Positions 1 through 64,000 of a DNA stretch of 64,000 nucleotides are shown piece by piece. The stretch spans positions 248,001 to 312,000 of the forward strand of contig SVNK01000002.1 of NCBI GenBank assembly GCA_015066935.1, given 5' to 3'. This stretch comes from Ruminococcus sp. GTDB taxonomy: Bacteria; Bacillota; Clostridia; Oscillospirales; Ruminococcaceae. Numbering within the stretch: position 1 is the first letter of the stretch; every line of letters begins with the position of its first letter. Both the position numbers and the translations under genes were made by a program. The notes below the pieces were generated by a model. It saw only the letters and a program-made list of their open reading frames with translations, searched no databases and was not told where the DNA came from.

Positions 1-1393
1 GTGGGTCAATCTGCTTGGCTGCCTTGTCGCAGAGTTGGTATGATAAACCAAGCACTCTCCCGACATCACGCACAGCTGCTCTGGCTTTCATTGTGTCAAA
101 AGCGATAATTTCAGAAACATAGTCCTCACCGTATTTTCGTACAACATAGTCCTTGACACTCTGACGTCCCTCGATACAGAAATCTATATCGAAGTCAGGC
201 ATACTTACACGTTCAGGGTTAAGAAAACGCTCAAAGAGCAGGTCGTATTTTATCGGGTCGATACCGGTGATGCCGATACAGTAGGCACACAGGCTTCCTG
301 CTCCCGAACCTCTTCCGGGACCAACGGGGATGTTGTGGTCACGGGCGTATTTTATAAAGTCCCAGACAATCAGGAAGTAATCCACATATCCCATTTTCTC
401 AATTACTGAAAGCTCATATTCAAGGCGTTCACGAACTTTTTCCGAAGGCGACTGTCCATATCTGTCAATCATTCCGTTACGGCACAGATTTCTGAAATAT
501 TCTGCGTTGTCAATTACGCCGTCAATAGTGAATCTGGGAAGCTTTATGCTGCCGAACTCAAATTCAACATTGCATCGTTCCGCAATTAATGAAGTATTCT
601 TTACAGCTTCTTCGTGTCCCTTGAAAAGTTCTGCCATTTCATCTGCGGATTTAAGGTAGAATTCTTCGGTTTCAAAGCTTAGTGCGTCAGGGTCTCCGAG
701 TATTTTTCCTGTCTGAATACAGAGAAGCACGTTCTGTATTTCTGCGTCTTCTTTTTTTATATAATGACAGTCATTCGTGGCCGCAAGAGGAATCCCTGTC
801 TCTTTTGAAAGCTTGTACAGCTGCGGCAGAATTCGTATTTCATCGGAAATACCGTGATTCTGTATTTCAAGATAGTAATTGTCCGCACCGAAAATTTCAC
901 GGTATTTAAGTGCAGTTTCCTTGGCTTCGGAAAAACTGCCGTTTGTAAGCAGTCGTGGAATTTCTCCTGCAAGACATGCAGAAAGACATATAAGTCCGCC
1001 GTGATACTTTTTCAGAAGTTCAATATCAACTCTCGGCTTATGATAGAAACCTTCTATGCCTGCAAGTGACACGAGTTTTACGAGGTTTCTGTAACCTTCA
1101 TTGTTTTCGCACAACAACAGCAGATGATACGGAGTTGTATCAAGTTTCGGTTCTTTATCGAAGCGTGTTCTCGGTGCAACATAGACCTCGCATCCGATAA
1201 CAGGTTTTATACCTTGTTTTTTTGCCTCGTTCCAGAATTCAACGGCTCCGTACATATTACCGTGGTCTGTAATTGCAACAGCAGTCTGTCCGAGTTCCTT
1301 TGTACGCCGGATAAGCTCTTTAATCCGACATGCACCGTCAAGCAGACTGTATTCCGTATGCACATGGAGATTTACAAATTCATCAGCTTTCAT
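1..1393 (-). CDS. dnaE: DNA polymerase III alpha subunit, N-terminal part (runs off the window)
   Basis: Replicative DNA polymerase catalytic subunit. The frame is open from an ATG at 1393 to base 1, about 464 codons, so only the N-terminal part is present. The N-terminus has the PHP-domain signature HVHTEYSLLDG (about residues 9-19), and the catalytic-palm motif PDFDIDF lies near residue 400, which is typical of the DnaE type rather than PolC. The start overlaps the end of whiA by 11 bp, so the two are probably translationally coupled at the end of the rpe-to-dnaE operon. The C-terminal part (fingers, OB fold) lies outside the window. Confidence 0.93.
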   Translation of the reverse strand, partial: MKADEFVNLHVHTEYSLLDGACRIKELIRRTKELGQTAVAITDHGNMYGAVEFWNEAKKQGIKPVIGCEVYVAPRTRFDKEPKLDTTPYHLLLLCENNEGYRNLVKLVSLAGIEGFYHKPRVDIELLKKYHGGLICLSACLAGEIPRLLTNGSFSEAKETALKYREIFGADNYYLEIQNHGISDEIRILPQLYKLSKETGIPLAATNDCHYIKKEDAEIQNVLLCIQTGKILGDPDALSFETEEFYLKSADEMAELFKGHEEAVKNTSLIAERCNVEFEFGSIKLPRFTIDGVIDNAEYFRNLCRNGMIDRYGQSPSEKVRERLEYELSVIEKMGYVDYFLIVWDFIKYARDHNIPVGPGRGSGAGSLCAYCIGITGIDPIKYDLLFERFLNPERVSMPDFDIDFCIEGRQSVKDYVVRKYGEDYVSEIIAFDTMKARAAVRDVGRVLGLSYQLCDKAAKQIDP

Positions 1394-2300
1394 CTTTCAT
1401 GCTCCCTGCACGTAATTCGTCGGCAATCTTCGAAATTCTCTTAAAACGGTGGTTCACTCCGGAACGGCTTATCGGTTCGGAAAGACTCTCCCCTATCTCC
1501 TGCAGACTCATTTCATTGTTTTCAAGACGCAGAAGTGCAATTTCTTTAAGGTCATCAGACAGAGTATCAAGTCCGCACATGCTGTCTATAAGCTTTATAT
1601 CGTCGATCTGCTTCATAGCGGCGTTGATTACCTTATCTATATTTGCAGCGTCACAGTTTGCGATTCTGTTTGCCTTGTTCCGTACATCTTTATATATTTT
1701 CACATTCATCAGCTCGATGGTACATTGCTGTGCACCGATAAATGTAAGTGTATCTTCAATTGATTCACTGTCTTTGATATAGACGATAAACTGTCCCCGT
1801 CTTATAACCGTTCCCGACGTTACTCCGATATCGGAAAGGAGTTCCGAAAGCTCTGATGCAAGTCGGGCTTCCGGAACTGTAAACTCAAGGTGGTATTCCT
1901 TTGATGGGTCATTTACGCTTCCGCATGCAAGAAATACACCTGCTGTAAAAACTCCGAGACTATTGGTTGCAATAATCTCGGAATTTATAGTTCTTTCAGA
2001 TTCGTCCATATGATACTTCCTGAATATTTCTTCTGTAATATCCATATCGGTTATCTCATATGAATAAAGGACACTGTTGTTCTTTCGTATATTTTCATGA
2101 CATTGCAGCTCATGTCGGAATACACTTCTGAACAGCGTTGAAAAGATTTCGGAAGCCGTTCTGCTTTCACTCTGGAAGCATATCTGTTTTCGGCTCAGAG
2201 TTCTGCTGAACAGCAGCATGCCGTAAAGACACGCAAATCGTTTATCCTTATCATTTATCGAGTTGCTGATTTCTTGTCTTACATCATTGGAAAAAGAAAT
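1383..2300 (-). CDS. whiA: DNA-binding protein WhiA, probable ATT start codon
   Basis: WhiA is a conserved Gram-positive regulator of division and sporulation, with an N-terminal LAGLIDADG-like domain and a C-terminal helix-turn-helix. The C-terminus shows the HTH (SLQEIGESLSEPISRSGVNHR). The first in-frame ATG is at 2219, but homology continues upstream: ISFSNDVRQEIS matches the usual WhiA start MSFSsDVkeEl. Between an in-frame TGA at 2307-2309 and the ATG at 2219 there is no ATG, GTG or TTG. The codon at the expected initiator position is ATT (2298-2300), about 9 nt after AAGGAG. From there the protein is 305 aa, the usual family length. It lies directly after rapZ; the yvcK gene that often sits between them is absent. 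Confidence 0.9.
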   Translation of the reverse strand: MSFSNDVRQEISNSINDKDKRFACLYGMLLFSRTLSRKQICFQSESRTASEIFSTLFRSVFRHELQCHENIRKNNSVLYSYEITDMDITEEIFRKYHMDESERTINSEIIATNSLGVFTAGVFLACGSVNDPSKEYHLEFTVPEARLASELSELLSDIGVTSGTVIRRGQFIVYIKDSESIEDTLTFIGAQQCTIELMNVKIYKDVRNKANRIANCDAANIDKVINAAMKQIDDIKLIDSMCGLDTLSDDLKEIALLRLENNEMSLQEIGESLSEPISRSGVNHRFKRISKIADELRAGSMKDES

Positions 2301-2330
2301 AAAGCGTCACTCCTTCGGCAGTCCATGCCT

Positions 2331-3203
2331 TTAAAATTTCATATCATTTGTAATGTCACGGTGGTATTTCTGAACCCTGTATCCGTTTTCTGTCAGATGT
2401 TTTGCCATCAGCTCTGCAAATGTTATTGAACGGTGTTTTCCGCCTGTACATCCGAATGCTATTACAAGCTGACTCTTTCCCTCGTGAATGTACAGTGGTA
2501 TCAGGTAGTCTATGAGGTCCTTCAGCTTTGAGAACAGCTCCTTTGACTGGTCAAAGCTCATTACATAGTCCCTGACGCAGCTCTCACATCCTGTATGATT
2601 GCGAAGCTCCTCTATATAGTAAGGATTCGGCAGACATCTGACGTCGAAAACAAGGTCTGATTCGGTTGATACTCCGTATTTGAAGCCGAATGACATCACC
2701 TTGATTACAAGTGAGTCTGTAGTATTTTCAAGGAAGGTAGCTCTGATATGCTCTTTCAGCTGTGCCGACGACATATCGGAAGTTTCAATATAATAATCGG
2801 CAATTTCACGCAGCTGAGCAAGCTGAGTCCACTCGTACTTTATTGCTTCATGCATATTACCGTTGAATTTCTCGTCGAGCGGATGCTTGCGGCGTGTTTC
2901 CTTGTAGCGTTTGATGAGAACCTCGTCTCTTGCCTCAATGAACAGAACCTTAACCTCAACATCTTTATCTTCCTTAAGTTTCTGCCATGAATGAAGTATC
3001 TCCGTGAACATATCACCGCTTCGTATGTCAACCGCAACAGCTATTTTGTTCAGTTCCATTTCTGACTGACGGCATAGTTCAACGAATTTCTGAATAAGTT
3101 TCGGAGGAATATTGTCGATACAATAGTATCCTATATCCTCCATTACATCCATAACACAGGATTTGCCTGAACCGGACATTCCGGTAACTATCAAAAGCTG
3201 CAT
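2331..3203 (-). CDS. rapZ: RapZ/YvcJ family nucleotide-binding protein
   Basis: A 290-aa P-loop protein of the RapZ (YvcJ) family. In E. coli this is an RNase adapter for GlmZ decay; in Firmicutes it is a nucleotide-binding protein of less certain role linked to cell envelope and competence. Walker A GMSGSGKS is at residues 8-15. The C-terminal domain carries the conserved CTGGKHRS stretch. It lies 33 nt downstream of murB and 30 nt upstream of the proposed whiA start, fitting the common rapZ-whiA cluster. The ATG is at 3203. Confidence 0.93.
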   Translation of the reverse strand: MQLLIVTGMSGSGKSCVMDVMEDIGYYCIDNIPPKLIQKFVELCRQSEMELNKIAVAVDIRSGDMFTEILHSWQKLKEDKDVEVKVLFIEARDEVLIKRYKETRRKHPLDEKFNGNMHEAIKYEWTQLAQLREIADYYIETSDMSSAQLKEHIRATFLENTTDSLVIKVMSFGFKYGVSTESDLVFDVRCLPNPYYIEELRNHTGCESCVRDYVMSFDQSKELFSKLKDLIDYLIPLYIHEGKSQLVIAFGCTGGKHRSITFAELMAKHLTENGYRVQKYHRDITNDMKF

Positions 3204-3236
3204 AATACCCTCTCAATCCTGCAAAAAACTTGCTTT

Positions 3237-4142
3237 TTATTTCAATACAACAGGTTCAAGCTCAAGCTCATAGCCTGTTTTTTCTTTTACAATTGCTTTT
3301 ACTTTATCACACAGCTCAAGTACGTCAGAACAGGTTGCAAAACCTTTATTGATAACAAAACCGCTGTGTTTTTCACTTACCATTGCTCCTCCGCAGGTAA
3401 ATCCCTTGAGTCCGCACTGATCTATAAGAAGAGATGCATAGCTGCCCTCGGGACGTTTGAATGTACTTCCCGCACTGGGATACTCAAGTGGCTGCTTGGA
3501 GCTTCTTTTCGCCATACACTCGGTCATATGAGCTTTGATTTCGTCGGAATTACCGTCAGAAAGTTCTATCGTGACCGATGTTATAATGTAATCGGAATCT
3601 GAAAAGATGCTGTGACGATAGGAAAGATTCATTTCGTCTTTTTTAATAGTGCGGATTTCACCGTTTTCGTCGATATATTCGGCGGAAATTACGATGTCCT
3701 TCATTTCGCTGCCGTATGCTCCGGCATTCATGAAAAGAGCTCCGCCGACAGTTCCCGGAATACCGAAAAGATTCTCCATTCCGGTAAGCGACGATTGCTG
3801 TGCATTTACACATACCGATGCGAGAAGCGTTCCTGCTTTGCATCTGATAGTATTTCCGTTTATCTCAATTCCGGAAAAATCGTTTCCGAACAGGAGTATT
3901 ATGCCATCATATCCTTCATCTGAAACAATCAGGTTGCTTCCTCTGCCTATAACATCATATCTTACTGATTTTTCTTTCATGTATTTTATGAGTTTTGCGG
4001 CGGATTCAGCTGAATTGATACTTATAAGAGCACGGCATGCTCCGCCGAATCGGAAAGTTGTGTACTCTGCAAGGCAGCATTCGGGAATGATTCTGCAGCC
4101 AAGTTCATTACAGAGCTGCGAAAGTTCTTCTAAATTTATCAT
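3237..4142 (-). CDS. murB: UDP-N-acetylenolpyruvoylglucosamine reductase MurB
   Basis: Cytoplasmic FAD enzyme that reduces UDP-GlcNAc-enolpyruvate to UDP-MurNAc with NADPH in peptidoglycan precursor synthesis. The protein is 301 aa. It has the N-terminal TTFRFGG FAD-binding stretch, GIPGTVGGALFMNAGAYG (flavin contact region), and YPSAGSTFKRPEG near the C-terminus, which contains the Ser proton donor of type II MurB. It lies between hprK and rapZ in the operon, with gaps of 56 and 33 nt. Confidence 0.95.
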   Translation of the reverse strand: MINLEELSQLCNELGCRIIPECCLAEYTTFRFGGACRALISINSAESAAKLIKYMKEKSVRYDVIGRGSNLIVSDEGYDGIILLFGNDFSGIEINGNTIRCKAGTLLASVCVNAQQSSLTGMENLFGIPGTVGGALFMNAGAYGSEMKDIVISAEYIDENGEIRTIKKDEMNLSYRHSIFSDSDYIITSVTIELSDGNSDEIKAHMTECMAKRSSKQPLEYPSAGSTFKRPEGSYASLLIDQCGLKGFTCGGAMVSEKHSGFVINKGFATCSDVLELCDKVKAIVKEKTGYELELEPVVLK

Positions 4143-4198
4143 TTATTTCCTCCTGAAATATGTATTTGTTTAAACGTCTTTTCAGGCAGAATTATTTC

Positions 4199-5158
4199 TT
4201 AAAATGCGTCGTAATCACGTACAATCTCCTTTGAATCAGACTCCATACCAAGACGGTTAAGAAGTTCCTGAGCAGCATTGTATCCCATTTTTTTCTGTCT
4301 GTTGTTCATAGCGGCTACTTCAAGAATTACCGCAAGGTTACGACCGGGCTTGACAGGAATTGTCAGTGACGGAACCTTTACTCCAAGAAGCGATACGTAT
4401 TCTGTATCAACACCCATTCTGTCGTATATTTTTTCGGGATTCCACTGTTCAAGCTCAACAACAAGGTCGAGCTTCTCAGTCATTTTTACAGCACCGATAC
4501 CGAACAGGCGGCGTGCATTGATAATTCCGATACCTCTGAGTTCGAGGAAGTGACGGATGTTATCGGGGGAACTTCCGACAAGACTGATATTCGAAACTTT
4601 TCTGATTTCAACAGCATCGTCGGCAACAAGTCGATGACCTCTTTTTACAAGCTCGATAGCGGTTTCGCTCTTACCTACGCCGCTTTCACCTGTGATGAAT
4701 ACACCTTCACCGTAAATCTCAATAAGAACACCGTGTCTTGTGATTCTCGGAGCAAGGGTAAGATTAAGGAATGCAATAAGTCCGGACATGAAGTTTGATG
4801 TGCTTTCCTTGCTTCTGAGAAGTGGCACGTCAAACTCTCTGGCAAGTTCAAGCATTTCTGCAAAATATGGCAGTTCTCTTGTAATTATGAGTGCAGGTAT
4901 TCTCTGTGAGAAAAGAAGCTGTAATCGTTCACGTCTTGTTTTTTCGTCGATAGTTGAGAGGTAGGCAAACTCCATTTTGCCGATAATCTGGATACGTTCA
5001 GGGTTGAAGTACTCATAGAAGCCCATGAGCTGAAGTCCGGGTCTGTTGACATCATTTTCGTCAATCATGACCTCTGAGGCATCCTTGTGAAGATAGATTG
5101 TTTCGAGTTTGAATTCGTCGATTATTTTCTGAAGGGAAACTTTGAAGCTTTGAGCCAT
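4199..5158 (-). CDS. hprK: HPr kinase/phosphorylase
   Basis: Bifunctional enzyme that phosphorylates and dephosphorylates HPr at Ser46, the central sensor of carbon catabolite control in Firmicutes. It contains the Walker-like loop GESGVGKS, the following GHRLVADDAV, and the HprK signature LRGIGIINARRLFG. The start at 5158 (MAQSF...) is preferred to an ATG at 5170 because GGAG lies 7 nt before 5158 and only 1 nt before 5170. This gives 319 aa. In a polysaccharide degrader this gene probably couples sugar flux to expression of catabolic genes. It sits within the same operon as murB. Confidence 0.95.
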   Translation of the reverse strand: MAQSFKVSLQKIIDEFKLETIYLHKDASEVMIDENDVNRPGLQLMGFYEYFNPERIQIIGKMEFAYLSTIDEKTRRERLQLLFSQRIPALIITRELPYFAEMLELAREFDVPLLRSKESTSNFMSGLIAFLNLTLAPRITRHGVLIEIYGEGVFITGESGVGKSETAIELVKRGHRLVADDAVEIRKVSNISLVGSSPDNIRHFLELRGIGIINARRLFGIGAVKMTEKLDLVVELEQWNPEKIYDRMGVDTEYVSLLGVKVPSLTIPVKPGRNLAVILEVAAMNNRQKKMGYNAAQELLNRLGMESDSKEIVRDYDAF

Positions 5159-5201
5159 AATTTTCTCCATTCTCCGATAAATAAATCGGTTTTATTTTTG
5201 C

Positions 5202-6401
5202 TTATCCGATTACAAATGATCTGTAGCCGAATTCGCCTATTACTTCCTTTGCTTTGATAAGCTCGTCTGTTCCGACGGAGCTTCCTGATATACGAACTGC
5301 TATATTCCTGAATCCTCTCAAGTTATCGCTTACAAGCTGAAGCATTTTCTTCACCTTATCAGAAGCAGTACCGGAAAACTCATAGACAGTTTCGTTTGTA
5401 TATACGCCATAGCTGATGCTGTCGATGTTGATATTAAGTACAATTGAACTGACATTGAGCATCATCGGCTGACTGATTACATCATTCTTGCCCTTGAGGA
5501 GGTCTTCAGCAGAAACTTCTATCTGCATTGACGCACCCTTTGAGACTGCTGTGTCGTAGAATACGTTTGCCGCAGATGTCAGAGCCATGTATCTGTTTGA
5601 CGAAGAAACCTTTGAGCCGAGAATTTCAAGGTCATATGATCTGAAATCAGGATATACCATATCGGAACAGATTATCTTTTCAAATCCTGCATCGGCAGCT
5701 TCAGTGACCAGTTCCGAGATATATTTCAGTGCAATATCGGAATACGGTGAAGCCCATGGCTTACCGCCTGAATCGGCATTGTTGTCAATCCACTGTTCAT
5801 CGGTTGCCTCGGTGATATATCCGCCTGCACGATCGGTTCTCGGGAGAATATGGTCTTTGAAAGTGCTTATTATTGCAGCAGGCTTATATCCTGCGTCTTT
5901 TACGGCTTTCACTATTTCGGAAAGCGTAAGACTGCTCTGTATAGCACCTGATTGTGTTGCGTAAAATGCAGAGCTGAGGTAATATACTTCTCCACCTGAA
6001 ACCTTAAGCGGGACTTCAACATATTCTATGTTCAGATTCTGTGGAATACGGCTTAGTGCGGCATTAAGTGAATCAATACTTGTCAGGTCGAGCGTTGTTA
6101 CTGCCGCAGCACGGAAGTCTTCAACACCTATGTTCTCGGCAGGAGGGATAGTTTCACCTATGATGTCTGTTGACAATTCCGACCCCTGCTCCAGTTGTTC
6201 GGAAATTGATGTTGTTGAGGTATTATCGCCTTTTTTCTTTGAATAGTTCACAATCGGCTCTGCGATACTGTAGCCGATAAATCCTATTCCACCAATAAGA
6301 AGTACGGAAAGTCCTGCTGAAAAAGCCTTTCCCGCAGGTGATTTGCCGTAATAGTTCTTTTCTTTGGTTTTGTATATTTTCCTTCCTTTATTCTTTTTCA
6401 T
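5202..6401 (-). CDS. Membrane-anchored putative glycoside-hydrolase-like TIM-barrel protein
   Basis: A 399-aa protein with a basic N-terminus, one membrane helix at about residues 30-49 and an extracytoplasmic domain. The segment with GYKPAAIISTFKDHILP, then WIDNN...KPWASPYSD, then AGFEKIICSDMVYPDF resembles the DUF4015 family of putative glycoside hydrolases (pattern K-D...W-V-D-P-Y...G-F-D-E-I-x-x-D-x-x-R-F-P). The fit comes from remembered motifs, the match is partial, and no catalytic residues are assigned. It lies between rnfA (36 nt) and hprK, so it is co-transcribed with envelope genes. Substrate unknown. Confidence 0.5.
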   Translation of the reverse strand: MKKNKGRKIYKTKEKNYYGKSPAGKAFSAGLSVLLIGGIGFIGYSIAEPIVNYSKKKGDNTSTTSISEQLEQGSELSTDIIGETIPPAENIGVEDFRAAAVTTLDLTSIDSLNAALSRIPQNLNIEYVEVPLKVSGGEVYYLSSAFYATQSGAIQSSLTLSEIVKAVKDAGYKPAAIISTFKDHILPRTDRAGGYITEATDEQWIDNNADSGGKPWASPYSDIALKYISELVTEAADAGFEKIICSDMVYPDFRSYDLEILGSKVSSSNRYMALTSAANVFYDTAVSKGASMQIEVSAEDLLKGKNDVISQPMMLNVSSIVLNINIDSISYGVYTNETVYEFSGTASDKVKKMLQLVSDNLRGFRNIAVRISGSSVGTDELIKAKEVIGEFGYRSFVIG

Positions 6402-6437
6402 TTATATTCTCTCCTATGGGTATAGCGGCGTTTTTCT

Positions 6438-7013
6438 TTATTTCAACGCATATACCGCCATTGATATGATTCCAAGATATACAAGCATGGACGGGAATCC
6501 CCTGAATGATGCAGGAACTTTCGACGAATTAAGTCGTCTGTAGGCTGCTGTAAGTATGAATGCAGCAAGTATGAATCCCAATCCGGCATACAGTCCTTCT
6601 GCAAGATAAGAAGGCAGACTCATGAGTGAGCTGTCAGCAGAAGCTTTACTGTTTATAGTGAAAAGTGTTCCCATAACGGCACAGTTATATGCCGATAGAT
6701 GTATGTATTTTCTTAGCCTGTCAAATTTTTCTCTGCTGATAAAATAGAGCACAGAAAGAAGAACAACATATATTATTCCGATTGAAAGCGTGTAGAAAAG
6801 CAGCGTCAGCGACTCATTGTATTCCTGCGGAACAGTCCTGTCGATGAAATAAGCTGCTGCCGAACCGGTCATAGTAAAAATGGTTATTGTACAAGCTGTT
6901 AAGACAAGGTTCTTTTTGCTTTGGGCTGCAATAAAAATTGTACTGATTCCGAGTGCCTGCGTCAATATAAGGTTAGCGGCAATCAGTGCTATTAAATCGT
7001 TTATAAGATGCAT
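6438..7013 (-). CDS. rnfA: RnfA/NqrE-family membrane subunit
   Basis: A 191-aa protein with about six membrane helices, the usual length for RnfA/NqrE. The conserved NCAVMG motif after helix 3 and the hydrophobic N-terminus with ANLILTQALG are family hallmarks. In a full Rnf complex RnfA and RnfE form the membrane core that binds an iron-sulfur cluster and couples ferredoxin:NAD oxidation to Na+ or H+ export. Here it is the last of an rnfD-rnfE-rnfA run, 5 nt after rnfE, and no rnfB follows. Activity as a complete pump therefore cannot be assumed from this locus. Confidence 0.8.
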   Translation of the reverse strand: MHLINDLIALIAANLILTQALGISTIFIAAQSKKNLVLTACTITIFTMTGSAAAYFIDRTVPQEYNESLTLLFYTLSIGIIYVVLLSVLYFISREKFDRLRKYIHLSAYNCAVMGTLFTINSKASADSSLMSLPSYLAEGLYAGLGFILAAFILTAAYRRLNSSKVPASFRGFPSMLVYLGIISMAVYALK

Positions 7014-7018
7014 TGCCG

Positions 7019-7633
7019 TTACCTCTTTTCCTTTGCGTTTTCATTAACAGTGACTGAACGCAGCTTGCGGTAGAGTCCGCAGAATAATCCGAGAAAGATG
7101 AATCCACCAAAAGGTTGTGAGAAACCGCTTATGATAAGCTCTGTATCAGTAATTCGGTTGTTGATTGTTCCGAATGCGAGAAACTCCCTCACAATTCCGG
7201 TTATGAGCATTACTGCATCGAATCCGAGAATGTATGATACAAGCGACGCAAGCATCCCTGATTTCTTCATACGGAAGAATTTTGTTTCTGTCTGCACTAC
7301 AATAAGTGAATTTACTGCAAGAAGCGGATAGTATATTCCGATTCGTTCTATAGAATTGGGGTAGAATTCTACGGCGGCAAGTCTAACCGGTATATATACA
7401 AGTGATGATATAACTGCATATATGATTATCTTTGCGGCATATGGAAGCTTTTTCGGTACAAAAGATGAAATAAGTACGGAAAGAAGGGTTATTGCAGTAA
7501 AAGCGTAAACCAGAGCTTCTGCATTTTTGAGCGTATCACCGCACATTATTACCGGAGAAATTACCATAAGTGAAGATAATACGGTATTGTCTCTGAATAT
7601 TCCATCAAAGGAGGTTTTTCTGTTGACAGTCAT
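7019..7633 (-). CDS. rnfE: RnfE/NqrD-family membrane subunit
   Basis: A 204-aa polytopic protein with RnfE/NqrD features: PLLAVNSLIVVQTE (normally PLIVVNCxIlgRaEAF), then GFDAVMLITGIVREFLAFG. The Cys expected in the PLIVVNC segment reads Ser here (AVNSLIV), so one of the cysteines thought to hold the intramembrane cluster may be missing. The ATG at 7633 has AAAGGAGG about 6 nt upstream and overlaps the end of rnfD by 29 bp, suggesting tight coupling. Confidence 0.75.
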   Translation of the reverse strand: MTVNRKTSFDGIFRDNTVLSSLMVISPVIMCGDTLKNAEALVYAFTAITLLSVLISSFVPKKLPYAAKIIIYAVISSLVYIPVRLAAVEFYPNSIERIGIYYPLLAVNSLIVVQTETKFFRMKKSGMLASLVSYILGFDAVMLITGIVREFLAFGTINNRITDTELIISGFSQPFGGFIFLGLFCGLYRKLRSVTVNENAKEKR

Positions 7634-8585
7634 TTTCTGCCTCCTTTACGTTTTTATGTGGTTCAGCGTCAGCAAGCTCGATTTTCTTTTCAAGATTCTT
7701 TATGCCGAGAGCAACAGGTGTTGCAAGAACGGATATAATTACAACAGCATTTTCCTTTACAGTTGTAATCATCATAATATAACCGATAACTGCAACAATG
7801 TATCCGTAAAAAAACGCATAATACTGTTTTGTCGGAGCTATACGTTTATCCGCAATAATATATATGGATGCAAACAGTACCATATTTGTAGTCAGAGCGT
7901 ATTTTACCGAGTCAAACAGTGATACATTGAATGGTGCAAGAACCGCCATGATTGCAGTTCCGAAAATTGACCCGAAAAAGGCACCGCCTGAAATGCTTCC
8001 TCTGAATATGAGGATAAACGCCGCAACAATCAGAAGAAGTATACTTACTGCTCCACATGGACCACTGAAATTGCCAAGAAGAATTTCAAAGTCGGTATGG
8101 TCTGATTTTCCGGTGGTATTGAATACATATGACGCTGAATCGACAAGTTTATCCGCTTTGTCGAACAATCCGGATTTTGAGTGCGGCATGGGGTAACGCA
8201 GGAGCTGCTTCGTCCATGATGCGGCAATAAACACATATCCCGCAGCCGCAGGCGAAAATATCATGTTGTTTCTTCCACCGAAAACATTCTTTGCAGCAAT
8301 TACGGAAAAAAGTGCCGCAGCAGCAATGATTTTGTAATCAATTACGGCAGGTAGCATCAATGCAAGAATAAGTGCATCTGATGTACAGCTGAGGTCGTCA
8401 GCGGTAAATCGACGGTTCATAAGTCTTAATGATACAATTTCTGCTGCAAGAGACACTGCTATACATAATACGGCTGAGGCAACTGCTCGGATTCCATAGT
8501 AAAAATATGCCATAAGTTCCAGAGTCAGGAGCGTCAGCATAATGTCAAGCCAGATAAAGCGTTCCTTTTTTACTTTTTTCAGCAT
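7605..8585 (-). CDS. rnfD: RnfD/NqrB-family membrane subunit, divergent flavin site
   Basis: A 326-aa membrane protein related to RnfD/NqrB: about eight to nine helices with the conserved NMIFSPAAAGYV and LLGNFSGPCG segments. RnfD normally carries FMN on a Thr in a D-x-x-[ST]-[GS]-A-T-P motif. The equivalent stretch here reads KLVDSASYVF, so the Thr appears replaced by Ser; this is a hand alignment and uncertain. It starts 7 bp inside the end of rpe. The usual rnfC upstream and rnfG downstream are absent. Confidence 0.75.
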   Translation of the reverse strand: MLKKVKKERFIWLDIMLTLLTLELMAYFYYGIRAVASAVLCIAVSLAAEIVSLRLMNRRFTADDLSCTSDALILALMLPAVIDYKIIAAAALFSVIAAKNVFGGRNNMIFSPAAAGYVFIAASWTKQLLRYPMPHSKSGLFDKADKLVDSASYVFNTTGKSDHTDFEILLGNFSGPCGAVSILLLIVAAFILIFRGSISGGAFFGSIFGTAIMAVLAPFNVSLFDSVKYALTTNMVLFASIYIIADKRIAPTKQYYAFFYGYIVAVIGYIMMITTVKENAVVIISVLATPVALGIKNLEKKIELADAEPHKNVKEAENDCQQKNLL

Positions 8586-9238
8586 ATTCTGCCTTTCCGT
8601 AGTTTCTCGGCAGCTTTTTTCATATTATTCTCTCTGAACAGATAGCTTCCCGATACAAGTACATCTGCTCCGGCTTCAGTAACTATCGAAGCAGTTGCAT
8701 CATTTATTCCGCCGTCAACCTGTACGTGGACGTCAAGTCCGAGTTCAGTGATTTTATTGCGGATAAGTCGGATTTTTTCGACTGTTTCCTGAATAAAGCT
8801 CTGTCCGCCGAATCCGGGCTCGACAGTCATTACAAGAACCATATCTAGCAACGGCAGCAAGTCATAAACAACGTCAGCAGGAGTTGCCGGTTTTATAGCA
8901 ACAGCAGCTTTAACGCCTCTGGCTTTGATTGCATTTATTGTTTCCTTTGCGTCGCTGTCGCTTTCGATATGAAAAGAAATCAAATCGGCTCCGGCATCTG
9001 CGAAACAATCAATATATCGCATAGGATTGCATATCATCAGATGAACATCAAGCGTCATATCAGTTACTTTATTGACTGCTTCAAGAACAGGTATCCCGTA
9101 TGTGATATTGTTTACAAAGACACCATCCATGACATCAAAATGAAGCCAGTCAATATCGTTGTCTTCAAGTTTTCTTACTTCATTTTCAAGGTTAAGCATG
9201 TCTGCACTGAGTACAGATGCTGATACGATAATACTCAA
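8579..9238 (-). CDS. rpe: Ribulose-phosphate 3-epimerase
   Basis: Interconverts ribulose 5-phosphate and xylulose 5-phosphate in the pentose phosphate pathway, relevant for growth on xylan-derived pentose. The 219-aa TIM barrel has the N-terminal SASVLSADML, the metal-binding HFDVMDGVFVNN, DVHLMICNP, MTVEPGFGGQSF and the phosphate-binding VDGGIN. It is the first gene of the long minus-strand operon, about 60 nt downstream of the inferred transcription start. Confidence 0.96.
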   Translation of the reverse strand: MSIIVSASVLSADMLNLENEVRKLEDNDIDWLHFDVMDGVFVNNITYGIPVLEAVNKVTDMTLDVHLMICNPMRYIDCFADAGADLISFHIESDSDAKETINAIKARGVKAAVAIKPATPADVVYDLLPLLDMVLVMTVEPGFGGQSFIQETVEKIRLIRNKITELGLDVHVQVDGGINDATASIVTEAGADVLVSGSYLFRENNMKKAAEKLRKGRIC

Positions 9239-9306
9239 TTTATCACTTCTTCCGTTTTTGCACTGTTCAGCTTTAAACTTTTATTTATGTATTTCCATAC
9301 ACTTTT

Positions 9307-9335
9307 ATTATATAATATTTCCACATAAACGTCAA
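9307..9335 (-). promoter_or_regulatory. Sigma-A-type promoter of the rpe-dnaE operon
   Basis: On the minus strand TTGACG (9330-9335) and TATAAT (9307-9312) are separated by exactly 17 bp, upstream of rpe. This is the only strong promoter seen for the ten-gene block. Confidence 0.8.
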
Positions 9336-9419
9336 TATACTTACCGCTTTTTTATTACCGATTTTTCATATCTGTGCATTATTTTTATATTTTAACAAAA
9401 ATGATCAAGCATTTGTGAA

Positions 9420-9447
9420 ATATTGTTCAAGCTTTTTTTCATACAAT
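9420..9447 (+). promoter_or_regulatory. Sigma-E-like sporulation promoter of sigK
   Basis: ATATT (9420-9424), a 15-bp spacer and CATACAAT (9440-9447) match the mother-cell sigma-E consensus known from B. subtilis (ATATT, 13-16 bp, CATACA-T). The -10 lies 27 bp upstream of the sigK start codon. No sigma-A promoter is seen at this position. This is what a mother-cell sigK promoter should look like. Confidence 0.65.
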
Positions 9448-9474
9448 TTATCATTAATCTCATGGAGGTATCTT

Positions 9475-9966
9475 ATGTTACTTGAACTTCTCAAAAATTT
9501 TTTCTTTTTTGCCCTTCACGTCGATAATAATCCCGTTTTTCCAAAGCCTCTTTCAAAGGCTGAGGAAGAGGAGTGCTTTAAACTAATGGCGCAGAATGAC
9601 AGAAATGCCAAAAATAAGCTTATCGAACATAATCTCAGACTTGTTGCACATATTGTCAAGAAGTACTCTCCTTCCCAGACTGAGCAGGATGAGCTTATTT
9701 CAATCGGTACAATTGGTCTGATAAAAGCTGTTTCTACTTTTGACTATACAAAAGGTGCTAAATTTGCTACCTATGCAAGCAGATGCATTGATAAAGCAAC
9801 ACTATCTTTACGGCTCTCAAAACTTCGCAAGAAGCAACACGAGAGCCTTTTTCTCATGTATGGAAAATTCATCGGAAAATCAATGAAAATTTCTATATTC
9901 TCTATCGTTCCCAGAAAGGTAAAGTTCTGTATGCTCCCCTGTATATCCATTCATTCCGATTTCTGA
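9475..9966 (+). CDS. sigK: RNA polymerase sigma-K, N-terminal half (gene interrupted by skin-like element)
   Basis: ATG at 9475 with GGAGG 6 nt upstream. Residues 1-105 (to 9789) are SigK-like: a hydrophobic N-terminus with FFFFALHV (possible short pro-sequence), FPKPLSKAEEEE, then sigma region 2 with EHNLRLVAHIVKKY, ISIGTIGLIKAV and KFATYASRCI. Homology stops abruptly at CI. About 58 unrelated codons of element DNA follow, ending at TGA 9964-9966. The unrearranged gene therefore encodes a truncated protein lacking regions 3 and 4. The rest is at 18278-18646. Joining at the shared TTG gives CIANEILM, the expected SigK sequence (CIENEILM in B. subtilis), and a 227-aa protein. Confidence 0.92.
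   Translation: MLLELLKNFFFFALHVDNNPVFPKPLSKAEEEECFKLMAQNDRNAKNKLIEHNLRLVAHIVKKYSPSQTEQDELISIGTIGLIKAVSTFDYTKGAKFATYASRCIDKATLSLRLSKLRKKQHESLFLMYGKFIGKSMKISIFSIVPRKVKFCMLPCISIHSDF
9788..9790 (+). other. Left attachment core (TTG) of the sigK element
   Basis: TTG within TGC-ATT-GAT (C-I-D) at the point where SigK homology ends. It is the only short match to the right junction that restores both reading frame and protein homology. For a serine recombinase the crossover dinucleotide would be TT or TG within it. Confidence 0.75.
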
Positions 9967-9977
9967 CCAACCGTCAC

Positions 9978-10424
9978 TTGACAAAGGCTCAGATGTATTT
10001 GTATGAGAATCCAAATCCCGAAAAGCTTACAACTGTATCGGACAAACTGAAATGGTATCGTTATCAGAATGGTTTGTTGCAATCCCAGGTTGCAAAAGCG
10101 ATTGGAGTAAACAGAACGACCTACTCACATTATGAAGAAAATGCTCTTGAATCGTACCCTCTGGACAAGCTTTCAAAAGCTGCTGAGCTGTTCGGAATTG
10201 ATGTGACAGCGTTACTTGATGAATACAACCTGTTTCTCTATCATGGTCAGGGAGCACAAATAAAAAGACTGCGTAAGTCAATGAAGCTCACGCAGTCCAA
10301 GTTTGCAAAATGCCTAAATACTCCCCTCGGTACTCTGAAAAAGTGGGAGCAGAATCGTGTCAGCATTCAGAAAAAGACTTTCAAAAAGCTTTCCGAACTG
10401 TCAATCGCTCCTTTAGACGTCTGA
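9978..10424 (+). CDS. Protein with two XRE-type helix-turn-helix domains
   Basis: Up to 148 aa with two Cro/C1-type HTH motifs: QSQVAKAIGVNRTTYSHYEE (about residues 35-54) and TQSKFAKCLNTPLGTLKKWE (about 104-123). It is probably a DNA-binding regulator of the element. The start is unclear: TTG at 9978 and ATG at 9993 have no strong ribosome site, and the same frame stays open upstream into the left junction without an ATG. The 5' end may therefore have been lost or altered when the element inserted. It is the first gene after the left junction, same strand as sigK. Confidence 0.7.
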   Translation: MTKAQMYLYENPNPEKLTTVSDKLKWYRYQNGLLQSQVAKAIGVNRTTYSHYEENALESYPLDKLSKAAELFGIDVTALLDEYNLFLYHGQGAQIKRLRKSMKLTQSKFAKCLNTPLGTLKKWEQNRVSIQKKTFKKLSELSIAPLDV

Positions 10425-10589
10425 CAAGCGTGTGAAGCGTTTCCGGAGCTTTCGGCGGAACCCTTTGCCCTTGGAAACAGAACGCCTTAATGAACGTCTG
10501 AGAGGTTTATAAAAGGTGAAGGTAAGGAAGGTGTTTTCAGAGCGTACTTTGCATTTCTAAAGATTCAGGTTGTTTATTTGTAGTTCGTG

Positions 10590-11387
10590 TCAGTTCAGAT
10601 ATTCATTCATAATAATGGATGTGGGACGATTGGTGTCTCCCCATGTCTCAATATGTATCTTTCCATTTTCAAGAGTTAATCTTCCTGTTCCTCTGCCGTC
10701 AAGCATATCACAGAATTCGAATTCAGCAGTATTATCAATAAGTTGAGCAGTAATATTTCTTGCAGAAACCGTATCAGAAGCGAGTCCGCTTTCAGCATAC
10801 TGAACAAGTGAAAATGTCAGCGTAGTATCTGTGATTTCCTCTATCGTCAGGACAATTCCACCCATATCCTCATAACCTCCATAGCCTTGAATCTGACTGA
10901 GCGTTTTTCCCTCTGTGATGTAGTCTCCGAGTTGAAATTGATTTACTTGTGGCATGGTTGTTTCAGGTGAAACTGTAGTTGTGATAGTCTCAGTAGTAGT
11001 ATGTGTTTCAGTTGTGCTTGTTGCTTCAATTTGAGTTGTTGAAGCAGTAGTTTTTGTGGTAGAAGTAGTAGTTTCAGCTTGTGCTGTGGTAGTTACTGTA
11101 GTTGAAATTGGTACTGTTGTTGTAGTTGTAATTGTAGTAGCTTCCGTGCTTTCGATTGCAATATCGGAATGATTCTCAGGGATTTCCTTGTTTTCACGCA
11201 TAAGAAAAGAGACAAGTACAATCAGCAAAACAAGCAATAGTCCAATGACCAATAAATACAGCCATTTTCCTGACTTTCTCTCCCCAATGACGGTATTTTC
11301 CTTATCAATTTGACTTTGCATACAGTAGGGACAGAAGCTTGACTGTTCATGAATTTCCTTTCTGCAGTATTGACAGTGCTTCATCAT
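10590..11387 (-). CDS. Zinc-ribbon, single-pass membrane protein with Thr-rich linker
   Basis: 265 aa. The N-terminal zinc ribbon has paired Cys (CQYC and CPYC, residues 5-21), followed by a membrane helix (about 42-64), a Thr/Ser-rich linker of about 80 residues (about 80-155) that probably crosses the wall, and a C-terminal globular domain of about 110 residues of unknown fold. Its start overlaps the kinase stop by 4 bp (ATGA), so the two are co-translated. It may be a membrane sensor or output partner of the kinase; this is inference from context only. Confidence 0.75.
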   Translation of the reverse strand: MMKHCQYCRKEIHEQSSFCPYCMQSQIDKENTVIGERKSGKWLYLLVIGLLLVLLIVLVSFLMRENKEIPENHSDIAIESTEATTITTTTTVPISTTVTTTAQAETTTSTTKTTASTTQIEATSTTETHTTTETITTTVSPETTMPQVNQFQLGDYITEGKTLSQIQGYGGYEDMGGIVLTIEEITDTTLTFSLVQYAESGLASDTVSARNITAQLIDNTAEFEFCDMLDGRGTGRLTLENGKIHIETWGDTNRPTSIIMNEYLN

Positions 11388-12088
11388 TCCAGACTCCTTT
11401 TCAGTTCCTGTACCGTCTGAAAACGCTTGTCAGGAGAAACCTGAATACATTTTTCAATGTCCTTTTGGAGCTTTCCTCGATATAGCTGTACAGAGGGAGT
11501 TTTTCCAGTCAGCATTACATTCATGAGTACGCCTACTGAGAATATATCAGCTCTCATATCCGTTGCAGTTTCATCATACTGTTCGGGAGCAGCATATCCC
11601 GCTGTTCCGAGATATTCCGTATCTCTCGGATAATATGGCTTGTAGATCCTTGCTGAGTCGAAGTCAATCAGCTTGACAGTCTGATTGTTTTCAATCATGA
11701 TATTTTCAGGTTTGATGTCCCTGTGTACGATCCTGTGAGAGTGAAGAATTGATAGTACATCACAAAGCTCAGATACAAGAGCCTTTACAGCGTTTTCCGT
11801 GTAGAGTTCATCCTGTAAAAGCTCAAACAAAGTTACACCGTCAATGTACTCTTCCAGTACCGTTACTTTTCCGTCATGCTCTGTGACCTCTAAAACCTCT
11901 GGAAAGCCTTTATGCCGTATGGTCAGCAATTCACGATACACCTCGGTATTCCCTGTAAAAGTCCGTTTGATAATACGTTTATGAAGCGTTTTGTGTTCCA
12001 GTACCATAATTTCATTTTTATCGGTATTTCTAAGACGTTTTATGAATGTGTACTGTTCATTCAGCACACTTTCAAGCCATGTATGCAA
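11384..12088 (-). CDS. Small eukaryotic-type Ser/Thr protein kinase
   Basis: About 234 aa from a TTG at 12088 (AGGTGAG just upstream); the frame is open further upstream without a good ribosome site. It has the catalytic loop VHRDIKPENIM, a metal-binding DFD (IDFDSAR, in place of DFG), and the activation-segment end GYAAPEQY. The glycine-rich loop is poorly conserved, as in other short bacterial kinases of this kind. There is no PASTA or membrane domain. It is followed by the zinc-ribbon membrane protein (4-bp overlap) and divergent from an HTH gene. Confidence 0.85.
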   Translation of the reverse strand: MHTWLESVLNEQYTFIKRLRNTDKNEIMVLEHKTLHKRIIKRTFTGNTEVYRELLTIRHKGFPEVLEVTEHDGKVTVLEEYIDGVTLFELLQDELYTENAVKALVSELCDVLSILHSHRIVHRDIKPENIMIENNQTVKLIDFDSARIYKPYYPRDTEYLGTAGYAAPEQYDETATDMRADIFSVGVLMNVMLTGKTPSVQLYRGKLQKDIEKCIQVSPDKRFQTVQELKRSLE

Positions 12089-12107
12089 ATAACTCACCTC
12101 ACAGCAC

Positions 12108-12136
12108 TTGTTTTTTCTATTATACCATGTTATAAT
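12108..12136 (+). promoter_or_regulatory. Overlapping divergent promoters with palindromic centre
   Basis: On the plus strand TTGTTT (12108-12113), 17 bp, TATAAT (12131-12136) would serve the HTH gene at 12173. On the minus strand a TATAAT (forward ATTATA at 12119-12124) would serve the kinase. The two -10 hexamers are arms of one inverted repeat, ATTATA-CCATGT-TATAAT (12119-12136), so a single dimeric repressor could block both. Confidence 0.6.
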
Positions 12137-12172
12137 GAAAAAGTAAATCATCATTTTGTACGGAGGCATACT

Positions 12173-12610
12173 ATGAAGCAGAAGGACACGGATAAATTAC
12201 TGGAACTGCTCAGAAAATCGGGAAGCATTGACAGCTACCTCAAAGAAAATGCAGATTTTCTTCTGGATTGTACCTTGAAAGAGTATCTTAATGCACTGAT
12301 TCAGAATAAAAAACTGACCGTTGCACAAATCAGCCGTGACGCTGACCTTTCAGACAGGTATTGCTATCAGTTTTTGTCTCCTTCGAATCCTCGTAATCCG
12401 TCCAGAGAAGTACTGCTCTGTCTTTGTATCGGTATGCATATGAATCTTGATGAAACGCAGACAGCTTTGAAGATCGCTAAGTATGCACCGCTTTACCCTA
12501 AGGATGAAAGAGATAGTATTATTCTGTTCGGCATTGAGAAAAAACAGTCACTTGTGGAAATCAATACGGCTTTGTATGACCATGGATTCAAATGCTTATG
12601 TGAGAAATAG
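12173..12610 (+). CDS. HTH-type protein divergent from the kinase
   Basis: 145 aa from the ATG at 12173, with GGAGG 6 nt upstream. The centre reads LTVAQISRDADLSDRYCYQF, like an XRE helix-turn-helix, followed by PSREVLLCLCIGMHMNLDET and a C-terminal alpha-helical stretch. Similar small HTH proteins commonly sit beside short Ser/Thr kinases in gut Firmicutes (recalled, not checked). It is probably the local regulator, acting on the shared palindromic promoter. It ends at a bidirectional hairpin terminator. Confidence 0.75.
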   Translation: MKQKDTDKLLELLRKSGSIDSYLKENADFLLDCTLKEYLNALIQNKKLTVAQISRDADLSDRYCYQFLSPSNPRNPSREVLLCLCIGMHMNLDETQTALKIAKYAPLYPKDERDSIILFGIEKKQSLVEINTALYDHGFKCLCEK

Positions 12611-12612
12611 GA

Positions 12613-12640
12613 AAAGACGGAGTTTTTACGCTCCGTCTTT
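12613..12640. terminator. Bidirectional terminator
   Basis: Perfect 10-bp stem AAAGACGGAG/CTCCGTCTTT with an 8-nt loop, between convergent genes ending at 12610 (+) and 12645 (-). A T-rich tail follows on the plus strand. Confidence 0.8.
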
Positions 12641-12644
12641 GTCT

Positions 12645-12842
12645 TTAGTTATGTATGCAGGCAGATTGATTCACTCTGTCGCATATCATAGTAATCAGCT
12701 TTTTTGTATCTTCCTCCGAGAGCTGCATTTCCTTGATTCGATTGATAATGGATTGAGCATGAATTTCAGCGATATTCTTGCTTAACGCTTTCTGTGCAGC
12801 TGCGGATTTCGGGTAATGTACAACCACCTGCATGATGACCAC
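12645..12842 (-). CDS. Small protein encoded after the Rep gene
   Basis: About 65 aa from a GTG at 12842, or 62 aa from an ATG at 12833. It begins 15 nt after the rep stop on the same strand. The sequence is mostly helical and charged (AAAQKALSKNIAEIHAQSI, LSEEDTKKLITMICDRV). I do not recognise a family. Its length, helical character and position in a recombinase-bearing element make it one candidate for the recombination directionality factor, or an accessory replication protein; neither has direct evidence. Confidence 0.55.
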   Translation of the reverse strand: MVIMQVVVHYPKSAAAQKALSKNIAEIHAQSIINRIKEMQLSEEDTKKLITMICDRVNQSACIHN

Positions 12843-12857
12843 CAGCTTTCACTTTCA

Positions 12858-13760
12858 TCATATTTTCTTGGGGTTGTACATTATTCTTTTCTTGTTGAAT
12901 TGATATCTTGCAATTCGGTTAACAGTGACATTTTCTTCGGGGTTATCATAGGTCAGGATGATTTCTGTTGCACTTGAATATGTCAGATTCTTTTCATTTA
13001 CGAATTTCAAGGCTTCTTTGTAAGTGGTCTTGAATCTTTTTGGCTGAACAATACCCTTGGAATAACCATAGAATCTTTTATTCGGTGGATAGAAACGTAA
13101 TCTTGCATTTTTGACAATATATTGTCTGTCTGTCACATCTTTTGTATCATCTTCAAATACATCGAGATTTTTGAGTAATGCTGTAAAGTATGCCCCTACA
13201 TTATCACAGCCAAGTGTTGTAGTTTTGCGTACAAATCCATGTCCCCAGAGCGTTTCAAGCTGTTCAAGAGGAATTGAAAGATTACCGTATTTCTTCGATT
13301 TGAGTAATGCGTGAATGTGCCATGAGCCTGTTTGCTGTGGTTCAATAATACGGATAAATTCCAAATCGGGATAATGATAGTGAAGCTTCTCCCAGAAACG
13401 TTTGAAATCCATAGAAGCCTTCTCAAAATCAGTCATTCTCTCCGCATAAGTCAGAGTGATATGACGTTCATTGATTTCACCAGTGAAATTTGTGTTGATA
13501 AGCTGACGGAGCCTTTCAAAGGAGCGATTCATATTACGACTGCGATTTTGTTCCTTGTGCTGATATTCCTTTACCTCTCCGGTTCGGGTATCGTAGTACT
13601 CATTCTGATTGATACGCTTGATATGACGGAGATTGTTGTAGCTTCTATCCATTGCACGAAGCTCTGTTACATTTCCTGATATGCATACATGAGTGATTGC
13701 ATTGTCATCAGGGGTGAAGTTGTTAATTGCCTTTGCTGTTACTTTGAAATTCTTGTTCAT
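12858..13760 (-). CDS. HUH-endonuclease replication initiator (Rep, rolling-circle type)
   Basis: 300 aa, ATG at 13760 with GGAGG upstream. It has motif I HITLTYAER (about residues 100-108), the HUH motif WHIHALL with H148 and H150, and a downstream Tyr in VGAYFTALLKN (about residue 191) fitting the nicking tyrosine. This is the arrangement of rolling-circle Rep proteins of small plasmids and phages (REP_ORF2/G2P-like). HUH proteins nick DNA at an origin and stay bound through the tyrosine. Its presence suggests the excised circle replicates, or once did, or that the element descends from a small mobilisable plasmid. It is followed by a 62-65-aa gene. Confidence 0.8.
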   Translation of the reverse strand: MNKNFKVTAKAINNFTPDDNAITHVCISGNVTELRAMDRSYNNLRHIKRINQNEYYDTRTGEVKEYQHKEQNRSRNMNRSFERLRQLINTNFTGEINERHITLTYAERMTDFEKASMDFKRFWEKLHYHYPDLEFIRIIEPQQTGSWHIHALLKSKKYGNLSIPLEQLETLWGHGFVRKTTTLGCDNVGAYFTALLKNLDVFEDDTKDVTDRQYIVKNARLRFYPPNKRFYGYSKGIVQPKRFKTTYKEALKFVNEKNLTYSSATEIILTYDNPEENVTVNRIARYQFNKKRIMYNPKKI

Positions 13761-13986
13761 AAAGAATTCCTCCTTAATTATTAAATTAACAAGGCTTTAT
13801 CGCTTGTTGAACAAGACTCGTAGTTAGCTATGGCTACAACTCCTCTTTTTTGCAACTTTACAAATTATTCATAATCTCAAAGAAATAAGAAAGTCCCTGA
13901 TATCTCAGAGACTTAATAAATTGATTCTTTTTTTAGCCGATGTTGCGGTAATAATCAAGTTAAAGGGTATAAAATAAAAAACAAAC
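13761..13986. other. Non-coding region upstream of rep with palindromes (candidate operator or origin)
   Basis: No gene. It holds a 13-bp perfect palindrome CTTGTT-G-AACAAG (13803-13815) with an extra AACAAG half-site near 13789, a TAGC/GCTA hairpin (about 13826-13837), and a 10-bp stem with one mismatch and a TATC loop (13891-13914). Such structures fit a Rep autoregulation site or double-strand origin, but no conserved nick sequence is recognised. Confidence 0.4.
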
Positions 13987-14012
13987 AGCACTCCACATTA
14001 AAGTGAAGTGCT
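13987..14012 (-). terminator. Rho-independent terminator of the lipoprotein/zinc-ribbon operon
   Basis: Stem AGCACTCCAC/GTGAAGTGCT (one mismatch). On the minus strand it is followed by GTTTGTTTTTTATTTT. It lies just after the gene ending at 14023. Confidence 0.8.
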
Positions 14013-14022
14013 GAAAGTATTT

Positions 14023-14613
14023 TTATTCGATTTCAATATGGTTTTCTTCTCCCCAACCAAATTTGTCGTTGGTTCGATAGTAGTCTGGAATGTTATTTTT
14101 AGTGAATCTTCCTCCATCAATTTCTCCGTTAAAATCATCTTCTCCATGCCAATGAATATATGTTTGATAATTACCAGAATCTGTATCAAATTTTAGAAGA
14201 AGGAACCACCATGTTTCAAATCCTTGTTTACTTTCGGTTGTTGCAGATACTATATAGTTATAATAGCCGTCTGTATCCAATATCTCAATGTCGTAAACAT
14301 CTTGGTCGTGGGATACTGAGTATTGGTCACGTATGGTTGAAATTGTAAGCGTTTTTACTACATCTTCCTCAGAATCTTCTCCAAATGGAGAAGATGAATC
14401 CCCACTGCCAACCGCACAAGCAATTACAATGATAATAAGCACAGCAAAAACAGCAATTAAGACCATTTTCCCTTTTGTCATCTTTTTTGTTACTACTGTT
14501 GTATTGGGCGTAGTATTACCTTCTTTGGATACTGTTTCCATTACTTTAGTACCGCATTCAGTACAGAACGTAGCACCGTCTTTCATTTCTTTTCCACAAT
14601 TTTTACAAAACAT
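14023..14613 (-). CDS. Zinc-ribbon, single-pass membrane protein (second of the element)
   Basis: 196 aa. The N-terminal zinc ribbon has CKNCG and CTECG (residues 3-20), then a short Thr-rich stretch, a membrane helix (about 48-68), and a C-terminal extracytoplasmic domain of about 120 residues with many acidic and aromatic residues and no recognised fold. It shares the ribbon-helix-domain plan of the protein at 10590-11387 but not its C-terminal sequence. It follows the lipoprotein gene by 15 nt and is probably co-transcribed with it. Confidence 0.75.
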   Translation of the reverse strand: MFCKNCGKEMKDGATFCTECGTKVMETVSKEGNTTPNTTVVTKKMTKGKMVLIAVFAVLIIIVIACAVGSGDSSSPFGEDSEEDVVKTLTISTIRDQYSVSHDQDVYDIEILDTDGYYNYIVSATTESKQGFETWWFLLLKFDTDSGNYQTYIHWHGEDDFNGEIDGGRFTKNNIPDYYRTNDKFGWGEENHIEIE

Positions 14614-14628
14614 AGATATTACTCCAAT

Positions 14629-15864
14629 TTAGTTTATACACCAGATTTTGTATCTTGCCATTGCACTGCTTTCTTTTCCTAGGTCACTAGCGTAAAAAAC
14701 ATCACTGTTTGTTAGATATTCGTAGATAATCCAAGAATTACCAACAACTTCCTCAGCTCTTCGTTCAGTTGAATTACTTGCTGTTGAGTACAAATTGTCT
14801 AAGCGTGTACCTGATTCATCGTAAGTTGCAGAAGGAACCAATGCAGCATCAAAAGCACGAAAATAAGCATAACCATTCTGTCCCCATTGTTTACTTATTG
14901 CAAATGTGTCTACAGCAATTTCAGCATGAGCAATGTAATCTTCCTCATTAACTGCAACTAATATAACGATATATGGGTCATCACCTTTAAAAGTGTTATC
15001 GGAGCCATATTCCATGTAATAAGCTTTATCCATAAACCGCTTATCTTCTTCACCAATTTCCAATTCTATAAAACGTGATTTATCAGGATTAAAATCGTAC
15101 CCTGAATTCTCTTTCAATATTTGAGCATAATCAGCAAAGAACTCATCTATTTTCTTATTATAAAAGACTCTGCCTTGACTATCGGTAATAGAAGCAGAAA
15201 CGGTTGGATTTTCCGAAAAGCTTTCATTCGATTCTTGGTTAGCGTTTGATTCAAGGGTAGTTACATCAATATTCACTCCACCGTCAAATGACGATAACTC
15301 AAGCTTTGCGGAATTATCCATAATACTATCCCATGTATAAAGACTGTAGAATCCTGCACTCTCAACCGAAGAATGTTCACCGTATGTTTCTGCAATCAAA
15401 ACAGACCAATCTTCAAGACTTTTTGTTTTTGTGGTGCTTTGAATATAAGTGTAGCTGATTTGGCTTAATTGATTATCAGAAAATAAGAATGAAACATCCA
15501 ATGTTTCACCGCACAGTTCAACATCCATATACGCAAGATAAGTTTGTGTTACACCTGTGATATCATCTGTATTACTTTCCTCGAAAGAAGAAATATAAGC
15601 ATTCATACTGCTTTTTACAGTTTCAATATCGTCATTCCACTGCACACCCTGCATGATTTCATTGTTTTTCTCAGACATTTGTTCATTAGTCGAAGCTTCT
15701 GTTTCTGCTTCAGTTGTTACAATACTTGTTGTTTCCTCAATCGCTTCCGTACTCGCAGAGGTTGTGCTTTCAACAGTTTCACTCTTACTGTTAGTAGTTT
15801 CATCCTTTCCGCAAGCAGTCAGAAACAAAGAAAGACATAACAGTAGCCCCAGATACTTTTTCAT
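14629..15864 (-). CDS. Lipoprotein of unknown function
   Basis: 411 aa from an ATG at 15864 (GAGGTG 7 nt upstream; the frame extends 5 codons further). Signal peptide with lipobox LTAC, lipidated Cys at residue 18, then a Ser/Thr/Glu-rich linker (about 20-70). A first domain (about 75-190) and a second (about 210-411) have no recognised family. It would be anchored outside the membrane. It is the first gene of a two-gene operon with a zinc-ribbon membrane protein. Confidence 0.75.
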   Translation of the reverse strand: MKKYLGLLLCLSLFLTACGKDETTNSKSETVESTTSASTEAIEETTSIVTTEAETEASTNEQMSEKNNEIMQGVQWNDDIETVKSSMNAYISSFEESNTDDITGVTQTYLAYMDVELCGETLDVSFLFSDNQLSQISYTYIQSTTKTKSLEDWSVLIAETYGEHSSVESAGFYSLYTWDSIMDNSAKLELSSFDGGVNIDVTTLESNANQESNESFSENPTVSASITDSQGRVFYNKKIDEFFADYAQILKENSGYDFNPDKSRFIELEIGEEDKRFMDKAYYMEYGSDNTFKGDDPYIVILVAVNEEDYIAHAEIAVDTFAISKQWGQNGYAYFRAFDAALVPSATYDESGTRLDNLYSTASNSTERRAEEVVGNSWIIYEYLTNSDVFYASDLGKESSAMARYKIWCIN

Positions 15865-15903
15865 AAATTTGCACCTCAATTCAAAGAAGTCGTATTTTGT
15901 CTC

Positions 15904-15932
15904 ATTATACCACTTTTAGTACGGTTTGTCAA
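15904..15932 (-). promoter_or_regulatory. Promoter of the lipoprotein operon
   Basis: On the minus strand TTGACA (15927-15932), a 17-bp spacer, TATAAT (15904-15909): a near-perfect vegetative promoter. Confidence 0.8.
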
Positions 15933-15997
15933 GCGACTTCCGTCTATTAGATACACAAAACTGTCTTAAAGACGAATAATATATTTCATACAGTCCA

Positions 15998-16026
15998 TTA
16001 AATCTATACCAGAAATGCGGTATAAT
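15998..16026 (+). promoter_or_regulatory. Probable promoter of the XRE regulator
   Basis: TATAAT at 16021-16026 with a weak -35 TTAAAT 17 bp upstream. The bases before the -10 (GAAATGCGG) resemble those before the recombinase promoter (GAAATTTGCGG), suggesting a shared control site. Confidence 0.5.
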
Positions 16027-16045
16027 AATACAAAGGAGTGATGTT

Positions 16046-16384
16046 ATGGAACAGGAGCTTGATTATACTGCCATTGGTGACCGAATCCGCAGATACCGTG
16101 AGCTATCCAGAATGACGCAGGAACAGCTCAGCGAGCTTTGCTCACTATCCACAGGATATATCGGGCATCTGGAGCGAGGAACACGTTCACCGTCTCTGGA
16201 AACGCTTGCAAAAATCTCTCAGATTCTCCGAGTAAGTTTGGACGACTTGGTATTCGGAGAAGCCGAAATCAGCAACAACATGATCAAAATTCTTGCACTC
16301 ACCTTAGAGGAGAAAGATCCTGAAAAAGTGAAGGTGTTTCTCAAAACAGTCTGTGCCCTCGCTGATAAAATTGATGAATTTTAA
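16046..16384 (+). CDS. XRE-family transcriptional regulator
   Basis: 112 aa, ATG at 16046 after AAAGGAG. A single Cro/C1 HTH fills the N-terminal half (IGDRIRRYRELSRMTQEQLSEL, then STGYIGHLERGTRSPSLETL), followed by a helical C-terminal tail. It lies directly upstream of the recombinase on the same strand, separated by a terminator. By analogy with SknR of B. subtilis skin it may be the immunity-type repressor of the element; this is inference from position. Confidence 0.85.
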   Translation: MEQELDYTAIGDRIRRYRELSRMTQEQLSELCSLSTGYIGHLERGTRSPSLETLAKISQILRVSLDDLVFGEAEISNNMIKILALTLEEKDPEKVKVFLKTVCALADKIDEF

Positions 16385-16392
16385 CTAACACA

Positions 16393-16435
16393 AATGCCCT
16401 ATGATGATTATAACACATCAGAGGGCATTCTTTTT
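16393..16435 (+). terminator. Terminator after the XRE regulator
   Basis: Stem AATGCCCT/AGGGCATT with an inner TGATG/CATCA pairing, followed by TTCTTTTT. It separates the regulator from the recombinase, so the recombinase relies mainly on its own promoter. Confidence 0.75.
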
Positions 16436-16486
16436 GCAGCAGTTTGCTTCAATTTCAAAGTTTTTTCTCAATTTCAAAAATAACTT

Positions 16487-16515
16487 TTGCTTTTTTACGA
16501 AATTTGCGGTATAAT
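16487..16515 (+). promoter_or_regulatory. Sigma-A-type promoter of the recombinase
   Basis: TTGCTT (16487-16492), 17 bp, TATAAT (16510-16515). No sigma-E-like ATATT/CATACA pair is seen upstream of the recombinase, unlike B. subtilis spoIVCA. A direct repeat TCAATTTCAAA (16449-16459 and 16468-16478, 19-bp period) lies just upstream and could be an operator. Confidence 0.6.
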
Positions 16516-16578
16516 GGTCTTAGGGACAAAAGCCGTAATGTGATAAAACCAAATCAACATATACAAAGGAGCGTTCTT

Positions 16579-18327
16579 ATGGAAGATTTGAGAAAAGTAG
16601 CGATTTATTCGAGAAAGTCCAAGTTTACCGGCAAAGGTGAGAGCATCGGAAATCAGATTGAAATGTGCAGGCAGAGTATTTACAATACTTTTGATAACAT
16701 TTCCGATGATGACATACTGATTTTTGAGGACGAGGGATTCTCAGGTGGTAATACCAATCGTCCTCAGTTCCAGAAAATGTTAAAGCTTTGCCGTGAAAAA
16801 CAAATCAAGTGTATTGTCTGCTATCGCTTAGACCGTATCAGCAGAAATGTCGGAGATTACTCGAATCTGATTAACGAGTTGAATAAGCTTGATGTTTCCT
16901 TTATATCCGTAACTGAGAAATTTGATACTACAACACACATGGGCAGAGCGATGATGTATATTGCGTCTGTGTTTGCTCAGCTTGAACGTGAAACTATGGC
17001 AGAGCGTATCCGTGATAATATGATAGAACTTGCAAAGGACGGAAGATGGCTCGGAGGAAACCCTCCTACAGGATATAAAAGTGTTGAAACAATAGGCAGT
17101 ATTACCATTGACGGAAGAAAGAGAAAAGCTCGAAAGCTTGAAATCGTTCCCGACGAAGCAGAGATTGTAAAGCTTGTTTTCTCAAAATTCCTTGAATATC
17201 GTTCTTTGACTAAAACGGAGACTTATCTGATTCAGAATGATTATATCACCAAAACAGGAAAAACCTTCTCACGATTTGCTATTAAAGCAATTCTTATGAA
17301 TCCAGTTTACTTAATTGCGGATGAAATGGCATGGAATTATTTTGAACTCAAAGAGGTTGATATATTTGCTGAGAAGAGCAATTTTAACGGAACGCATGGT
17401 ATTATGGCGTACAACAAAACAAGTCAGCAGGTAGGACATTCCAATGAGATCCGTGATATGAAAGAGTGGATTATTGCAGTCGGCAGACATAAAGGTCTTG
17501 TCAGTGGTGAAGATTGGGTACAGGTACAGAAGCTTTTGGAGCAGAACAAATCGAAAGCTTATCGTAAGCCGAGAAGCAATGTTGCTTTAATCTCCGGATT
17601 ACTCTATTGCGGAGACTGCGGAAGCTTTATGCGTCCGAAGCTTTCACAGAGAGTCAATAAAGACGGCGAATTGATTTATGATTACCTTTGTGAGTTGAAA
17701 GAAAAGAGCAAGAAACAGAAATGCGATATAAAACGTGCTAACGGCAATGAGCTTGATAAACTTGTTTGCATGGAAATTCAGAAGCTTACATCCGATAAAT
17801 CAGAGTTTATGAAGTCTCTTAAAAAAGAGCAGAAACAACTGAATATCAATGATTCTTCTTATCAGGACACATTAAAAAATCTTAGAAAGAGCAAATCCGA
17901 TACAGAATCAAAAATCAAGAATCTATTGCAGACTCTGGCTAAGACAGAGGGAACTTCTGCTCAGGACTACATTCTGAATGAAATCAATGAGCTTGACAGG
18001 AAAATCAAAGCTTTGGAAACTCAGATTCAGGAACATGAGGATTTAGCAAATGCAGGTAATATGTCCGATACCGAATTCGTTAATCTCGCAGATATGCTTT
18101 GTTCCTTTGCGGATTCTTTTGAGACTATGCCGATAGAACAGAAACGTCTTGCACTTAGAGCTTTTATAAAGAAAATCATCTGGGACGGCGACAAAGTACA
18201 CATTTATTTCTTTGGAAGTGAAGAAGATGAAATAGACCTTTCAAATGACGAGAATTTAGAGCCGCAGCGAGAGGGTTGCAAACGAAATCCTTATGAATTT
18301 TCGTGCAGCAAAAAAATCAGCCGGTGA
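16579..18327 (+). CDS. Large serine recombinase of the sigK element (SpoIVCA-like)
   Basis: 582 aa from the ATG at 16579 with AAAGGAG 8 nt upstream. The resolvase domain is N-terminal, with nucleophile Ser14 in AIYSRKS and the YRLDRISRN segment. A recombinase domain follows (RWLGGNPPTGY onward), then a zinc ribbon with CGDC near residue 345 and two later Cys, then a coiled coil (about 420-500). It should excise the element to restore sigK. The last 16 codons lie beyond the right crossover point and are read from sigK DNA in another frame. In the excised circle the frame would instead read GGT-TGA-TAA, ending the protein at 566 aa. Excision probably also needs a directionality factor. Confidence 0.9.
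   Translation: MEDLRKVAIYSRKSKFTGKGESIGNQIEMCRQSIYNTFDNISDDDILIFEDEGFSGGNTNRPQFQKMLKLCREKQIKCIVCYRLDRISRNVGDYSNLINELNKLDVSFISVTEKFDTTTHMGRAMMYIASVFAQLERETMAERIRDNMIELAKDGRWLGGNPPTGYKSVETIGSITIDGRKRKARKLEIVPDEAEIVKLVFSKFLEYRSLTKTETYLIQNDYITKTGKTFSRFAIKAILMNPVYLIADEMAWNYFELKEVDIFAEKSNFNGTHGIMAYNKTSQQVGHSNEIRDMKEWIIAVGRHKGLVSGEDWVQVQKLLEQNKSKAYRKPRSNVALISGLLYCGDCGSFMRPKLSQRVNKDGELIYDYLCELKEKSKKQKCDIKRANGNELDKLVCMEIQKLTSDKSEFMKSLKKEQKQLNINDSSYQDTLKNLRKSKSDTESKIKNLLQTLAKTEGTSAQDYILNEINELDRKIKALETQIQEHEDLANAGNMSDTEFVNLADMLCSFADSFETMPIEQKRLALRAFIKKIIWDGDKVHIYFFGSEEDEIDLSNDENLEPQREGCKRNPYEFSCSKKISR
18276..18278 (+). other. Right attachment core (TTG) of the sigK element
   Basis: TTG within GTT-GCA-AAC just before NEILM of sigK. 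Replacing upstream DNA with the left half up to TTG gives TGC-ATT-GCA-AAC (C-I-A-N). It lies inside the 3' end of the recombinase gene. Confidence 0.75.
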
Positions 18328-18646
18328 TGTGTATATTGATGAACCAGTCGAAACTGACAAGGATGGAAATACACTATCACTGATGGATTTGATTTCCGAT
18401 GGTGCAGATATTCATGAGCAGGTCGATATTCTCATACGTTCAAAGCAGCTTTATAAATTTCTGAAGATTTGTCTTGATCCGAGAGAACTTGAAATTATTG
18501 TTTATAGGTATGGTCTTTATGGAATGAATCCGCATACTCAGAATGAAACTGCCCAAAGACTCGGTATATCACGTTCCTATATTTCACGAATAGAAAAAAG
18601 AGCAATCGAAAAACTCAGAAAAATGTATGATACAACACCGTATTAA
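18278..18646 (+). CDS. sigK: RNA polymerase sigma-K, C-terminal half (interrupted gene)
   Basis: From the right crossover the frame reads ANEILMNFRAAKK, then DEPVETDKDGN, then a C-terminal region 4 HTH (NETAQRLGISRSYISRIEKR), ending at 18646. It supplies regions 3 and 4 of SigK, as spoIIIC does in B. subtilis. An ATG exists at 18293 but has no ribosome site, so this half is probably expressed only after excision. Sigma-K directs late mother-cell genes for coat and spore release. The junction lies at the end of region 2, essentially where skin inserts in B. subtilis. Confidence 0.92.
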   Translation, partial: ANEILMNFRAAKKSAGDVYIDEPVETDKDGNTLSLMDLISDGADIHEQVDILIRSKQLYKFLKICLDPRELEIIVYRYGLYGMNPHTQNETAQRLGISRSYISRIEKRAIEKLRKMYDTTPY

Positions 18647-18704
18647 GATGTTCACGGAGTAGAATTTAGACGAAAAAAATTTTTATTTTCGTTTAAAATG
18701 TATG

Positions 18705-18733
18705 GTGACTTTTTAAGGGGGTTGTGTTATAAT
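18705..18733 (+). promoter_or_regulatory. Promoter of the dnaD-dnaI pair
   Basis: GTGACT (18705-18710), 17 bp, TATAAT (18728-18733), about 67 bp upstream of the dnaD-like start. Confidence 0.6.
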
Positions 18734-18799
18734 ATAAAAGCAGCATTTTTTGTTGTTTGTTCAGTCTTGTATTCATATTTCTGTTTTGGAGGACTTTTT

Positions 18800-19783
18800 G
18801 TGGAGTTAAAAGTAAACTGTGGGATATGGGGAACTATGTTCGGTGTTCCGCATATCGTTGCCGATAATTTTCTGAAGCTTGCTACAGGCGATCAGCTTAA
18901 AGTTTTAATATACTGCCTGAGATGCTCCGGTAAAAGCTGCTCCACAGAGGAGATTTCACGTAATACCGGCGTTTCAGTCAACGATGTTGCTGACAGCATC
19001 ATGTTCTGGCAGCAGGCAAATGTACTGAGTACCGATGATTCGGTTTCTGATTCTACGGTTCATCAGACTATATTCACTGCAGCTGACCAGACACAGAACT
19101 GCGAAAGTAACAACGAGTCCCCTTCTGTACGTCAGCGTCAGAAACAGACTTTTCAGCCTTCGGAAATTTCTGATATTCTTAATACTTCAAAGGATATTTC
19201 CGAGCTTTTCAAGGTTGCTGAATCTGCTCTCGGAACTCTCGGACATACAATGCAGAATTCTCTTATCTGGATTCATGAGTATCTTGGTCTGAAAAAAGAA
19301 GTTATAATCACACTTCTGTTTTACTGTCTGAAAATCGGGAAAACCAATTCATCATACATAGAAAAGATTGCCTGCAGCTGGGCTGAAAATGAAATCAACA
19401 CCCTTTCCGCTGCTGAGGAAGAAGTAAACCGTCTTACCCTTATGTCAGATTATGTCGGAAAAGTTATGAAGGCTTTTGAAATGAATCGTCGTCCCACTAC
19501 AAAACAGACTGAGTTTATCGAAAAATGGAGAGAGGCAGGTTTCGGAACAGAGCTTCTGCGCTATGCTTACGAAAAAACAGTCGAGCAGATTGATAAGCTC
19601 TCATTTGATTATATAAATAAAATTTTGCTCTCATGGCGTGAAAGTGGTTTTACCTCTGTTAAGGACGTCAATGATGCCGAAAATAACTATAAGCATAAAA
19701 AGAATTCTTCGAAAAATAATGATTCCAATGATCCGGATATTGAAAAATACAATATTGTTATCAACAAACTGGATCTTGCATAA
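18800..19783 (+). CDS. DnaD-domain replication protein
   Basis: 327 aa from a GTG at 18800 with GGAGG 7 nt upstream; the frame is open 34 codons further without a good start. The N-terminal region resembles a winged helix (GDQLKVLIYCLRCSGKSCSTEEISRNTG). The C-terminal region has the DnaD domain and its YxxxIL-W end (FDYINKILLSWRESGF). DnaD proteins help helicase loading and primosome assembly. It is followed 21 nt later by a DnaI/DnaC-like ATPase, the usual partner. Confidence 0.85.
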   Translation: MELKVNCGIWGTMFGVPHIVADNFLKLATGDQLKVLIYCLRCSGKSCSTEEISRNTGVSVNDVADSIMFWQQANVLSTDDSVSDSTVHQTIFTAADQTQNCESNNESPSVRQRQKQTFQPSEISDILNTSKDISELFKVAESALGTLGHTMQNSLIWIHEYLGLKKEVIITLLFYCLKIGKTNSSYIEKIACSWAENEINTLSAAEEEVNRLTLMSDYVGKVMKAFEMNRRPTTKQTEFIEKWREAGFGTELLRYAYEKTVEQIDKLSFDYINKILLSWRESGFTSVKDVNDAENNYKHKKNSSKNNDSNDPDIEKYNIVINKLDLA

Positions 19784-19804
19784 TTACGGATTAAGGTGAT
19801 ATGT

Positions 19805-20767
19805 ATGAACAGCGAAATATATGATAAGGCTATGTCGGTTCTCGTTAATCGCCGTGCAAGGGCAGTAAGCGAGAACGATATGCATATTCAGGAAATAAAT
19901 TCAAAAATTCCTCAGATTCATGAGATAAACGACGTCCTGTTCAATACGGGTAAAGAGCTTATTCAGATTATATCCGAGGGGAATTCTGCTGATACACAGA
20001 ATAAAATCAATCAGCTCAGACGCAATAATCTACAGGCACAGGAAATGTCAAGGAAATTGCTTGCGGCTAACGGTTATCCTGAGGATTATCTTGATATTCA
20101 TTATACATGTAATATGTGCAATGATACGGGGTATTGCGATGGTTCGTACTGCGATTGCCTCAAAAAACTCTGCGGACGTATTGCTGCTGATGAACTTAAT
20201 AAAAATGCTCATCTGAAACTCTCTGACTTTGATACATTCAGTCTCAGCTATTATAATGGCGACGATTACTTCAATATGCAGAAGATTCTTGAGTTCACAA
20301 AACAGTATGCCGAAACTTTTAATGAGAATTCAAACAGTATCTTCATGTTCGGAAAAACAGGACTCGGAAAAACTCACCTTTCACTTGCTATTGCTAATCG
20401 TGTTCTTGATAAGGGTTACAGCGTTATTTATGATTCCGCTATAAATATCCTGAGAAATATTGAACGTGAGCATTTCAGCCGTGAGCATTCCTCGGACATG
20501 ATCGACCTCGTAATGAATACCGATCTGCTGATTCTTGATGACCTCGGTACTGAATATGAAACTCCTTTCTACAACGCAACTATTTACAATATTATCAACA
20601 GTCGTCTTAACAGCGGTAAAGCTACAATTATCAGTACTAATCTCGATCTTGCCGGTATCAAACGACGTTATGACGAGCGTGTTGTTTCACGTATAATTTC
20701 TGTTTACACCTGTCTTGCCTTTAAAGGTGAGGATGTCCGTCTGCAGATAAGACAGAATAATAACTGA
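19805..20767 (+). CDS. DnaI/DnaC-like helicase-loader ATPase
   Basis: 320 aa, ATG at 19805 after AAGGTGA. It has an N-terminal helical region, a Cys cluster (CNMCNDTGYC...CDC, about residues 103-118), Walker A FGKTGLGKT, Walker B LLILDDLG, and a sensor stretch IISTNLD. This is the IstB/DnaC-type AAA+ fold. It is expected to load the replicative helicase together with the DnaD-like protein upstream. It ends at a strong bidirectional hairpin. Confidence 0.88.
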   Translation: MNSEIYDKAMSVLVNRRARAVSENDMHIQEINSKIPQIHEINDVLFNTGKELIQIISEGNSADTQNKINQLRRNNLQAQEMSRKLLAANGYPEDYLDIHYTCNMCNDTGYCDGSYCDCLKKLCGRIAADELNKNAHLKLSDFDTFSLSYYNGDDYFNMQKILEFTKQYAETFNENSNSIFMFGKTGLGKTHLSLAIANRVLDKGYSVIYDSAINILRNIEREHFSREHSSDMIDLVMNTDLLILDDLGTEYETPFYNATIYNIINSRLNSGKATIISTNLDLAGIKRRYDERVVSRIISVYTCLAFKGEDVRLQIRQNNN

Positions 20768-20768
20768 T

Positions 20769-20813
20769 AAAAGCTGTACATTGACTTTTCAGTCACTGTA
20801 CAGCTTTTCTTTT
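20769..20813. terminator. Bidirectional terminator between dnaI-like and pflA
   Basis: A 12-bp stem AAAAGCTGTACA/TGTACAGCTTTT followed by CTTTTTG on the plus strand. The pflA stop codon (20789-20791) lies inside the loop. Confidence 0.85.
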
Positions 20814-21553
20814 TGTATTTTCAGTCCGTTTTTAAGTCCCTCCATAATTATTTCACGTGCTTTTAATGCTTCGGACTTCGACAATGGCGGAGTACCTTCA
20901 AGTGGATATTCTATACCGAGTGCTCTGTATTTTTCCTTTCCCATATCGTGATAAGGCAAAACGTCAAGTGCCTTCAGTGTTTTCAGTCCTGATATAAATT
21001 CTCCGAGATGTAATAGTTCATCTCTGCTGTCAGTAATCCCGGGAACAACAACATGACGTATCCAGATTTCTTTTCCGAGTTCAGATAAATGGCGTGCAAA
21101 TGAAAGTATATGTTCATTTCCGATGCCTGTAAGCTTTTTATGCTCCTTACTGTCAATATGTTTTATATCAAGCATTACCAGATCGGTATATTTCATGACT
21201 TCATCAATAGATTCATGATTCTCAGGATTGTAACATCCTCCCGAGGTATCAAGACATGTGTGAATACCTCTTGATTTTGCAAGTGAAAAGAGTTCTGCAA
21301 GGAATTCAGGCTGTGCAAGAGGTTCACCGCCCGTAGCGGTAATTCCTCCGGAAGACAGAAATTCCTTATATGAATCATATTCATTGATAAGTTCTTCAGC
21401 GGTAATCTCCCTGCCATCAGTAAAATTCCACGTATCAGGATTGTGGCAATAGCTGCATCTCAGCGGACAGCCTTGGAAAAAAACAACAAATCTTATTCCC
21501 GGACCGTCAACTGTACCGAAGCTTTCTGTTGAATGGATACGTCCGGTAATCAT
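20789..21553 (-). CDS. pflA: Pyruvate formate-lyase activating enzyme
   Basis: 254-aa radical-SAM enzyme that installs the glycyl radical on pyruvate formate-lyase in anaerobic fermentation. It has the CX3CX2C cluster CPLRCSYC after FVVFFQG and the SAM-binding TGGEP segment. No pfl structural gene is adjacent. Its start overlaps the cca stop by 4 bp (ATGA), so the two are translationally coupled. Confidence 0.93.
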   Translation of the reverse strand: MITGRIHSTESFGTVDGPGIRFVVFFQGCPLRCSYCHNPDTWNFTDGREITAEELINEYDSYKEFLSSGGITATGGEPLAQPEFLAELFSLAKSRGIHTCLDTSGGCYNPENHESIDEVMKYTDLVMLDIKHIDSKEHKKLTGIGNEHILSFARHLSELGKEIWIRHVVVPGITDSRDELLHLGEFISGLKTLKALDVLPYHDMGKEKYRALGIEYPLEGTPPLSKSEALKAREIIMEGLKNGLKIQKEKLYSD

Positions 21554-22872
21554 ATCAGTTTCTCCTTTGTGTAACTGAGAAGTATTGTTTTGTCATTCGG
21601 AAGCTCCTCATCAACCACGAGTCCGAGAAGCTTATTGAGAATAATGCCGATTTCTTTTCCTTCAATTCCAATCGAAATCATATCATTTCCGTTAACAGTA
21701 AGGTCAGCAAGCTTCAGACAGCTGTTTTCTGCTATGATTCGACGTGCACTGTCGGCAAGTTTGTCAAGAACTTCATTTTCCGCAAGAACAAACGGCTGTT
21801 TTGCCATGTTGTCAGCTTTTTTTTCTTCAATCAGCATGAAGAAAAACTGCTGATCTGTTTTGGAGATAATGCGTCTGATCTGCTTGTCCGATTGAATCTT
21901 ATCACTGTGACGTGAAATCAGTTCGCAGGTTATATTTATATCATGAGTGCTGTAACGCAGTCTTTTCATTATTTCCTTCGCCATTTCTGCACTTACTGCA
22001 GCATGTCCCTTGAAATGTCCCTCGCCCTGATCATCAAGTCTGAACATTGATGGTTTTCCTATATCATGAAAAAACATTGTACGTCGCATGATAACGTTGT
22101 TTTCAGGCGCAGATTCAACCGCTTTGATAATATGTGTGTAAATATCGAATTTATGGTATCTGGAATGCTGAGCGAAGTCAAAACAGTCACGGATTTCGGG
22201 AATGAACTGTGCAATTACGTCCCGGTACAGCAACATTATTCTGCTGCAGTTCTTTCCGCATATCAGTTTGTCAAATTCGTCACGAATCCTCTCCGCAGAG
22301 ATGTTGTTCAGTTTGTCGGAAAGTGATAAAATGCATTCGGAGGTTTTCTCTTCAATTTCAAATCCGAGCTGTGAAGCAAATCGGATGCCTCTCAGTATTC
22401 TGAGTGCGTCCTCACTGAATCGTTCCATCGGATTTCCGACGCAGCGGATTATTCCGTTTTTTATGTCGCTGCAGCCGTCAAAAGGGTCAATGATATTTCC
22501 GTGACGGTCCATTGCGATAGCGTTAACGGTAAAATCACGTCGGGCAAGGTCTTCTTTAAGTTCAGAAGTGAAACTCACATTGTCGGGACGGCGTGAATCT
22601 GTATATTTGCCGTCGATGCGGTAGGTTGTTATTTCAAAAGGAGTTGTATCTGCAATTACTGTGACCGTTCCATGTTTTATACCTGTCGTGATGACGCTCA
22701 AATCGCTGAAGACTTTGATGATCTCGTCAGGAAGTGCATTCGTCGTTATATCATAATCATTTATCTGACGCCCGATTAAACTGTCTCTGACACATCCTCC
22801 GACAAGGTATGCCTCAAAGCCGTTATTTTCAAGTCTTTCAAGAATTCTGAGGGCATCAATGCTGATATTCAT
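21550..22872 (-). CDS. cca: CCA tRNA nucleotidyltransferase
   Basis: 440 aa, class II nucleotidyltransferase that adds or repairs tRNA 3' CCA. It has YLVGGCVRDSLIG and DYDITTNALP (catalytic Asp pair), RRDFTVNAIAMD, the RNA-binding DALRILRGIRFASQLGF, and an HD-like domain (FFHDIGKP). ATG at 22872 with GGAGG upstream. It is first of a two-gene unit with pflA. No distinct promoter was found in the short gap from glgA. Confidence 0.93.
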   Translation of the reverse strand: MNISIDALRILERLENNGFEAYLVGGCVRDSLIGRQINDYDITTNALPDEIIKVFSDLSVITTGIKHGTVTVIADTTPFEITTYRIDGKYTDSRRPDNVSFTSELKEDLARRDFTVNAIAMDRHGNIIDPFDGCSDIKNGIIRCVGNPMERFSEDALRILRGIRFASQLGFEIEEKTSECILSLSDKLNNISAERIRDEFDKLICGKNCSRIMLLYRDVIAQFIPEIRDCFDFAQHSRYHKFDIYTHIIKAVESAPENNVIMRRTMFFHDIGKPSMFRLDDQGEGHFKGHAAVSAEMAKEIMKRLRYSTHDINITCELISRHSDKIQSDKQIRRIISKTDQQFFFMLIEEKKADNMAKQPFVLAENEVLDKLADSARRIIAENSCLKLADLTVNGNDMISIGIEGKEIGIILNKLLGLVVDEELPNDKTILLSYTKEKLI

Positions 22873-22910
22873 TTAAGGAAACCTCCTTTTATTGCTCTTG
22901 CGTGACATTA

Positions 22911-22948
22911 TTTAAGGCAATACCGCAGAACTTTTGCGGTATTGCCTT
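22911..22948. repeat. Palindromic hairpin related to the 182-bp repeat at 44795
   Basis: A perfect 14-bp stem AAGGCAATACCGCA/TGCGGTATTGCCTT with a 7-nt loop between glgA and cca. The left arm starts TTTAAGGCAATACCGCA, matching the terminal repeat of the element at 44795-44976. It may end glg transcripts, but neither side has a real T-run. Confidence 0.65.
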
Positions 22949-22953
22949 TGTGT

Positions 22954-24378
22954 TCAATCCTTTGCTGATAAAAGTTCGTTGAATGTTTCAATATAAATAT
23001 CTGCCGAAGCGGACCAGCTGTTGTTACATTCAAGTGCACGTTTTACAAGCGATGACCATACATCCTTGTTTTCATAATCTCTTTTTGCACGTTTAACGGC
23101 ATCAAGCATATCATCAGCGTTATATGTCTTGAATGTATAGCCGTTTCCGTTTATACCACCGTTATCACGTACAGTATCACGAAGTCCGCCTGTTTCACGT
23201 ACTATCGGAGCTGTTCCGTATCTCATTGAAATCATCTGTGCAAGTCCGCACGGTTCGCTTTGTGAAGGCATCAGGAACATGTCAGAGCCTGCATATATAC
23301 GACGTGCAAGTTCCGGGATGAATCCAAGGTCCACAGAAACCTTTCCCGGATATCTGGCAGCCATTTCGCAGAAAAAGTCCTCATAAATCTTTTCACCACT
23401 GCCAAGAATGACAAATTTCATTCCCATTGCAATTATATCTTCAAAAGCGTAACGTATAAGATCAATTCCCTTATGCTTTACAAATCGTGTAACTATACCG
23501 ATAATCGGCTCATCGGTGTCGTCAAGAGCAAGCTCCTTGATAAGCGCAGCTTTACATTCAGCTTTGCCGCTTATATCGGACGATGAGAAGTTTCCGGCGA
23601 TTTCAGGGTCGTTTTCGGGATTATAGAAATCCGTATCAATTCCGTTAAGTATTCCCTTGAGCTTATACTGTTTTGTTACAAGAATCCTGTCGAGTCCGTG
23701 CGCATACCACGGGTCAAGAATCTCCCATGCGTATCCAGGACTTACGGTTGTAACTATATCAGCTGTTTCGATGGCACCCTTCATCATATTGATGGATCCG
23801 TCGTATTCAAGCAGACCGGCGTTATACATTGGAATTCCCATTACTTCATCAAGAATCTCTTTACCGTATTTTCCCTGATATTCAATATTATGGATTGTGA
23901 ATACGGTTTTTATGCCGCAGTATCCTTGCTGGTATTTGTAATAGATGTTGTAATATACAGGAATAAGAGCGGTCTGCCAATCGTTGCAGCTGATGATGTC
24001 CGGTTTGAAATCTATATACTTCAGCATTTCAAGAACAGCTCTGTCGAAGAAGACAAAGCGTTCACAATCGTCATAGAATCCATAGAGACCGTCTCTCTTG
24101 AAATAATACTCATTATCTATGAAAAAGTATGTTACTCCGCTGTATTCTGCCTTATAAATGCCGCAGTACTGCTTTCGCCATGATACATCAACAGTGATTG
24201 TTGTAATGAGATTCATTTCATCACGCAATTCCTGCTTTATCGACTTATACAGCGGAATAACAACTGCACAATCATGTCCTTTGCTGCCAATTGCTTTGGG
24301 GAGCGTTCCGACAACATCCGCCAGACCTCCTGAAGCGGCATAAGGAACGGCTTCACTGGAAGCAAACAAGATTTTCAT
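22954..24378 (-). CDS. glgA: Glycogen synthase GlgA
   Basis: 474-aa GT5 enzyme that extends alpha-1,4-glucan from ADP-glucose. The N-terminus reads FASSEAVPYAASGGLADVVG (ASGGL where E. coli has KTGGL). HGLDRILV and the C-terminal PSQSEPCGLAQ acceptor/catalytic loop are present. ATG at 24378 with GAGGTGA upstream. It is the last gene of the glgB-glgC-glgD-glgA operon, which stores excess sugar from polysaccharide breakdown. Confidence 0.95.
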   Translation of the reverse strand: MKILFASSEAVPYAASGGLADVVGTLPKAIGSKGHDCAVVIPLYKSIKQELRDEMNLITTITVDVSWRKQYCGIYKAEYSGVTYFFIDNEYYFKRDGLYGFYDDCERFVFFDRAVLEMLKYIDFKPDIISCNDWQTALIPVYYNIYYKYQQGYCGIKTVFTIHNIEYQGKYGKEILDEVMGIPMYNAGLLEYDGSINMMKGAIETADIVTTVSPGYAWEILDPWYAHGLDRILVTKQYKLKGILNGIDTDFYNPENDPEIAGNFSSSDISGKAECKAALIKELALDDTDEPIIGIVTRFVKHKGIDLIRYAFEDIIAMGMKFVILGSGEKIYEDFFCEMAARYPGKVSVDLGFIPELARRIYAGSDMFLMPSQSEPCGLAQMISMRYGTAPIVRETGGLRDTVRDNGGINGNGYTFKTYNADDMLDAVKRAKRDYENKDVWSSLVKRALECNNSWSASADIYIETFNELLSAKD

Positions 24379-24393
24379 TATAATATCACCTCA

Positions 24394-25515
24394 TCAGATT
24401 TTTCCGTTTTTACCGATATACAGCGGATACGTTTCCGAACCCATAAGCACTTTTTCGTTGCTTATTTCAACGTTCTTATCTGTAATTACTGAGGTAATGC
24501 TGCATTTGCTGCCGATTTTTGTTCCCTGCAACAGTACTGAATCCTTGACAACGGTGTCCTTTCCGATTTTTACGCCTCTGAATACTACCGAGTTTTCTAC
24601 TGTACCTTCAATTATGCATCCGTCGGCAATAAGTGAATTCTTGATGTTCGATTCAAGACCGTATTTTGCGGGACCGTTGTCTCCGATTTTTGTAAATACA
24701 GGAACATTCTTCTTGAACAGCGCATTTCTTGTATCGGTATCAAGAAGCATTTTATTTGCATTATAGTAACTCTGAACACTGTCGATTTTTGTAAAGAAAT
24801 CGTTATGCTCGTAACCCATGATCTTATATTTGTTCTTGCTTCCCTGGAGGATTTCACGGGTGAAACTGAACTGGTTGCGGCTTGTAGCTTCAGAAACTAT
24901 TTTCTTAAGGAAATCCTTATTTACTATCATCATTTCAAGCCACATATTACACGGACCGGCAATCTGCGGGTCTACGAGAACGTCTTTGAGATAGTTGTTT
25001 TCGTCGAATTCAAGCAATGTTGCACATCTGTTCTTTTCGCAGTCATAGAAGCTTTTACTGTAAATGAGAGTTATGTCGGCATTTGAATTCATATGCTGCT
25101 TGAGTACAGGATTGAAATTTATTGTTGTGATCACATCACAGTTTGTAAGAATCACGTTGCTTGCTTTTGAATGTTCAACAAAACTCCATACGTTATTTAA
25201 AGCGTCGAGTCTGCCTTTATAGATTCCACCTGTCTGACTGTATGGCGGAAGAAGATGAAGTCCGCCTTTTTTACGGGAAAGGTCCCAGTCTCTTCCTGAG
25301 CCGAGGTGATCAAGCAGTGAACCGTAATTTGATTTTGTTATTACTCCGACCTCAGATACATTCGAGTTTACAAGGTTTGATAACGGGAAATCTATAAGAC
25401 GATAGCGTCCTCCAAAGGGAATAGAGCCCATTGTTCTCTGCTTTGTGAGTTCGCTTACATATGAATCATGCATACTTGCAAAAATCAGTCCTAAAACATT
25501 ATAATTAACACTCAT
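24394..25515 (-). CDS. glgD: Glucose-1-phosphate adenylyltransferase regulatory subunit GlgD
   Basis: 373 aa from the ATG at 25515 (AAGGAG upstream; the open frame extends 17 codons further without a ribosome site). It has the ADP-glucose pyrophosphorylase fold with [19 protein letters not shown] and a C-terminal left-handed beta-helix. The GGxGxRL nucleotide loop of GlgC is replaced (LGLIFASMHDSYVSE), as in GlgD. In Firmicutes GlgD pairs with GlgC and modulates activity. It is 16 nt after glgC. Confidence 0.95.
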   Translation of the reverse strand: MSVNYNVLGLIFASMHDSYVSELTKQRTMGSIPFGGRYRLIDFPLSNLVNSNVSEVGVITKSNYGSLLDHLGSGRDWDLSRKKGGLHLLPPYSQTGGIYKGRLDALNNVWSFVEHSKASNVILTNCDVITTINFNPVLKQHMNSNADITLIYSKSFYDCEKNRCATLLEFDENNYLKDVLVDPQIAGPCNMWLEMMIVNKDFLKKIVSEATSRNQFSFTREILQGSKNKYKIMGYEHNDFFTKIDSVQSYYNANKMLLDTDTRNALFKKNVPVFTKIGDNGPAKYGLESNIKNSLIADGCIIEGTVENSVVFRGVKIGKDTVVKDSVLLQGTKIGSKCSITSVITDKNVEISNEKVLMGSETYPLYIGKNGKI

Positions 25516-25531
25516 ACCATATCTCCTTCCG

Positions 25532-26758
25532 TCAGATGCTTTCGCCGACGATCTGCTTAGGTTCAACGTATTTACCGCTTGAAACGGTTACGTTGTGTCC
25601 GACAACCGCAATACCCCAGTCATCACGGTTTTCGATATTTTCCGGACTTGTTCCGACCTGTGAACCGCCCTCGATAACCGAATCCTCACCTACAATTGCA
25701 TATTCTACAACTGCTCCTGATTTGATTACAGCTCCTGGCATAATTATACTGTAGTTGACGGTTGCACCTTCTTCAATGGTAACTCCGGAGAAAAGAACGG
25801 AAAAATCAACAGTTCCGTCAATTGTACTTCCTTCGGCTATCATTGAATTTTCAATGTTCGCATTGTCGCCGATATACTGCGGAGGCATATAGCTGCTTCT
25901 TGAATATATTCTCCAGCTCTTATCATAGAGGTCAAGCGGAATGCTCGGACTCAGAAGATCCATATTTGCTTCCCAGAGGGAATCAAGGGTTCCTACGTCC
26001 TTCCAGTAGCCCTCAAACTCATAAGCAAACAGACGCTGCTTATCACGAAGCATGGATGTAATGATATCTTTTCCGAAGTCCTTTGACCACGGTTCACCAT
26101 TATCACGTTTTGCGTTTGCATCATTTTCATTTTCTATAAGGTATTTACGGAGCTTCGACCATGTGAATACATAAATTCCCATTGATGCAAGAGTTGACTT
26201 CGGCTCCTTTGGCTTTTCTACGAAGTCTGTAACCTGATTATGCTCATCACATATCATGATTCCGAAACGTGACGCTTCGGCTCTCGGAACGTCTATTACG
26301 GAAATAGTGCAATCGGCATCATTGGCAATATGGTAATCAACCATCTTTGAATAGTCCATTTTATATATGTGGTCACCGCCGAGAACGATAACGTACTCGG
26401 GGTCATAACGCTCAATAAAACGCATATTCTGGTAGATTGCGTTTGCCGTTCCTTCATACCATGAGGCACCCGACTGTGTTTCATAAGGCGGAAGAACATG
26501 TACTCCTCCGTTCATTTTATCGAGGTCCCATGGCTGACCGTTTCCGATGTATTCATTCAGAACAAGAGGCTGATACTGGGTAAGAACTCCGACAGTATCA
26601 ATTCCCGAATTTGTACAGTTTGAGAGCGGGAAATCTATAAGACGGTATTTTCCGCCGTAAGGTACGGCTGGTTTTGCCACATTTTTTGTAAGTGCATAAA
26701 GTCGGCTGCCCTGTCCGCCCGCAAGCAGCATTGCAACACATTTCTTTTTGGTATTCAT
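25532..26758 (-). CDS. glgC: Glucose-1-phosphate adenylyltransferase GlgC
   Basis: 408-aa catalytic subunit making ADP-glucose from glucose 1-phosphate and ATP. It has the nucleotide loop [13 protein letters not shown], the substrate-binding [14 protein letters not shown], the metal site [18 protein letters not shown] and a C-terminal beta-helix. ATG at 26758. It lies between glgB and glgD in the operon. Confidence 0.96.
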
Positions 26759-26836
26759 AATACTCCTCCTATGTTGTGCATATTGGTACTCCCCTGCTGA
26801 TTGTATATTTTTATGGCAGCGGAGTGAAATCTCTGT

Positions 26837-28816
26837 TTATTCAGCTTTTTTGGTACGTCTGCATCTGGCAGATGTTTTCTCGGAACCTGTCGGTTTTTCT
26901 GCATCTTTTTTAGGTGCACGTTTTTTTACAGGCTGAAATTTAAGATAGATAACCGAAAGCGGTGCAAGGGTCATGGAAATACTGTTATCAAATCCGTGCA
27001 TAGGCTTATTCTCGGTTTTAAATGACTTTTCTGTGATTCCTGAACCGCCGAATTCAGCTGCGTCTGTATTGAATACAACCTTATAGCGTCCTTTTAACGG
27101 AACACCGATTCTGTAATCATTACGCTCAACCGGTACGAAATTGCATACTGCAACGATTTCATCACCGTTATCGTCGATACGTCTGAAAGCGATTACACTC
27201 TGTTTGTAATCATCGTTGGAAATCCAGCTGAATCCTCCCCACGAATCGTCGTTCTGCCATAACGGAGAATTCTCCTTATAGAATTTATTCAGTTCAGCCG
27301 AGAAGTTCTGGAGATTCCTGTGCGAATCAAATTCCATGAGATTCCAATCAAGCTGTGTCTGATAATTCCATTCGTTCATCTGACCGAATTCCTGTCCCAT
27401 AAAGAGCAGCTTCTTTCCGGGATGAGCCATCATATAGGCGAGAAAAGCACGATATGATGCGAATTTCTGATCATATTCACCGGGCATTTTGTTGATCATG
27501 GAGCACTTTCCATACACTACTTCGTCATGCGAAATGGGAAGGATGTAGTTCTCTGAAAAGGCATAGAAAAATGAGAATGTAAGCTTGTCATGATTGAATG
27601 AACGATATATTGGATCAAGTGACATATAACTGAGCATATCATTCATCCAGCCCATATTCCATTTGAAATTGAATCCGAGTCCGCCTATGTCGGTAGGCTT
27701 TGTAACGAGAGGCCATGCTGTTGATTCTTCTGCAATCATAAGAGCGTGAGGATGCTTCGAAAATACGGCTTCATTGAGGTGCTTTAGGAACTCCACAGCT
27801 TCAAGATTGTCGTTTCCGCCGTAGATATTTGCGACCCATTCGCCGTCCCTGCGGTCGTAATCGAGATAGAGCATTGATGCAACTGCATCAACTCTCAGTC
27901 CGTCCACATGGAATTCATCAAACCAGTAGTTTGCACTTGAAATCAGGAAAGAGCATACTTCTGCCTTGCCGTAGTCAAAGACTCTTGTTCCCCATGCTTT
28001 ATGTTCTCTCTTACGTTCATCTGTATATTCATAGCAGCATGTTCCGTCAAATTCATACAGACCTGCCTCGTCCTTGGGGAAGTGTGCAGGTACCCAGTCA
28101 AGGATGACTCCGATCTGAGCTTCGTGGAACATATCGACCATTTTTCGGAAGTCGTCAGGAGTACCGTATCGTGAGGTAGGAGCAAAATATCCTGTAACCT
28201 GATATCCCCATGAACCGTCGAAAGGATACTCGGTCAGAGGCATAAATTCAATATGAGTATATGACATTTTTTTCAGGTAAGGAATAATATGGTTTGCAAA
28301 AGAAATATAGTCGATAAAGTCACGATTATCGTCTTTTTTCCATGAAGCGAGATGGACTTCATAGATATTTACAGGACTTTTATATATGCTCTTCTTTTGC
28401 TGATCATCATACCACTTACTGTCATTCCATTCATAATTGCTTTCATATATTTTGGAAGCTGTTCCCGGACGGGTTTCAAAATGATTTGCATATGGATCGG
28501 ATTTCAGAAGTGTCCGGCCATCAGCTGTAGTAATGCAGTATTTATAAGCATCAAACTGCGATAGACCTTTGATTTCTGTTTCCCAGATACCGTCAGCAAT
28601 AAGTTTCATCGGATTGGAAGTTTTATTCCAGTCGTTAAAATCCCCGACTACAGAAACGGCTTCAGCTCTGGGTGCCCATACACGAAAGACATGGACCTTT
28701 CCACGGCCTTTCTTTTTTGAATGAACACCGAAAAATTTATATGATTCATAATTTTTTCCTTGATAAAACAGATACAAGGGGAAATCATTTGAATTGGAAT
28801 TATTGTTAACAGCCAT
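26837..28816 (-). CDS. glgB: 1,4-alpha-glucan branching enzyme GlgB
   Basis: 659 aa from the ATG at 28816 (AAAGGAGG upstream; the open frame extends 57 codons further with no support). It has an N-terminal CBM48 (FRVWAPRAEAVSVVGDFNDW) and a GH13 barrel with nucleophile Asp in GLRVDAVASM, acid/base Glu in MIAEEST and the third acid in PISHDEV. The Lys/Arg-rich tail (about the last 30 residues) is unusual and probably disordered. First gene of the glycogen operon. Confidence 0.96.
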   Translation of the reverse strand: MAVNNNSNSNDFPLYLFYQGKNYESYKFFGVHSKKKGRGKVHVFRVWAPRAEAVSVVGDFNDWNKTSNPMKLIADGIWETEIKGLSQFDAYKYCITTADGRTLLKSDPYANHFETRPGTASKIYESNYEWNDSKWYDDQQKKSIYKSPVNIYEVHLASWKKDDNRDFIDYISFANHIIPYLKKMSYTHIEFMPLTEYPFDGSWGYQVTGYFAPTSRYGTPDDFRKMVDMFHEAQIGVILDWVPAHFPKDEAGLYEFDGTCCYEYTDERKREHKAWGTRVFDYGKAEVCSFLISSANYWFDEFHVDGLRVDAVASMLYLDYDRRDGEWVANIYGGNDNLEAVEFLKHLNEAVFSKHPHALMIAEESTAWPLVTKPTDIGGLGFNFKWNMGWMNDMLSYMSLDPIYRSFNHDKLTFSFFYAFSENYILPISHDEVVYGKCSMINKMPGEYDQKFASYRAFLAYMMAHPGKKLLFMGQEFGQMNEWNYQTQLDWNLMEFDSHRNLQNFSAELNKFYKENSPLWQNDDSWGGFSWISNDDYKQSVIAFRRIDDNGDEIVAVCNFVPVERNDYRIGVPLKGRYKVVFNTDAAEFGGSGITEKSFKTENKPMHGFDNSISMTLAPLSVIYLKFQPVKKRAPKKDAEKPTGSEKTSARCRRTKKAE

Positions 28817-28841
28817 AAATTTAGCCTCCTTTGCTATTATC

Positions 28842-28870
28842 ATTTTAACAGAAATGGCAAAATTATTCAA
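28842..28870 (-). promoter_or_regulatory. Promoter of the glycogen operon
   Basis: On the minus strand TTGAAT (28865-28870), 17 bp, TAAAAT (28842-28847), about 26 bp upstream of the glgB ATG. Confidence 0.6.
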
Positions 28871-28995
28871 GTATTTTTTAAATTCTATTATAAATTTCAG
28901 ACAATACGCTAATTTTTTATGCTGTTTTTTGTGCATGATGATAATTTTATGATAAAATAAATATATAAGGATTGTTAAATTGCACACATGATGAA

Positions 28996-31236
28996 TTAAT
29001 TAATTGTGTTAAGTTTTATTCCGATTACTGTGACATCGTCATCATGTGAATCATGCTTGAAAACAGTCGATTTTGCGTAGATTTCATCCACAATCAACTT
29101 TAAATCGTCGCCCTGCAGCAAAAGTTCACGTATGAATTTGTACTCGTTCTCGCTTATCCCGTCAGAGAGCATTATGATTATGTCGCCTTCTTCAAAAGCA
29201 TAGCTTCCGGTAAATATTTCAGAACGCTCGTAAATACCGATTGGAAATGACGAAGATGATACCTTCATTATTCCACCGTCATGACGTATAAGTGTTGCGG
29301 AAGCTCCGGATTTGATTATTGTAAGTTCACCTGTATCAAGGTCGATTCTTGCGGCGTCAAGTGTAGCGAATGCTTCGTTTCCGGATTTTGCAAACATTAC
29401 CGAATTTATTAGTTTAACTGCCGATTTGTAGTCTATACCGCTGTTTATAAGTCTGCGGAAGAGTTTTACAACCATTCCTGATTCAAGTGCAGCTGCTTTT
29501 CCGCTTCCCATACCGTCTGAGAGGACGATATAACTGATTCCTGTACCGTCTCCGAATACATGTGATGTATCACCGTTTTGTCCGTTATTTTCTGCACTCA
29601 TAGAAACTCCGTATACTTCAAGTGCGTATTTCGGATGTTCAAACAGACGTATTCTTACTTCTTCACCTGAATTTACGGGTTCGGAAGCTGCAAGCGGAAT
29701 ATGAAGCTCATCTGATACAAGGTCACAGATTCTTATAACTTCTTCGGAGTGTTCGCTGCCTGAGAAATAGAGTTCTATAAGGAGTCTTTCAGATGAATTG
29801 TAACACGCCGTTACACTGTTAGGATTAATATTGAATTTTTCAAGTTTGTTTCTTACTTTCCGTGCTGTTTCATCTGAGAAACGAAGTTCTGGCTGATGTC
29901 CTGCCTTTCCGATTACTTCTTCGATTATTTTTATCAGTTCAAGAAGCAGTTTCCTTCTTTCCGAAAAACGCATTTCAATGAGTCTTGTCACAGCGTTTTC
30001 GTGCGATGTTTTCTCAAGAAGACGGATAATTTCGGGTTTGTGCAGACATTCCTCAAGTTCATACGGGAACTTCTCTTCCGATATTTCGCTCATTACTGAG
30101 ACTTTTCTGAATCCGTCAGACGTTTTTCCGCTTTCATTCTTCCAGCAGGCAAGACGTCTATGACATCCGGTGCAAACTTCTTTGCATATTCCGTTTATGT
30201 TATTATTGACATCTGAGTCACTTGATAATATATCCGAAAGCTTTGCATACTGGCGACGTACATCTCTTACAGAATCCGACAGAAATTTCATGCGTTTATC
30301 CATAAGAGCCAATGTGCCTGAATTCACATCTGTTTCCGTTTTTATCAGTCTGTCGGAAAAATATGGTGCTGAAGCTGAAAACAGTAATGCTCCGAGTAAA
30401 AGATTCAGCATCGTATCTATGCTGTCGGAGGAGGCTCCGGAAAGTACCGTAAGCATAAAGCTGACAGCAAGGAAAATCATAGCCGAGGTCGTATGCTTCC
30501 GGTTATCTGCGTAACCTGTAATTATTCCCGAAACAGGCAGCAGAACAACCGCCATGCCGATTTCTTCAGATGCGAGAAATGCTCCGCATGCTGCAAGCGA
30601 ACCGCATAATGCTCCCCCACTGCATCCGTATCTGTATGACGCAATAAGTGTAATAAAAATCCCCATAATTGCTCCGAGGTTTATTAAGGGGAGTTCTATT
30701 GTGCATAAGGCTGCGATTGATAAGGTATAAACAACTGCATATGAGTATCCTTTGACTGTGGTGAAATCTGCAACAAATCTGTTATTGAGTCCCTGTATTA
30801 CAGTTGAAAGTGAAAATGCTCCGATGCCTGCAATGATTCCGTAGATAATATAGAAAATCAGTTTATAGAAAACTTCTCCTATGATTGCTGAGACTGCTGC
30901 TCCCGATGCGATTATGCTCATAGCTGTTGTAAAACCGCAAAGTCTGGGGTCTTTTTTTGTTTCCGAGAACAATTTGATAATCATTATCAATATAAGCGAA
31001 GATATTTTAATTATATTCTTCCCGACACTTCTCATAAATATACTATGTATAATGCTTCCTGTCAATATGGCTGTTGCTGACGGCAGTCCGAGTGCTCCTG
31101 CTGCGGAAATGTCAGCGAATGATGCAACCCCTCCTATTTTTGTGTCTGCAAGGAGAAAGCCTGTCATAAACGACGCTGTGAACATCACCACTGACCCTGC
31201 AATACTGTTTTTTTGAATTTCCGATAATTTCAACAT
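28996..31236 (-). CDS. spoIIE: Stage II sporulation protein E (SpoIIE phosphatase)
   Basis: 746 aa from the ATG at 31236 (GAGGTGA 5 nt upstream; a GTG at 31245 is less likely). The N-terminal third has about ten membrane helices, followed by a cytoplasmic linker and a C-terminal PP2C-type phosphatase with VLSDGMGSGKAA and IIMLSDGISE. SpoIIE localises to the polar septum and dephosphorylates SpoIIAA, releasing sigma-F in the forespore. With sigK it shows that this genome keeps early and late sporulation functions. Confidence 0.93.
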   Translation of the reverse strand: MLKLSEIQKNSIAGSVVMFTASFMTGFLLADTKIGGVASFADISAAGALGLPSATAILTGSIIHSIFMRSVGKNIIKISSLILIMIIKLFSETKKDPRLCGFTTAMSIIASGAAVSAIIGEVFYKLIFYIIYGIIAGIGAFSLSTVIQGLNNRFVADFTTVKGYSYAVVYTLSIAALCTIELPLINLGAIMGIFITLIASYRYGCSGGALCGSLAACGAFLASEEIGMAVVLLPVSGIITGYADNRKHTTSAMIFLAVSFMLTVLSGASSDSIDTMLNLLLGALLFSASAPYFSDRLIKTETDVNSGTLALMDKRMKFLSDSVRDVRRQYAKLSDILSSDSDVNNNINGICKEVCTGCHRRLACWKNESGKTSDGFRKVSVMSEISEEKFPYELEECLHKPEIIRLLEKTSHENAVTRLIEMRFSERRKLLLELIKIIEEVIGKAGHQPELRFSDETARKVRNKLEKFNINPNSVTACYNSSERLLIELYFSGSEHSEEVIRICDLVSDELHIPLAASEPVNSGEEVRIRLFEHPKYALEVYGVSMSAENNGQNGDTSHVFGDGTGISYIVLSDGMGSGKAAALESGMVVKLFRRLINSGIDYKSAVKLINSVMFAKSGNEAFATLDAARIDLDTGELTIIKSGASATLIRHDGGIMKVSSSSFPIGIYERSEIFTGSYAFEEGDIIIMLSDGISENEYKFIRELLLQGDDLKLIVDEIYAKSTVFKHDSHDDDVTVIGIKLNTIN

Positions 31237-31312
31237 CTTTGTCACCTCAATAAAAAATATATACCATTATATCATTAAGTGTGAGAAAAAAATGTCGTTT
31301 TAAAGGCATAAA

Positions 31313-31334
31313 AATACTCCCCGAAGGGAGTATT
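31313..31334 (-). terminator. Terminator of the mscS-rsmA operon
   Basis: A 9-bp stem AATACTCCC/GGGAGTATT with a tetraloop (TTCG on the minus strand), followed on the minus strand by TTTTATG. It lies just after rsmA. Confidence 0.8.
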
Positions 31335-31339
31335 CGATG

Positions 31340-32197
31340 TTATTGTTTTTTTCTGAGCTCTTTTGAAAAAGCAATAAGCTGCTCCATGTCGAGTTGTTCC
31401 ATACGGGTATTTTCCGATAGTCCGATTATGCGGAGTGCTTCATAAACGTCATCCTTGGATATGCCCATGAGTGATGATAAGGAATTTGCGGCAGTTTTTC
31501 TTCTCTGTGAAAAACCACTTTTAATCACCCTGAAGAAGAATTTCTCTTCTTCTTCGTCAAGAAGCGGTGTACCATTCGGTTCTATACGGATAACGGCTGA
31601 ATCGACATTTGGTGACGGCATAAAGCTGCCTCTTGATACGTCAAAAAGCTTCTTTACTGTTCCGTAATAGTTGACTCCGACTGTTATCGCTCCCGACTCA
31701 CGTGAGCCTACTTTTGCACACAGACGCTGTGCCGCTTCCTTCTGTACCATTACAGTGATTGATTCGACAGGAAGTCTGCTTTCAAGCAGAAGCATGATTA
31801 CAGGAGATGTTATGTAATATGGCAGGTTTGCACAGACTGCGGCTTTAAGTCCAATAAAATCCTCACGTATTATTCTGTGGAGGTCACATTTCATAACGTC
31901 CTCATTATAGATTTTCACGTTATCAAAATCAGCAAGCGTTTCATTGAGGATAGGCAGGAGTCTTGTGTCGATTTCAACGGCTGAAACCTTGTCTGCCCTT
32001 TTTGCGAGTTCGGCTGTAAGAACGCCTATTCCCGTGCCGATTTCTATCACTCCGAAGCCTTGTGACGCATTTCCGTATTCAGCGATTCTCGGACATATAT
32101 CCGGATTAATAATGAAATTTTGTCCAAGTCCTTTTGAAAAGCTGAACCCATGCCTTGAAAGTATGTCTTTTACCGTTCCGATATTTGTTAAATTCAT
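31340..32197 (-). CDS. rsmA: 16S rRNA dimethyladenosine transferase RsmA (KsgA)
   Basis: 285 aa. It dimethylates two adenines near the 16S rRNA 3' end during 30S maturation. It has LGQNFIINP, the SAM-binding EIGTGIGVLTAEL, and the catalytic NLPYYITSP (NxPY). Last gene of the operon starting at mscS, 9 nt after the small NrdD-like gene. Confidence 0.95.
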   Translation of the reverse strand: MNLTNIGTVKDILSRHGFSFSKGLGQNFIINPDICPRIAEYGNASQGFGVIEIGTGIGVLTAELAKRADKVSAVEIDTRLLPILNETLADFDNVKIYNEDVMKCDLHRIIREDFIGLKAAVCANLPYYITSPVIMLLLESRLPVESITVMVQKEAAQRLCAKVGSRESGAITVGVNYYGTVKKLFDVSRGSFMPSPNVDSAVIRIEPNGTPLLDEEEEKFFFRVIKSGFSQRRKTAANSLSSLMGISKDDVYEALRIIGLSENTRMEQLDMEQLIAFSKELRKKQ

Positions 32198-32206
32198 GTT
32201 TGTCTC

Positions 32207-32470
32207 CTATGCCTTATGACGCTGTTTGTCAGCAAATTCCTGCTGTTTGGCGTCATTGAGCTTGTCCATATTATTTACAAGGTAATCTGCTGAACGAAAA
32301 GCACGCTGGAAATCGGTGTCCTTGAAATAGACTTTTAAATCAACATATTCTCCGTCAAGTATTATATCAAGGGCATTTATCTGACGTCCCCTGTATTTTT
32401 CGCTTATGTATTTCACGTATTTATCCATCTCATGGACATTCATTGTTCCGTTGATTACATTTATTTTCAT
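32207..32470 (-). CDS. Small protein resembling short NrdD-like (anaerobic RNR-related) proteins
   Basis: 87 aa from the ATG at 32470, overlapping the preceding flavoprotein stop by 4 bp. It begins INVINGTMNVHEMDKYVKYI and includes NALDIILDGEYVDL. It resembles a small Firmicutes family often annotated as anaerobic ribonucleoside-triphosphate reductase because it shares a short C-terminal-like stretch with NrdD. It lacks the glycyl-radical site and full catalytic domain, so it is not itself a reductase. Function unknown. Confidence 0.6.
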   Translation of the reverse strand: MKINVINGTMNVHEMDKYVKYISEKYRGRQINALDIILDGEYVDLKVYFKDTDFQRAFRSADYLVNNMDKLNDAKQQEFADKQRHKA

Positions 32471-34056
32471 ACAGCACCTCCATTGAGTCTGAGTATTACT
32501 GCTTCGGCACATTTCATTCCGTCTGCTGCTGCCGAAACTATTCCTCCTGCATATCCTGCACCTTCTCCGCATGGATAGAGTCCTCTGAGTGAAACTGACT
32601 GCAGGTCCTCTCCCCTGTTTATGCGTACAGGTGAACTGCTTCGGCTTTCAACTCCTGTAAGAACGGCTCCCGAAGCGTCAAAACCCTTGATTTTTTTTCC
32701 CATTTCACGTATTCCGAGTTTCAGAGTTTCGCAGACATACGAAGGGAGATAATCAGCAATATCCGCTTTCTTTACGCCCGGACAGTATGATGGTTCTACT
32801 TTATCGGTTACTGTCTCGCCGTAAAGCTCACCGACATATGTTATCGGTGCATGATAGTCACTTCCGCCTGCAATAAAAGCTTTCTCTTCAAGCTTCTGCT
32901 GCAGATACATTCCCTCAAGTGGATGACTGCTTCCGAAGTCATCTGTATTGACTCCCACAAGCAACGCACAGTTTGAGTTCTCGGCATCACGTGCAAAACA
33001 ACTCATGCCGTTAACAGCAAGTCTGCCTGTTTCTGATGAGGCTGCCATGACATATCCGCCGGGACACATACAGAAAGTATAGAGTGTTCGTCCATTCGGG
33101 AGATGTACCGCAAGTTTGTAGTCAGCGGCTTTAAGTGCGGGATGACCGGCAGAATCACCGTACATCGCCTTGTCTATATCACTTCTGCGATGCTCGATAC
33201 GAACTCCTACAGCAAAATTCTTCTGTGAAAGCTCAATTTTTTCACTGTAAAGAAGCTCAAAAATATCTCTTGCACTATGTCCTGCCGCAAGTATAAGACT
33301 GTCGGTTTCGATTTCGTGCATGCCGCTTTCGTCACTGTAAATAACAGATGTCAGGTCGTTTCCGTTTCTTGTGAATCCGCACATTTTAGCACCGAAACGA
33401 ACCTCTCCGCCAAGTGAGATTACTTTCTTTCTCAGATTCTTTACGACATCTATCAGCTTATCTGTTCCTATATGAGGCTTTGCCGAGTAAAGTATCTCTT
33501 CAGGTGCACCGAATTCCGCAAGTTTTTCAAAAATCCATCCGATTCGTTTGTCCTTGATTCCCGTTGTCAGTTTTCCGTCGGAGAATGTGCCTGCACCGCC
33601 TTCGCCGAACTGTACATTTGATTCTGTATCAAGTTTTCCCGTTCTGCGGAATTCTTCAACGGTTTTGCAGCGTGTATCCACATCCTCGCCACGTTCAAGA
33701 ACTATGGGACGAGCTCCTGACATCGCAAGTACAAGTGCCGCAAACATTCCGGCAGGTCCGAAGCCTGCTATTACGGGACGCTTTCCGTATCTGACTGCCG
33801 TCGGGACTGTATATGTGTATTTTTCGGTCTTCACGGCATTTTTTATTGTTTTAAGCAGTCTGTTCTCGTCGGAAGATTCTATATCTACCGAAATTGAAAA
33901 ATGTACGTCGGTTTTTTTTCGTGCATCGACAGATTTTCTGGAAAGTCTGATGTTTTTTATGTGTTTTGTGTTGAGTCGGTATTTTTTCACGCAGAATTCC
34001 GTAAGGTCGGAAAAGTCAAAATCAAGCGGAACCTTTATACCGTTTATTCTAATCAT
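32467..34056 (-). CDS. FAD-dependent dehydrogenase, uncharacterised
   Basis: 529 aa from the ATG at 34056 (GGAGG upstream; the open frame extends 57 codons further). It has an N-terminal 90-residue region, then the dinucleotide-binding GFGPAGMFAALVLA (about residues 98-111), then VQFGEGGAGTFSDGKL, and a C-terminal GEGAGYAGGIVSAAADG FAD contact. This is the conserved COG2509-type flavoprotein family of unknown substrate. It begins immediately after the HI0933-type gene. Confidence 0.85.
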   Translation of the reverse strand: MIRINGIKVPLDFDFSDLTEFCVKKYRLNTKHIKNIRLSRKSVDARKKTDVHFSISVDIESSDENRLLKTIKNAVKTEKYTYTVPTAVRYGKRPVIAGFGPAGMFAALVLAMSGARPIVLERGEDVDTRCKTVEEFRRTGKLDTESNVQFGEGGAGTFSDGKLTTGIKDKRIGWIFEKLAEFGAPEEILYSAKPHIGTDKLIDVVKNLRKKVISLGGEVRFGAKMCGFTRNGNDLTSVIYSDESGMHEIETDSLILAAGHSARDIFELLYSEKIELSQKNFAVGVRIEHRRSDIDKAMYGDSAGHPALKAADYKLAVHLPNGRTLYTFCMCPGGYVMAASSETGRLAVNGMSCFARDAENSNCALLVGVNTDDFGSSHPLEGMYLQQKLEEKAFIAGGSDYHAPITYVGELYGETVTDKVEPSYCPGVKKADIADYLPSYVCETLKLGIREMGKKIKGFDASGAVLTGVESRSSSPVRINRGEDLQSVSLRGLYPCGEGAGYAGGIVSAAADGMKCAEAVILRLNGGAV

Positions 34057-34057
34057 T

Positions 34058-35281
34058 TCAACCTCCATTAAGTGATAAAGCACAGTTTCTTCCTGCGGTG
34101 ATTCCTGATGACCATGCCCATTGTAAATTATATCCGCCGCATATTCCGTCTGCATCAAGGACTTCTCCTGCAAAATAGACTCCCTTTTCAGTTGCGGAGC
34201 AGAGTTTTTCGTCAATAGAATCGGCATGGATGCCGCCGCTTGTAACCTGAGAATTCTGCCATGACGAACATCCCGTTACTTTGAATTCAAGACATTTTAT
34301 GGCTTCGGCCAGACTTCTGATTTCATTGTCAGAAATCTTTGAAATCAAGTCAGTCAGCGGACGGTTCAGAATACGCTTTACAAGATATATTGCAAGATTT
34401 TTTGTGAACATTCCTGTTAAAAGTTCTTCTGTCTGAAGTGATGAACGAAGCTTTCTTATGCCTTTAAGATAATGTATGATTTCTTCCTCTGTCATATCGG
34501 GCAATAGGTCGGCAAAGAGACTGAGTTTTCCTTCATACTTTGAAAATAGATGCGACAGATTGAATACGCAGATACCCGATACAGAATTCTCCGTGAACTG
34601 AATCTCACCTTTTTCCGACGCAAGTTTTCTGCCGTCTGAAACTGCTGTAACAACGCCTTTTACACGTACACCTTTAAGTCCCTTTACACTATCGGGTGCC
34701 ACTCTCAGCGGAGCATCGGCAGGTGTTATCTTCGCAACCTTATATCCTCTTTTTCTGAGAAGTCCGAGCATTTTTCCGTCTGTTCCGTACTGGGGTCCCG
34801 CATATCCTCCTGTACATATAATGATGCGTTTTGCAGTTATGCGGCCGTTTTCCGAGATTAATTCGAATTTACCGCTTGTCCCCTTGATTTCCGTAATTTC
34901 AGAGCTGCATACTTCTTCGATTCCGAGTTCACTGCATCTGAGTCTTAATGCATTCAGTACGGTTGCGGCACTGTTGCTGTTCGGATACATTCTTCCTTCG
35001 CTGTCTGAGACACAGATTACACCGAGTCTTCCGAAATACTCAGCAGCGGAACATGTTGCTCCGATTATTTTCATTACATCGACCGAACCGTGATACATTG
35101 CGGATGATATATTCCTGTTTCCGAGGTTGCAGCGACCGTTTCCCGTAGCAAGAAGCTTTTTTCCCACTCTGTCCATACGTTCACATATTATGACTCTTGA
35201 TTTAGGAGCAGTCTCTTTTGCACTTATTGCAGCAGCAAGTCCTGATGCTCCTCCTCCGATTACAGCAATATCTGTATTCAT
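34058..35281 (-). CDS. HI0933/YhiN-family flavoprotein
   Basis: 407-aa NAD(P)/FAD-dependent oxidoreductase of the HI0933 (BaiN-like) family. N-terminal Rossmann motif VIGGGASGLAAAISA, then KLLATGNGRCNLGN, and a C-terminal GEVLDADGICGGYNLQWAW. Members have been linked to bile-acid or sugar reductions in some species, but the substrate here is unknown. It is directly coupled to the next flavoprotein gene with a one-base gap. Confidence 0.88.
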   Translation of the reverse strand: MNTDIAVIGGGASGLAAAISAKETAPKSRVIICERMDRVGKKLLATGNGRCNLGNRNISSAMYHGSVDVMKIIGATCSAAEYFGRLGVICVSDSEGRMYPNSNSAATVLNALRLRCSELGIEEVCSSEITEIKGTSGKFELISENGRITAKRIIICTGGYAGPQYGTDGKMLGLLRKRGYKVAKITPADAPLRVAPDSVKGLKGVRVKGVVTAVSDGRKLASEKGEIQFTENSVSGICVFNLSHLFSKYEGKLSLFADLLPDMTEEEIIHYLKGIRKLRSSLQTEELLTGMFTKNLAIYLVKRILNRPLTDLISKISDNEIRSLAEAIKCLEFKVTGCSSWQNSQVTSGGIHADSIDEKLCSATEKGVYFAGEVLDADGICGGYNLQWAWSSGITAGRNCALSLNGG

Positions 35282-35294
35282 TCTTTCACCTTCT

Positions 35295-36161
35295 TTATTC
35301 GGGAATCAGCTCTATCACGGCAATTTCCGGACGATTGTTAAAACGTGCAGGGACAGGAGAATTTCCGATTCCCGATGTTATGAACATTGTACCGTTTTTG
35401 TAATCAAAACATCCTTTATCATATACTGTATTGCCGGATTTCAGCTGTGGGAACCAGTTTCCTTCATGATATACCGGTCCCATATCAAACGGAAGCTGTA
35501 TCATTCCGCCGTGAGTATCGGCACATAATGTAAGATCAGCACCGAAACGTGCGAATTTTTCGTAGTTCGGAATATGTGCAAGAAGAATATTGAAGCAGCT
35601 GTCGTCGAGCGTAAACTCGTTGCTGAGGTCAAATGTCCCTGAGTAGTAAACGTTGTCGATTCCGAGAATACGGAGTCTGTTGCCGTTCACAGTAATGGTT
35701 TCACTTTCGTAATTCATTACGTGTGCACCTGCTTCTGCCATTTTTATGATATATTTTCTGTCGGTGTCATGCTCGCCATTTACAAAATATACAGGAAATC
35801 CCTCATCAACAAGCTTTTTTGTCAGCTCTACAGGCTTATCCATAAGTTCCTGTGAGCTTCCTGTTGTATACATATCACCAAGTTCAATTATAATATCGGG
35901 AGAAGTTTTCTTCATTTTACTGACAATACTGTCAACACTTATTCCGAAATCTGTGGCGTGCATATCACTTACTACCGCTATTCTGACAGAAGCAGAAATT
36001 TTCGGGGATTTAACAGTCTGCTCCGTAATCTTAACCGTGAAATTATTGAACCACCAGACAATAACAAGCAGAATAATTACTGCAAAAAAGCGTCTGCGTC
36101 GCAGTGTTTTTTTAGTGACGGTCTTCTTTGGTGGATTCTGTGAGGATGAATTTTCAGCCAT
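35295..36161 (-). CDS. Membrane-anchored metallophosphoesterase
   Basis: 288 aa with a basic N-terminus, one helix (about residues 26-43) and a calcineurin-like domain facing outward. Metal ligands are seen in VVSDMHATDFG, ELGDMY, VNGEHDTD, LLAHIP and CADTHGG. It resembles YkuE/YaeI-type phosphoesterases (e.g. UDP-diacylglucosamine hydrolase-like). Gaps to neighbours are 0-13 nt, so it is part of the mscS operon. Confidence 0.85.
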   Translation of the reverse strand: MAENSSSQNPPKKTVTKKTLRRRRFFAVIILLVIVWWFNNFTVKITEQTVKSPKISASVRIAVVSDMHATDFGISVDSIVSKMKKTSPDIIIELGDMYTTGSSQELMDKPVELTKKLVDEGFPVYFVNGEHDTDRKYIIKMAEAGAHVMNYESETITVNGNRLRILGIDNVYYSGTFDLSNEFTLDDSCFNILLAHIPNYEKFARFGADLTLCADTHGGMIQLPFDMGPVYHEGNWFPQLKSGNTVYDKGCFDYKNGTMFITSGIGNSPVPARFNNRPEIAVIELIPE

Positions 36162-37085
36162 TTATTTTTTCCTTTTTATATTGAGGTCAAGCTGGTTGAA
36201 CGGGATTTCAATTCCGTTTTTGTCGAAGCCTTCCTTTACTGATTCAATCAGTCCATAGCGGACTGTGCTGTAATTATCGTTTGCGGTCCAGACACGGACG
36301 TCTATTGATACTGAACTTTCATTATGTGCCGACATACGTACAATCGGTTCGGGATCATTAAGAATAAGCTTATCAGAGGTTATTATATCTGTTATAAGCT
36401 TGCGTGCAGTTCTGAAATCAGTGTCATAACTTATATCAAATTGAAGATCGACCCTGCGGTTCGGACTTTCGGTATAATTTATGATTTTTGCTTCGGAAAC
36501 CTTTCCGTTAGGAATAGAGACGATTTTTCCGTCAAATGTTTCGATTTTAGTGTAAAGGATGCTGATGGTCTTTACATTTCCCACTGAACCGTCAAGCTCG
36601 ATTGTGTCTCCTGCCGAAAATGGCTTTGAAAACAGAATAATGAATCCTCCGGCAAGATTCGAAAGACAGCTTTGCAGTGCAAGTGAAATTGCAAGTCCTG
36701 CAGCACCGAATACCGTGATGATCGAAGACATCGGGACATTAAGTGCAGTCAGTGCCATAATAATTACAATGGTATATAAAGTGATTCTTATGAGCGATAA
36801 TAAAAAGTTTTTTGCTGCACTGTCGATATTCGTTTTATTGAGCGAACGCTTTATAAATCTTGATAATAATCTTACTATAATAACGCCCACTGTAAGTATT
36901 GCGAAAGCCATTATAAGTGTCGGGAGTGCTCTGCCAAAATGGTCAAGTGCTTTTTCAAGAAGTCCCGCTGTTCTGCTTACCTGTTCCGAAATTGCAGACT
37001 GAGTTGTTACAGCAGTAGTTTCATCCGTTGCGGAAATAACGGTATCTGTTATTATTTCGGAAATTACCGAAGTGGATGAGGTCAT
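36162..37085 (-). CDS. Small-conductance mechanosensitive channel (MscS family)
   Basis: 307 aa, tension-gated pore that releases solutes on osmotic downshock. A Ser/Thr-rich N-terminus precedes three membrane helices. The pore helix (FGAAGLAISLALQSCLSNLA) is followed by GGFIILFSKPFSAGD and the beta domain (GSVGNVKTISILYT, SIPNGKV). ATG at 37085 with GGAG upstream. First gene of the operon. Confidence 0.92.
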   Translation of the reverse strand: MTSSTSVISEIITDTVISATDETTAVTTQSAISEQVSRTAGLLEKALDHFGRALPTLIMAFAILTVGVIIVRLLSRFIKRSLNKTNIDSAAKNFLLSLIRITLYTIVIIMALTALNVPMSSIITVFGAAGLAISLALQSCLSNLAGGFIILFSKPFSAGDTIELDGSVGNVKTISILYTKIETFDGKIVSIPNGKVSEAKIINYTESPNRRVDLQFDISYDTDFRTARKLITDIITSDKLILNDPEPIVRMSAHNESSVSIDVRVWTANDNYSTVRYGLIESVKEGFDKNGIEIPFNQLDLNIKRKK

Positions 37086-37124
37086 TTATATCAGCTCCAG
37101 TTTATTTTTAATCATACATAATAT

Positions 37125-37153
37125 ATTATACCAGATTCTTTTGATTCGGTCAA
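37125..37153 (-). promoter_or_regulatory. Promoter of the mscS-rsmA operon
   Basis: On the minus strand TTGACC (37148-37153), 17 bp, TATAAT (37125-37130), 40 bp from the mscS start. Confidence 0.8.
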
Positions 37154-37190
37154 TGATTATAAGATAAAAAAATAAAATAATTAAAAGGTA

Positions 37191-37219
37191 TTGCATTTAA
37201 TGACGATTTGTGATAAAAT
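37191..37219 (+). promoter_or_regulatory. Promoter of tRNA-Arg
   Basis: TTGCAT (37191-37196), 17 bp, TAAAAT (37214-37219), 17 bp before the tRNA. Confidence 0.65.
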
Positions 37220-37236
37220 AAATATGTTGATTTTTT

Positions 37237-37313
37237 GTCCCAATAGCTCAGTAGGATAGAGCGGCTGCCTCCTAAGCAGCAGGCCGGAGGTTCGACTCCT
37301 CTTTGGGACGCCA
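37237..37313 (+). tRNA. tRNA-Arg, anticodon CCT
   Basis: Cloverleaf seen by eye: acceptor GTCCCAA/TTGGGAC, D-arm with AGCTCAGTAGGATAGAGC, anticodon arm GCTGC-CTCCTAA-GCAGC with CCT reading AGG codons, T-arm GGAGG-TTCGACT-CCTCT, and an encoded CCA at 37311-37313. Length 77 including CCA. Confidence 0.95.
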
Positions 37314-37318
37314 ATATG

Positions 37319-37338
37319 CCTGCCGTAACTGCGGCAGG
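37319..37338 (+). terminator. Hairpin after tRNA-Arg
   Basis: Stem CCTGCCG/CGGCAGG followed by TTTACGTTTG. It probably ends or attenuates the tRNA transcript before pduL, which has no other clear promoter. Confidence 0.5.
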
Positions 37339-37372
37339 TTTACGTTTGATTAAAATAACGGAGGTACTTATT

Positions 37373-37954
37373 ATGTCAAAGAAATTTATAGTTGAAACAT
37401 CAGCTCGTCACGTTCACGTTACACAGGAACACCTTGAGATTCTTTTCGGCAAAGGTTACGAGCTTACAAAGAAAAAGGACCTTTCTCAGCCCGGTCAGTT
37501 TGCCTGTGAGGAGAGAGTTACTGTTGTAGGCCCCAAGAAGGAGCTTGCAGGAGTTTCTATCCTCGGTCCTGTACGTCCCTCAACTCAGGTTGAGCTTTCC
37601 GCTACAGACGCTCGTTCAATCGGTGTTGCTGCTCCTGTAAGAGAGTCAGGCGACATTGCCGGTTCAGGTGCATGCAAGATTGTTGGTCCCTGCGGTGAAG
37701 TTGAAATCGCTGAGGGTGTTATCGTTGCAAAGCGTCACATCCACCTTACTCCCGCTGATGCTGAGGAACTCGGCGTTAAGGACAAGGATGTTGTATGGGT
37801 TCGTATGGATACAGACGGAAGAAGTGCTGTTCTTGGCGATGTAGTATGTCGTGTTCACGAGAACTTTGCTCGTGCTATGCATATCGACACAGACGAGTCC
37901 AATGCTGTTTCTGCTCCCCGTGAGCTTTACGGCGAAATCGTTGTAATCGACTAA
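37373..37954 (+). CDS. pduL: PduL-type phosphate acyltransferase
   Basis: 193 aa, ATG at 37373 with GGAGG upstream. It transfers an acyl group between CoA and phosphate (acetyl or propionyl), a non-homologous alternative to Pta. The paired PduL domains are visible: SARHVHVTQEHLE near residue 10 and KRHIHLTPADAEELGV near residue 122, whose His residues bind zinc. No ethanolamine or propanediol microcompartment genes are adjacent, so it probably serves acetate formation in fermentation. Confidence 0.92.
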   Translation: MSKKFIVETSARHVHVTQEHLEILFGKGYELTKKKDLSQPGQFACEERVTVVGPKKELAGVSILGPVRPSTQVELSATDARSIGVAAPVRESGDIAGSGACKIVGPCGEVEIAEGVIVAKRHIHLTPADAEELGVKDKDVVWVRMDTDGRSAVLGDVVCRVHENFARAMHIDTDESNAVSAPRELYGEIVVID

Positions 37955-37969
37955 AAAAATTATACTTAT

Positions 37970-38009
37970 AAAGACCGACGGTTCACAGTATGAATCGCCG
38001 GTCTTTTTT
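37970..38009 (+). terminator. Terminator of pduL
   Basis: Stem AAAGACCG/CGGTCTTT, inner pairs around a TTCA/TGAA core, followed by TTTTTT. Confidence 0.85.
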
Positions 38010-38331
38010 GACTGAAAATGGTTTAAGCCTGAAAATACTTCTATATATAGCAAATAATGGCGATTTCAGAAGCATAAAGCAATTTCTGACTTGTAAAATT
38101 AACAAAAATATAATAAAATTTGTAGTAGATATATACATCGGAATTAAAAGGGGATATAGCATACAGCTATTTGTATTCCGAAAAAATTATTCGTTTACTA
38201 AATTTACAGAAAGTGAGGAATGATTCGTCAGAAAAAAATTTAAGCAGTTCTTTACGTCAAGACTGCCGACAAGCACAGATATGTTTTTTGTTCTGTGTTA
38301 ATGACTACTGATTATTAAAAGGAGGATTTTT
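38010..38331 (+). promoter_or_regulatory. Upstream region of the first xylanase gene
   Basis: No gene seen. A possible promoter is CTGACT (38086-38091), 17 bp, TATAAT (38109-38114), giving a leader of about 210 nt. The leader holds small hairpins (for example CAGTTCTT/AAGACTG at 38253-38274) but no recognised riboswitch. GGAGG precedes the ATG at 38332. Confidence 0.35.
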
Positions 38332-40749
38332 ATGAAAATGAAAAGCAAATTAGGCAAATTAATTAGTGGATTTACTGCCGCAGTTATGTGCTTCACAATG
38401 CTTCCGAGTGTGCCGACTCTCACCTCTGATGCAGCAGCCGGCGACAGATTCAGCGTTGGTAACGGCAGAAATCAGTACAAAGGTAACAGCGAAGGCTACA
38501 GCTACGAAATCTGGATTGACACCACAGGCGGAAGTGGTACAATGACACTTGGCAGCGGAGCTACCTTCAAGGCTGAGTGGAGTGCAAGTGTTCCAAGCGG
38601 TAACTTCCTTGCACGTCGTGGACTGGACTTCGGTTCACAGAAGAAGGCTACCGATTATGAGTATATCGGTATGGACTATGCAGCGGATTATCGTCAGACA
38701 GGCAGTGCGAGCGGTAACTCACGTCTCTGCGTATACGGATGGTTCGAGAACCAGGGTGCAGCAGGCAATGTTCCGCTCGTTGAGTACTACATCATCGAGG
38801 ACTGGGTAGACTGGTGTCCCGATGCAAACGGTAAGATGGTTACTATTGACGATGCACAGTATAAGATTTTCCAGATGGATCACACCGGTCCGACCATCCA
38901 CGGCAACACTGAGACGTTCAAGCAGTATTTCAGTGTTCGTCAGTCAAAGAGAAAGTCAGGTCACATCACAGTTTCCGACCACTTCAAGGCATGGGCACAG
39001 CAGGGCTGGGGCATCGGTAATCTCTATGAGGTTGCTCTTAATGCCGAAGGCTGGCAGAGCAGCGGTGTTGCAGACATCACAATGCTCGACGTTTACACTG
39101 ACCCCGATAAAGAGAATCCTATTCCTGAGCCCGAGCCAGAGCCGGTGCCTGAACCCGACGAGAACGGTCACTATATCAATGAGAAATTTGAATCAGGTGA
39201 AGGTGATTTTGTTGGCAGAGGTGCGGCTTCAGTAGAAGCTACATCATCCGTCAGCAACAGCGGAAGCAAGTCCCTTGCTGTAAGCGGACGTACAGATTCA
39301 TGGAACGGTGCTGCAATCAATCTCAATACTTCAGTATTCAAGCCAGGTGAATCATATGGTTTCAGTGTAATGGCTATGCAGAACGATTCTGCATCTGAAG
39401 ATTTCAAGCTTACTCTCCAGTATACCGATTCGTCAGGAAAAGAACAATATGCCGATGTTGCAACTGCAACAGGCGGAAACGGTGAATGGGTTCAGCTTGC
39501 AAATCCAAGCTACAAAATTCCAAGCGATGCGTCGAATCTCATCCTCTACGTTGAAACTGTTGACTCAACAACAGACTTCTTTATTGACGACGCAATCCTC
39601 GCTCTTGAAAACAAGATTTCTGTAAGTGAGCCTGTCGGAAAATACATCAGAGGCGATCTTAATAACGACGGCAGAATTAATATCTTTGACCTTGTACTTG
39701 AAAGAAATGCAGTTATAAACAGTTTCTCAGGTGCCGCAAACTCCCCTGCTGCTGACATCGACGGCGACGGAAAGATTGCTGCAAATGACCTTGTACTCCT
39801 TTCACAGTACATTCATGGCAAAATTACTAAGTTCCCCACAACTTCTACGACTACTACAACACATACAACTGCTACGACTACTACAACTGTAACTACTTCA
39901 AATAAGAATACTTCATCGGGCGGTTCCGATTATATGGACAAAATCAAGAGTTCCATTACAAACAATGTTCCTTCCAATATTACTGCAAACTCCAATAACG
40001 GATGTAAGGAAGAAAAGATTTCCTATTATTCCACAGTTGCAAAGAAGAATAAAAATGCAGTTGTAATTCTCCCTCCCAACTACTCCACAAGTAAAAAATA
40101 TCCCGTTGTTTATGTTAACCACGGTATTTTCGGAAGCGAAAATGATATGGTAGGCTATTGTAAGTCTATCGGCGGAAACCTTATGGCCGCAGGAGAAGCT
40201 GAAGAAATGATTCTTGTAAGCTGTGCTATGTACACAAGCCAGAATTCTGACCAGTGTTCAGGCTTCTCAGCTGAAGAATGTGCTAAGTACGACGCTTTCA
40301 GAGAAGACCTTATCGAATGTCTCATGCCCTACATGGAGGAACACTACTCTATTAAGACAGGTAGAGAAAACACTGGTATCTGCGGCTTCTCAATGGGCGG
40401 AAGAGAATCTCTCTACATTGGTATTACTCGTCCTGAGTATTTCGGATACATCGGCGCTGCTTGTCCCGCTCCCGGAATTACTCCAGCACAGGATTCATTT
40501 ATGGTTCACCCCGGCAATATGCAGCCTTCTGAGTTCAAAATCCAGAATCATGCATATGATCCCTATCTCCTTATGATCACAGGCGGTACAAATGATACGG
40601 TTGTTGGCACATTCCCCAAACAGTACCATGAAATGCTTACAAACAATAATCAGCCTCATATCTGGCAGGAAATTCAGGGCGGCGGTCATGATCAGGGATG
40701 CGTTAACCCTCTTATGTACAATTTCCTTAAATACGCATTCAAAGCATAA
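38332..40749 (+). CDS. Cellulosomal xylanase-esterase: GH11, CBM22, dockerin, CE1-like esterase
   Basis: 805 aa, secreted. Signal peptide about 1-36. GH11 domain about 40-255 with nucleophile Glu in PLVEYYIIEDW, thumb GPTI, and acid/base Glu in LNAEGWQSSG. Pro/Glu linker (about 263-278). CBM22 about 279-425 (GRTDSWNGAA). Type I dockerin about 440-500 with two Ca-binding repeats (GDLNNDGRINIFDL, ADIDGDGKIAANDL). Thr-rich linker, then an alpha/beta-hydrolase domain about 530-805 with GFSMGG nucleophile and GGGHD, resembling feruloyl or acetyl xylan esterases. This internal-dockerin plan is known from Ruminococcus flavefaciens xylanases. It should cut xylan while removing ester side groups. First of three tandem paralogues. 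Confidence 0.92.
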   Translation: MKMKSKLGKLISGFTAAVMCFTMLPSVPTLTSDAAAGDRFSVGNGRNQYKGNSEGYSYEIWIDTTGGSGTMTLGSGATFKAEWSASVPSGNFLARRGLDFGSQKKATDYEYIGMDYAADYRQTGSASGNSRLCVYGWFENQGAAGNVPLVEYYIIEDWVDWCPDANGKMVTIDDAQYKIFQMDHTGPTIHGNTETFKQYFSVRQSKRKSGHITVSDHFKAWAQQGWGIGNLYEVALNAEGWQSSGVADITMLDVYTDPDKENPIPEPEPEPVPEPDENGHYINEKFESGEGDFVGRGAASVEATSSVSNSGSKSLAVSGRTDSWNGAAINLNTSVFKPGESYGFSVMAMQNDSASEDFKLTLQYTDSSGKEQYADVATATGGNGEWVQLANPSYKIPSDASNLILYVETVDSTTDFFIDDAILALENKISVSEPVGKYIRGDLNNDGRINIFDLVLERNAVINSFSGAANSPAADIDGDGKIAANDLVLLSQYIHGKITKFPTTSTTTTTHTTATTTTTVTTSNKNTSSGGSDYMDKIKSSITNNVPSNITANSNNGCKEEKISYYSTVAKKNKNAVVILPPNYSTSKKYPVVYVNHGIFGSENDMVGYCKSIGGNLMAAGEAEEMILVSCAMYTSQNSDQCSGFSAEECAKYDAFREDLIECLMPYMEEHYSIKTGRENTGICGFSMGGRESLYIGITRPEYFGYIGAACPAPGITPAQDSFMVHPGNMQPSEFKIQNHAYDPYLLMITGGTNDTVVGTFPKQYHEMLTNNNQPHIWQEIQGGGHDQGCVNPLMYNFLKYAFKA

Positions 40750-40762
40750 TCGCTCACACCTT

Positions 40763-40798
40763 AAATCGGTATCCCTCTGACAAGGGGGACACCGATTT
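40763..40798 (+). terminator. Hairpin after the first xylanase gene
   Basis: Outer stem AAATCGGT/ACCGATTT with an inner CCC/GGG pairing. It lies inside a 65-bp block (40736-40800) repeated exactly at 42406-42470. Confidence 0.65.
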
Positions 40799-40856
40799 AT
40801 CCTTATTGCATTTGTTTATTCATTGTTTCATGATATAAATATAGAGGAGGATTTTT

Positions 40857-42404
40857 ATGAAAATCAAAAATAAATTAAACAAACTGATAAGCGGATTTAC
40901 TGCTGCTGTTATGTGCATTACGATGCTTCCAAATCTCCCGAATTCTTCTGCCGCAAATGTGGGAGACATATTTAGAGTCAGCAGCGAAACAAATAGATAC
41001 ATAGGTGTTTGTAACGGTTACGAACATGAGGTTTCCATTGATGTAACAGGCGGAAACGGTTCAATGACACTCGGACAAGATGCTTATTTTAATGCAGAGT
41101 GGAGTGTAAGCGTTCCCGGAGGTAACTTCATTGCTCGTCGAGGTATGGACTATGGTGCACAGAGAAAGGCTACTGATTACAGTTACATCCGTCTGGACTA
41201 TGAAGCAGATTTTCGTCAGACAGGCAGTGCGAACGGTCACTCGTCTCTCTACGTAAGTGGCTGGTTTCAGAATCGTGGCTTAGACGAAAATGTACCGCTC
41301 GTTAAGTACTACATCATCGAGGACTGGGTAGACTGGTGTCCTGATGCAAGCGGCAAAACTGTTACAATTGATGGTGCGCCGTACAAGATTTTCCAGATGA
41401 ATTACACCGGCCCGACTATCAACGGCAATTCTGAAACATACACACGTTATTACAGTGTTCGTCAGACCAAGAGAAGCTCCGGTCATATCACTGTTTCCGA
41501 TCACTTCAAAGCCTGGGAAAAAGAAGGCTGGGACATCGGTAATCTTTATGATGTTAACATGTGTGTTGAAGGCTACCAGAGCAAAGGCTATGCAGATGTG
41601 GATGTTCATTTTTATCCTGGACCTATTCCTGATCCGGTGCCTCAACCCCAGCCTGAGCCTGATCCTGTACCCGATAAGAACGGTCACTATATCAATGAGA
41701 AATTTGAATCCGGTACAGGTGATTTTGTTCCAAGAGGTGGCTCTTTAATAGATATAACTTCATCCGTAAGCAACAGCGGAAATAAGTCTCTTGCTGTAAG
41801 CGAACGTAAAGACTCATGGCACGGTGTTGAAATAGAACTTGATCCCGAATTCTTCAAAGCAGGTGAAACATATGGATTCAGTGTAATGGCTATGCAGAAT
41901 AAGTCTTCATCTGAGAATTTCAGTATGGCTCTTAGGTATTTTACCTCGGACGCCCCTTATGATCAGTACGCTAATATTGCAACTGCCAAGGGTGAAAAAG
42001 GCGAATGGGTTCAGCTTGCCAATCCAAGTTTTACAATTCCTGATGGTGCAGGAAATCTTGTTTTGCATATTAATACTGACACTGAGGATGCGGCAACTAC
42101 AACAGATTTCTTCATTGACGACTTTATTATCGCTCTGGAAAACAAGATACTGGTGAACGAACAGCCGGAAAAACTCATACGAGGCGATCTCGATAACGAC
42201 GGTAGAATAAGTATTTTTGACCTCAGTCTCGAAAGAAATGCAATTATCAACAGCTCCTCGGGCGATTCATACTCCCCTGCTGCTGATGTTGACGGTGACG
42301 GAATGGTTGCCGTAAACGACCTTGTACTTCTTTCCCAGTACATTCACGGTAAAATCACTAAGTTCCCTACAGCTGCTCCGTCTACTGAGACTGCTTCAGA
42401 GTAA
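40857..42404 (+). CDS. GH11-CBM22-dockerin protein with Lys in place of the catalytic nucleophile Glu
   Basis: 515 aa, secreted (signal peptide about 1-33). GH11 domain about 36-250, CBM22 about 275-430, C-terminal dockerin about 440-500 (GDLDNDGRISIFDL, ADVDGDGMVAVNDL). The nucleophile position, Glu in PLVEYY of the first paralogue, reads PLVKYYIIEDW (codon AAG for GAG, 41304-41306). The acid/base Glu is kept (MCVEGYQSKG) and the thumb reads GPTI. By GH11 chemistry the protein should be inactive in hydrolysis, perhaps acting as a cellulosomal xylan-binding module. Its 3' flank retains the last codons of the esterase domain found in the first gene. Confidence 0.9.
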   Translation: MKIKNKLNKLISGFTAAVMCITMLPNLPNSSAANVGDIFRVSSETNRYIGVCNGYEHEVSIDVTGGNGSMTLGQDAYFNAEWSVSVPGGNFIARRGMDYGAQRKATDYSYIRLDYEADFRQTGSANGHSSLYVSGWFQNRGLDENVPLVKYYIIEDWVDWCPDASGKTVTIDGAPYKIFQMNYTGPTINGNSETYTRYYSVRQTKRSSGHITVSDHFKAWEKEGWDIGNLYDVNMCVEGYQSKGYADVDVHFYPGPIPDPVPQPQPEPDPVPDKNGHYINEKFESGTGDFVPRGGSLIDITSSVSNSGNKSLAVSERKDSWHGVEIELDPEFFKAGETYGFSVMAMQNKSSSENFSMALRYFTSDAPYDQYANIATAKGEKGEWVQLANPSFTIPDGAGNLVLHINTDTEDAATTTDFFIDDFIIALENKILVNEQPEKLIRGDLDNDGRISIFDLSLERNAIINSSSGDSYSPAADVDGDGMVAVNDLVLLSQYIHGKITKFPTAAPSTETASE

Positions 42405-42432
42405 TCATTCAAAGCATAATCGCTCACACCTT

Positions 42433-42468
42433 AAATCGGTATCCCTCTGACAAGGGGGACACCGATTT
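42433..42468 (+). terminator. Hairpin after the second GH11 gene
   Basis: Identical to the hairpin at 40763-40798 (AAATCGGT/ACCGATTT stem). Confidence 0.65.
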
Positions 42469-42524
42469 ATACTTACTGCATTTGTTTATCATTCTTTCGT
42501 GATATAAGTATAGAGGAGAATTCT

Positions 42525-44075
42525 ATGAAAATCAAAAATAAACTCAACAAATTAATCAGCGGGTTTACTGCTGCTGTTATATGCTTCACAATGCTTCCGA
42601 GCGTACAGACCTTCAATTCCGAAGCCGCAGCCGGCGACAAATATGTCGTCGATAGCGACACAAATCAGCATTTTGGTTATAGCGACGACTATACCTATGA
42701 TGTCTGGTTTGAGGGACAAGGCGGCAGCGGTTCAATAACACTCGGACAGCAGGCTGCTTTTAAGGCTGAGTGGAACGCAACTTTACCAAATAACAGCTTT
42801 CTCGCTCGTCGTGGTGAGGACTTCTCTTTAAGCCATATGGCTACCGATTACGATTACATCGGTCTGGATTATGAAGTGGATTTTCGTCATACAGCCATTG
42901 CAAATGGTTCCGCATGTCTTAGCGTATATGGATGGATGCAGAATCATGAACACTCAGTTGCACCGTTTATTGAATACTTCATCATCGAGAACTGGGTAGA
43001 CTGGTGTCCTGACGCTAAAGGTAAGATGGTTACAATCGACGGTGCAGAATACAAGATTTTCAAAGTTGAATTTCTTGATATGGGAATAGACGGATCCTAT
43101 AAGTCAATAAAAAGGTATTACAGTGTTCGTCAGTCCAAGAGAAGCTCCGGTCACATTACTGTTTCCGATCACTTCAAGGCTTGGGAAAACGAAGGTTGGG
43201 CCATGGCTTATCTTTCCGATGTTACTTTGTGTGCTGAAGGCTACCAGTCTAGCGGTTATGCAGATGTCAAAAAGTTGAATATAGATTATACAACTCCCAT
43301 ACCGCAGCCTGAACCTGAACCTGTGCTTGAACCCGATGAGAATGGTCATTATATCAATGAGAAATTCGAATCATATGATATCGATTTTGTTTCCAGAGGT
43401 GACGCTTTAATAGATATAACCTCCTCCGTAAGCAACAGTGGAAACAAGTCTCTTGCTGTAATCGGACGTACAGAGCCCTGGAATGGTGTCGAAATAGAAC
43501 TTGATCCCGAAACTTTCAAAGCAGGTGAAACATACGGATTCAGTGTAATGGCTATGCAGAATGATTCTCCATCTGAGAATTTCAGTCTGACTCTTCAGTA
43601 TTGTAATTCGTATGGACTTACGTACGGATTTGATCAGTACGCTTATATTGCAACTGCCAAGGGCAAAAAAGGCGAATGGGTTCAGCTTGCTAATCCGAGT
43701 TTCACAATTCCCGACGGTGCAACAAATCTTGTTCTGTATGTAAATACTTACGCTGACGATGTGGCAACTACAACAGATTTCTTCGTTGACGACTTTATTA
43801 TCGCTCTGGAAAACAAGATTACTGTGAACGAAAAGTCGGAAAAATTCATACGAGGCGATCTCGATAACGACGGTAGAATAAGTATTTTTGACCTCAGTCT
43901 CGAAAGAAATGCAATTATCAACAGCTCCTCGGGCGATTCATACTCCCCTGCTGCTGATGTTGACGGTGACGGAATGGTTGCCGTAAACGACCTTGTACTT
44001 CTTTCCCAGTACATTCACGGTAAAATCACTAAGTTCCCTTCAGCTGCTCCGTCTATCGAGACTTCTTCAGAGTAA
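42525..44075 (+). CDS. Cellulosomal GH11-CBM22-dockerin xylanase with altered thumb
   Basis: 516 aa, secreted (signal peptide about 1-36). GH11 domain about 40-255 with nucleophile Glu in PFIEYFIIENW and acid/base Glu in LCAEGYQSSG, so catalysis looks intact. The thumb tip, normally P-S-I or P-T-I, is replaced by LDMGI, which may change substrate grip. CBM22 about 275-430 and dockerin about 440-500. The last 194 nt encoding the dockerin (43846-44039) are identical to those of the second gene. GGAG precedes the ATG. Confidence 0.9.
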   Translation: MKIKNKLNKLISGFTAAVICFTMLPSVQTFNSEAAAGDKYVVDSDTNQHFGYSDDYTYDVWFEGQGGSGSITLGQQAAFKAEWNATLPNNSFLARRGEDFSLSHMATDYDYIGLDYEVDFRHTAIANGSACLSVYGWMQNHEHSVAPFIEYFIIENWVDWCPDAKGKMVTIDGAEYKIFKVEFLDMGIDGSYKSIKRYYSVRQSKRSSGHITVSDHFKAWENEGWAMAYLSDVTLCAEGYQSSGYADVKKLNIDYTTPIPQPEPEPVLEPDENGHYINEKFESYDIDFVSRGDALIDITSSVSNSGNKSLAVIGRTEPWNGVEIELDPETFKAGETYGFSVMAMQNDSPSENFSLTLQYCNSYGLTYGFDQYAYIATAKGKKGEWVQLANPSFTIPDGATNLVLYVNTYADDVATTTDFFVDDFIIALENKITVNEKSEKFIRGDLDNDGRISIFDLSLERNAIINSSSGDSYSPAADVDGDGMVAVNDLVLLSQYIHGKITKFPSAAPSIETSSE

Positions 44076-44088
44076 TCGCTCACACCTT

Positions 44089-44128
44089 AAATCGGTATAC
44101 TGTTATTCTGCGGTATGCCGATTTTCTT
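44089..44128 (+). terminator. Terminator after the third GH11 gene
   Basis: Stem AAATCGGTATAC/GGTATGCCGATTT (imperfect) followed by TCTTTGTTTT. A diverged form of the hairpins after the first two genes. Confidence 0.6.
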
Positions 44129-44137
44129 TGTTTTGTA

Positions 44138-44166
44138 TTGATTTTTATTATGTTTTATGATATAAT
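44138..44166 (+). promoter_or_regulatory. Promoter of thiT
   Basis: TTGATT (44138-44143), 17 bp, TATAAT (44161-44166). The short leader has no TPP riboswitch. Confidence 0.75.
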
Positions 44167-44200
44167 GAAATCAGCAGTTTTTTCTATAAGGAGTATTTAT

Positions 44201-44788
44201 ATGAAACATAAGAGAATTCTTCCCCTTGTTGAAGGTGCACTTGTTATTGCTCTTGGTACGGTTCTGAGTCTTGTGACTGTATTCAAGCTTCCCTGGGGTG
44301 GGTCTGTTACATTACTTAGCATGCTGCCGCTGTCGCTTTACAGCATAAAACATGGCGTTCTTTCCGGAATAAAGGTGTCCTTTATATTTGCGTTGATTCA
44401 GTTCATGCTCTCTTCAGCAGAGGTTTTCGCATGGGGACTTACAAAAACAATGCTTGCAGGCTGTATTATTCTTGACTATATTTTAGCTTTTACAGTTATC
44501 GGACTTGCGGGATATCTGAGAAAAAAAGGTGCCGCAGGATGGATAACAGGTACAATAACAGTTATTATGCTCAGATTCTTATGTCATTTTACAAGCGGTG
44601 TTGTTATTTTCCAGAGTGCCGGAAAACTCTGGGACGGTTTTTCAACAGAAAACGTATATCTTTACAGTATTATTTATAATGCTTCTTACATGCTCCCTGA
44701 AATGATATTTACCTGTATCGGTGCGTATGCCTTTTTCAGAATCCCTGCAATAAAACGTATTATTATCCCATCACGGGAAAATAAATAA
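44201..44788 (+). CDS. thiT: Thiamine ECF transporter substrate-binding subunit ThiT
   Basis: 195 aa from the ATG at 44201 (AAGGAG upstream). Six membrane helices with the ThiT pattern: ALVIALGTVLSLV, then PWGGSVTLLSMLPL and GVLSGIKVSF, and the late W-Y-N region IIYNASYMLPE. It binds thiamine with high affinity and docks on a shared ECF energising module (EcfA1A2T), which is encoded elsewhere. Rumen and gut Ruminococcus strains often need thiamine supplied. Confidence 0.88.
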   Translation: MKHKRILPLVEGALVIALGTVLSLVTVFKLPWGGSVTLLSMLPLSLYSIKHGVLSGIKVSFIFALIQFMLSSAEVFAWGLTKTMLAGCIILDYILAFTVIGLAGYLRKKGAAGWITGTITVIMLRFLCHFTSGVVIFQSAGKLWDGFSTENVYLYSIIYNASYMLPEMIFTCIGAYAFFRIPAIKRIIIPSRENK

Positions 44789-44794
44789 TCGAAA

Positions 44795-44976
44795 TTTAAG
44801 GCAACACCGCACAAAGCCCGCCTGACGGCTTTGCACGAAATCTGCTGGCATATTTTTTGTCATTCCGCACAAAAATTCCTTGACATACGTCAGTATGCCT
44901 GCAGAATTTTTATACAGTCTGACGAAAAATCTGACCTCGCATCTTTCGCACAAGCTCTGTGCGGTATTGCCTTAAA
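44795..44976. repeat. 182-bp element with 23-bp terminal inverted repeats (MITE-like)
   Basis: The ends TTTAAGGCAACACCGCACAAAGC and the reverse complement of the right end match at 21 of 23 positions. The interior has smaller inverted repeats and no credible gene. A short version (arms plus 7-nt loop) is at 22911-22948. It is likely a dispersed non-autonomous repeat. Confidence 0.6.
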
Positions 44977-44998
44977 CATTTGAATTAACAATATTGTC

Positions 44999-45027
44999 TT
45001 GACCGTTCTGCGTAAATATGATATAAT
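44999..45027 (+). promoter_or_regulatory. Promoter in front of three-hairpin repeat copy A
   Basis: TTGACC (44999-45004), 17 bp, TATAAT (45022-45027). The -10 is the first base block shared with copy B at 57237-57338; the -35 and spacer differ. Confidence 0.7.
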
Positions 45028-45123
45028 TAATGTGTCCTCAATAACCGCCGTCAGGCGGTTATTGCCCCGAACTTCGTTCGGGGAGCGCAAATTCTTTATA
45101 ATATGAGGAATTTGCGCATCACA
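45022..45123 (+). repeat. Three-hairpin repeat cassette, copy A (possible structured RNA leader)
   Basis: 102 bp, 100 identical to copy B (57237-57338, opposite strand). Three consecutive perfect or near-perfect stems: AATAACCGCC/GGCGGTTATT, CCCCGAAC/GTTCGGGG, GCGCAAATTC/GAATTTGCGC. The two differences both fall in the loop of the first stem. Transcription from the adjoining promoter would place all three hairpins at the RNA 5' end. It points to the UDP-sugar pyrophosphorylase gene 234 bp downstream. Confidence 0.75.
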
Positions 45124-45356
45124 TTCATTGATGTCTTGCTCATTTTGCCCTATATGGCAAAACAAAGTGCAAGAAAAATTATCAATTTCTTTATTTTTTC
45201 TTGCACTTTGTCAACTTAAAATTGGCTTTATAAAGCTATATTAAGCAAATTTGAAGTTGATGAGCTGATATTAATTATAAAAGAATTATATTTCGAGTAA
45301 AGAATAATAGATTTGAAATCTGACTATAAAACAATATCGTAACGGAGGAAGTAATA
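45124..45356 (+). other. Leader region between repeat copy A and the pyrophosphorylase gene
   Basis: No gene seen. It is AT-rich and contains a stem around TTTTGCC...GGCAAAA (45148-45165) and a GTGCAAGAAAAA...TTTTTCTTGCAC inverted repeat (about 45168-45209) that could act as a terminator or attenuator. Confidence 0.4.
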
Positions 45357-46568
45357 ATGAATGAAATTACAGATAAGCTCGCAGCTGAAGGTCAGCTTCA
45401 TCTTCTGAAATTTGCCGATGAATTGACTGAATCTGAAAAAGAAAAGCTTTTTGCTCAGATTCGTGAACTTGATTTCTCAATTCTCAATTATGATTGTACT
45501 GAATCTGCACGCGGCAAAATTGAGCCTATTCCTGCATTAAGCATCAGCGAATCCGAAAATAAGAAGGGTAGATACAGGGAGATTGGTCTGAATGCTGTTC
45601 GTGAAGGTAAAATCGGAGCACTTCTTCTTGCCGGCGGTCAGGGAAGTCGTCTTGGTTTCGATAAACCAAAAGGAATGTTCAATATAGGCGTAAAAAAAGA
45701 ACTTTATATTTTTGAGTGCCTGATCAATAATCTTCTGAAAGTCTCAAATGATGCAGGAGCAGATATTCCACTGTTTATCATGACAAGTATTCAGAATAAT
45801 GAAGATACAATTGATTTCCTTGAAAAGCATGATTATTTCGGCTACAATAAATCGTCTGTTCATTTCTTTATTCAGGATCAGCTTCCTGTTGTCGGCACTG
45901 ACGGAAAATTCCTGCTTGCAGCCAAGGATGAGGTTCTGACTGCTCCGAACGGAAACGGTGGATGGTATGCGTCTCTTTTGCGTTCAGAGGCTTATAATCA
46001 TCTCAAAAACAGCGGCATTGAGTGGATTAATGTTTTTGCTGTGGATAACGTTCTCCAACAGATTGCTGACCCTTGTTTTATTGGTGCGGTGATTGATTCC
46101 GGAATGAGCTGCGGTTCAAAGGTGGTTGCGAAGTCTGCACCTGAAGAACGTGTAGGTGTAATGTGCCTTGAAGACGGCAGACCTTCCATAATAGAGTATT
46201 ATGAAATGTCCGATGAAATACTCCATCAGCTTGATTCCAACGGAAATCTTGCGTACAAGTACGGTGTAATACTCAATTACTTGTTTAATATTTCAGAGCT
46301 CGATAAAATTGTCGGATTTGAACTTCCGCTTCACAGAGCTTTTAAAGCTGTCAGCTGTCTTGATGACTACGGAAATGTTATTAACAGCGATAAACCAAAT
46401 GCGTATAAATTTGAGACTCTTGTTCTTGACATGGTCAAACCACAAAAAAACTGCCTTGTATATGAAGTGGAGCGTTGCAGAGAATTTGCTCCTGTAAAGA
46501 ATAAAGTCGGTGTTGATTCGGTTGATTCAGCAAGAGAGCTTCTGAAACTCAACAATATAGAATTATAG
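45357..46568 (+). CDS. UDPGP-family UDP-sugar (probably UDP-GlcNAc/GalNAc) pyrophosphorylase
   Basis: 403 aa, ATG at 45357 with GGAGG upstream. This is the eukaryotic-type nucleotidyltransferase: the nucleotide loop [41 protein letters not shown], the sugar-binding PNGNGG, and NAYKFETLVLDMV. It would make a UDP-activated sugar from UTP and a sugar 1-phosphate. The UAP1-like motifs favour N-acetylated hexosamine, but glucose or galactose cannot be excluded. It stands alone with its own terminator. Confidence 0.85.
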   Translation: MNEITDKLAAEGQLHLLKFADELTESEKEKLFAQIRELDFSILNYDCTESARGKIEPIPALSISESENKKGRYREIGLNAVREGKIGALLLAGGQGSRLGFDKPKGMFNIGVKKELYIFECLINNLLKVSNDAGADIPLFIMTSIQNNEDTIDFLEKHDYFGYNKSSVHFFIQDQLPVVGTDGKFLLAAKDEVLTAPNGNGGWYASLLRSEAYNHLKNSGIEWINVFAVDNVLQQIADPCFIGAVIDSGMSCGSKVVAKSAPEERVGVMCLEDGRPSIIEYYEMSDEILHQLDSNGNLAYKYGVILNYLFNISELDKIVGFELPLHRAFKAVSCLDDYGNVINSDKPNAYKFETLVLDMVKPQKNCLVYEVERCREFAPVKNKVGVDSVDSARELLKLNNIEL

Positions 46569-46576
46569 TCCAAGAT

Positions 46577-46608
46577 AAAAGCGAGTCAATAATGATTCGC
46601 TTTTGTTT
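46577..46608 (+). terminator. Terminator of the pyrophosphorylase gene
   Basis: Stem AAAAGCGA/TCGCTTTT with inner TCA/TGA pairs, followed by TTTTGTTT. Confidence 0.8.
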
Positions 46609-46678
46609 CTGTACGATTCTTTGCCGTTAAAAGTCTGACAATTATTTTTGAATATTTATAATATCGGTATATGCACTC

Positions 46679-46707
46679 TTGACAAAATGATTTAAAAATG
46701 GTATAAT
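46679..46707 (+). promoter_or_regulatory. Promoter of the LRR protein gene
   Basis: TTGACA (46679-46684), 17 bp, TATAAT (46702-46707): consensus at both hexamers. Confidence 0.85.
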
Positions 46708-46794
46708 AATTTTGTTATATAATATTAAACTTGTTTTAAACACGTGAGCTTGTCATGTGTTGCATAAAATCGGTTGAGTTTTCAGGAGGTTTGT

Positions 46795-48006
46795 ATGGAA
46801 CAGAATAAAGGCGAAAAAAAAGAACGTAGAATAGTTAAAGTCAGAAGGGCAGCGGTGAAATCATCCCCCCCTGCTGATTCTATTGAAACTCAGAACTTAA
46901 ATCCAGATATGTCTGCCAACTCAGATACACCGGTTGTTCAGGCGAAAACAGACGTTGAAAATAATATCCCTGATACAGATGTTAAGAAGTCGCCTGAACC
47001 TGAAAAAAAGATAACCGTCTCGGAAAAAACGAAATCTGATAAGAATAAATTCGAAATCGTTGATGGTGTTATTGTGAAATATAATGGTGATGATGAATTT
47101 ATTGTCATCCCTTCCGAAGCTGTTAAAATCGGTGAAAATGTTTTCGAAGGAAACACCATTATTAAAAAAGTTACTCTTCATGATAATGTAACTGTAATCG
47201 GTGCATCTGCTTTCAGAAACTGCAAATCACTCGTTTCAATCAATCTTCCAAAGGGACTTGCTGCTATCGGAGGATGGTGTTTCAGAGGCTGTGAGATGCT
47301 TAAAGAAATTGAAGTCCCCGATACGGTCCTTGTTATCGATGAATGTACTTTTGCAGAATGTTTCAATCTTCAAAAAGCAATTATTCCTTACAAGATTACC
47401 GAAATAAGAGCCTTTGCATTTTCAGGCTGCAAAAATCTCGAGGAAATAGAGATACCTGCTACAGTTCGTCTTATCGGAAAGTACGCTTTTGCAGGCTGCG
47501 AAAAAATCAAGACAGTTGAAATCCCTGAAGGTGTAAAACAAATTGAAGAACACCAGTTCGACGGATGTCTGAATCTCGAATCCGTTACTATTCCTCAGAC
47601 TGTCAAGGGAATCAGTGTTTATGCGTTCAATAATTGTGTATCGCTGAAAAATGTTGACCTCCCCTCCTCTGTTCTCTCTGTAGATGGTTTCACCGGATGT
47701 TCAAGTCTTAAAGCTATTGTGATCCCCAATTATGCTACTGCCATAGGAGATTTTTCAGGATGCGTCAATCTTGAATCTATAAAAATTCCGCCTACGGTAA
47801 AGTCTGCGGATGCAGTTTTTAATAACTGTCCCAAACTTAAAAATATATCATGGACTCACCTTAATGATAATATTAAGAAATTCCCGGCTTATTATGAGGA
47901 TGTTATGACTTCACGCAAATCGGAAAACAAATGTGTTTACTGCGGCGGTGATTTTAAACTCCTTACAAAAACTTGTAAAAACTGCGGAAAGAAAAAGGAC
48001 TACTGA
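46795..48006 (+). CDS. BspA-type leucine-rich-repeat protein with C-terminal zinc ribbon, no signal peptide
   Basis: 403 aa from the ATG at 46795 (AGGAGG upstream). A charged, disordered N-terminus (about 1-85), then about ten LRR_5 repeats of roughly 23 residues (VIGASAFRNCKSLVSINLP, LIGKYAFAGCEKIKTVEIP) and a C-terminal ribbon (CVYCGGDF...CKNCG, about 379-398). No signal peptide or membrane helix is seen, so it is probably cytoplasmic, unlike typical surface BspA proteins. It is followed 3 nt later by a lipoprotein gene. Confidence 0.85.
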   Translation: MEQNKGEKKERRIVKVRRAAVKSSPPADSIETQNLNPDMSANSDTPVVQAKTDVENNIPDTDVKKSPEPEKKITVSEKTKSDKNKFEIVDGVIVKYNGDDEFIVIPSEAVKIGENVFEGNTIIKKVTLHDNVTVIGASAFRNCKSLVSINLPKGLAAIGGWCFRGCEMLKEIEVPDTVLVIDECTFAECFNLQKAIIPYKITEIRAFAFSGCKNLEEIEIPATVRLIGKYAFAGCEKIKTVEIPEGVKQIEEHQFDGCLNLESVTIPQTVKGISVYAFNNCVSLKNVDLPSSVLSVDGFTGCSSLKAIVIPNYATAIGDFSGCVNLESIKIPPTVKSADAVFNNCPKLKNISWTHLNDNIKKFPAYYEDVMTSRKSENKCVYCGGDFKLLTKTCKNCGKKKDY

Positions 48007-48009
48007 TCT

Positions 48010-48780
48010 ATGAAAAAAAAACCATTTATTTCTCTTGTAATTATGTTGCTCTGTTTTGGTGCGGTCTGTGGGTGCAGTAAAAAAACAGAAAGTTCATCGG
48101 TTGACAATTCTGTTGTTCAGGACACTTCAGCCACTGTCTCCTCAACTACTGGGAAAACAGTTACGTCAGTCAGTACCGCTGCAGTACAATCAACCCGTAC
48201 AACTATTCAGATTTCAACTGAACCTCTCACCGATGCTCCGAATAGCACCGAATCGGAATCTGATGATTCATCCCAGGGGTTTTCTGACAGTATGAGTGCT
48301 GCTGTTGCCTTTTACGATGCCTATATCAATTATGATGCTGAGGCTGTTTACGCCATGTTCGATAAAGAGGAAATACAGTGTTTCTATAAACTGGTTGAAC
48401 ATTCTCTCGACGGTAAATCTCCTGAGGAAGTTTTCAGGAAATCAGTCGTTATCCGTGCAATAAACAGTTCTATGGATAACATCAGCGGAATTATGGAAAG
48501 CAGTTCCGATTCTTCAACCGATAAATGGTCCGTACAGCTTAATGACAGCGACCTGAAACTTGTTGACAATGAAGTACTTGAAGAATTCAATACTACACTC
48601 GGAACTTCGTATACTTCTGTTGCAGAATGCAGGTTTGTCTTTTACCAGAACGAAACTAACGGAGAGTCTTTCAGCGGAAACAGCAGTGCATTTGTTGAAA
48701 GAAACGGAAAATGGTATCTCTCATATTCAAATGCAATGGGTGTTGAACTTATGAATTACATTGAACTTGATTTAACTTAA
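48010..48780 (+). CDS. Lipoprotein with Ser/Thr linker and small C-terminal domain
   Basis: 256 aa. Signal peptide with lipobox VCGC, Cys22 lipidated, a Ser/Thr-rich linker (about 25-90), then a compact domain (about 95-256) with AFYDAYINYDAEAVYAMF and a terminal KWYLSYSNAMG, resembling NTF2-like or DUF4878-type lipoprotein domains. Co-transcribed with the LRR protein. Function unknown. Confidence 0.75.
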   Translation: MKKKPFISLVIMLLCFGAVCGCSKKTESSSVDNSVVQDTSATVSSTTGKTVTSVSTAAVQSTRTTIQISTEPLTDAPNSTESESDDSSQGFSDSMSAAVAFYDAYINYDAEAVYAMFDKEEIQCFYKLVEHSLDGKSPEEVFRKSVVIRAINSSMDNISGIMESSSDSSTDKWSVQLNDSDLKLVDNEVLEEFNTTLGTSYTSVAECRFVFYQNETNGESFSGNSSAFVERNGKWYLSYSNAMGVELMNYIELDLT

Positions 48781-48790
48781 CAACGATTAA

Positions 48791-48827
48791 ACAGACGTTT
48801 GATTATTCTCAACCGTCTGTTTTTTTA
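48791..48827 (+). terminator. Terminator of the LRR-lipoprotein operon
   Basis: Stem ACAGACG/CGTCTGT with a 16-nt loop, followed by TTTTTTT. Confidence 0.8.
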
Positions 48828-48884
48828 TTGGAAATGAAACAAATTGTTATTTGCTCCGTTTTTGTTGAAATTTGTCGTATTTTC

Positions 48885-48913
48885 TTGACAATAACAGAAA
48901 AATAGTATATAAT
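48885..48913 (+). promoter_or_regulatory. Promoter of putP
   Basis: TTGACA (48885-48890), 17 bp, TATAAT (48908-48913). Confidence 0.85.
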
Positions 48914-48956
48914 TATGAAGTGATTTACACAAATTTTAATATAAAGGAGTAAACCA

Positions 48957-50486
48957 ATGTCAAATTCAACCCTTATCACCATTACGATAATTGCTTATCT
49001 GCTTATGATGATAGTAATAGGTATTATCTATTCAAGAAAAAATAAGAACGTCAGTGACTTCTATCTTGGTGGACGTAAGCTCGGTCCGATAGTTACCGCC
49101 ATGAGTGCCGAAGCCTCCGATATGAGCAGCTGGCTTCTTATGGGACTTCCCGGAGTCGCTTACCTTACAGGCGGAGCCGAGGCAGGCTGGACTGCTATAG
49201 GTCTTGCAATAGGTACTTATGTAAACTGGCTTATCGTTGCCAAAAGACTCAGAATCTATTCACAGAAAGTCAATGCAATTACAGTACCTGATTTCTTCTC
49301 CAATCGTTATCACGACAAAAGTAAAGTGCTTATGGGAATTACCGCACTTATAATCCTCATATTCTTCGTTCCTTATACTGCATCAGGTTTTTCTGCCTGT
49401 GGTAAGCTTTTCAGTACGATTTTTGATATTAATTATCATGCAGCTATGGTTATCAGTGCTATTGTTATTATTGTTTATACCTGTTCGGGAGGATTCCTCG
49501 CAGCAAGCTTTACTGACCTTATTCAGTCATTCGTTATGACGGGTGCACTTATTGCAATCGTTCTTTTTGGTGTAAATGAGGCTGGCGGCTTTGATGCTGT
49601 TATGGATAACGCTCGTTCAATTGAAGGCTATCTTTCTCTCACAAATATCCACAACACCGTTACAGGCGGTTCAGATAAATACAGCCTTCTGACCATAGTA
49701 TCGCTTCTTGCTTGGGGACTCGGTTACTTCGGTATGCCTCATATTATCCTCCGTTTTATGGCTATCAAGGACAAAAATAAAATCAAAACTTCCAGAAGAA
49801 TCGCTTCTGTATGGGTTGTAATCTCAATGGCTGTTGCTATTTTTATCGGATTTATAGGAAATCTTCTCTCCAAGCAGGGAACAATCGAAAACCTTGCGGA
49901 TTCCGAAACAATTATTATTAAAATCGCCCTTTTCATGAGTGAACACGGAGCTTTACTCGCAATAATTGCAGGACTTGTTTTCGCAGGTATCCTTGCGTGT
50001 ACGATGTCAACTTCAGATTCTCAGCTTCTTGCAGCTTCATCCAGTATGTCGGAAAACATCCTCAAGGGCGTTTTCAAGGTTAAGATGAATGAAAAGCAGT
50101 CAATGCTCTCTGCAAGAGCCGTACTTATTATCATTGCAATTCTCGGTGTTGTTCTTGCTTGGGATGAAAACAGCTCAGTATTCAGAGTAGTTTCCTTTGC
50201 ATGGGCAGGCTTCGGTGCGACATTCGGTCCTGTTATGCTTGCTTCACTCTTCTGGAAGCGTTCCAATAAATACGGTGCAATTGCCGGTATGATTACCGGC
50301 GGAGTAATGGTATTCGTTTGGAAGTTCTGTATTTCCAAGCTTGGCGGTGCATTTGCAATCTATGAGCTTCTTCCCGCTTTCGTTGCTGCACTTGCTGCAA
50401 TTATTATTGTTTCTCTTGTAACTTCTGCTCCCGAAAAGGAAATCGTAGAAGAATTCAATGCGGTTTCAGTTGAAATGAAAGAATAA
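48957..50486 (+). CDS. putP: Sodium/proline symporter PutP
   Basis: 509 aa, ATG at 48957 after AAAGGAG. Solute:sodium symporter family, LeuT fold, about 13 helices. PutP signatures include SDFYLGGRKLGP, MSAEASDMSSWLLMGLPG (helix 2, Na and proline contacts), YTCSGGFLAASFTD and the later ACTMSTSDSQLLAASS. It imports proline with Na+ for nutrition or osmoprotection. Confidence 0.93.
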   Translation: MSNSTLITITIIAYLLMMIVIGIIYSRKNKNVSDFYLGGRKLGPIVTAMSAEASDMSSWLLMGLPGVAYLTGGAEAGWTAIGLAIGTYVNWLIVAKRLRIYSQKVNAITVPDFFSNRYHDKSKVLMGITALIILIFFVPYTASGFSACGKLFSTIFDINYHAAMVISAIVIIVYTCSGGFLAASFTDLIQSFVMTGALIAIVLFGVNEAGGFDAVMDNARSIEGYLSLTNIHNTVTGGSDKYSLLTIVSLLAWGLGYFGMPHIILRFMAIKDKNKIKTSRRIASVWVVISMAVAIFIGFIGNLLSKQGTIENLADSETIIIKIALFMSEHGALLAIIAGLVFAGILACTMSTSDSQLLAASSSMSENILKGVFKVKMNEKQSMLSARAVLIIIAILGVVLAWDENSSVFRVVSFAWAGFGATFGPVMLASLFWKRSNKYGAIAGMITGGVMVFVWKFCISKLGGAFAIYELLPAFVAALAAIIIVSLVTSAPEKEIVEEFNAVSVEMKE

Positions 50487-50499
50487 TCTCTGCTATCAG

Positions 50500-50531
50500 A
50501 AACAGTCTCCGTTTTCGGTGGCTGTTTTTTT
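50500..50531 (+). terminator. Terminator of putP
   Basis: Stem with TCCG/CGG(T) core and AACAG/CTGTT base, followed by TTTTTTTAG. Confidence 0.7.
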
Positions 50532-50549
50532 AGAAAATCATAATTATTA

Positions 50550-50578
50550 TTGACTTTTATAGTCGAATCCAGTATAAT
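50550..50578 (+). promoter_or_regulatory. Promoter of potABCD
   Basis: TTGACT (50550-50555), 17 bp, TATAAT (50573-50578). Confidence 0.85.
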
Positions 50579-50652
50579 TAGAAAAGCATTTGTTTATTGA
50601 AACAGTAATCATTCCTGCATTGCGGGAATTTGAGTTGAAAGGGATGTGTATT

Positions 50653-51696
50653 ATGGAAAATGTTGTTAGTCTTAAAAATCTTGTAGTTGAATTTGAAGAC
50701 GGCGAAAGAATCCTAAAAGATGTAAGTCTTGATATAAAAGATAAGGAGTTTGTCACGTTTCTTGGTCCTTCGGGCTGCGGAAAGACTACGACTCTCCGAA
50801 TAATTGCAGGCTTCCTTGAACCTACAAGCGGTGATGTTTTCTTTGAAGGCAAAAAAATCAACGGAGTACCTCCGCATAAAAGAAATGTTAATACTGTATT
50901 CCAGAGATATGCTCTTTTTCCGCATCTCAATGTTTATGAGAACATCGCTTTCGGTCTCAGAGTGAAGAAGCTTCCCGAAAAAGAAATATTGAATCGTGTC
51001 GGCGAAATGCTCGAACTTGTAAACCTCAAGGGTTTTGAAAAGCGTTCTGTTAACCGTCTTTCAGGTGGTCAGCAGCAGCGTGTCGCAATCGCACGTGCTC
51101 TTGTAAATCGTCCGAAAGTGCTGCTTCTGGACGAGCCTCTCGGTGCACTTGACCTCAAACTCCGTAAGGAAATGCAGACCGAGCTCAGAAAGATTCAGCA
51201 GTCCCTTGAGCTTACCTTTGTTTATGTTACTCATGACCAGGAGGAGGCTCTTACAATGTCCGATACTGTTGTTGTAATGAATAACGGCATTATTCAGCAG
51301 ATCGGCTCCCCTACCGATATTTATAATGAGCCTGTAAACGCTTTCGTAGCTGACTTTATCGGTGAAAGCAATATTGTGAACGGCTGTATGCCTGAAGACT
51401 GCGTTGTTGAATTTACTGGCAGACGTTTCAAATGTGTTGATAAAGGGTTTGACCCAAACGAGACTGTTGATGTTGTTATCCGTCCCGAGGACGTAAAGGT
51501 TATCCCTGCTGATAAGGCGAAGCTTACGGGTATTGTTGAATCCGTTGTTTTCAAGGGTGTCCACTATGAAATGACCGTTGACGGAGTTGACCATAAATGG
51601 ATTATTCACTCCACCAAGGCTGAACCTGTTGGTGCAATGATTGGTATGGACTTTGCTCCCGACGATATTCATATCATGAAGAAAACGGAGGAATAA
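50653..51696 (+). CDS. potA: Spermidine/putrescine ABC transporter ATPase PotA
   Basis: 347 aa from the ATG at 50653. ABC ATPase with Walker A GPSGCGKT, signature LSGGQQQR, Walker [13 protein letters not shown], the switch His in VTHDQEEA, and a C-terminal TOBE domain ([13 protein letters not shown]). It powers polyamine import together with PotB, PotC and PotD. First of four genes separated by 2-12 nt. Confidence 0.95.
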
Positions 51697-51699
51697 ACC

Positions 51700-52509
51700 A
51701 TGAAACAGCTTAAAGTTTTATCACTTCCGTACATCGTATGGATGATTATTTTCATTCTTGTTCCGCTTGTGATGGTTGCTGTTTTTGCTTTTACAAACGA
51801 AAACGGTTCTGTCACTATTGATAATATTTCCAATGTCGGACAGTATTCAAATATTTTTGTTCGTTCAATATGGCTTGCACTTATCGCTACGGCAATATGT
51901 CTTGTACTCGCCTACCCTGTTGCGTACATTCTGTCACGCATGGAAAAGCACAAGCAGGGTACTATGCTTATGATAGTCATGCTTCCGATGTGGATGAACT
52001 TCCTGCTTCGTACATATGCATGGATGACTCTCCTCGGAAACAACGGCATCATCAATCATCTTCTGGGTCTTGTAGGACTCGGACCGTACAAGCTTATTAA
52101 TACTTCCGGTGCAGTTGTTCTCGGAATGGTGTATAACTATCTTCCGTTTATGATTCTCCCGCTTTATTCTGTAATGGAGAAAATTGATAAGAGTGTAATC
52201 GAAGCAGCAAGTGATCTCGGTTGTAACAGAGGAAGCGTTATTTTCAAGGTTGTAGTCCCCCTCAGTCTTCCCGGAATAACTTCCGGTATCACCATGGTCT
52301 TCGTGCCTGCGATTTCCACATTTATTATTTCAAGAATGCTTGGCGGTGGTTCGAATCTTCTCATCGGTGACCTTATTGAAATGCAGTTCCTCGGAAACTC
52401 GTACAATCCTCATCTCGGTGCTGCAATTTCCCTCGTTCTGATGGTAATTATTCTCGTGATTATGACGGTTATGAATCAGTTCAGTCCCGACGACCAGGTA
52501 CTTATTTAA
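51700..52509 (+). CDS. potB: Polyamine ABC transporter permease PotB
   Basis: 269 aa, six helices. The permease EAA-type loop reads EAASDLGCNRGSVIFKVVVPLSLPG. MMNFLLRTYAW-like MWMNFLLRTYAWMTLLG and LGMVYNYLPFMILP are typical of PotB. It lies 3 nt after potA. Confidence 0.95.
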   Translation: MKQLKVLSLPYIVWMIIFILVPLVMVAVFAFTNENGSVTIDNISNVGQYSNIFVRSIWLALIATAICLVLAYPVAYILSRMEKHKQGTMLMIVMLPMWMNFLLRTYAWMTLLGNNGIINHLLGLVGLGPYKLINTSGAVVLGMVYNYLPFMILPLYSVMEKIDKSVIEAASDLGCNRGSVIFKVVVPLSLPGITSGITMVFVPAISTFIISRMLGGGSNLLIGDLIEMQFLGNSYNPHLGAAISLVLMVIILVIMTVMNQFSPDDQVLI

Positions 52510-52521
52510 GGAGGTGTATTC

Positions 52522-53325
52522 ATGAAAAAATTAAGCAAGCTCTATATGGTACTCATTCTCCTTTTCCTGTATGTACCGATTTTCGTCCTCATTGTATTCT
52601 CGTTCAATGAATCAAAAAGCCGTTCTGTTTTCAGCGGATTTACTCTTGACTGGTATAAGAGACTCTTCAATAACAGAATCATTATTTCCTCGCTCATAAA
52701 TACGATTATTATCGCCTTTGCTGCAAGTATCATTTCGACAATTCTCGGAACTCTTGCTGCTATCGGTATCAACAGTATGAGAAAAGTCCCCAAAGCAATG
52801 GTAATGAACGTCACAAATATGCCTATCATTAACCCCGAAATTGTTACAGGTGTATCTCTCATGCTTCTTTTCGTGTTTTTTGCCGCACGTATGAAGATTG
52901 AATTTGGTTTCGTGACACTGCTTATTGCTCATATAACCTTTGATGTTCCGTATGTTATTCTGAATATTATGCCGAAATTCAGACAAATGGACCCTCATCT
53001 TTTCGAAGCTGCACAGGACCTCGGATGCAGTCCGTTTCAGTCGTTCAAGAAGATTATTCTTCCCGAAATTATGCCCGGAATTATAAGCGGCTTCCTTATG
53101 GCGTTCACCTATTCGCTTGACGACTTTGTTATCAGCTATTTCACAAGCGGCTCTACCTCACAGACACTCCCCATAACGATTTATTCAATGACAAGAAGAA
53201 AGATTTCTCCTGAAATCAATGCTCTTTCAACTCTTATATTCATTGTTGTTGTTATTATTCTTATCGTCAAGAATATCATTGAAGGCAGACAGCTTAAAAA
53301 GAATTCCGCTTACAGGAGGTCATAA
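52522..53325 (+). CDS. potC: Polyamine ABC transporter permease PotC
   Basis: 267 aa, six helices. It has YVPIFVLIVFSFNESKS at the N-terminus, MPIINPEIVTGVSLMLLF in the middle, and the EAA loop EAAQDLGCSPFQSFKKIILP. DDFVISYFTSG near the C-terminus is a PotC hallmark. It sits 12 nt after potB with GGAGG before the ATG. Confidence 0.95.
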   Translation: MKKLSKLYMVLILLFLYVPIFVLIVFSFNESKSRSVFSGFTLDWYKRLFNNRIIISSLINTIIIAFAASIISTILGTLAAIGINSMRKVPKAMVMNVTNMPIINPEIVTGVSLMLLFVFFAARMKIEFGFVTLLIAHITFDVPYVILNIMPKFRQMDPHLFEAAQDLGCSPFQSFKKIILPEIMPGIISGFLMAFTYSLDDFVISYFTSGSTSQTLPITIYSMTRRKISPEINALSTLIFIVVVIILIVKNIIEGRQLKKNSAYRRS

Positions 53326-53327
53326 GC

Positions 53328-54602
53328 ATGAACAAAAAGCTTTTTTCGTTTTTAACCCTCGCTGTTATGTGTACTGGAATTATGTCAGGCTGCTCATCTT
53401 CATCAAAAGCTTCGGATTCCGAGGAAGACGAAGATGTCTATGAACAGACGCTTACTGTCTCGGATGAGGAATACTATACCCGTTTTAAGGGCGATGATAT
53501 ATCAATCAATGTGTATAACTGGGGAGAGTATATCTCGACAGGTGCTGATGAAGGTACTCTTGATGTCAATGCCGAATTTGAAAAGCTGACGGGAATCAAG
53601 GTCAACTATACCAACTTTGCAACCAATGAGGAGCTTTACGCAAAGCTTAAAGGCGGCGGTGCTTCATATGATATCATCATTCCTTCTGATTATATGATAA
53701 GCAAAATGATTAAAGAAGAACTTATCCAGAAGATTGATTACAGTAATATCCCTAATTTCAGCTATATTATGGATAATTTCCGCAATATGGCTTATGACCC
53801 CGAAAATGAGTACTCCGTTCCGTATACTTGGGGAACGGTAGGAATTATATACGATGAATCGGTTATTGATATTCCCGAAGAAGAAATAGACTGGGATATT
53901 CTCTGGAATGAGCAGTATACCGACCAGATTCTCATGTTCGATAATCCCCGTGATGCTTTCGCAATAGCGGAAATAATGCTCGGCTACTCTCTTAATACCG
54001 AGAATCCCGATGAATTGAAGGCTGCTATGGAAAAGCTCAAACAGCAGAAAAAGTATGTTCAGGCTTACGTAATGGACGAGATTTTCGATAAAATGGGTGC
54101 CGGTGACGCTCTGATTGCTCCATATTATGCAGGTGATGCACTCACAATTATGGAGGAAAACGATTCGCTGAATTTCGTCGTTCCCAAAAGCGGAACAAAC
54201 CTTTTCGTTGACGCTATGTGTATCCCCTCTAACGCCAAACAAAAAGAAGCTGCTGAAATGTACATCAATTTTATGTGTGAGCCTGATATAGCATTTGCTA
54301 ATATTGATTATATCTGCTATTCAACTCCACACTCCGCTGCATTTGAAATGCTCGACGAGGAGGTTCAGAATGACCCCATTTCATACCCCGACGAAGAACT
54401 TATCGCTAATCGCACTGATGTTTTCGTCAACCTTTCAGATGATGCCAATAAGCTTATGCAGGACCTCTGGACCGAAATGAAGTCTTCTGAAGATGAAGCA
54501 GTTAATCGTTGGCTTGTACCGATTTTCCTTATCGGATGTCTTGTAACGGTTATCGTTGTTCTCATCAGACGTCATATAAAAAACAAAAAAGATATTTTCT
54601 GA
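53328..54602 (+). CDS. potD: Polyamine-binding lipoprotein PotD with a C-terminal membrane helix
   Basis: 424 aa. Lipobox MSGC (Cys22) followed by an acidic linker, then a periplasmic-binding-protein fold starting at INVYNWGEYIS, with YDIIIPSDYM and VPYTWGTVGI, as in PotD. The C-terminus is unusual: after the binding domain there is a strongly hydrophobic segment (PIFLIGCLVTVIVVLI, about residues 397-412) followed by a basic tail (RRHIKNKK). The receptor would be anchored at both ends. The start is 2 nt after potC. Confidence 0.9.
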   Translation: MNKKLFSFLTLAVMCTGIMSGCSSSSKASDSEEDEDVYEQTLTVSDEEYYTRFKGDDISINVYNWGEYISTGADEGTLDVNAEFEKLTGIKVNYTNFATNEELYAKLKGGGASYDIIIPSDYMISKMIKEELIQKIDYSNIPNFSYIMDNFRNMAYDPENEYSVPYTWGTVGIIYDESVIDIPEEEIDWDILWNEQYTDQILMFDNPRDAFAIAEIMLGYSLNTENPDELKAAMEKLKQQKKYVQAYVMDEIFDKMGAGDALIAPYYAGDALTIMEENDSLNFVVPKSGTNLFVDAMCIPSNAKQKEAAEMYINFMCEPDIAFANIDYICYSTPHSAAFEMLDEEVQNDPISYPDEELIANRTDVFVNLSDDANKLMQDLWTEMKSSEDEAVNRWLVPIFLIGCLVTVIVVLIRRHIKNKKDIF

Positions 54603-54606
54603 TAGT

Positions 54607-54649
54607 AAAAAAGTCACGGAATCTTTTATTGATTCCGTGACTTTTAGTT
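54607..54649. terminator. Bidirectional terminator between potD and the GH9 gene
   Basis: A 15-bp stem AAAAGTCACGGAATC/GATTCCGTGACTTTT with a 7-nt loop and T-rich tails on both strands. Confidence 0.88.
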
Positions 54650-57178
54650 TTATTTAAGAAGTTCTTTTCTCATAAGAGATAAATCGAAAATATTTATTCT
54701 GTTATCTTCACATAAGTCGCCTGATTTCCAGTCTGCAAGATCTGATTCAGGTTTGCTGTGCAGCCAGTTGCTCAGAGTAACGAGGTCTGCAGCATTGAAT
54801 TCTCCATCTGCATTTACGTCACCACGTATTCTTTCGGGAGCATTTTCTGAAAGCATTGCTGCTGTAAGAAGAATCATTGCAGCATTTCCGTATATTGTGT
54901 TTTCATTTGTCGTATACTCTGCATCGCTGTCAGTATAGCATTTACCAACATATTTTGAGAGATGTGGATTGTTATGATTATTTGCCCCCTCTGTGAAGTA
55001 TCCAGAAGGACAACAATATGGAGTTAGTCTGGCAAGCTTCGAATAAATAGCACTGAAAATGTTTTCTACACTGTTTTCTCCGTGACCTGATACATAGCTG
55101 AATGAGAGAGGATTAGAGCCGAGAAGGTAGTCAAAATGCTGACGTATACGCTCATGAACATCCGGCTGAACTTCGTCTGTCTTATACAGAATACGGTCTC
55201 CAAGGACAAATGTCATGACAGTCTGGCAAACATATTTGTTTGAACCCCACCAGAATCCCCATGTAGGCATAATAAGTCCCCATGTATCATTCTTCATTCT
55301 TTTGCTGCGCCATGTTTCATACTTTGAGAAGGTCTCGGCAATACGAGAATCAGGACTGTCATTTTCATAAAGATAATTCCAGAATCCAAGAAATGCCCTT
55401 GCGCCGTGACTATAACTGAGAGCTGCTGCATTAAAGCAGTTATTTACATTTTCATTATCCTTATTCGCAATCAGATAATCTTCAAACTCAGAATTATCAG
55501 TTCCTTTTTCTGATAATGCCCTGTAGAGCGATCCAGCTGCCCAGTACAGACTGTTGTCAAGTTCCTTCTGTGAGAATGTGTATGTACGGTTTGCCGCACC
55601 TATAGACATGTTTTTCTTATTGGACGGATTGGTTGCCCATTCCCACGCACGTAACGCTGTTTCAAGACACTGCTCAGCAAAATCTTCATATACAGGGATA
55701 TCCTTGTACACAATGTACGCATGTGCAAGGACTGCTGACATATCAGCTGTTGCAAGATGCGAACGTAGGTCTCGCTCTGATGCGTCCGATTCATGGGTTG
55801 AGGTTTTGTAAAGAGTATCTTCAAGGTAAATTACGTCGTCACTGTAATTTGCGGCAACGTAGAATGAACCGTCCTTACTGTTATGCTCAAGCTTCAGAAG
55901 CATATCAAGCTCCCATTTCAGCTCTGAGAGAATTCCCGGTGCATTAATGTAATCAGGATTTGTCTTATCCGTTTCAGGGATATTCATCTGCATATTATCA
56001 AAGATTTCAGGATAAAATTCATATGCAAGAAGTAAATCTTCGGCTGATTGTGCACCGGGAGTCGTATATTTACCAAAATCGCCTGCATCATACCATCCGC
56101 CTGATACGTCAAATGTTTCTGCATCCGGATTGTCACGGTCCGACCAACGTTTTACAGCAATATCACCAGGGTGAAGATTTTCTCTTGCAAAATCACCTGC
56201 ATATTTTTCTTCAATTTCAATTCCTTGTCTCTGGTAATAGTAATACTTGGTGAGGTCATTAAGCAGGTTATCATAAACATTGTCAGAAATCCTGAATCTG
56301 TACGATGCAATATCATTGAGGTCAAGCTCCTCGGAAATGTCATATGGAGAGCGTGCTGATGAATCCAGTCCTGCATCGGGAATACGCAAAAAATAGCTTC
56401 CCGATTCAGTTACATCATCAAAACGGACTGTATGTACGATTTCTCCCGAGAATTCTTCCTCGATGATGCCGTTGTCAAGAATTCCTGTTTTTACTATTTC
56501 GTTTGTATCAGCATTTACAAGCTCCCACTTTTTTCCGTTTAATGAGCCGAATTTTGAGAAATAACTGATTTTTGCCGTCTTAACGGAATTGCATAAGTAT
56601 CCGACCTGATTCACTTTCCACAATGGATACTGTCTTTCATCGTCCGTAGAACTTATTCTAACATTGCGGAAGCTCAAGGTTGTGGTTTTCGGAACGCTCC
56701 CCACATATATGAACTGGAAATTATCAAGGCTGAAACCCGAATCGGGAAATAAATCCACTATTTCCTTGATTGATAAAGTGTATGTTTTCCACTCAGAATC
56801 AGCTGAAAAATAATTCTTGTATTTTTCTGTATCACTCAGACGTATCCTTATTTCTTTGCCATGTTCATGCGAAGCAAGTGACAGAGCAAAATTCACCATT
56901 CCTGAATTATTGTTTTTTACGTCAAAAGTAATTGTTCCGTTTTCATAATAGTCACTTATATCAAGTGTTGTCCAGTTGGTGTTGGGAGTCATAGTAACGC
57001 CTCCCCAGCTGAGTGTCGTCCATTCTTTGCCGTCGTTATCAACCAGTATTGTCTGAAGCTGATTACCCTGCGTTTCTTCAACATTAGCTGAATTAACACT
57101 TGGTGTCGGAATTGACGATACAACCATTATCGTGCTGAGCATCACTGCCTGCACACGTTTCCTCATTTTCTTTATCAT
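54650..57178 (-). CDS. Cellulosomal GH9 cellulase with N-terminal carbohydrate-binding domain and dockerin
   Basis: 842 aa from the ATG at 57178 (GAGGTG 9 nt upstream; a GTG at 57190 is less likely). Signal peptide about 1-30, a beta-sandwich domain about 40-180 (CBM-like, family uncertain), an Ig-like domain starting at PLWKVNQVGYLC, then a GH9 (alpha/alpha)6 barrel with catalytic Asp in GGWYDAGDFGKY and acid Glu in ENTIYGNAAM, and a C-terminal dockerin (GDVNADGEFNAADL, CEDNRINIFDL). It hydrolyses beta-1,4-glucan and would attach to scaffoldin. Three-hairpin repeat copy B lies directly upstream. Confidence 0.92.
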   Translation of the reverse strand: MIKKMRKRVQAVMLSTIMVVSSIPTPSVNSANVEETQGNQLQTILVDNDGKEWTTLSWGGVTMTPNTNWTTLDISDYYENGTITFDVKNNNSGMVNFALSLASHEHGKEIRIRLSDTEKYKNYFSADSEWKTYTLSIKEIVDLFPDSGFSLDNFQFIYVGSVPKTTTLSFRNVRISSTDDERQYPLWKVNQVGYLCNSVKTAKISYFSKFGSLNGKKWELVNADTNEIVKTGILDNGIIEEEFSGEIVHTVRFDDVTESGSYFLRIPDAGLDSSARSPYDISEELDLNDIASYRFRISDNVYDNLLNDLTKYYYYQRQGIEIEEKYAGDFARENLHPGDIAVKRWSDRDNPDAETFDVSGGWYDAGDFGKYTTPGAQSAEDLLLAYEFYPEIFDNMQMNIPETDKTNPDYINAPGILSELKWELDMLLKLEHNSKDGSFYVAANYSDDVIYLEDTLYKTSTHESDASERDLRSHLATADMSAVLAHAYIVYKDIPVYEDFAEQCLETALRAWEWATNPSNKKNMSIGAANRTYTFSQKELDNSLYWAAGSLYRALSEKGTDNSEFEDYLIANKDNENVNNCFNAAALSYSHGARAFLGFWNYLYENDSPDSRIAETFSKYETWRSKRMKNDTWGLIMPTWGFWWGSNKYVCQTVMTFVLGDRILYKTDEVQPDVHERIRQHFDYLLGSNPLSFSYVSGHGENSVENIFSAIYSKLARLTPYCCPSGYFTEGANNHNNPHLSKYVGKCYTDSDAEYTTNENTIYGNAAMILLTAAMLSENAPERIRGDVNADGEFNAADLVTLSNWLHSKPESDLADWKSGDLCEDNRINIFDLSLMRKELLK

Positions 57179-57236
57179 GTCAGTTTGCACCTCGTTTCAT
57201 ATTTTTCGTTTCCGAACACACTTTACTATTTTAATT

Positions 57237-57338
57237 TGTGATGCGCAAATTCCTCATATTATAAAGAATTTGCGCTCCCCGAACGAAGTTCGGGGCAATA
57301 ACCGCCTTAAGGCGGTTATTGAGGACACATTAATTATA
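57237..57338 (-). repeat. Three-hairpin repeat cassette, copy B
   Basis: Inverted copy of 45022-45123 (100 of 102 identical). Read on the minus strand it begins with TATAAT and ends 59 bp before the GH9 start codon, so the three hairpins would form the leader of the GH9 mRNA. Confidence 0.75.
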
Positions 57339-57361
57339 ACATCCAAAAATGAACAAATCAA
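57333..57361 (-). promoter_or_regulatory. Promoter in front of repeat copy B and the GH9 gene
   Basis: On the minus strand TTGATT (57356-57361), 17 bp, TATAAT (57333-57338). The spacer sequence differs from copy A while spacing is kept. Confidence 0.65.
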
Positions 57362-57420
57362 TAAGCATTTTTCTATTATTTATGAGATAATTCAATGCTT
57401 TAAACTTTATCAGAAATCAA

Positions 57421-57446
57421 AAACGTATGCTTTCGGGCATACGTTT
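57421..57446. terminator. Hairpin downstream of the symporter gene
   Basis: A perfect 10-bp stem AAACGTATGC/GCATACGTTT with a 6-nt loop. No long T-run on either side, so termination is possible but not certain. Confidence 0.4.
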
Positions 57447-57485
57447 CAATCTGTATAAAAATCGGTTTACCAGTGCGATATTTAT

Positions 57486-57561
57486 GCGGATGCCCAATGG
57501 GCATCCCTACAGATTGACGGTCTTACGTGTATAAATGTAGGGACGACCATTGGTCGTCCGC
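57486..57561. repeat. Inverted-repeat element (TGTAGGGA...TCCGC arms)
   Basis: Arms GCGGATGCCCAATGGGCATCC-CTACA (57486-57511) and TGTAGGGACGACCATTGGTCGTCCGC (57536-57561) are imperfect inverted repeats. Each arm is itself a hairpin (GATGCCCA/TGGGCATC and GACGACCA/TGGTCGTC). It looks like a dispersed intergenic repeat. No gene. Confidence 0.55.
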
Positions 57562-57603
57562 AAATAAACATATTTATCAACAATTTCATACGTCTTTATA
57601 AAT

Positions 57604-59004
57604 TCAATTCCAATAGTCAACATCATGCGGAAGGTCTATAGACTTTGACTTGAATACAGGTTCTTTGCCTTCCTTACGCTGTTTCTCATAGTCCTTCAAT
57701 GTACGCATAGCATATTTGCTGAGGATGATTATTACAGGTATGTTGATAATTGTCATACCGCCCATTGTAATATCTGCAATACCCCATAAAAGGTCTGCAC
57801 TGAGTCCTGCACCGATGAAAATTACAAGAGAAGCAACTACGTGATATATTCGCATGAACATTTTTCCCGGAACTCTTCCGATCAGAAATATAAGACACTT
57901 ATCAACATAGAAAAGATTTCCGAGAAGCGTTGTGAATGCAAAGAGTATCATTGCTACAGTAATGAACACAGGACCGAATTTACCAAGTGTGGCAGAAAGT
58001 GCTTCCTGTACATAAGGTGCTCCCGAAAGCTCTTCGGTCGGTTCAACTCCTGAGCACATACACATGAAGGCTGTTGAACTGCATACCAGAATCGTATCAA
58101 TGAAAACTGAAAGTACCTGTACAAGTCCTTGTTTTGCAGGGTGATTAGTGTCAGCAGAAGCAGAAGCGTTTGGTGCTGAACCTACACCTGCTTCGTTGCT
58201 GAAAAGACCTCTCTTGATTCCGTACATGACACACGAACCGCTGAATCCACCGAAAATTGCCTCAAAGTCAAATGCTTCAGTGAATATTGTTTTGAAAACA
58301 GAGGGAAGTGTGCTTATATTTAAAGCTATTATAGTAAGTGCGACAAGTATATATGCCACACCCATTATGGGAACGAGGAATGTCGTTGTTTTAATGATTC
58401 TGCTGCCGCCTCCCATAAGACAGAAGCATACTACTGCTGCAATAATTAATCCTATAATCCATGGTGAAACAGACTCATTATAGAAGCTGTATGATGAAAA
58501 AGTTGACTGCAAATTGTATGACGCAAGCATATTGAAGCCGAAGCCATAAGTAAGAATAAGAAATATTGAAAACACAACCGCAAGTGGACGGCATTTTAAC
58601 GCTGTCTGTATGTAGTATGCAGGTCCGCCGTAGCTTCCATCTGGTCCCCTTTTCTTATATATCTGGGCAAGTGTACTTTCAACGAATGCTGAAGCACTTC
58701 CGATTATCGCTATAACCCACATCCAGAATACTGAACCGAAACCTCCGAGACAAAGTGCTGTTGATACACCGACGATATTTCCTGTTCCTACACGTGAAGC
58801 AGTTGATACCATAAGTGCCTGAAACGATGATACCCCACCCTTGTCAGCCGGTTTGTCCATGACAGCACGAAGCTGTTCCCTGAATAAACGGAATGGTGCA
58901 AACCTCGTTCTGATTGTGAAGTATAATCCCGCTGCCACAAGCATTATTATAAGTATGTAGCTGTACAGGACATCGTTGATTTTTGATATGATTTCATTCA
59001 GCAT
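57604..59004 (-). CDS. Alanine/glycine:cation symporter (AGCS family)
   Basis: 466 aa, about eleven helices. Family signature near helix 3 SRVGTGNIVGVSTALCLGG, then GPDGSYGGPAYYIQ and the conserved GLFSNEAGVGSAPNASASA. It imports alanine or glycine with Na+ or H+. ATG at 59004; a consensus promoter lies about 55 bp upstream. Confidence 0.92.
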   Translation of the reverse strand: MLNEIISKINDVLYSYILIIMLVAAGLYFTIRTRFAPFRLFREQLRAVMDKPADKGGVSSFQALMVSTASRVGTGNIVGVSTALCLGGFGSVFWMWVIAIIGSASAFVESTLAQIYKKRGPDGSYGGPAYYIQTALKCRPLAVVFSIFLILTYGFGFNMLASYNLQSTFSSYSFYNESVSPWIIGLIIAAVVCFCLMGGGSRIIKTTTFLVPIMGVAYILVALTIIALNISTLPSVFKTIFTEAFDFEAIFGGFSGSCVMYGIKRGLFSNEAGVGSAPNASASADTNHPAKQGLVQVLSVFIDTILVCSSTAFMCMCSGVEPTEELSGAPYVQEALSATLGKFGPVFITVAMILFAFTTLLGNLFYVDKCLIFLIGRVPGKMFMRIYHVVASLVIFIGAGLSADLLWGIADITMGGMTIINIPVIIILSKYAMRTLKDYEKQRKEGKEPVFKSKSIDLPHDVDYWN

Positions 59005-59059
59005 TTATATATCTCCCTTTTATAATTTTAAAAAGCCTCACAATCGAGAGACAATATAC

Positions 59060-59088
59060 ATTGTACCATTTTTTTACTGATTTGTCAA
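59060..59088 (-). promoter_or_regulatory. Promoter of the symporter gene
   Basis: On the minus strand TTGACA (59083-59088), 17 bp, TACAAT (59060-59065). No glycine riboswitch fits in the short leader. Confidence 0.8.
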
Positions 59089-59154
59089 CAATAAATTGTT
59101 TTGAATTGTTAAAACTTGTTAAAATGTCGCATTGTTTTTGTTGCTTGTGCATAA

Positions 59155-59183
59155 TTGTTTTTTCTCTTATCATATGTTATAAT
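59155..59183 (+). promoter_or_regulatory. Promoter of the nitroreductase-kinase pair
   Basis: TTGTTT (59155-59160), 17 bp, TATAAT (59178-59183). Confidence 0.65.
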
Positions 59184-59211
59184 TGTAAAAAAGTGTAAAG
59201 AGGTCATTTTG

Positions 59212-59742
59212 ATGAATACCATTAAATGTATTTTAATGCGCCATAGCTACAGAGGCGAGTATACTTCTGAATCCGTTCCGAGAAAAGATTTAAAACTTAT
59301 TATGGAAGCCGGACTTGCTGCACCGTCGGGCTGTAATAAACAAACAGTAAGTCTTGTCGCTGTTGATGACAGAAATCTTCTTGACCGCCTTAAAGCTGTA
59401 ATTGAGCCGCCAATTGCTCTGACTGCTCCTGCATTCATTTGTGTCCTGACACAAAAAATATATGCCTACAGAAATAAATGCTTTGCTGTTCAGGATTATT
59501 CCGCAGCAATACAGAATATGCTTCTCGCTATTGTAGAACTTGGCTATGAGAGCTGTTGGTATGAAGGTCACATAACAGATGATGACCGTATTTGTGATAA
59601 GCTCTCTGAAATCCTGAATATTCCTGAAGAATATAAAATGGTATGTGTTCTTCCTGTAGGTAAAGCAGCTTCACAGACCTCTGCTCCAAACAAAAAAATA
59701 TTTGAGGAAAGAGCATGGTTCAATGATTTCAATAATAGATAA
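59212..59742 (+). CDS. Nitroreductase-family FMN protein
   Basis: 176 aa from the ATG at 59212 (AGAGGTC upstream). It starts with the FMN-binding RHSYRGEYTSESVPR and LAAPSGCNKQ and has LGYESCWYEGH near residue 115. Family members reduce nitro groups, quinones or flavins with NAD(P)H; the substrate is unknown. It lies 11 nt before a P-loop kinase gene. Confidence 0.88.
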   Translation: MNTIKCILMRHSYRGEYTSESVPRKDLKLIMEAGLAAPSGCNKQTVSLVAVDDRNLLDRLKAVIEPPIALTAPAFICVLTQKIYAYRNKCFAVQDYSAAIQNMLLAIVELGYESCWYEGHITDDDRICDKLSEILNIPEEYKMVCVLPVGKAASQTSAPNKKIFEERAWFNDFNNR

Positions 59743-59753
59743 GGTACGATGAT

Positions 59754-60236
59754 ATGGCTAAAATAATTGCAATATGCGGTAAAATCTGCTCTGGGAAAAC
59801 GTATTATGCACAAAGTCTGAAAGACAAAGAAAATGCTGTTATACTTTCGTGCGATGAGCTAACCAATGATTTATTCGATAATAATCTTGGTGACAGTCAT
59901 GATGAAATGTCTGAGCGAATCCGGGCTTATTTTTATAAGAAATCCGCTGAACTTGTCAGAATCGGATGTAATGTAATTCTTGACTGGGGCTTCTGGAAAC
60001 GTGCTGACCGTGACAATCTGCGGAATTTCTGCAAACGTAATGATATTTCCTGCGAATGGCATTATGTTAAGGTTAACGATAAAACATGGTTAAAAAATAT
60101 TGACGAGCGTAACAACAGGATTATTAACGGTGACGGCGGATCAGATTATTACCTTGATGATGGTCTTATGATAAAATTGCAGTCACTATGGGAAGAACCT
60201 GACGAAAAGGAAATAGACATCCTTTATACAAGATGA
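59754..60236 (+). CDS. P-loop kinase of unknown substrate
   Basis: 160 aa. Walker A CGKICSGKT (residues 8-16), then SCDELT, ILDWGFWKRADRD (a Walker B/lid-like stretch), and DERNNRI. It belongs to the AAA_33-type zeta-toxin-like or nucleotide-kinase fold. No antitoxin-like gene is adjacent and the family is broad, so a toxin role is not claimed. Confidence 0.78.
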   Translation: MAKIIAICGKICSGKTYYAQSLKDKENAVILSCDELTNDLFDNNLGDSHDEMSERIRAYFYKKSAELVRIGCNVILDWGFWKRADRDNLRNFCKRNDISCEWHYVKVNDKTWLKNIDERNNRIINGDGGSDYYLDDGLMIKLQSLWEEPDEKEIDILYTR

Positions 60237-60238
60237 CA

Positions 60239-60284
60239 AGAGGTTACGGATACTATGATTGAATCCGTAACCTCTGTCTTTATT
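60239..60284. terminator. Terminator between kinase and MFS genes
   Basis: A 13-bp stem AGAGGTTACGGAT/ATCCGTAACCTCT with an 11-nt loop, followed on the plus strand by GTCTTTATTTT. Confidence 0.8.
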
Positions 60285-61431
60285 TTCTGCACAGTCTCTG
60301 TGTTTTGGAATGCATAATAAACAGAAGCAGAAAAAAGATTATCATATACAACGGCATAAGCTTTATACTTATGTAATTCGCAACAATTCCGAATAAAGGC
60401 GGTACAAATGTTGAACCAACATAGGCGCTTGCCATCTGTATGCCTATAATTCCCTGCGAGTTTTCTGCTCCGAAGTTTGAAGGTGTTGAATGAATGATGC
60501 ATGGATAAACAGGCGCACATCCGAGTCCGATAACAATAAATCCTGCAATTGCTGAACTTTCATAAGGTAATGCAATAAGGAGTGTTCCGAATAATGCAAT
60601 TATTGTTCCCGTACGAATCATTCTGTTATCACCGAATTTGTCCGAAATAAAGCCTGAAATAAATCTTCCTGCTGTTATTCCGATGAAAAACAGTGAGCCA
60701 AATGCAGCTGCACGATCCTTGCTGACTCCATGAACTCCCTCAAGGTAGCTGCTTGCCCAGAACATCGCAGTTGCTTCTGCTCCGCAGTACGCCATGAAAG
60801 CAGTGAGCAGAGTCGGAACTCCTCTTATTTTCAACGCACCTTTTATTCCGAGTACCATGGTTTCTGTATTTTCAGTCTGTTTATTGCCATTAATCTTCCA
60901 TATGGGAAATGTCAGAAGAAGTACTGCTGCTATTATGAATTGGATGATTGAAACTGTTTTGTAGCCATTATTCCATGTTGTGTGAGTGAGTGCATAACTC
61001 ATTATGTACGGACTTATTATCGTTCCGACTCCCCAGAAGCAGTGAAGCCAGCTCATATGCTTCGAATTGTAATGCAATGCAACATAATTATTAAGTGCAG
61101 CGTCAATTGCTCCCGCACCAAGTCCGTACGGTATCCCCCACAGACAGAGCTTTATAAAACCATCCGAAGCCGAGAATCCTAATAATGCAGCGGCTGTTAG
61201 AAAAGCACTCGCAGTCGTAATAACTCTTACACTGAATTTTTTTATCAGCTTTTCGGTCATAAGACTTGAAACTATAGTCCCTCCCGAGATTATCATGGAA
61301 ACTACACCCATGTATGACAACGGAACATCAAATGCAGGATATATCGTAGGCCATGCTGCTCCCAGCAATGAATCGGGGAGTCCGAGACTGATAAATGCAA
61401 GATATATAATCGCCAACAATAATAAATACAT
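60280..61431 (-). CDS. Major facilitator superfamily transporter
   Basis: 383 aa, about twelve helices. It begins LLLAIIYLAFISLGLPDSLLG. The N-half has PLSYMGVVSMIISGGTI, then HWLHCFWG-like MSWLHCFWGVGTIISP, and the C-half has GRFISGFISDKFGDNRMI (loop 8-9 motif). It resembles the FucP/sugar-type MFS branch, so sugar transport is plausible but unproven. ATG at 61431 with GAGGAG upstream. Confidence 0.85.
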   Translation of the reverse strand: MYLLLLAIIYLAFISLGLPDSLLGAAWPTIYPAFDVPLSYMGVVSMIISGGTIVSSLMTEKLIKKFSVRVITTASAFLTAAALLGFSASDGFIKLCLWGIPYGLGAGAIDAALNNYVALHYNSKHMSWLHCFWGVGTIISPYIMSYALTHTTWNNGYKTVSIIQFIIAAVLLLTFPIWKINGNKQTENTETMVLGIKGALKIRGVPTLLTAFMAYCGAEATAMFWASSYLEGVHGVSKDRAAAFGSLFFIGITAGRFISGFISDKFGDNRMIRTGTIIALFGTLLIALPYESSAIAGFIVIGLGCAPVYPCIIHSTPSNFGAENSQGIIGIQMASAYVGSTFVPPLFGIVANYISIKLMPLYMIIFFLLLFIMHSKTQRLCRK

Positions 61432-61519
61432 GGATTCTCCTCGTTTCTGTTATTGCTCATCAAGCTTCATATGATTCTTCAAAAGGTAACTGGATGAGCA
61501 ATACAATTTTGCATTTACT

Positions 61520-61548
61520 ATTATACCATAACCAACCGTTCTTTTCAA
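61520..61548 (-). promoter_or_regulatory. Promoter of the MFS gene
   Basis: On the minus strand TTGAAA (61543-61548), 17 bp, TATAAT (61520-61525). Confidence 0.75.
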
Positions 61549-61556
61549 TACAAAAA

Positions 61557-61591
61557 AAGGTTACAGATTCCAAATGTGAATCTGTAACCTT
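61557..61591 (-). terminator. Terminator of the GH5 gene
   Basis: A 14-bp stem AAGGTTACAGATTC/GAATCTGTAACCTT. On the minus strand it is followed by TTTTTTTG. Confidence 0.85.
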
Positions 61592-61598
61592 AAACATA

Positions 61599-62981
61599 TC
61601 AGTTTTTAACAAGTTGCTGCTTCATGAGGCATAAATCAAATATATTGATTTTTTCATCACTGATCAAATCTGCTGCTTTCCAGTTCTGAAGCTTTGTATC
61701 AGGAACACCCATAATCCATTTGCTCAGTATAACTATATCTGCTGCATTGAATTCACCATCTGCATTAACATCACCTTTGAGTGTTATATCTGTTTCTGTT
61801 CGGGGATTGAATTCTTTTCCGCCAATCTCATAAAGCTTCTTCTGCAGCTCAGAATCTGCCATTTTGCAGGTATCACGGTCATAATGTCCGCCGGGAGTTG
61901 ACCACATTACAGGACAATGACCACGCTTGTAGGCTTCCTCACAGACAGACGACAGAAAACGGCGTACAGATTCAGGCTCCTTATTCTTTGTAGGACATCC
62001 GTATTCTCCGATAATTACAGGTATGCCTTTATCAGTGAAATTGGTTTTCATCATGTCCATTTCGTACCGAAGAGAAGCATAGTCCTCACTGCTGCCCCAT
62101 GTGGGAATAGCTTTTCCCCAGTCTGCATCCTCCTCAAGAATTGCAAATCCTGCCGGTGAGTAATAGTGTACCGAAATCGCCATACGGTTTGCAGGGTCAT
62201 TAGGCATCTTGAAAAGTTGGTCACAGGTACGGTCGATTCCTGTGTTATATCCGGAAATAAGAAGATGACGCTTTGGATTGTTTCCTCCTGAACTGCGTAT
62301 AATATCAACGAATTTCTGGTTTATTTCATTGCAGAGAGCATATGATTCAGCTTTACCCTCTGTACCGCCCCAAGGATTCCAGATACTTTCCCAGCCAAGC
62401 TCTTCATTTTGTGATTCAAACATGAGATAATCGTCATAATCCTTAAAGCTTTCTGCAATCTGCTCCCACATACGGGTATAGCGTTTCATGCTTTCTTCCT
62501 TTTCCTGAGGGAAGTTATTAACCCAGCCGCCGTCCCAGTGAATATTAATAATTGCATACATACCACTGTCAATAGTCCAGTCAACTACCTCATGGATACG
62601 TGCATCATATTCGGGATTTATAGTATATGTGCCATCATGAGCCATCATATTTGACCATGCCACAGGAATACGAAGTGTACCAAACCCCTCTTTGGCAAAA
62701 CCCTCGATTATGTCTTTTGTTATTACGGGACTTCCCCATGCTGTTTCGTAATTATTCGGCTTTCCATCGCTCCATTTAGCAATCCAGTCCTCTTCATACC
62801 AGTTCGGACAGGATTCAAATGTGTTTCCAAGATTAATGCCGATACCCATATCTTTTACAAGTTCCATAGTTGAAATATCACGCATTGGTTCATCAGCGTG
62901 TGTTGTGATTACGGTTGTGGGTGAGTTCAGAAGAAGCAGGATCACAGCTGTTACAGATGCTGTAATTTTTTTTAGTTTCAT
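61599..62981 (-). CDS. Cellulosomal GH5 endoglucanase with dockerin
   Basis: 460 aa, secreted. Signal peptide about 1-29. GH5 TIM barrel about 35-375 with GINLGNTFE, FGTLRIPVAWSNM, IINIHWDGGW, acid/base Glu in MFESQNEEL and nucleophile Glu in VIIGEYGCP; closest by motif to subfamily 4 (endoglucanase/xyloglucanase). C-terminal dockerin about 400-460 (GDVNADGEFNAADI, SDEKINIFDL), very like that of the GH9 enzyme. ATG at 62981 with GGGAGG upstream. Confidence 0.92.
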   Translation of the reverse strand: MKLKKITASVTAVILLLLNSPTTVITTHADEPMRDISTMELVKDMGIGINLGNTFESCPNWYEEDWIAKWSDGKPNNYETAWGSPVITKDIIEGFAKEGFGTLRIPVAWSNMMAHDGTYTINPEYDARIHEVVDWTIDSGMYAIINIHWDGGWVNNFPQEKEESMKRYTRMWEQIAESFKDYDDYLMFESQNEELGWESIWNPWGGTEGKAESYALCNEINQKFVDIIRSSGGNNPKRHLLISGYNTGIDRTCDQLFKMPNDPANRMAISVHYYSPAGFAILEEDADWGKAIPTWGSSEDYASLRYEMDMMKTNFTDKGIPVIIGEYGCPTKNKEPESVRRFLSSVCEEAYKRGHCPVMWSTPGGHYDRDTCKMADSELQKKLYEIGGKEFNPRTETDITLKGDVNADGEFNAADIVILSKWIMGVPDTKLQNWKAADLISDEKINIFDLCLMKQQLVKN

Positions 62982-63291
62982 AAAGTACCTCCCATTGATT
63001 GATTTTCGTTACCTATATTTTAATTTTACAGGAACTGCAGTGAATATTCAACCTCAAAAATGCTGAAAAAAGTGGACAAAACACATATTTCAGAGATTCC
63101 CTGCTCTTCCACGTATTAATAGATTCCTTCATACGCTATATTATGTCCTCACCTTTTATTGCTATGTTTTGCTCAATTATTGCTATATTTTATCAAGAGA
63201 GTTTACAACCAAATACATCTATTGTATATTTAATACATAAATAAACTTTGCGTTTATACAAAACATCGTCACAATTAATAAGGAGTCTGTT
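62982..63291. promoter_or_regulatory. Divergent promoter region between GH5 and CBM22-dockerin genes
   Basis: No gene. Minus strand: TTGAAT (63046-63051), 17 bp, TAAAAT (63023-63028) for GH5. Plus strand: TTTACA (63202-63207), 17 bp, TATATT (63225-63230) for the CBM22 gene. Several TGCTATnTTTT-like repeats lie at 63160-63193 between them. Confidence 0.6.
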
Positions 63292-64000
63292 ATGAAAAAC
63301 AAATGTATCCGACGAAAACTAAAAAGAATTATTTCGATTGCTTTATCTGCTGCTGCACTTGTATCACCTTCGGCAACTGCTCTTAGTAATACACATGCAG
63401 CTCCGGATAATGAGAACAACTATTATTTCAACGATTCGTTTGAAGATGGTACTGATGAATGGACCGGCAGAGGAAGTGCAACTGTAGGAAAGAATATGCG
63501 TGAATTCTATAAAGGAACTGCTTCGCTTTATTGCAGCGGCAGAACAGCTTCGTGGAATGGTGCTGCAAAGTCGCTTGACTCAACTGTATTTACAGCCGGA
63601 CAAAGTTTCAGCTTCAGTGTAAACGTTATGTACCTGAAGGGCGAGTCAACTGAGAATTTTAAGCTGACACTTCAATATACAGCTGCTGACGGCGAAACAT
63701 ATTATGATGAAATTGCGTCAGCTTCTGTAGAAGCCGGTCAGTGGATTCAGCTTGCAAACAATAATTACCTGATTCCCGAAGACGCATCAGCTATGCAGAT
63801 TTATGTTGAAACAATAGACACCCAGACGGATTTCTATATTGACGATGCCGTCGCTGCTGCAGCAGGCACTGATATAGCCGGTGCAAAACCAATAACTGTT
63901 ATTCGTGGGGATGTTAACTGTGATGGTGTGATTAATATTTTTGATATGGTTTGTATGCGTAAGGGACTCGTTTCCGGTTTTATTGACAGTTACTCAATGA
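63292..64000 (+). CDS. Secreted CBM22-dockerin protein, 5' part (cut by window end)
   Basis: ATG at 63292 with AAGGAG upstream; the frame is open to the window end (236 codons seen). Signal peptide about 1-37. CBM22 about 42-195 (SFEDGTDEWTGRGSA, GRTASWNGAA), then a dockerin starting GDVNCDGVINIFDMVCMRKG (about 206 on), truncated after its first repeat. No catalytic domain precedes the CBM22, so any enzyme domain must follow the dockerin, as in the esterase-bearing protein at 38332. This pattern fits an esterase or polysaccharide lyase, which cannot be told from this window. Confidence 0.85.
   Translation, partial: MKNKCIRRKLKRIISIALSAAALVSPSATALSNTHAAPDNENNYYFNDSFEDGTDEWTGRGSATVGKNMREFYKGTASLYCSGRTASWNGAAKSLDSTVFTAGQSFSFSVNVMYLKGESTENFKLTLQYTAADGETYYDEIASASVEAGQWIQLANNNYLIPEDASAMQIYVETIDTQTDFYIDDAVAAAAGTDIAGAKPITVIRGDVNCDGVINIFDMVCMRKGLVSGFIDSYSM

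Follow-up and report, generated by a model that had tools for sequence, protein, structure and literature searches.

The sigK gene of a Ruminococcus sp. genome (assembly GCA_015066935.1) is divided into two parts by 8,488 bp of inserted DNA, most plausibly a skin-type, non-prophage integrative element that would be excised in the mother cell under the control of sigma-E and SpoIIID by way of a small element-encoded protein (probability roughly 0.85). The gene lies in a 64,000-nucleotide stretch of contig SVNK01000002.1, hereafter the window, where its N-half is found at 9475-9789 and its C-half at 18278-18646; the features of the element are collected in Table 1.

Split sigK and the probable site of recombination

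The two halves match complementary portions of TIGR02846, the SigK model, at profile positions 6-109 and 111-226, and together give a 227-aa SigK. The second intact sigK that the initial annotation had named as the counter-evidence to look for was not found when the genome (G000; 2.1 Mb, 98.7% complete) was searched with each half; the other matches were best named SigE, SigG and SigF, the first over its cut-off and the latter two both under their curated cut-offs, together with one frame of SigA length, so called on length alone. The initial annotation thus proved right on the interruption of sigK, the length of the joined product, the size of about 8.5 kb and the large serine recombinase (LSR) at the right junction, which the recombinase gene in fact overlaps. 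Removal of the insertion restores an intact frame, a serine recombinase sits at one end and inverted-repeat half-sites flank the crossover; these features, the relatives described below and the sporulation regulators present in the genome (SigE, SigF, SigG, SpoIIID and Spo0A) support its classification as a skin-type, sigK-intervening element.

Nonsynonymous changes are few in both sigK halves; for the C-half, pS and pN are 0.79 and 0.11 between the window and its relative G030, and 0.45 and 0.01 between L090 and L108, a pair in which both genes are split. A low pN does not prove function through excision, as an in-frame ATG is present within the C-half at 18293 (117 codons) and the divergence may partly predate the insertion.

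The crossover is most likely the AA dinucleotide at 9793-9794/18281-18282, which is common to 31 of 31 junction pairs compared. It is placed there because the joined product then matches intact relatives and attP becomes palindromic: the window would read RCI-D-NEILM (CIDNEILM), all 31 joined loci read C(I/V)(E/D)NE(I/L)LM, and the residue at the junction is E or D in 26 of the 26 intact sigK genes examined. The two attP arms are identical at 18 of 24 nt, against a shuffled mean of 6.2. A crossover at a shared TTG, with CIANEILM as its product, had been proposed earlier and was misplaced by a few bases; the sister species G014 has ATAG at attL and TTGC at attR, and alanine never occurs at the junction residue of the intact genes. 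Since the same junction and a related LSR recur in independent assemblies, chance or an assembly artefact is excluded.

Table 1. Features of the sigK element and its junctions (window coordinates).
Feature	Position	Strand	Evidence or remark
sigK 5' part, to Asp106 + AA overlap	9475..9794	+	SigK model 6-109; in-frame join to 18283
attL, inferred crossover AA 9793-9794, left attP arm GCAACACTATCTTTACGGCTCT	9770..9819	+	31 junctions compared; arm identity
Tandem-HTH domain, 209-codon open frame starting at crossover	9795..10424	+	HTH_3; in frame with LSR across attP
Thr-rich membrane-like protein, N-terminal Cys motif (cargo; described by eye)	10590..11387	-	ORF; no family over cut-off
Serine/threonine protein kinase (cargo)	11384..12169	-	PF00069 4.5e-36
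145-aa protein (cargo)	12173..12610	+	No family found
Small protein, 62 aa with ATG start or 65 aa with GTG start at 12842; candidate recombination directionality factor	12645..12833	-	In 30/30 complete elements
Sigma-E-like promoter + SpoIIID-like box: -35 GAATAAT, GTACAAC, -10 AATATGAT (weak -10)	12857..12886	-	Overlaps rep end
Rolling-circle replication initiator Rep, ORF2/G2P type	12858..13760	-	PF23343 9e-14; PHROG 3419 8.6e-22
Zinc-ribbon membrane-like protein (cargo)	14023..14613	-	PF13240
Lipoprotein-like protein (cargo; described by eye)	14629..15864	-	ORF; no Pfam family
XRE-type regulator upstream of LSR	16046..16384	+	HTH_3 4e-16
LSR, 582 aa, last 14 codons within sigK sequence	16579..18327	+	PF00239, PF07508, PF13408
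attR, inferred crossover AA 18281-18282, right attP arm AGAGCCGCAGCGAGAGGGTTGC	18258..18307	+	Junction comparison; arm identity
sigK 3' part	18283..18646	+	SigK model 111-226; few nonsynonymous changes

A reading frame that spans attP

The LSR combines Resolvase, Recombinase and Zn-ribbon domains, and its motif YSRKSK, whose serine we take to be catalytic, is invariant in 4/4 aligned LSRs. The attP site lies inside an open frame linking the LSR to the tandem-HTH domain, so that excision would make sigK whole and also reassemble a fusion of LSR and HTH. All 16 of the 16 HTH-bearing elements keep this frame open through attP, the HTH being broken further on in three, and in G014 and L070 the frame is kept by cancelling 1-base shifts at opposite ends of the element. 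The chances are about even that such elements are a sigK-dedicated mobile family across gut spore-formers acting as a reciprocal gene-splitting switch, with attP in their own integrase gene and one recombination deciding two genes. In the integrated state, sigK would be broken and the LSR would end shortly past the junction (582 aa in the window); in the excised state, sigK would be whole and the LSR fused to the tandem-HTH domain (777 aa in the window). The fusion might keep the mother cell from returning to the integrated state, or be the integration-competent form in a new host.

Tentatively, this frame, and this frame only, may instead be explained by translation of the HTH alone in the integrated element, from starts borrowed from sigK or of a non-standard kind, the shared frame being coincidence or ancestry. 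A start codon does stand within sigK just 5' of the junction in G034, L070, L072, L110 and L115, and a TTG follows the junction by 2 codons in G014 and by 8 in L075; codons flanking the junction have no third-position bias, the HTH is broken in L129, L143 and L145 while L144 is decayed, and no fused LSR-HTH protein occurs among 611 protein-database candidates. However, separate translation fits poorly with the window, L067 and L071, where a stop lies at the junction or one codon before it and no start (ATG, GTG or TTG in the integrated window) precedes codons 61, 48 and 43, respectively, nor does it account for the open frame in all 16 elements and the cancelling shifts. When viral contigs were searched for the circle by attP pattern, 3 and 60 loci were obtained, none with matches to the small protein, the HTH or sigK; one of them, L250, has an LSR at 32%.

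Gene content, relatives and the small gene

The element is not a prophage: no capsid, tail or terminase genes were found when its 10 proteins were compared with PHROGs, which returned Rep, regulators, the kinase and the integrase, and otherwise unknowns or nothing. The earlier statement that it has none of the phage-like genes of known skins therefore stands for structural genes but not for the rolling-circle Rep (PF23343, PHROG 3419) and the phage-type regulators. Read from the genes alone, the co-occurrence of Rep and an integrase also makes it an integrative plasmid-like (rolling-circle) element. Its supposed novelty in a cellulosomal Ruminococcus is likewise partly upheld, as 55 dockerin matches are consistent with a cellulosomal genome and no literature joining Ruminococcus, "skin element" and sporulation was found, but the element is not unique, being a member of a large family.

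Good N-half matches came from 38 relatives in the same genus; in 34 of them sigK is a single open frame of 226 codons or more, and in 4 it is split. The split relatives G014, G030 and G034 carry the closest LSRs (64, 72 and 59%); in G022 (66% complete), the break in sigK falls at this same site and is followed by the HTH domain, and no LSR was found there. An apparent rearrangement in G030, with the halves on two contigs, is explained by a 100-N scaffold gap beside the LSR. Among the 80 best named LSR loci, 77 have a sigK fragment next to the recombinase gene, and sigK was nearby in 1 of 17 more distant loci, with 1.5 kb searched on each side; the element belongs to a sigK-dedicated clade, of which no earlier description was found. 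Carriers that can be cultured include Massilioclostridium coli and strains of Lacrimispora and R. albus. A plasmid of R. albus 7 carries a copy of the LSR without sigK.

In the sigK tree, the split genes are interspersed with intact ones. LSRs 98% identical can stand beside sigK C-halves only 44% identical, and 39 of 49 LSR pairs of at least 90% identity adjoin C-halves less than 70% identical; because near-identical LSRs adjoin such divergent C-halves, sigK elements have moved between families. For the window's own copy, a recent transfer is not proven: placing L067 and L071 together with the window and G030 is rejected by the sigK data (p 0.012), but the LSR data remain compatible with a Ruminococcus clade (p 0.35). 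Elements of the family range from 1.65-kb "mini-skins" of two genes, an LSR and a homologue of the small gene (profile match 95%, E 2e-8), to 11.5-kb cargo carriers.

The small gene is the only family besides the LSR common to all 30 complete elements, and likely encodes a mother-cell excision (directionality) factor. The protein has one match in the genome and is predicted to form a helical hairpin (mean pLDDT 86), and the candidate family has no Pfam or PHROG entry; the best solved-structure match, 9hnh_A (E 4.5e-5 over 27 residues, no stretch passing alone), was given no weight. Upstream of the gene, 27 of 30 complete elements have a sigma-E-like promoter that includes a SpoIIID-like box, the motif having been defined on the same 30 related sequences; it occurs in 0/258 other ORFs and 0/6000 shuffles. 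Its strict form is found in 10 of 26 other loci with the small gene, and L111-L113 are without the motif. The window's own promoter is weak, scoring 11 of 15 against a mean of 10.8 for the best of 200 bp of shuffled sequence, and here the small gene could also be read together with rep.

Proposed excision during sporulation and its wider meaning

Our inference about excision, when it occurs and what the small protein contributes is as follows. In growing cells and the forespore, the element would stay integrated and sigK silent; sigma-E and SpoIIID would, in the mother cell, turn on the small protein (12645-12833), which, as directionality factor, would shift the LSR from integration to excision, and recombination at the AA dinucleotide would join the halves into the 227-aa SigK and release an 8.5-kb circle. 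The element would not be lost, as the spore retains the integrated copy whereas the mother cell dies; the family is in addition horizontally mobile.

It is unlikely that sigK is a mere attachment site of an ordinary mobile element, excised on its own signals (stress, transfer) and repairing sigK incidentally. The clear horizontal spread, Rep, the phage-type regulators and the weak promoter of the window would all suit such an element, but the sigma-E/SpoIIID-like motif before a universal small gene, the low nonsynonymous change in both sigK halves and the mini-skins, which retain just the small gene and the LSR, speak against it. Cellulolytic Ruminococcus are usually described as non-sporing, and this reputation, with the scatter of split among intact sigKs, might suggest a dead insertion in a lineage no longer completing sporulation, a very improbable reading given that the LSR, both sigK halves, the att arms and the small gene are all intact, that nonsynonymous changes are few and that the genome has sporulation regulators.

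The B. subtilis skin (SpoIVCA, Skr) resembles the element in its insertion into sigK, its LSR with a small directionality factor (here a candidate) and its inverted-repeat att sites. Its reported recombination site, AATGA (PMC10745906), is contained in GAAAATGAAAT, read at the junction in most relatives here, the window having AACGA, a likeness in sequence. By comparison with the B. subtilis skin, described as 48 kb, phage-like and with its LSR by the sigK 5' part in opposite orientation (PMC10745906), and with a 64-aa Skr gene overlapping the LSR gene start (PMC6957869), the element is 8.5 kb long and carries its LSR by the sigK 3' part, in the same direction as sigK. In C. difficile, the 14.6-kb, prophage-like skinCd, at a sigK position different from that of B. 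subtilis (PMC10745906), encodes an LSR (CD1231) and a 72-aa directionality factor (CD1234) under sigma-E and SpoIIID, the same logic as proposed here; CD1234 is reported to have no significant database similarity (PMC5025042). Phage-gene-free intervening elements of sporulation genes are also described, namely gin in gerE of Bacillus cereus ATCC10987 and a 22-kb sigK island of B. cereus biovar anthracis, both excised during sporulation (PMC5595907, PMC10745906); their cargo, three recombinases and restriction-modification, respectively, differs from that of the Ruminococcus element, and an LSR-HTH frame is not mentioned in the available portions of their accounts. SP-beta (SprA/SprB) likewise uses an LSR and a sporulation-controlled small factor to rebuild a split gene (PMC6957869), but is a whole phage in a different gene, spsM.

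Because related elements occupy the same site in many distant spore-formers, the repair of sigK by DNA excision in sporulation seems to be commoner and more mobile than earlier descriptions suggest. A skin has been described as exceptional among clostridia (PMC5025042); on the present evidence, sigK-splitting elements are a mobile, non-phage class that recurs in gut Clostridia, with a newly named candidate family of directionality factors, and they provide LSRs that have a naturally conserved protein-coding target. Sporulation predictors that require an intact sigK may misjudge genomes with such elements. The 1.65-kb, two-gene mini-skins offer minimal models, and the question of why skins persist, as timer or as parasite, becomes testable by way of mobile versus apparently vertically kept versions.

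The interrupted sigK gene and its probable crossover site

In the window, sigK is split by an 8,488-bp skin-type element with a large serine recombinase (LSR) at its right end. The initial annotation had seen the two halves, which fit complementary stretches of the SigK model; no other sigK, the observation it had singled out as contrary, was found when the 98.7%-complete window genome was searched with each half. Further matches to the halves were best named SigE (above its cut-off) and SigG and SigF (below theirs), with one more in a SigA-length frame. Spo0A was also found, as was SpoIIID (E 9e-30, below its curated cut-off); 55 dockerin matches are consistent with a cellulosomal Ruminococcus.

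Coordinates of the features discussed, in the window and in fetched relatives
Feature	Sequence	Position	Remark
SigK N-half	window	9475-9789	
SigK C-half	window	18278-18646	own in-frame ATG at 18293
LSR	window	16579-18327	right end of element
Small protein	window	12645-12833	minus strand
AA dinucleotide	window	9793-9794 and 18281-18282	common to both junctions
Terminator-like hairpin	window	9811-9855	GGCTCTC...GAGAGCC, then T-run
Cargo kinase	window	11384-12169	
Split sigK	L066 (genome G022)	from 1483	reverse strand
Hydrogenase and galactosidase-like cargo	L089	4774-9721	
LSR of the sigK clade	L235 (R. albus 7 plasmid pRUMAL01, 420 kb)	9001-10716	

The crossover was placed by aligning the left junction (attL) with the right (attR) across relatives. 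The shared TTG of the initial annotation was rejected, since TTG is not common to the junctions of G014, a same-genus genome with a split sigK, and joining there would give Ala where intact genes have E/D. An AA dinucleotide is common to 31/31 junction pairs and forms the centre of a near-palindromic attP, the site that excision would join in a circle, whose 24-nt arms share 18 identical positions in the window; over 30 elements the mean is 15.1 (range 11-19), and shuffling gives a mean of 6.2. Crossing over at AA rebuilds C(I/V)(E/D)NE(I/L)LM in all 31 joined loci, and the restored residue is E in 23 and D in 3 of the 26 intact sigK genes extracted from the same genus. Because many relatives share a run longer than AA, we only infer that this dinucleotide is the exact crossover. 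Recombination in the B. subtilis skin is reported at AATGA (PMC10745906); this string is also present at the crossover place in most relatives, in what may or may not be the same codon. By eye, the hairpin just inside attL overlaps an attP arm.

The small protein and the recombinase frame in the predicted circle

Open reading frames were grouped into families over 30 elements (2.65-11.5 kb), namely the 31 joined loci minus L146, whose LSR frame does not fit. The LSR defined the set; only one other family occurs in 30/30: a small protein of 51-122 aa (62 aa from its ATG in the window, and a single occurrence in that genome), predicted to fold as a helical hairpin and a candidate recombination directionality factor. 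Its profile found 709 proteins; of the 120 matches listed, none had a Pfam domain or was named as anything but "hypothetical"; Pfam gave one stray match (E 0.007) on 23 members, and PHROGs none for the window copy.

Scored against the sigma-E -35/-10 consensus, the region upstream of the small gene reaches at least 12 of 15 in 13/30 elements (11 in the window), a score attained by 2.4% of the 209 control ORFs and by 3.2% of shuffles. A fuller motif, AT(A/G)NNG(G/T)ACA N8-11 (C/A)ATA, derived from the same related sequences on which it was counted, precedes the gene in 27/30, window included, and is seen in 0/258 other ORFs and 0/6000 shuffles (30 occurrences in 444,640 bp, both strands). Its G(G/T)ACA resembles the SpoIIID box. 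Among 74 other loci, the small gene is in view in 26, and the strict motif in 10 of these, some near kin of the first set. The C. difficile directionality factor CD1234, 72 aa and skin-encoded, is reported to be under sigma-E and SpoIIID (PMC5025042), and Skr of B. subtilis is 64 aa long (PMC6957869).

On in-silico circles, the LSR frame reads through into the left-end HTH ORF in 16/16 elements with that HTH family, for 93-234 codons (162-234 in 13; 93-99 in L129, L143 and L145), and continues at most 65 codons in the 14 elements without it. In the integrated window, L067 and L071 elements, a stop interrupts the frame at the junction or one codon before it, and no start codon precedes codon 61, 48 and 43, respectively. 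The HTH stretch is conserved as protein, its differences by codon position (997, 780, 1353; all pairs of 11) being biased to the third; little or no such bias is seen in the last 12 LSR codons (372, 309, 341) or the first 20 codons past the junction (500, 533, 633). From a conserved LSR codon through the crossover to a conserved HTH codon, the distance sums to whole codons in 13/13 measurable rows (of 17), and in G014 and L070 shifts of +1 and -1, one per element end, cancel only in the circle. Since databases gave no fused LSR-HTH protein, fusion on excision stays a prediction. The viral contigs L179 and L218 carry distant phage-type LSRs with an HTH-domain-like stretch directly downstream.

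Mini-skins and cargo

Four genomes of one genus carry a ~1.65-kb sigK insertion (1,637-1,651 bp between halves) that encodes only a 68-70-aa ORF and a ~450-aa LSR; one such mini-skin in another genus measures 2.1 kb. The small-protein profile also recognises the mini-skins' small ORFs (95.3%, E 2e-8). By eye, the left ends show ACATAAT and CATATA boxes and no GGACA box. The LSR occurs in 5/6 genomes of the mini-skin genus, sigK having been examined in four of the five. Identities of 65-83% for the LSR against 90-95% for sigK, computed for three pairs, fit vertical descent.

Other forms were seen at sigK. In L325 and L328 the insertions are 2.7-2.9 kb and contain a ~200-aa open frame, and their LSR lies on the opposite strand. 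As cargo, sigK elements of Lacrimispora-type hosts bring an alpha-galactosidase-like gene and genes for a NiFe hydrogenase (large and small subunits, maturation protease), named by Pfam from L089 alone; by gene-family clustering the same families occur in L090, L093, L099, L103 and L108, and partly in L114, L117 and L118. Compared with PD-T4-6 defence kinases, the window's cargo kinase gives a match at 2.9e-37, which may reflect only the kinase fold.

Hosts and relatives of the recombinase

Searches of open-licence PMC literature gave no paper joining Ruminococcus with a skin element and sporulation, and none joining an interrupted sigK with Lachnospiraceae and sporulation; the main text of one LSR survey (PMC10083194) lacks the word sigK.

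Within the genus, sigK was scored in the 38 genomes, out of 80 relatives, whose N-half match reached E 1e-35 and ran clear of contig ends: the gene forms a single open frame of 226 codons or more in 34 and is split in 4. The closest LSRs belong to the split-sigK genomes G014, G030 and G034 (64, 72 and 59% identical). The elements of G014 and G034, 5.5 kb each, have in common with the window's the left HTH domain, Rep, small protein, zinc-ribbon protein, XRE regulator and LSR. In G022 (66% complete), a Ruminococcus sigK is interrupted at this same position, and the HTH domain (39% identical) follows the junction; LSR and C-half were not found on its 7-kb contig, the LSR end being missing from the assembly. 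When 125 genomes of the genus were searched, an LSR reached E 1e-90 in 8; it adjoins sigK in 6 of them (not in G011 and G110).

Two short patterns retrieved 411 LSR relatives from named genomes, of which the best 80 were kept. Their hosts include, by record title, Ruminococcus, Massilioclostridium, Merdimmobilis, Lacrimispora, Sporomusa, Holdemania, Tyzzerella and Catenibacillus. The sigK C-half lies directly downstream in 74, and the N-half in opposite orientation in 3; the contig ends 6 bp past the LSR in 2, and L146 does not fit. The opposite-orientation loci (L125, L127, L140), of the same clade and adjoining the sigK 5' part, have the arrangement described for B. subtilis. As a control, with 1.5 kb searched on each side, a sigK fragment adjoined 1 of 17 more distant LSRs (L043, genome G079) and none of the other 16; among the best 80 viral contigs, 3 have such a fragment. 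In a class-wide sample, 43/391 genomes had an LSR reaching E 1e-130; of 30 loci inspected, 24 had a sigK fragment within ~1.5 kb, 1 a weak one and 5 none. The R. albus 7 plasmid LSR is followed by an AGAGCC half-site-like sequence, and the 19.6 kb fetched there gave no sigK match.

The family moves between hosts: among 49 LSR pairs at least 90% identical, the adjacent C-halves are less than 70% identical in 39 (Holdemania vs Tyzzerella: LSR 98%, C-half 44%) and at least as similar as the LSR in 8. C-half divergence between the window and G030 is pS 0.79, pN 0.11, and between L090 and L108, both split, pS 0.45, pN 0.01; part of it may be older than the insertions. Tree tests for the window's own element were mixed, and in the sigK tree split copies are dispersed among intact ones. 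Judging from these neighbourhoods, the best-matching LSR relatives form a clade dedicated to sigK.
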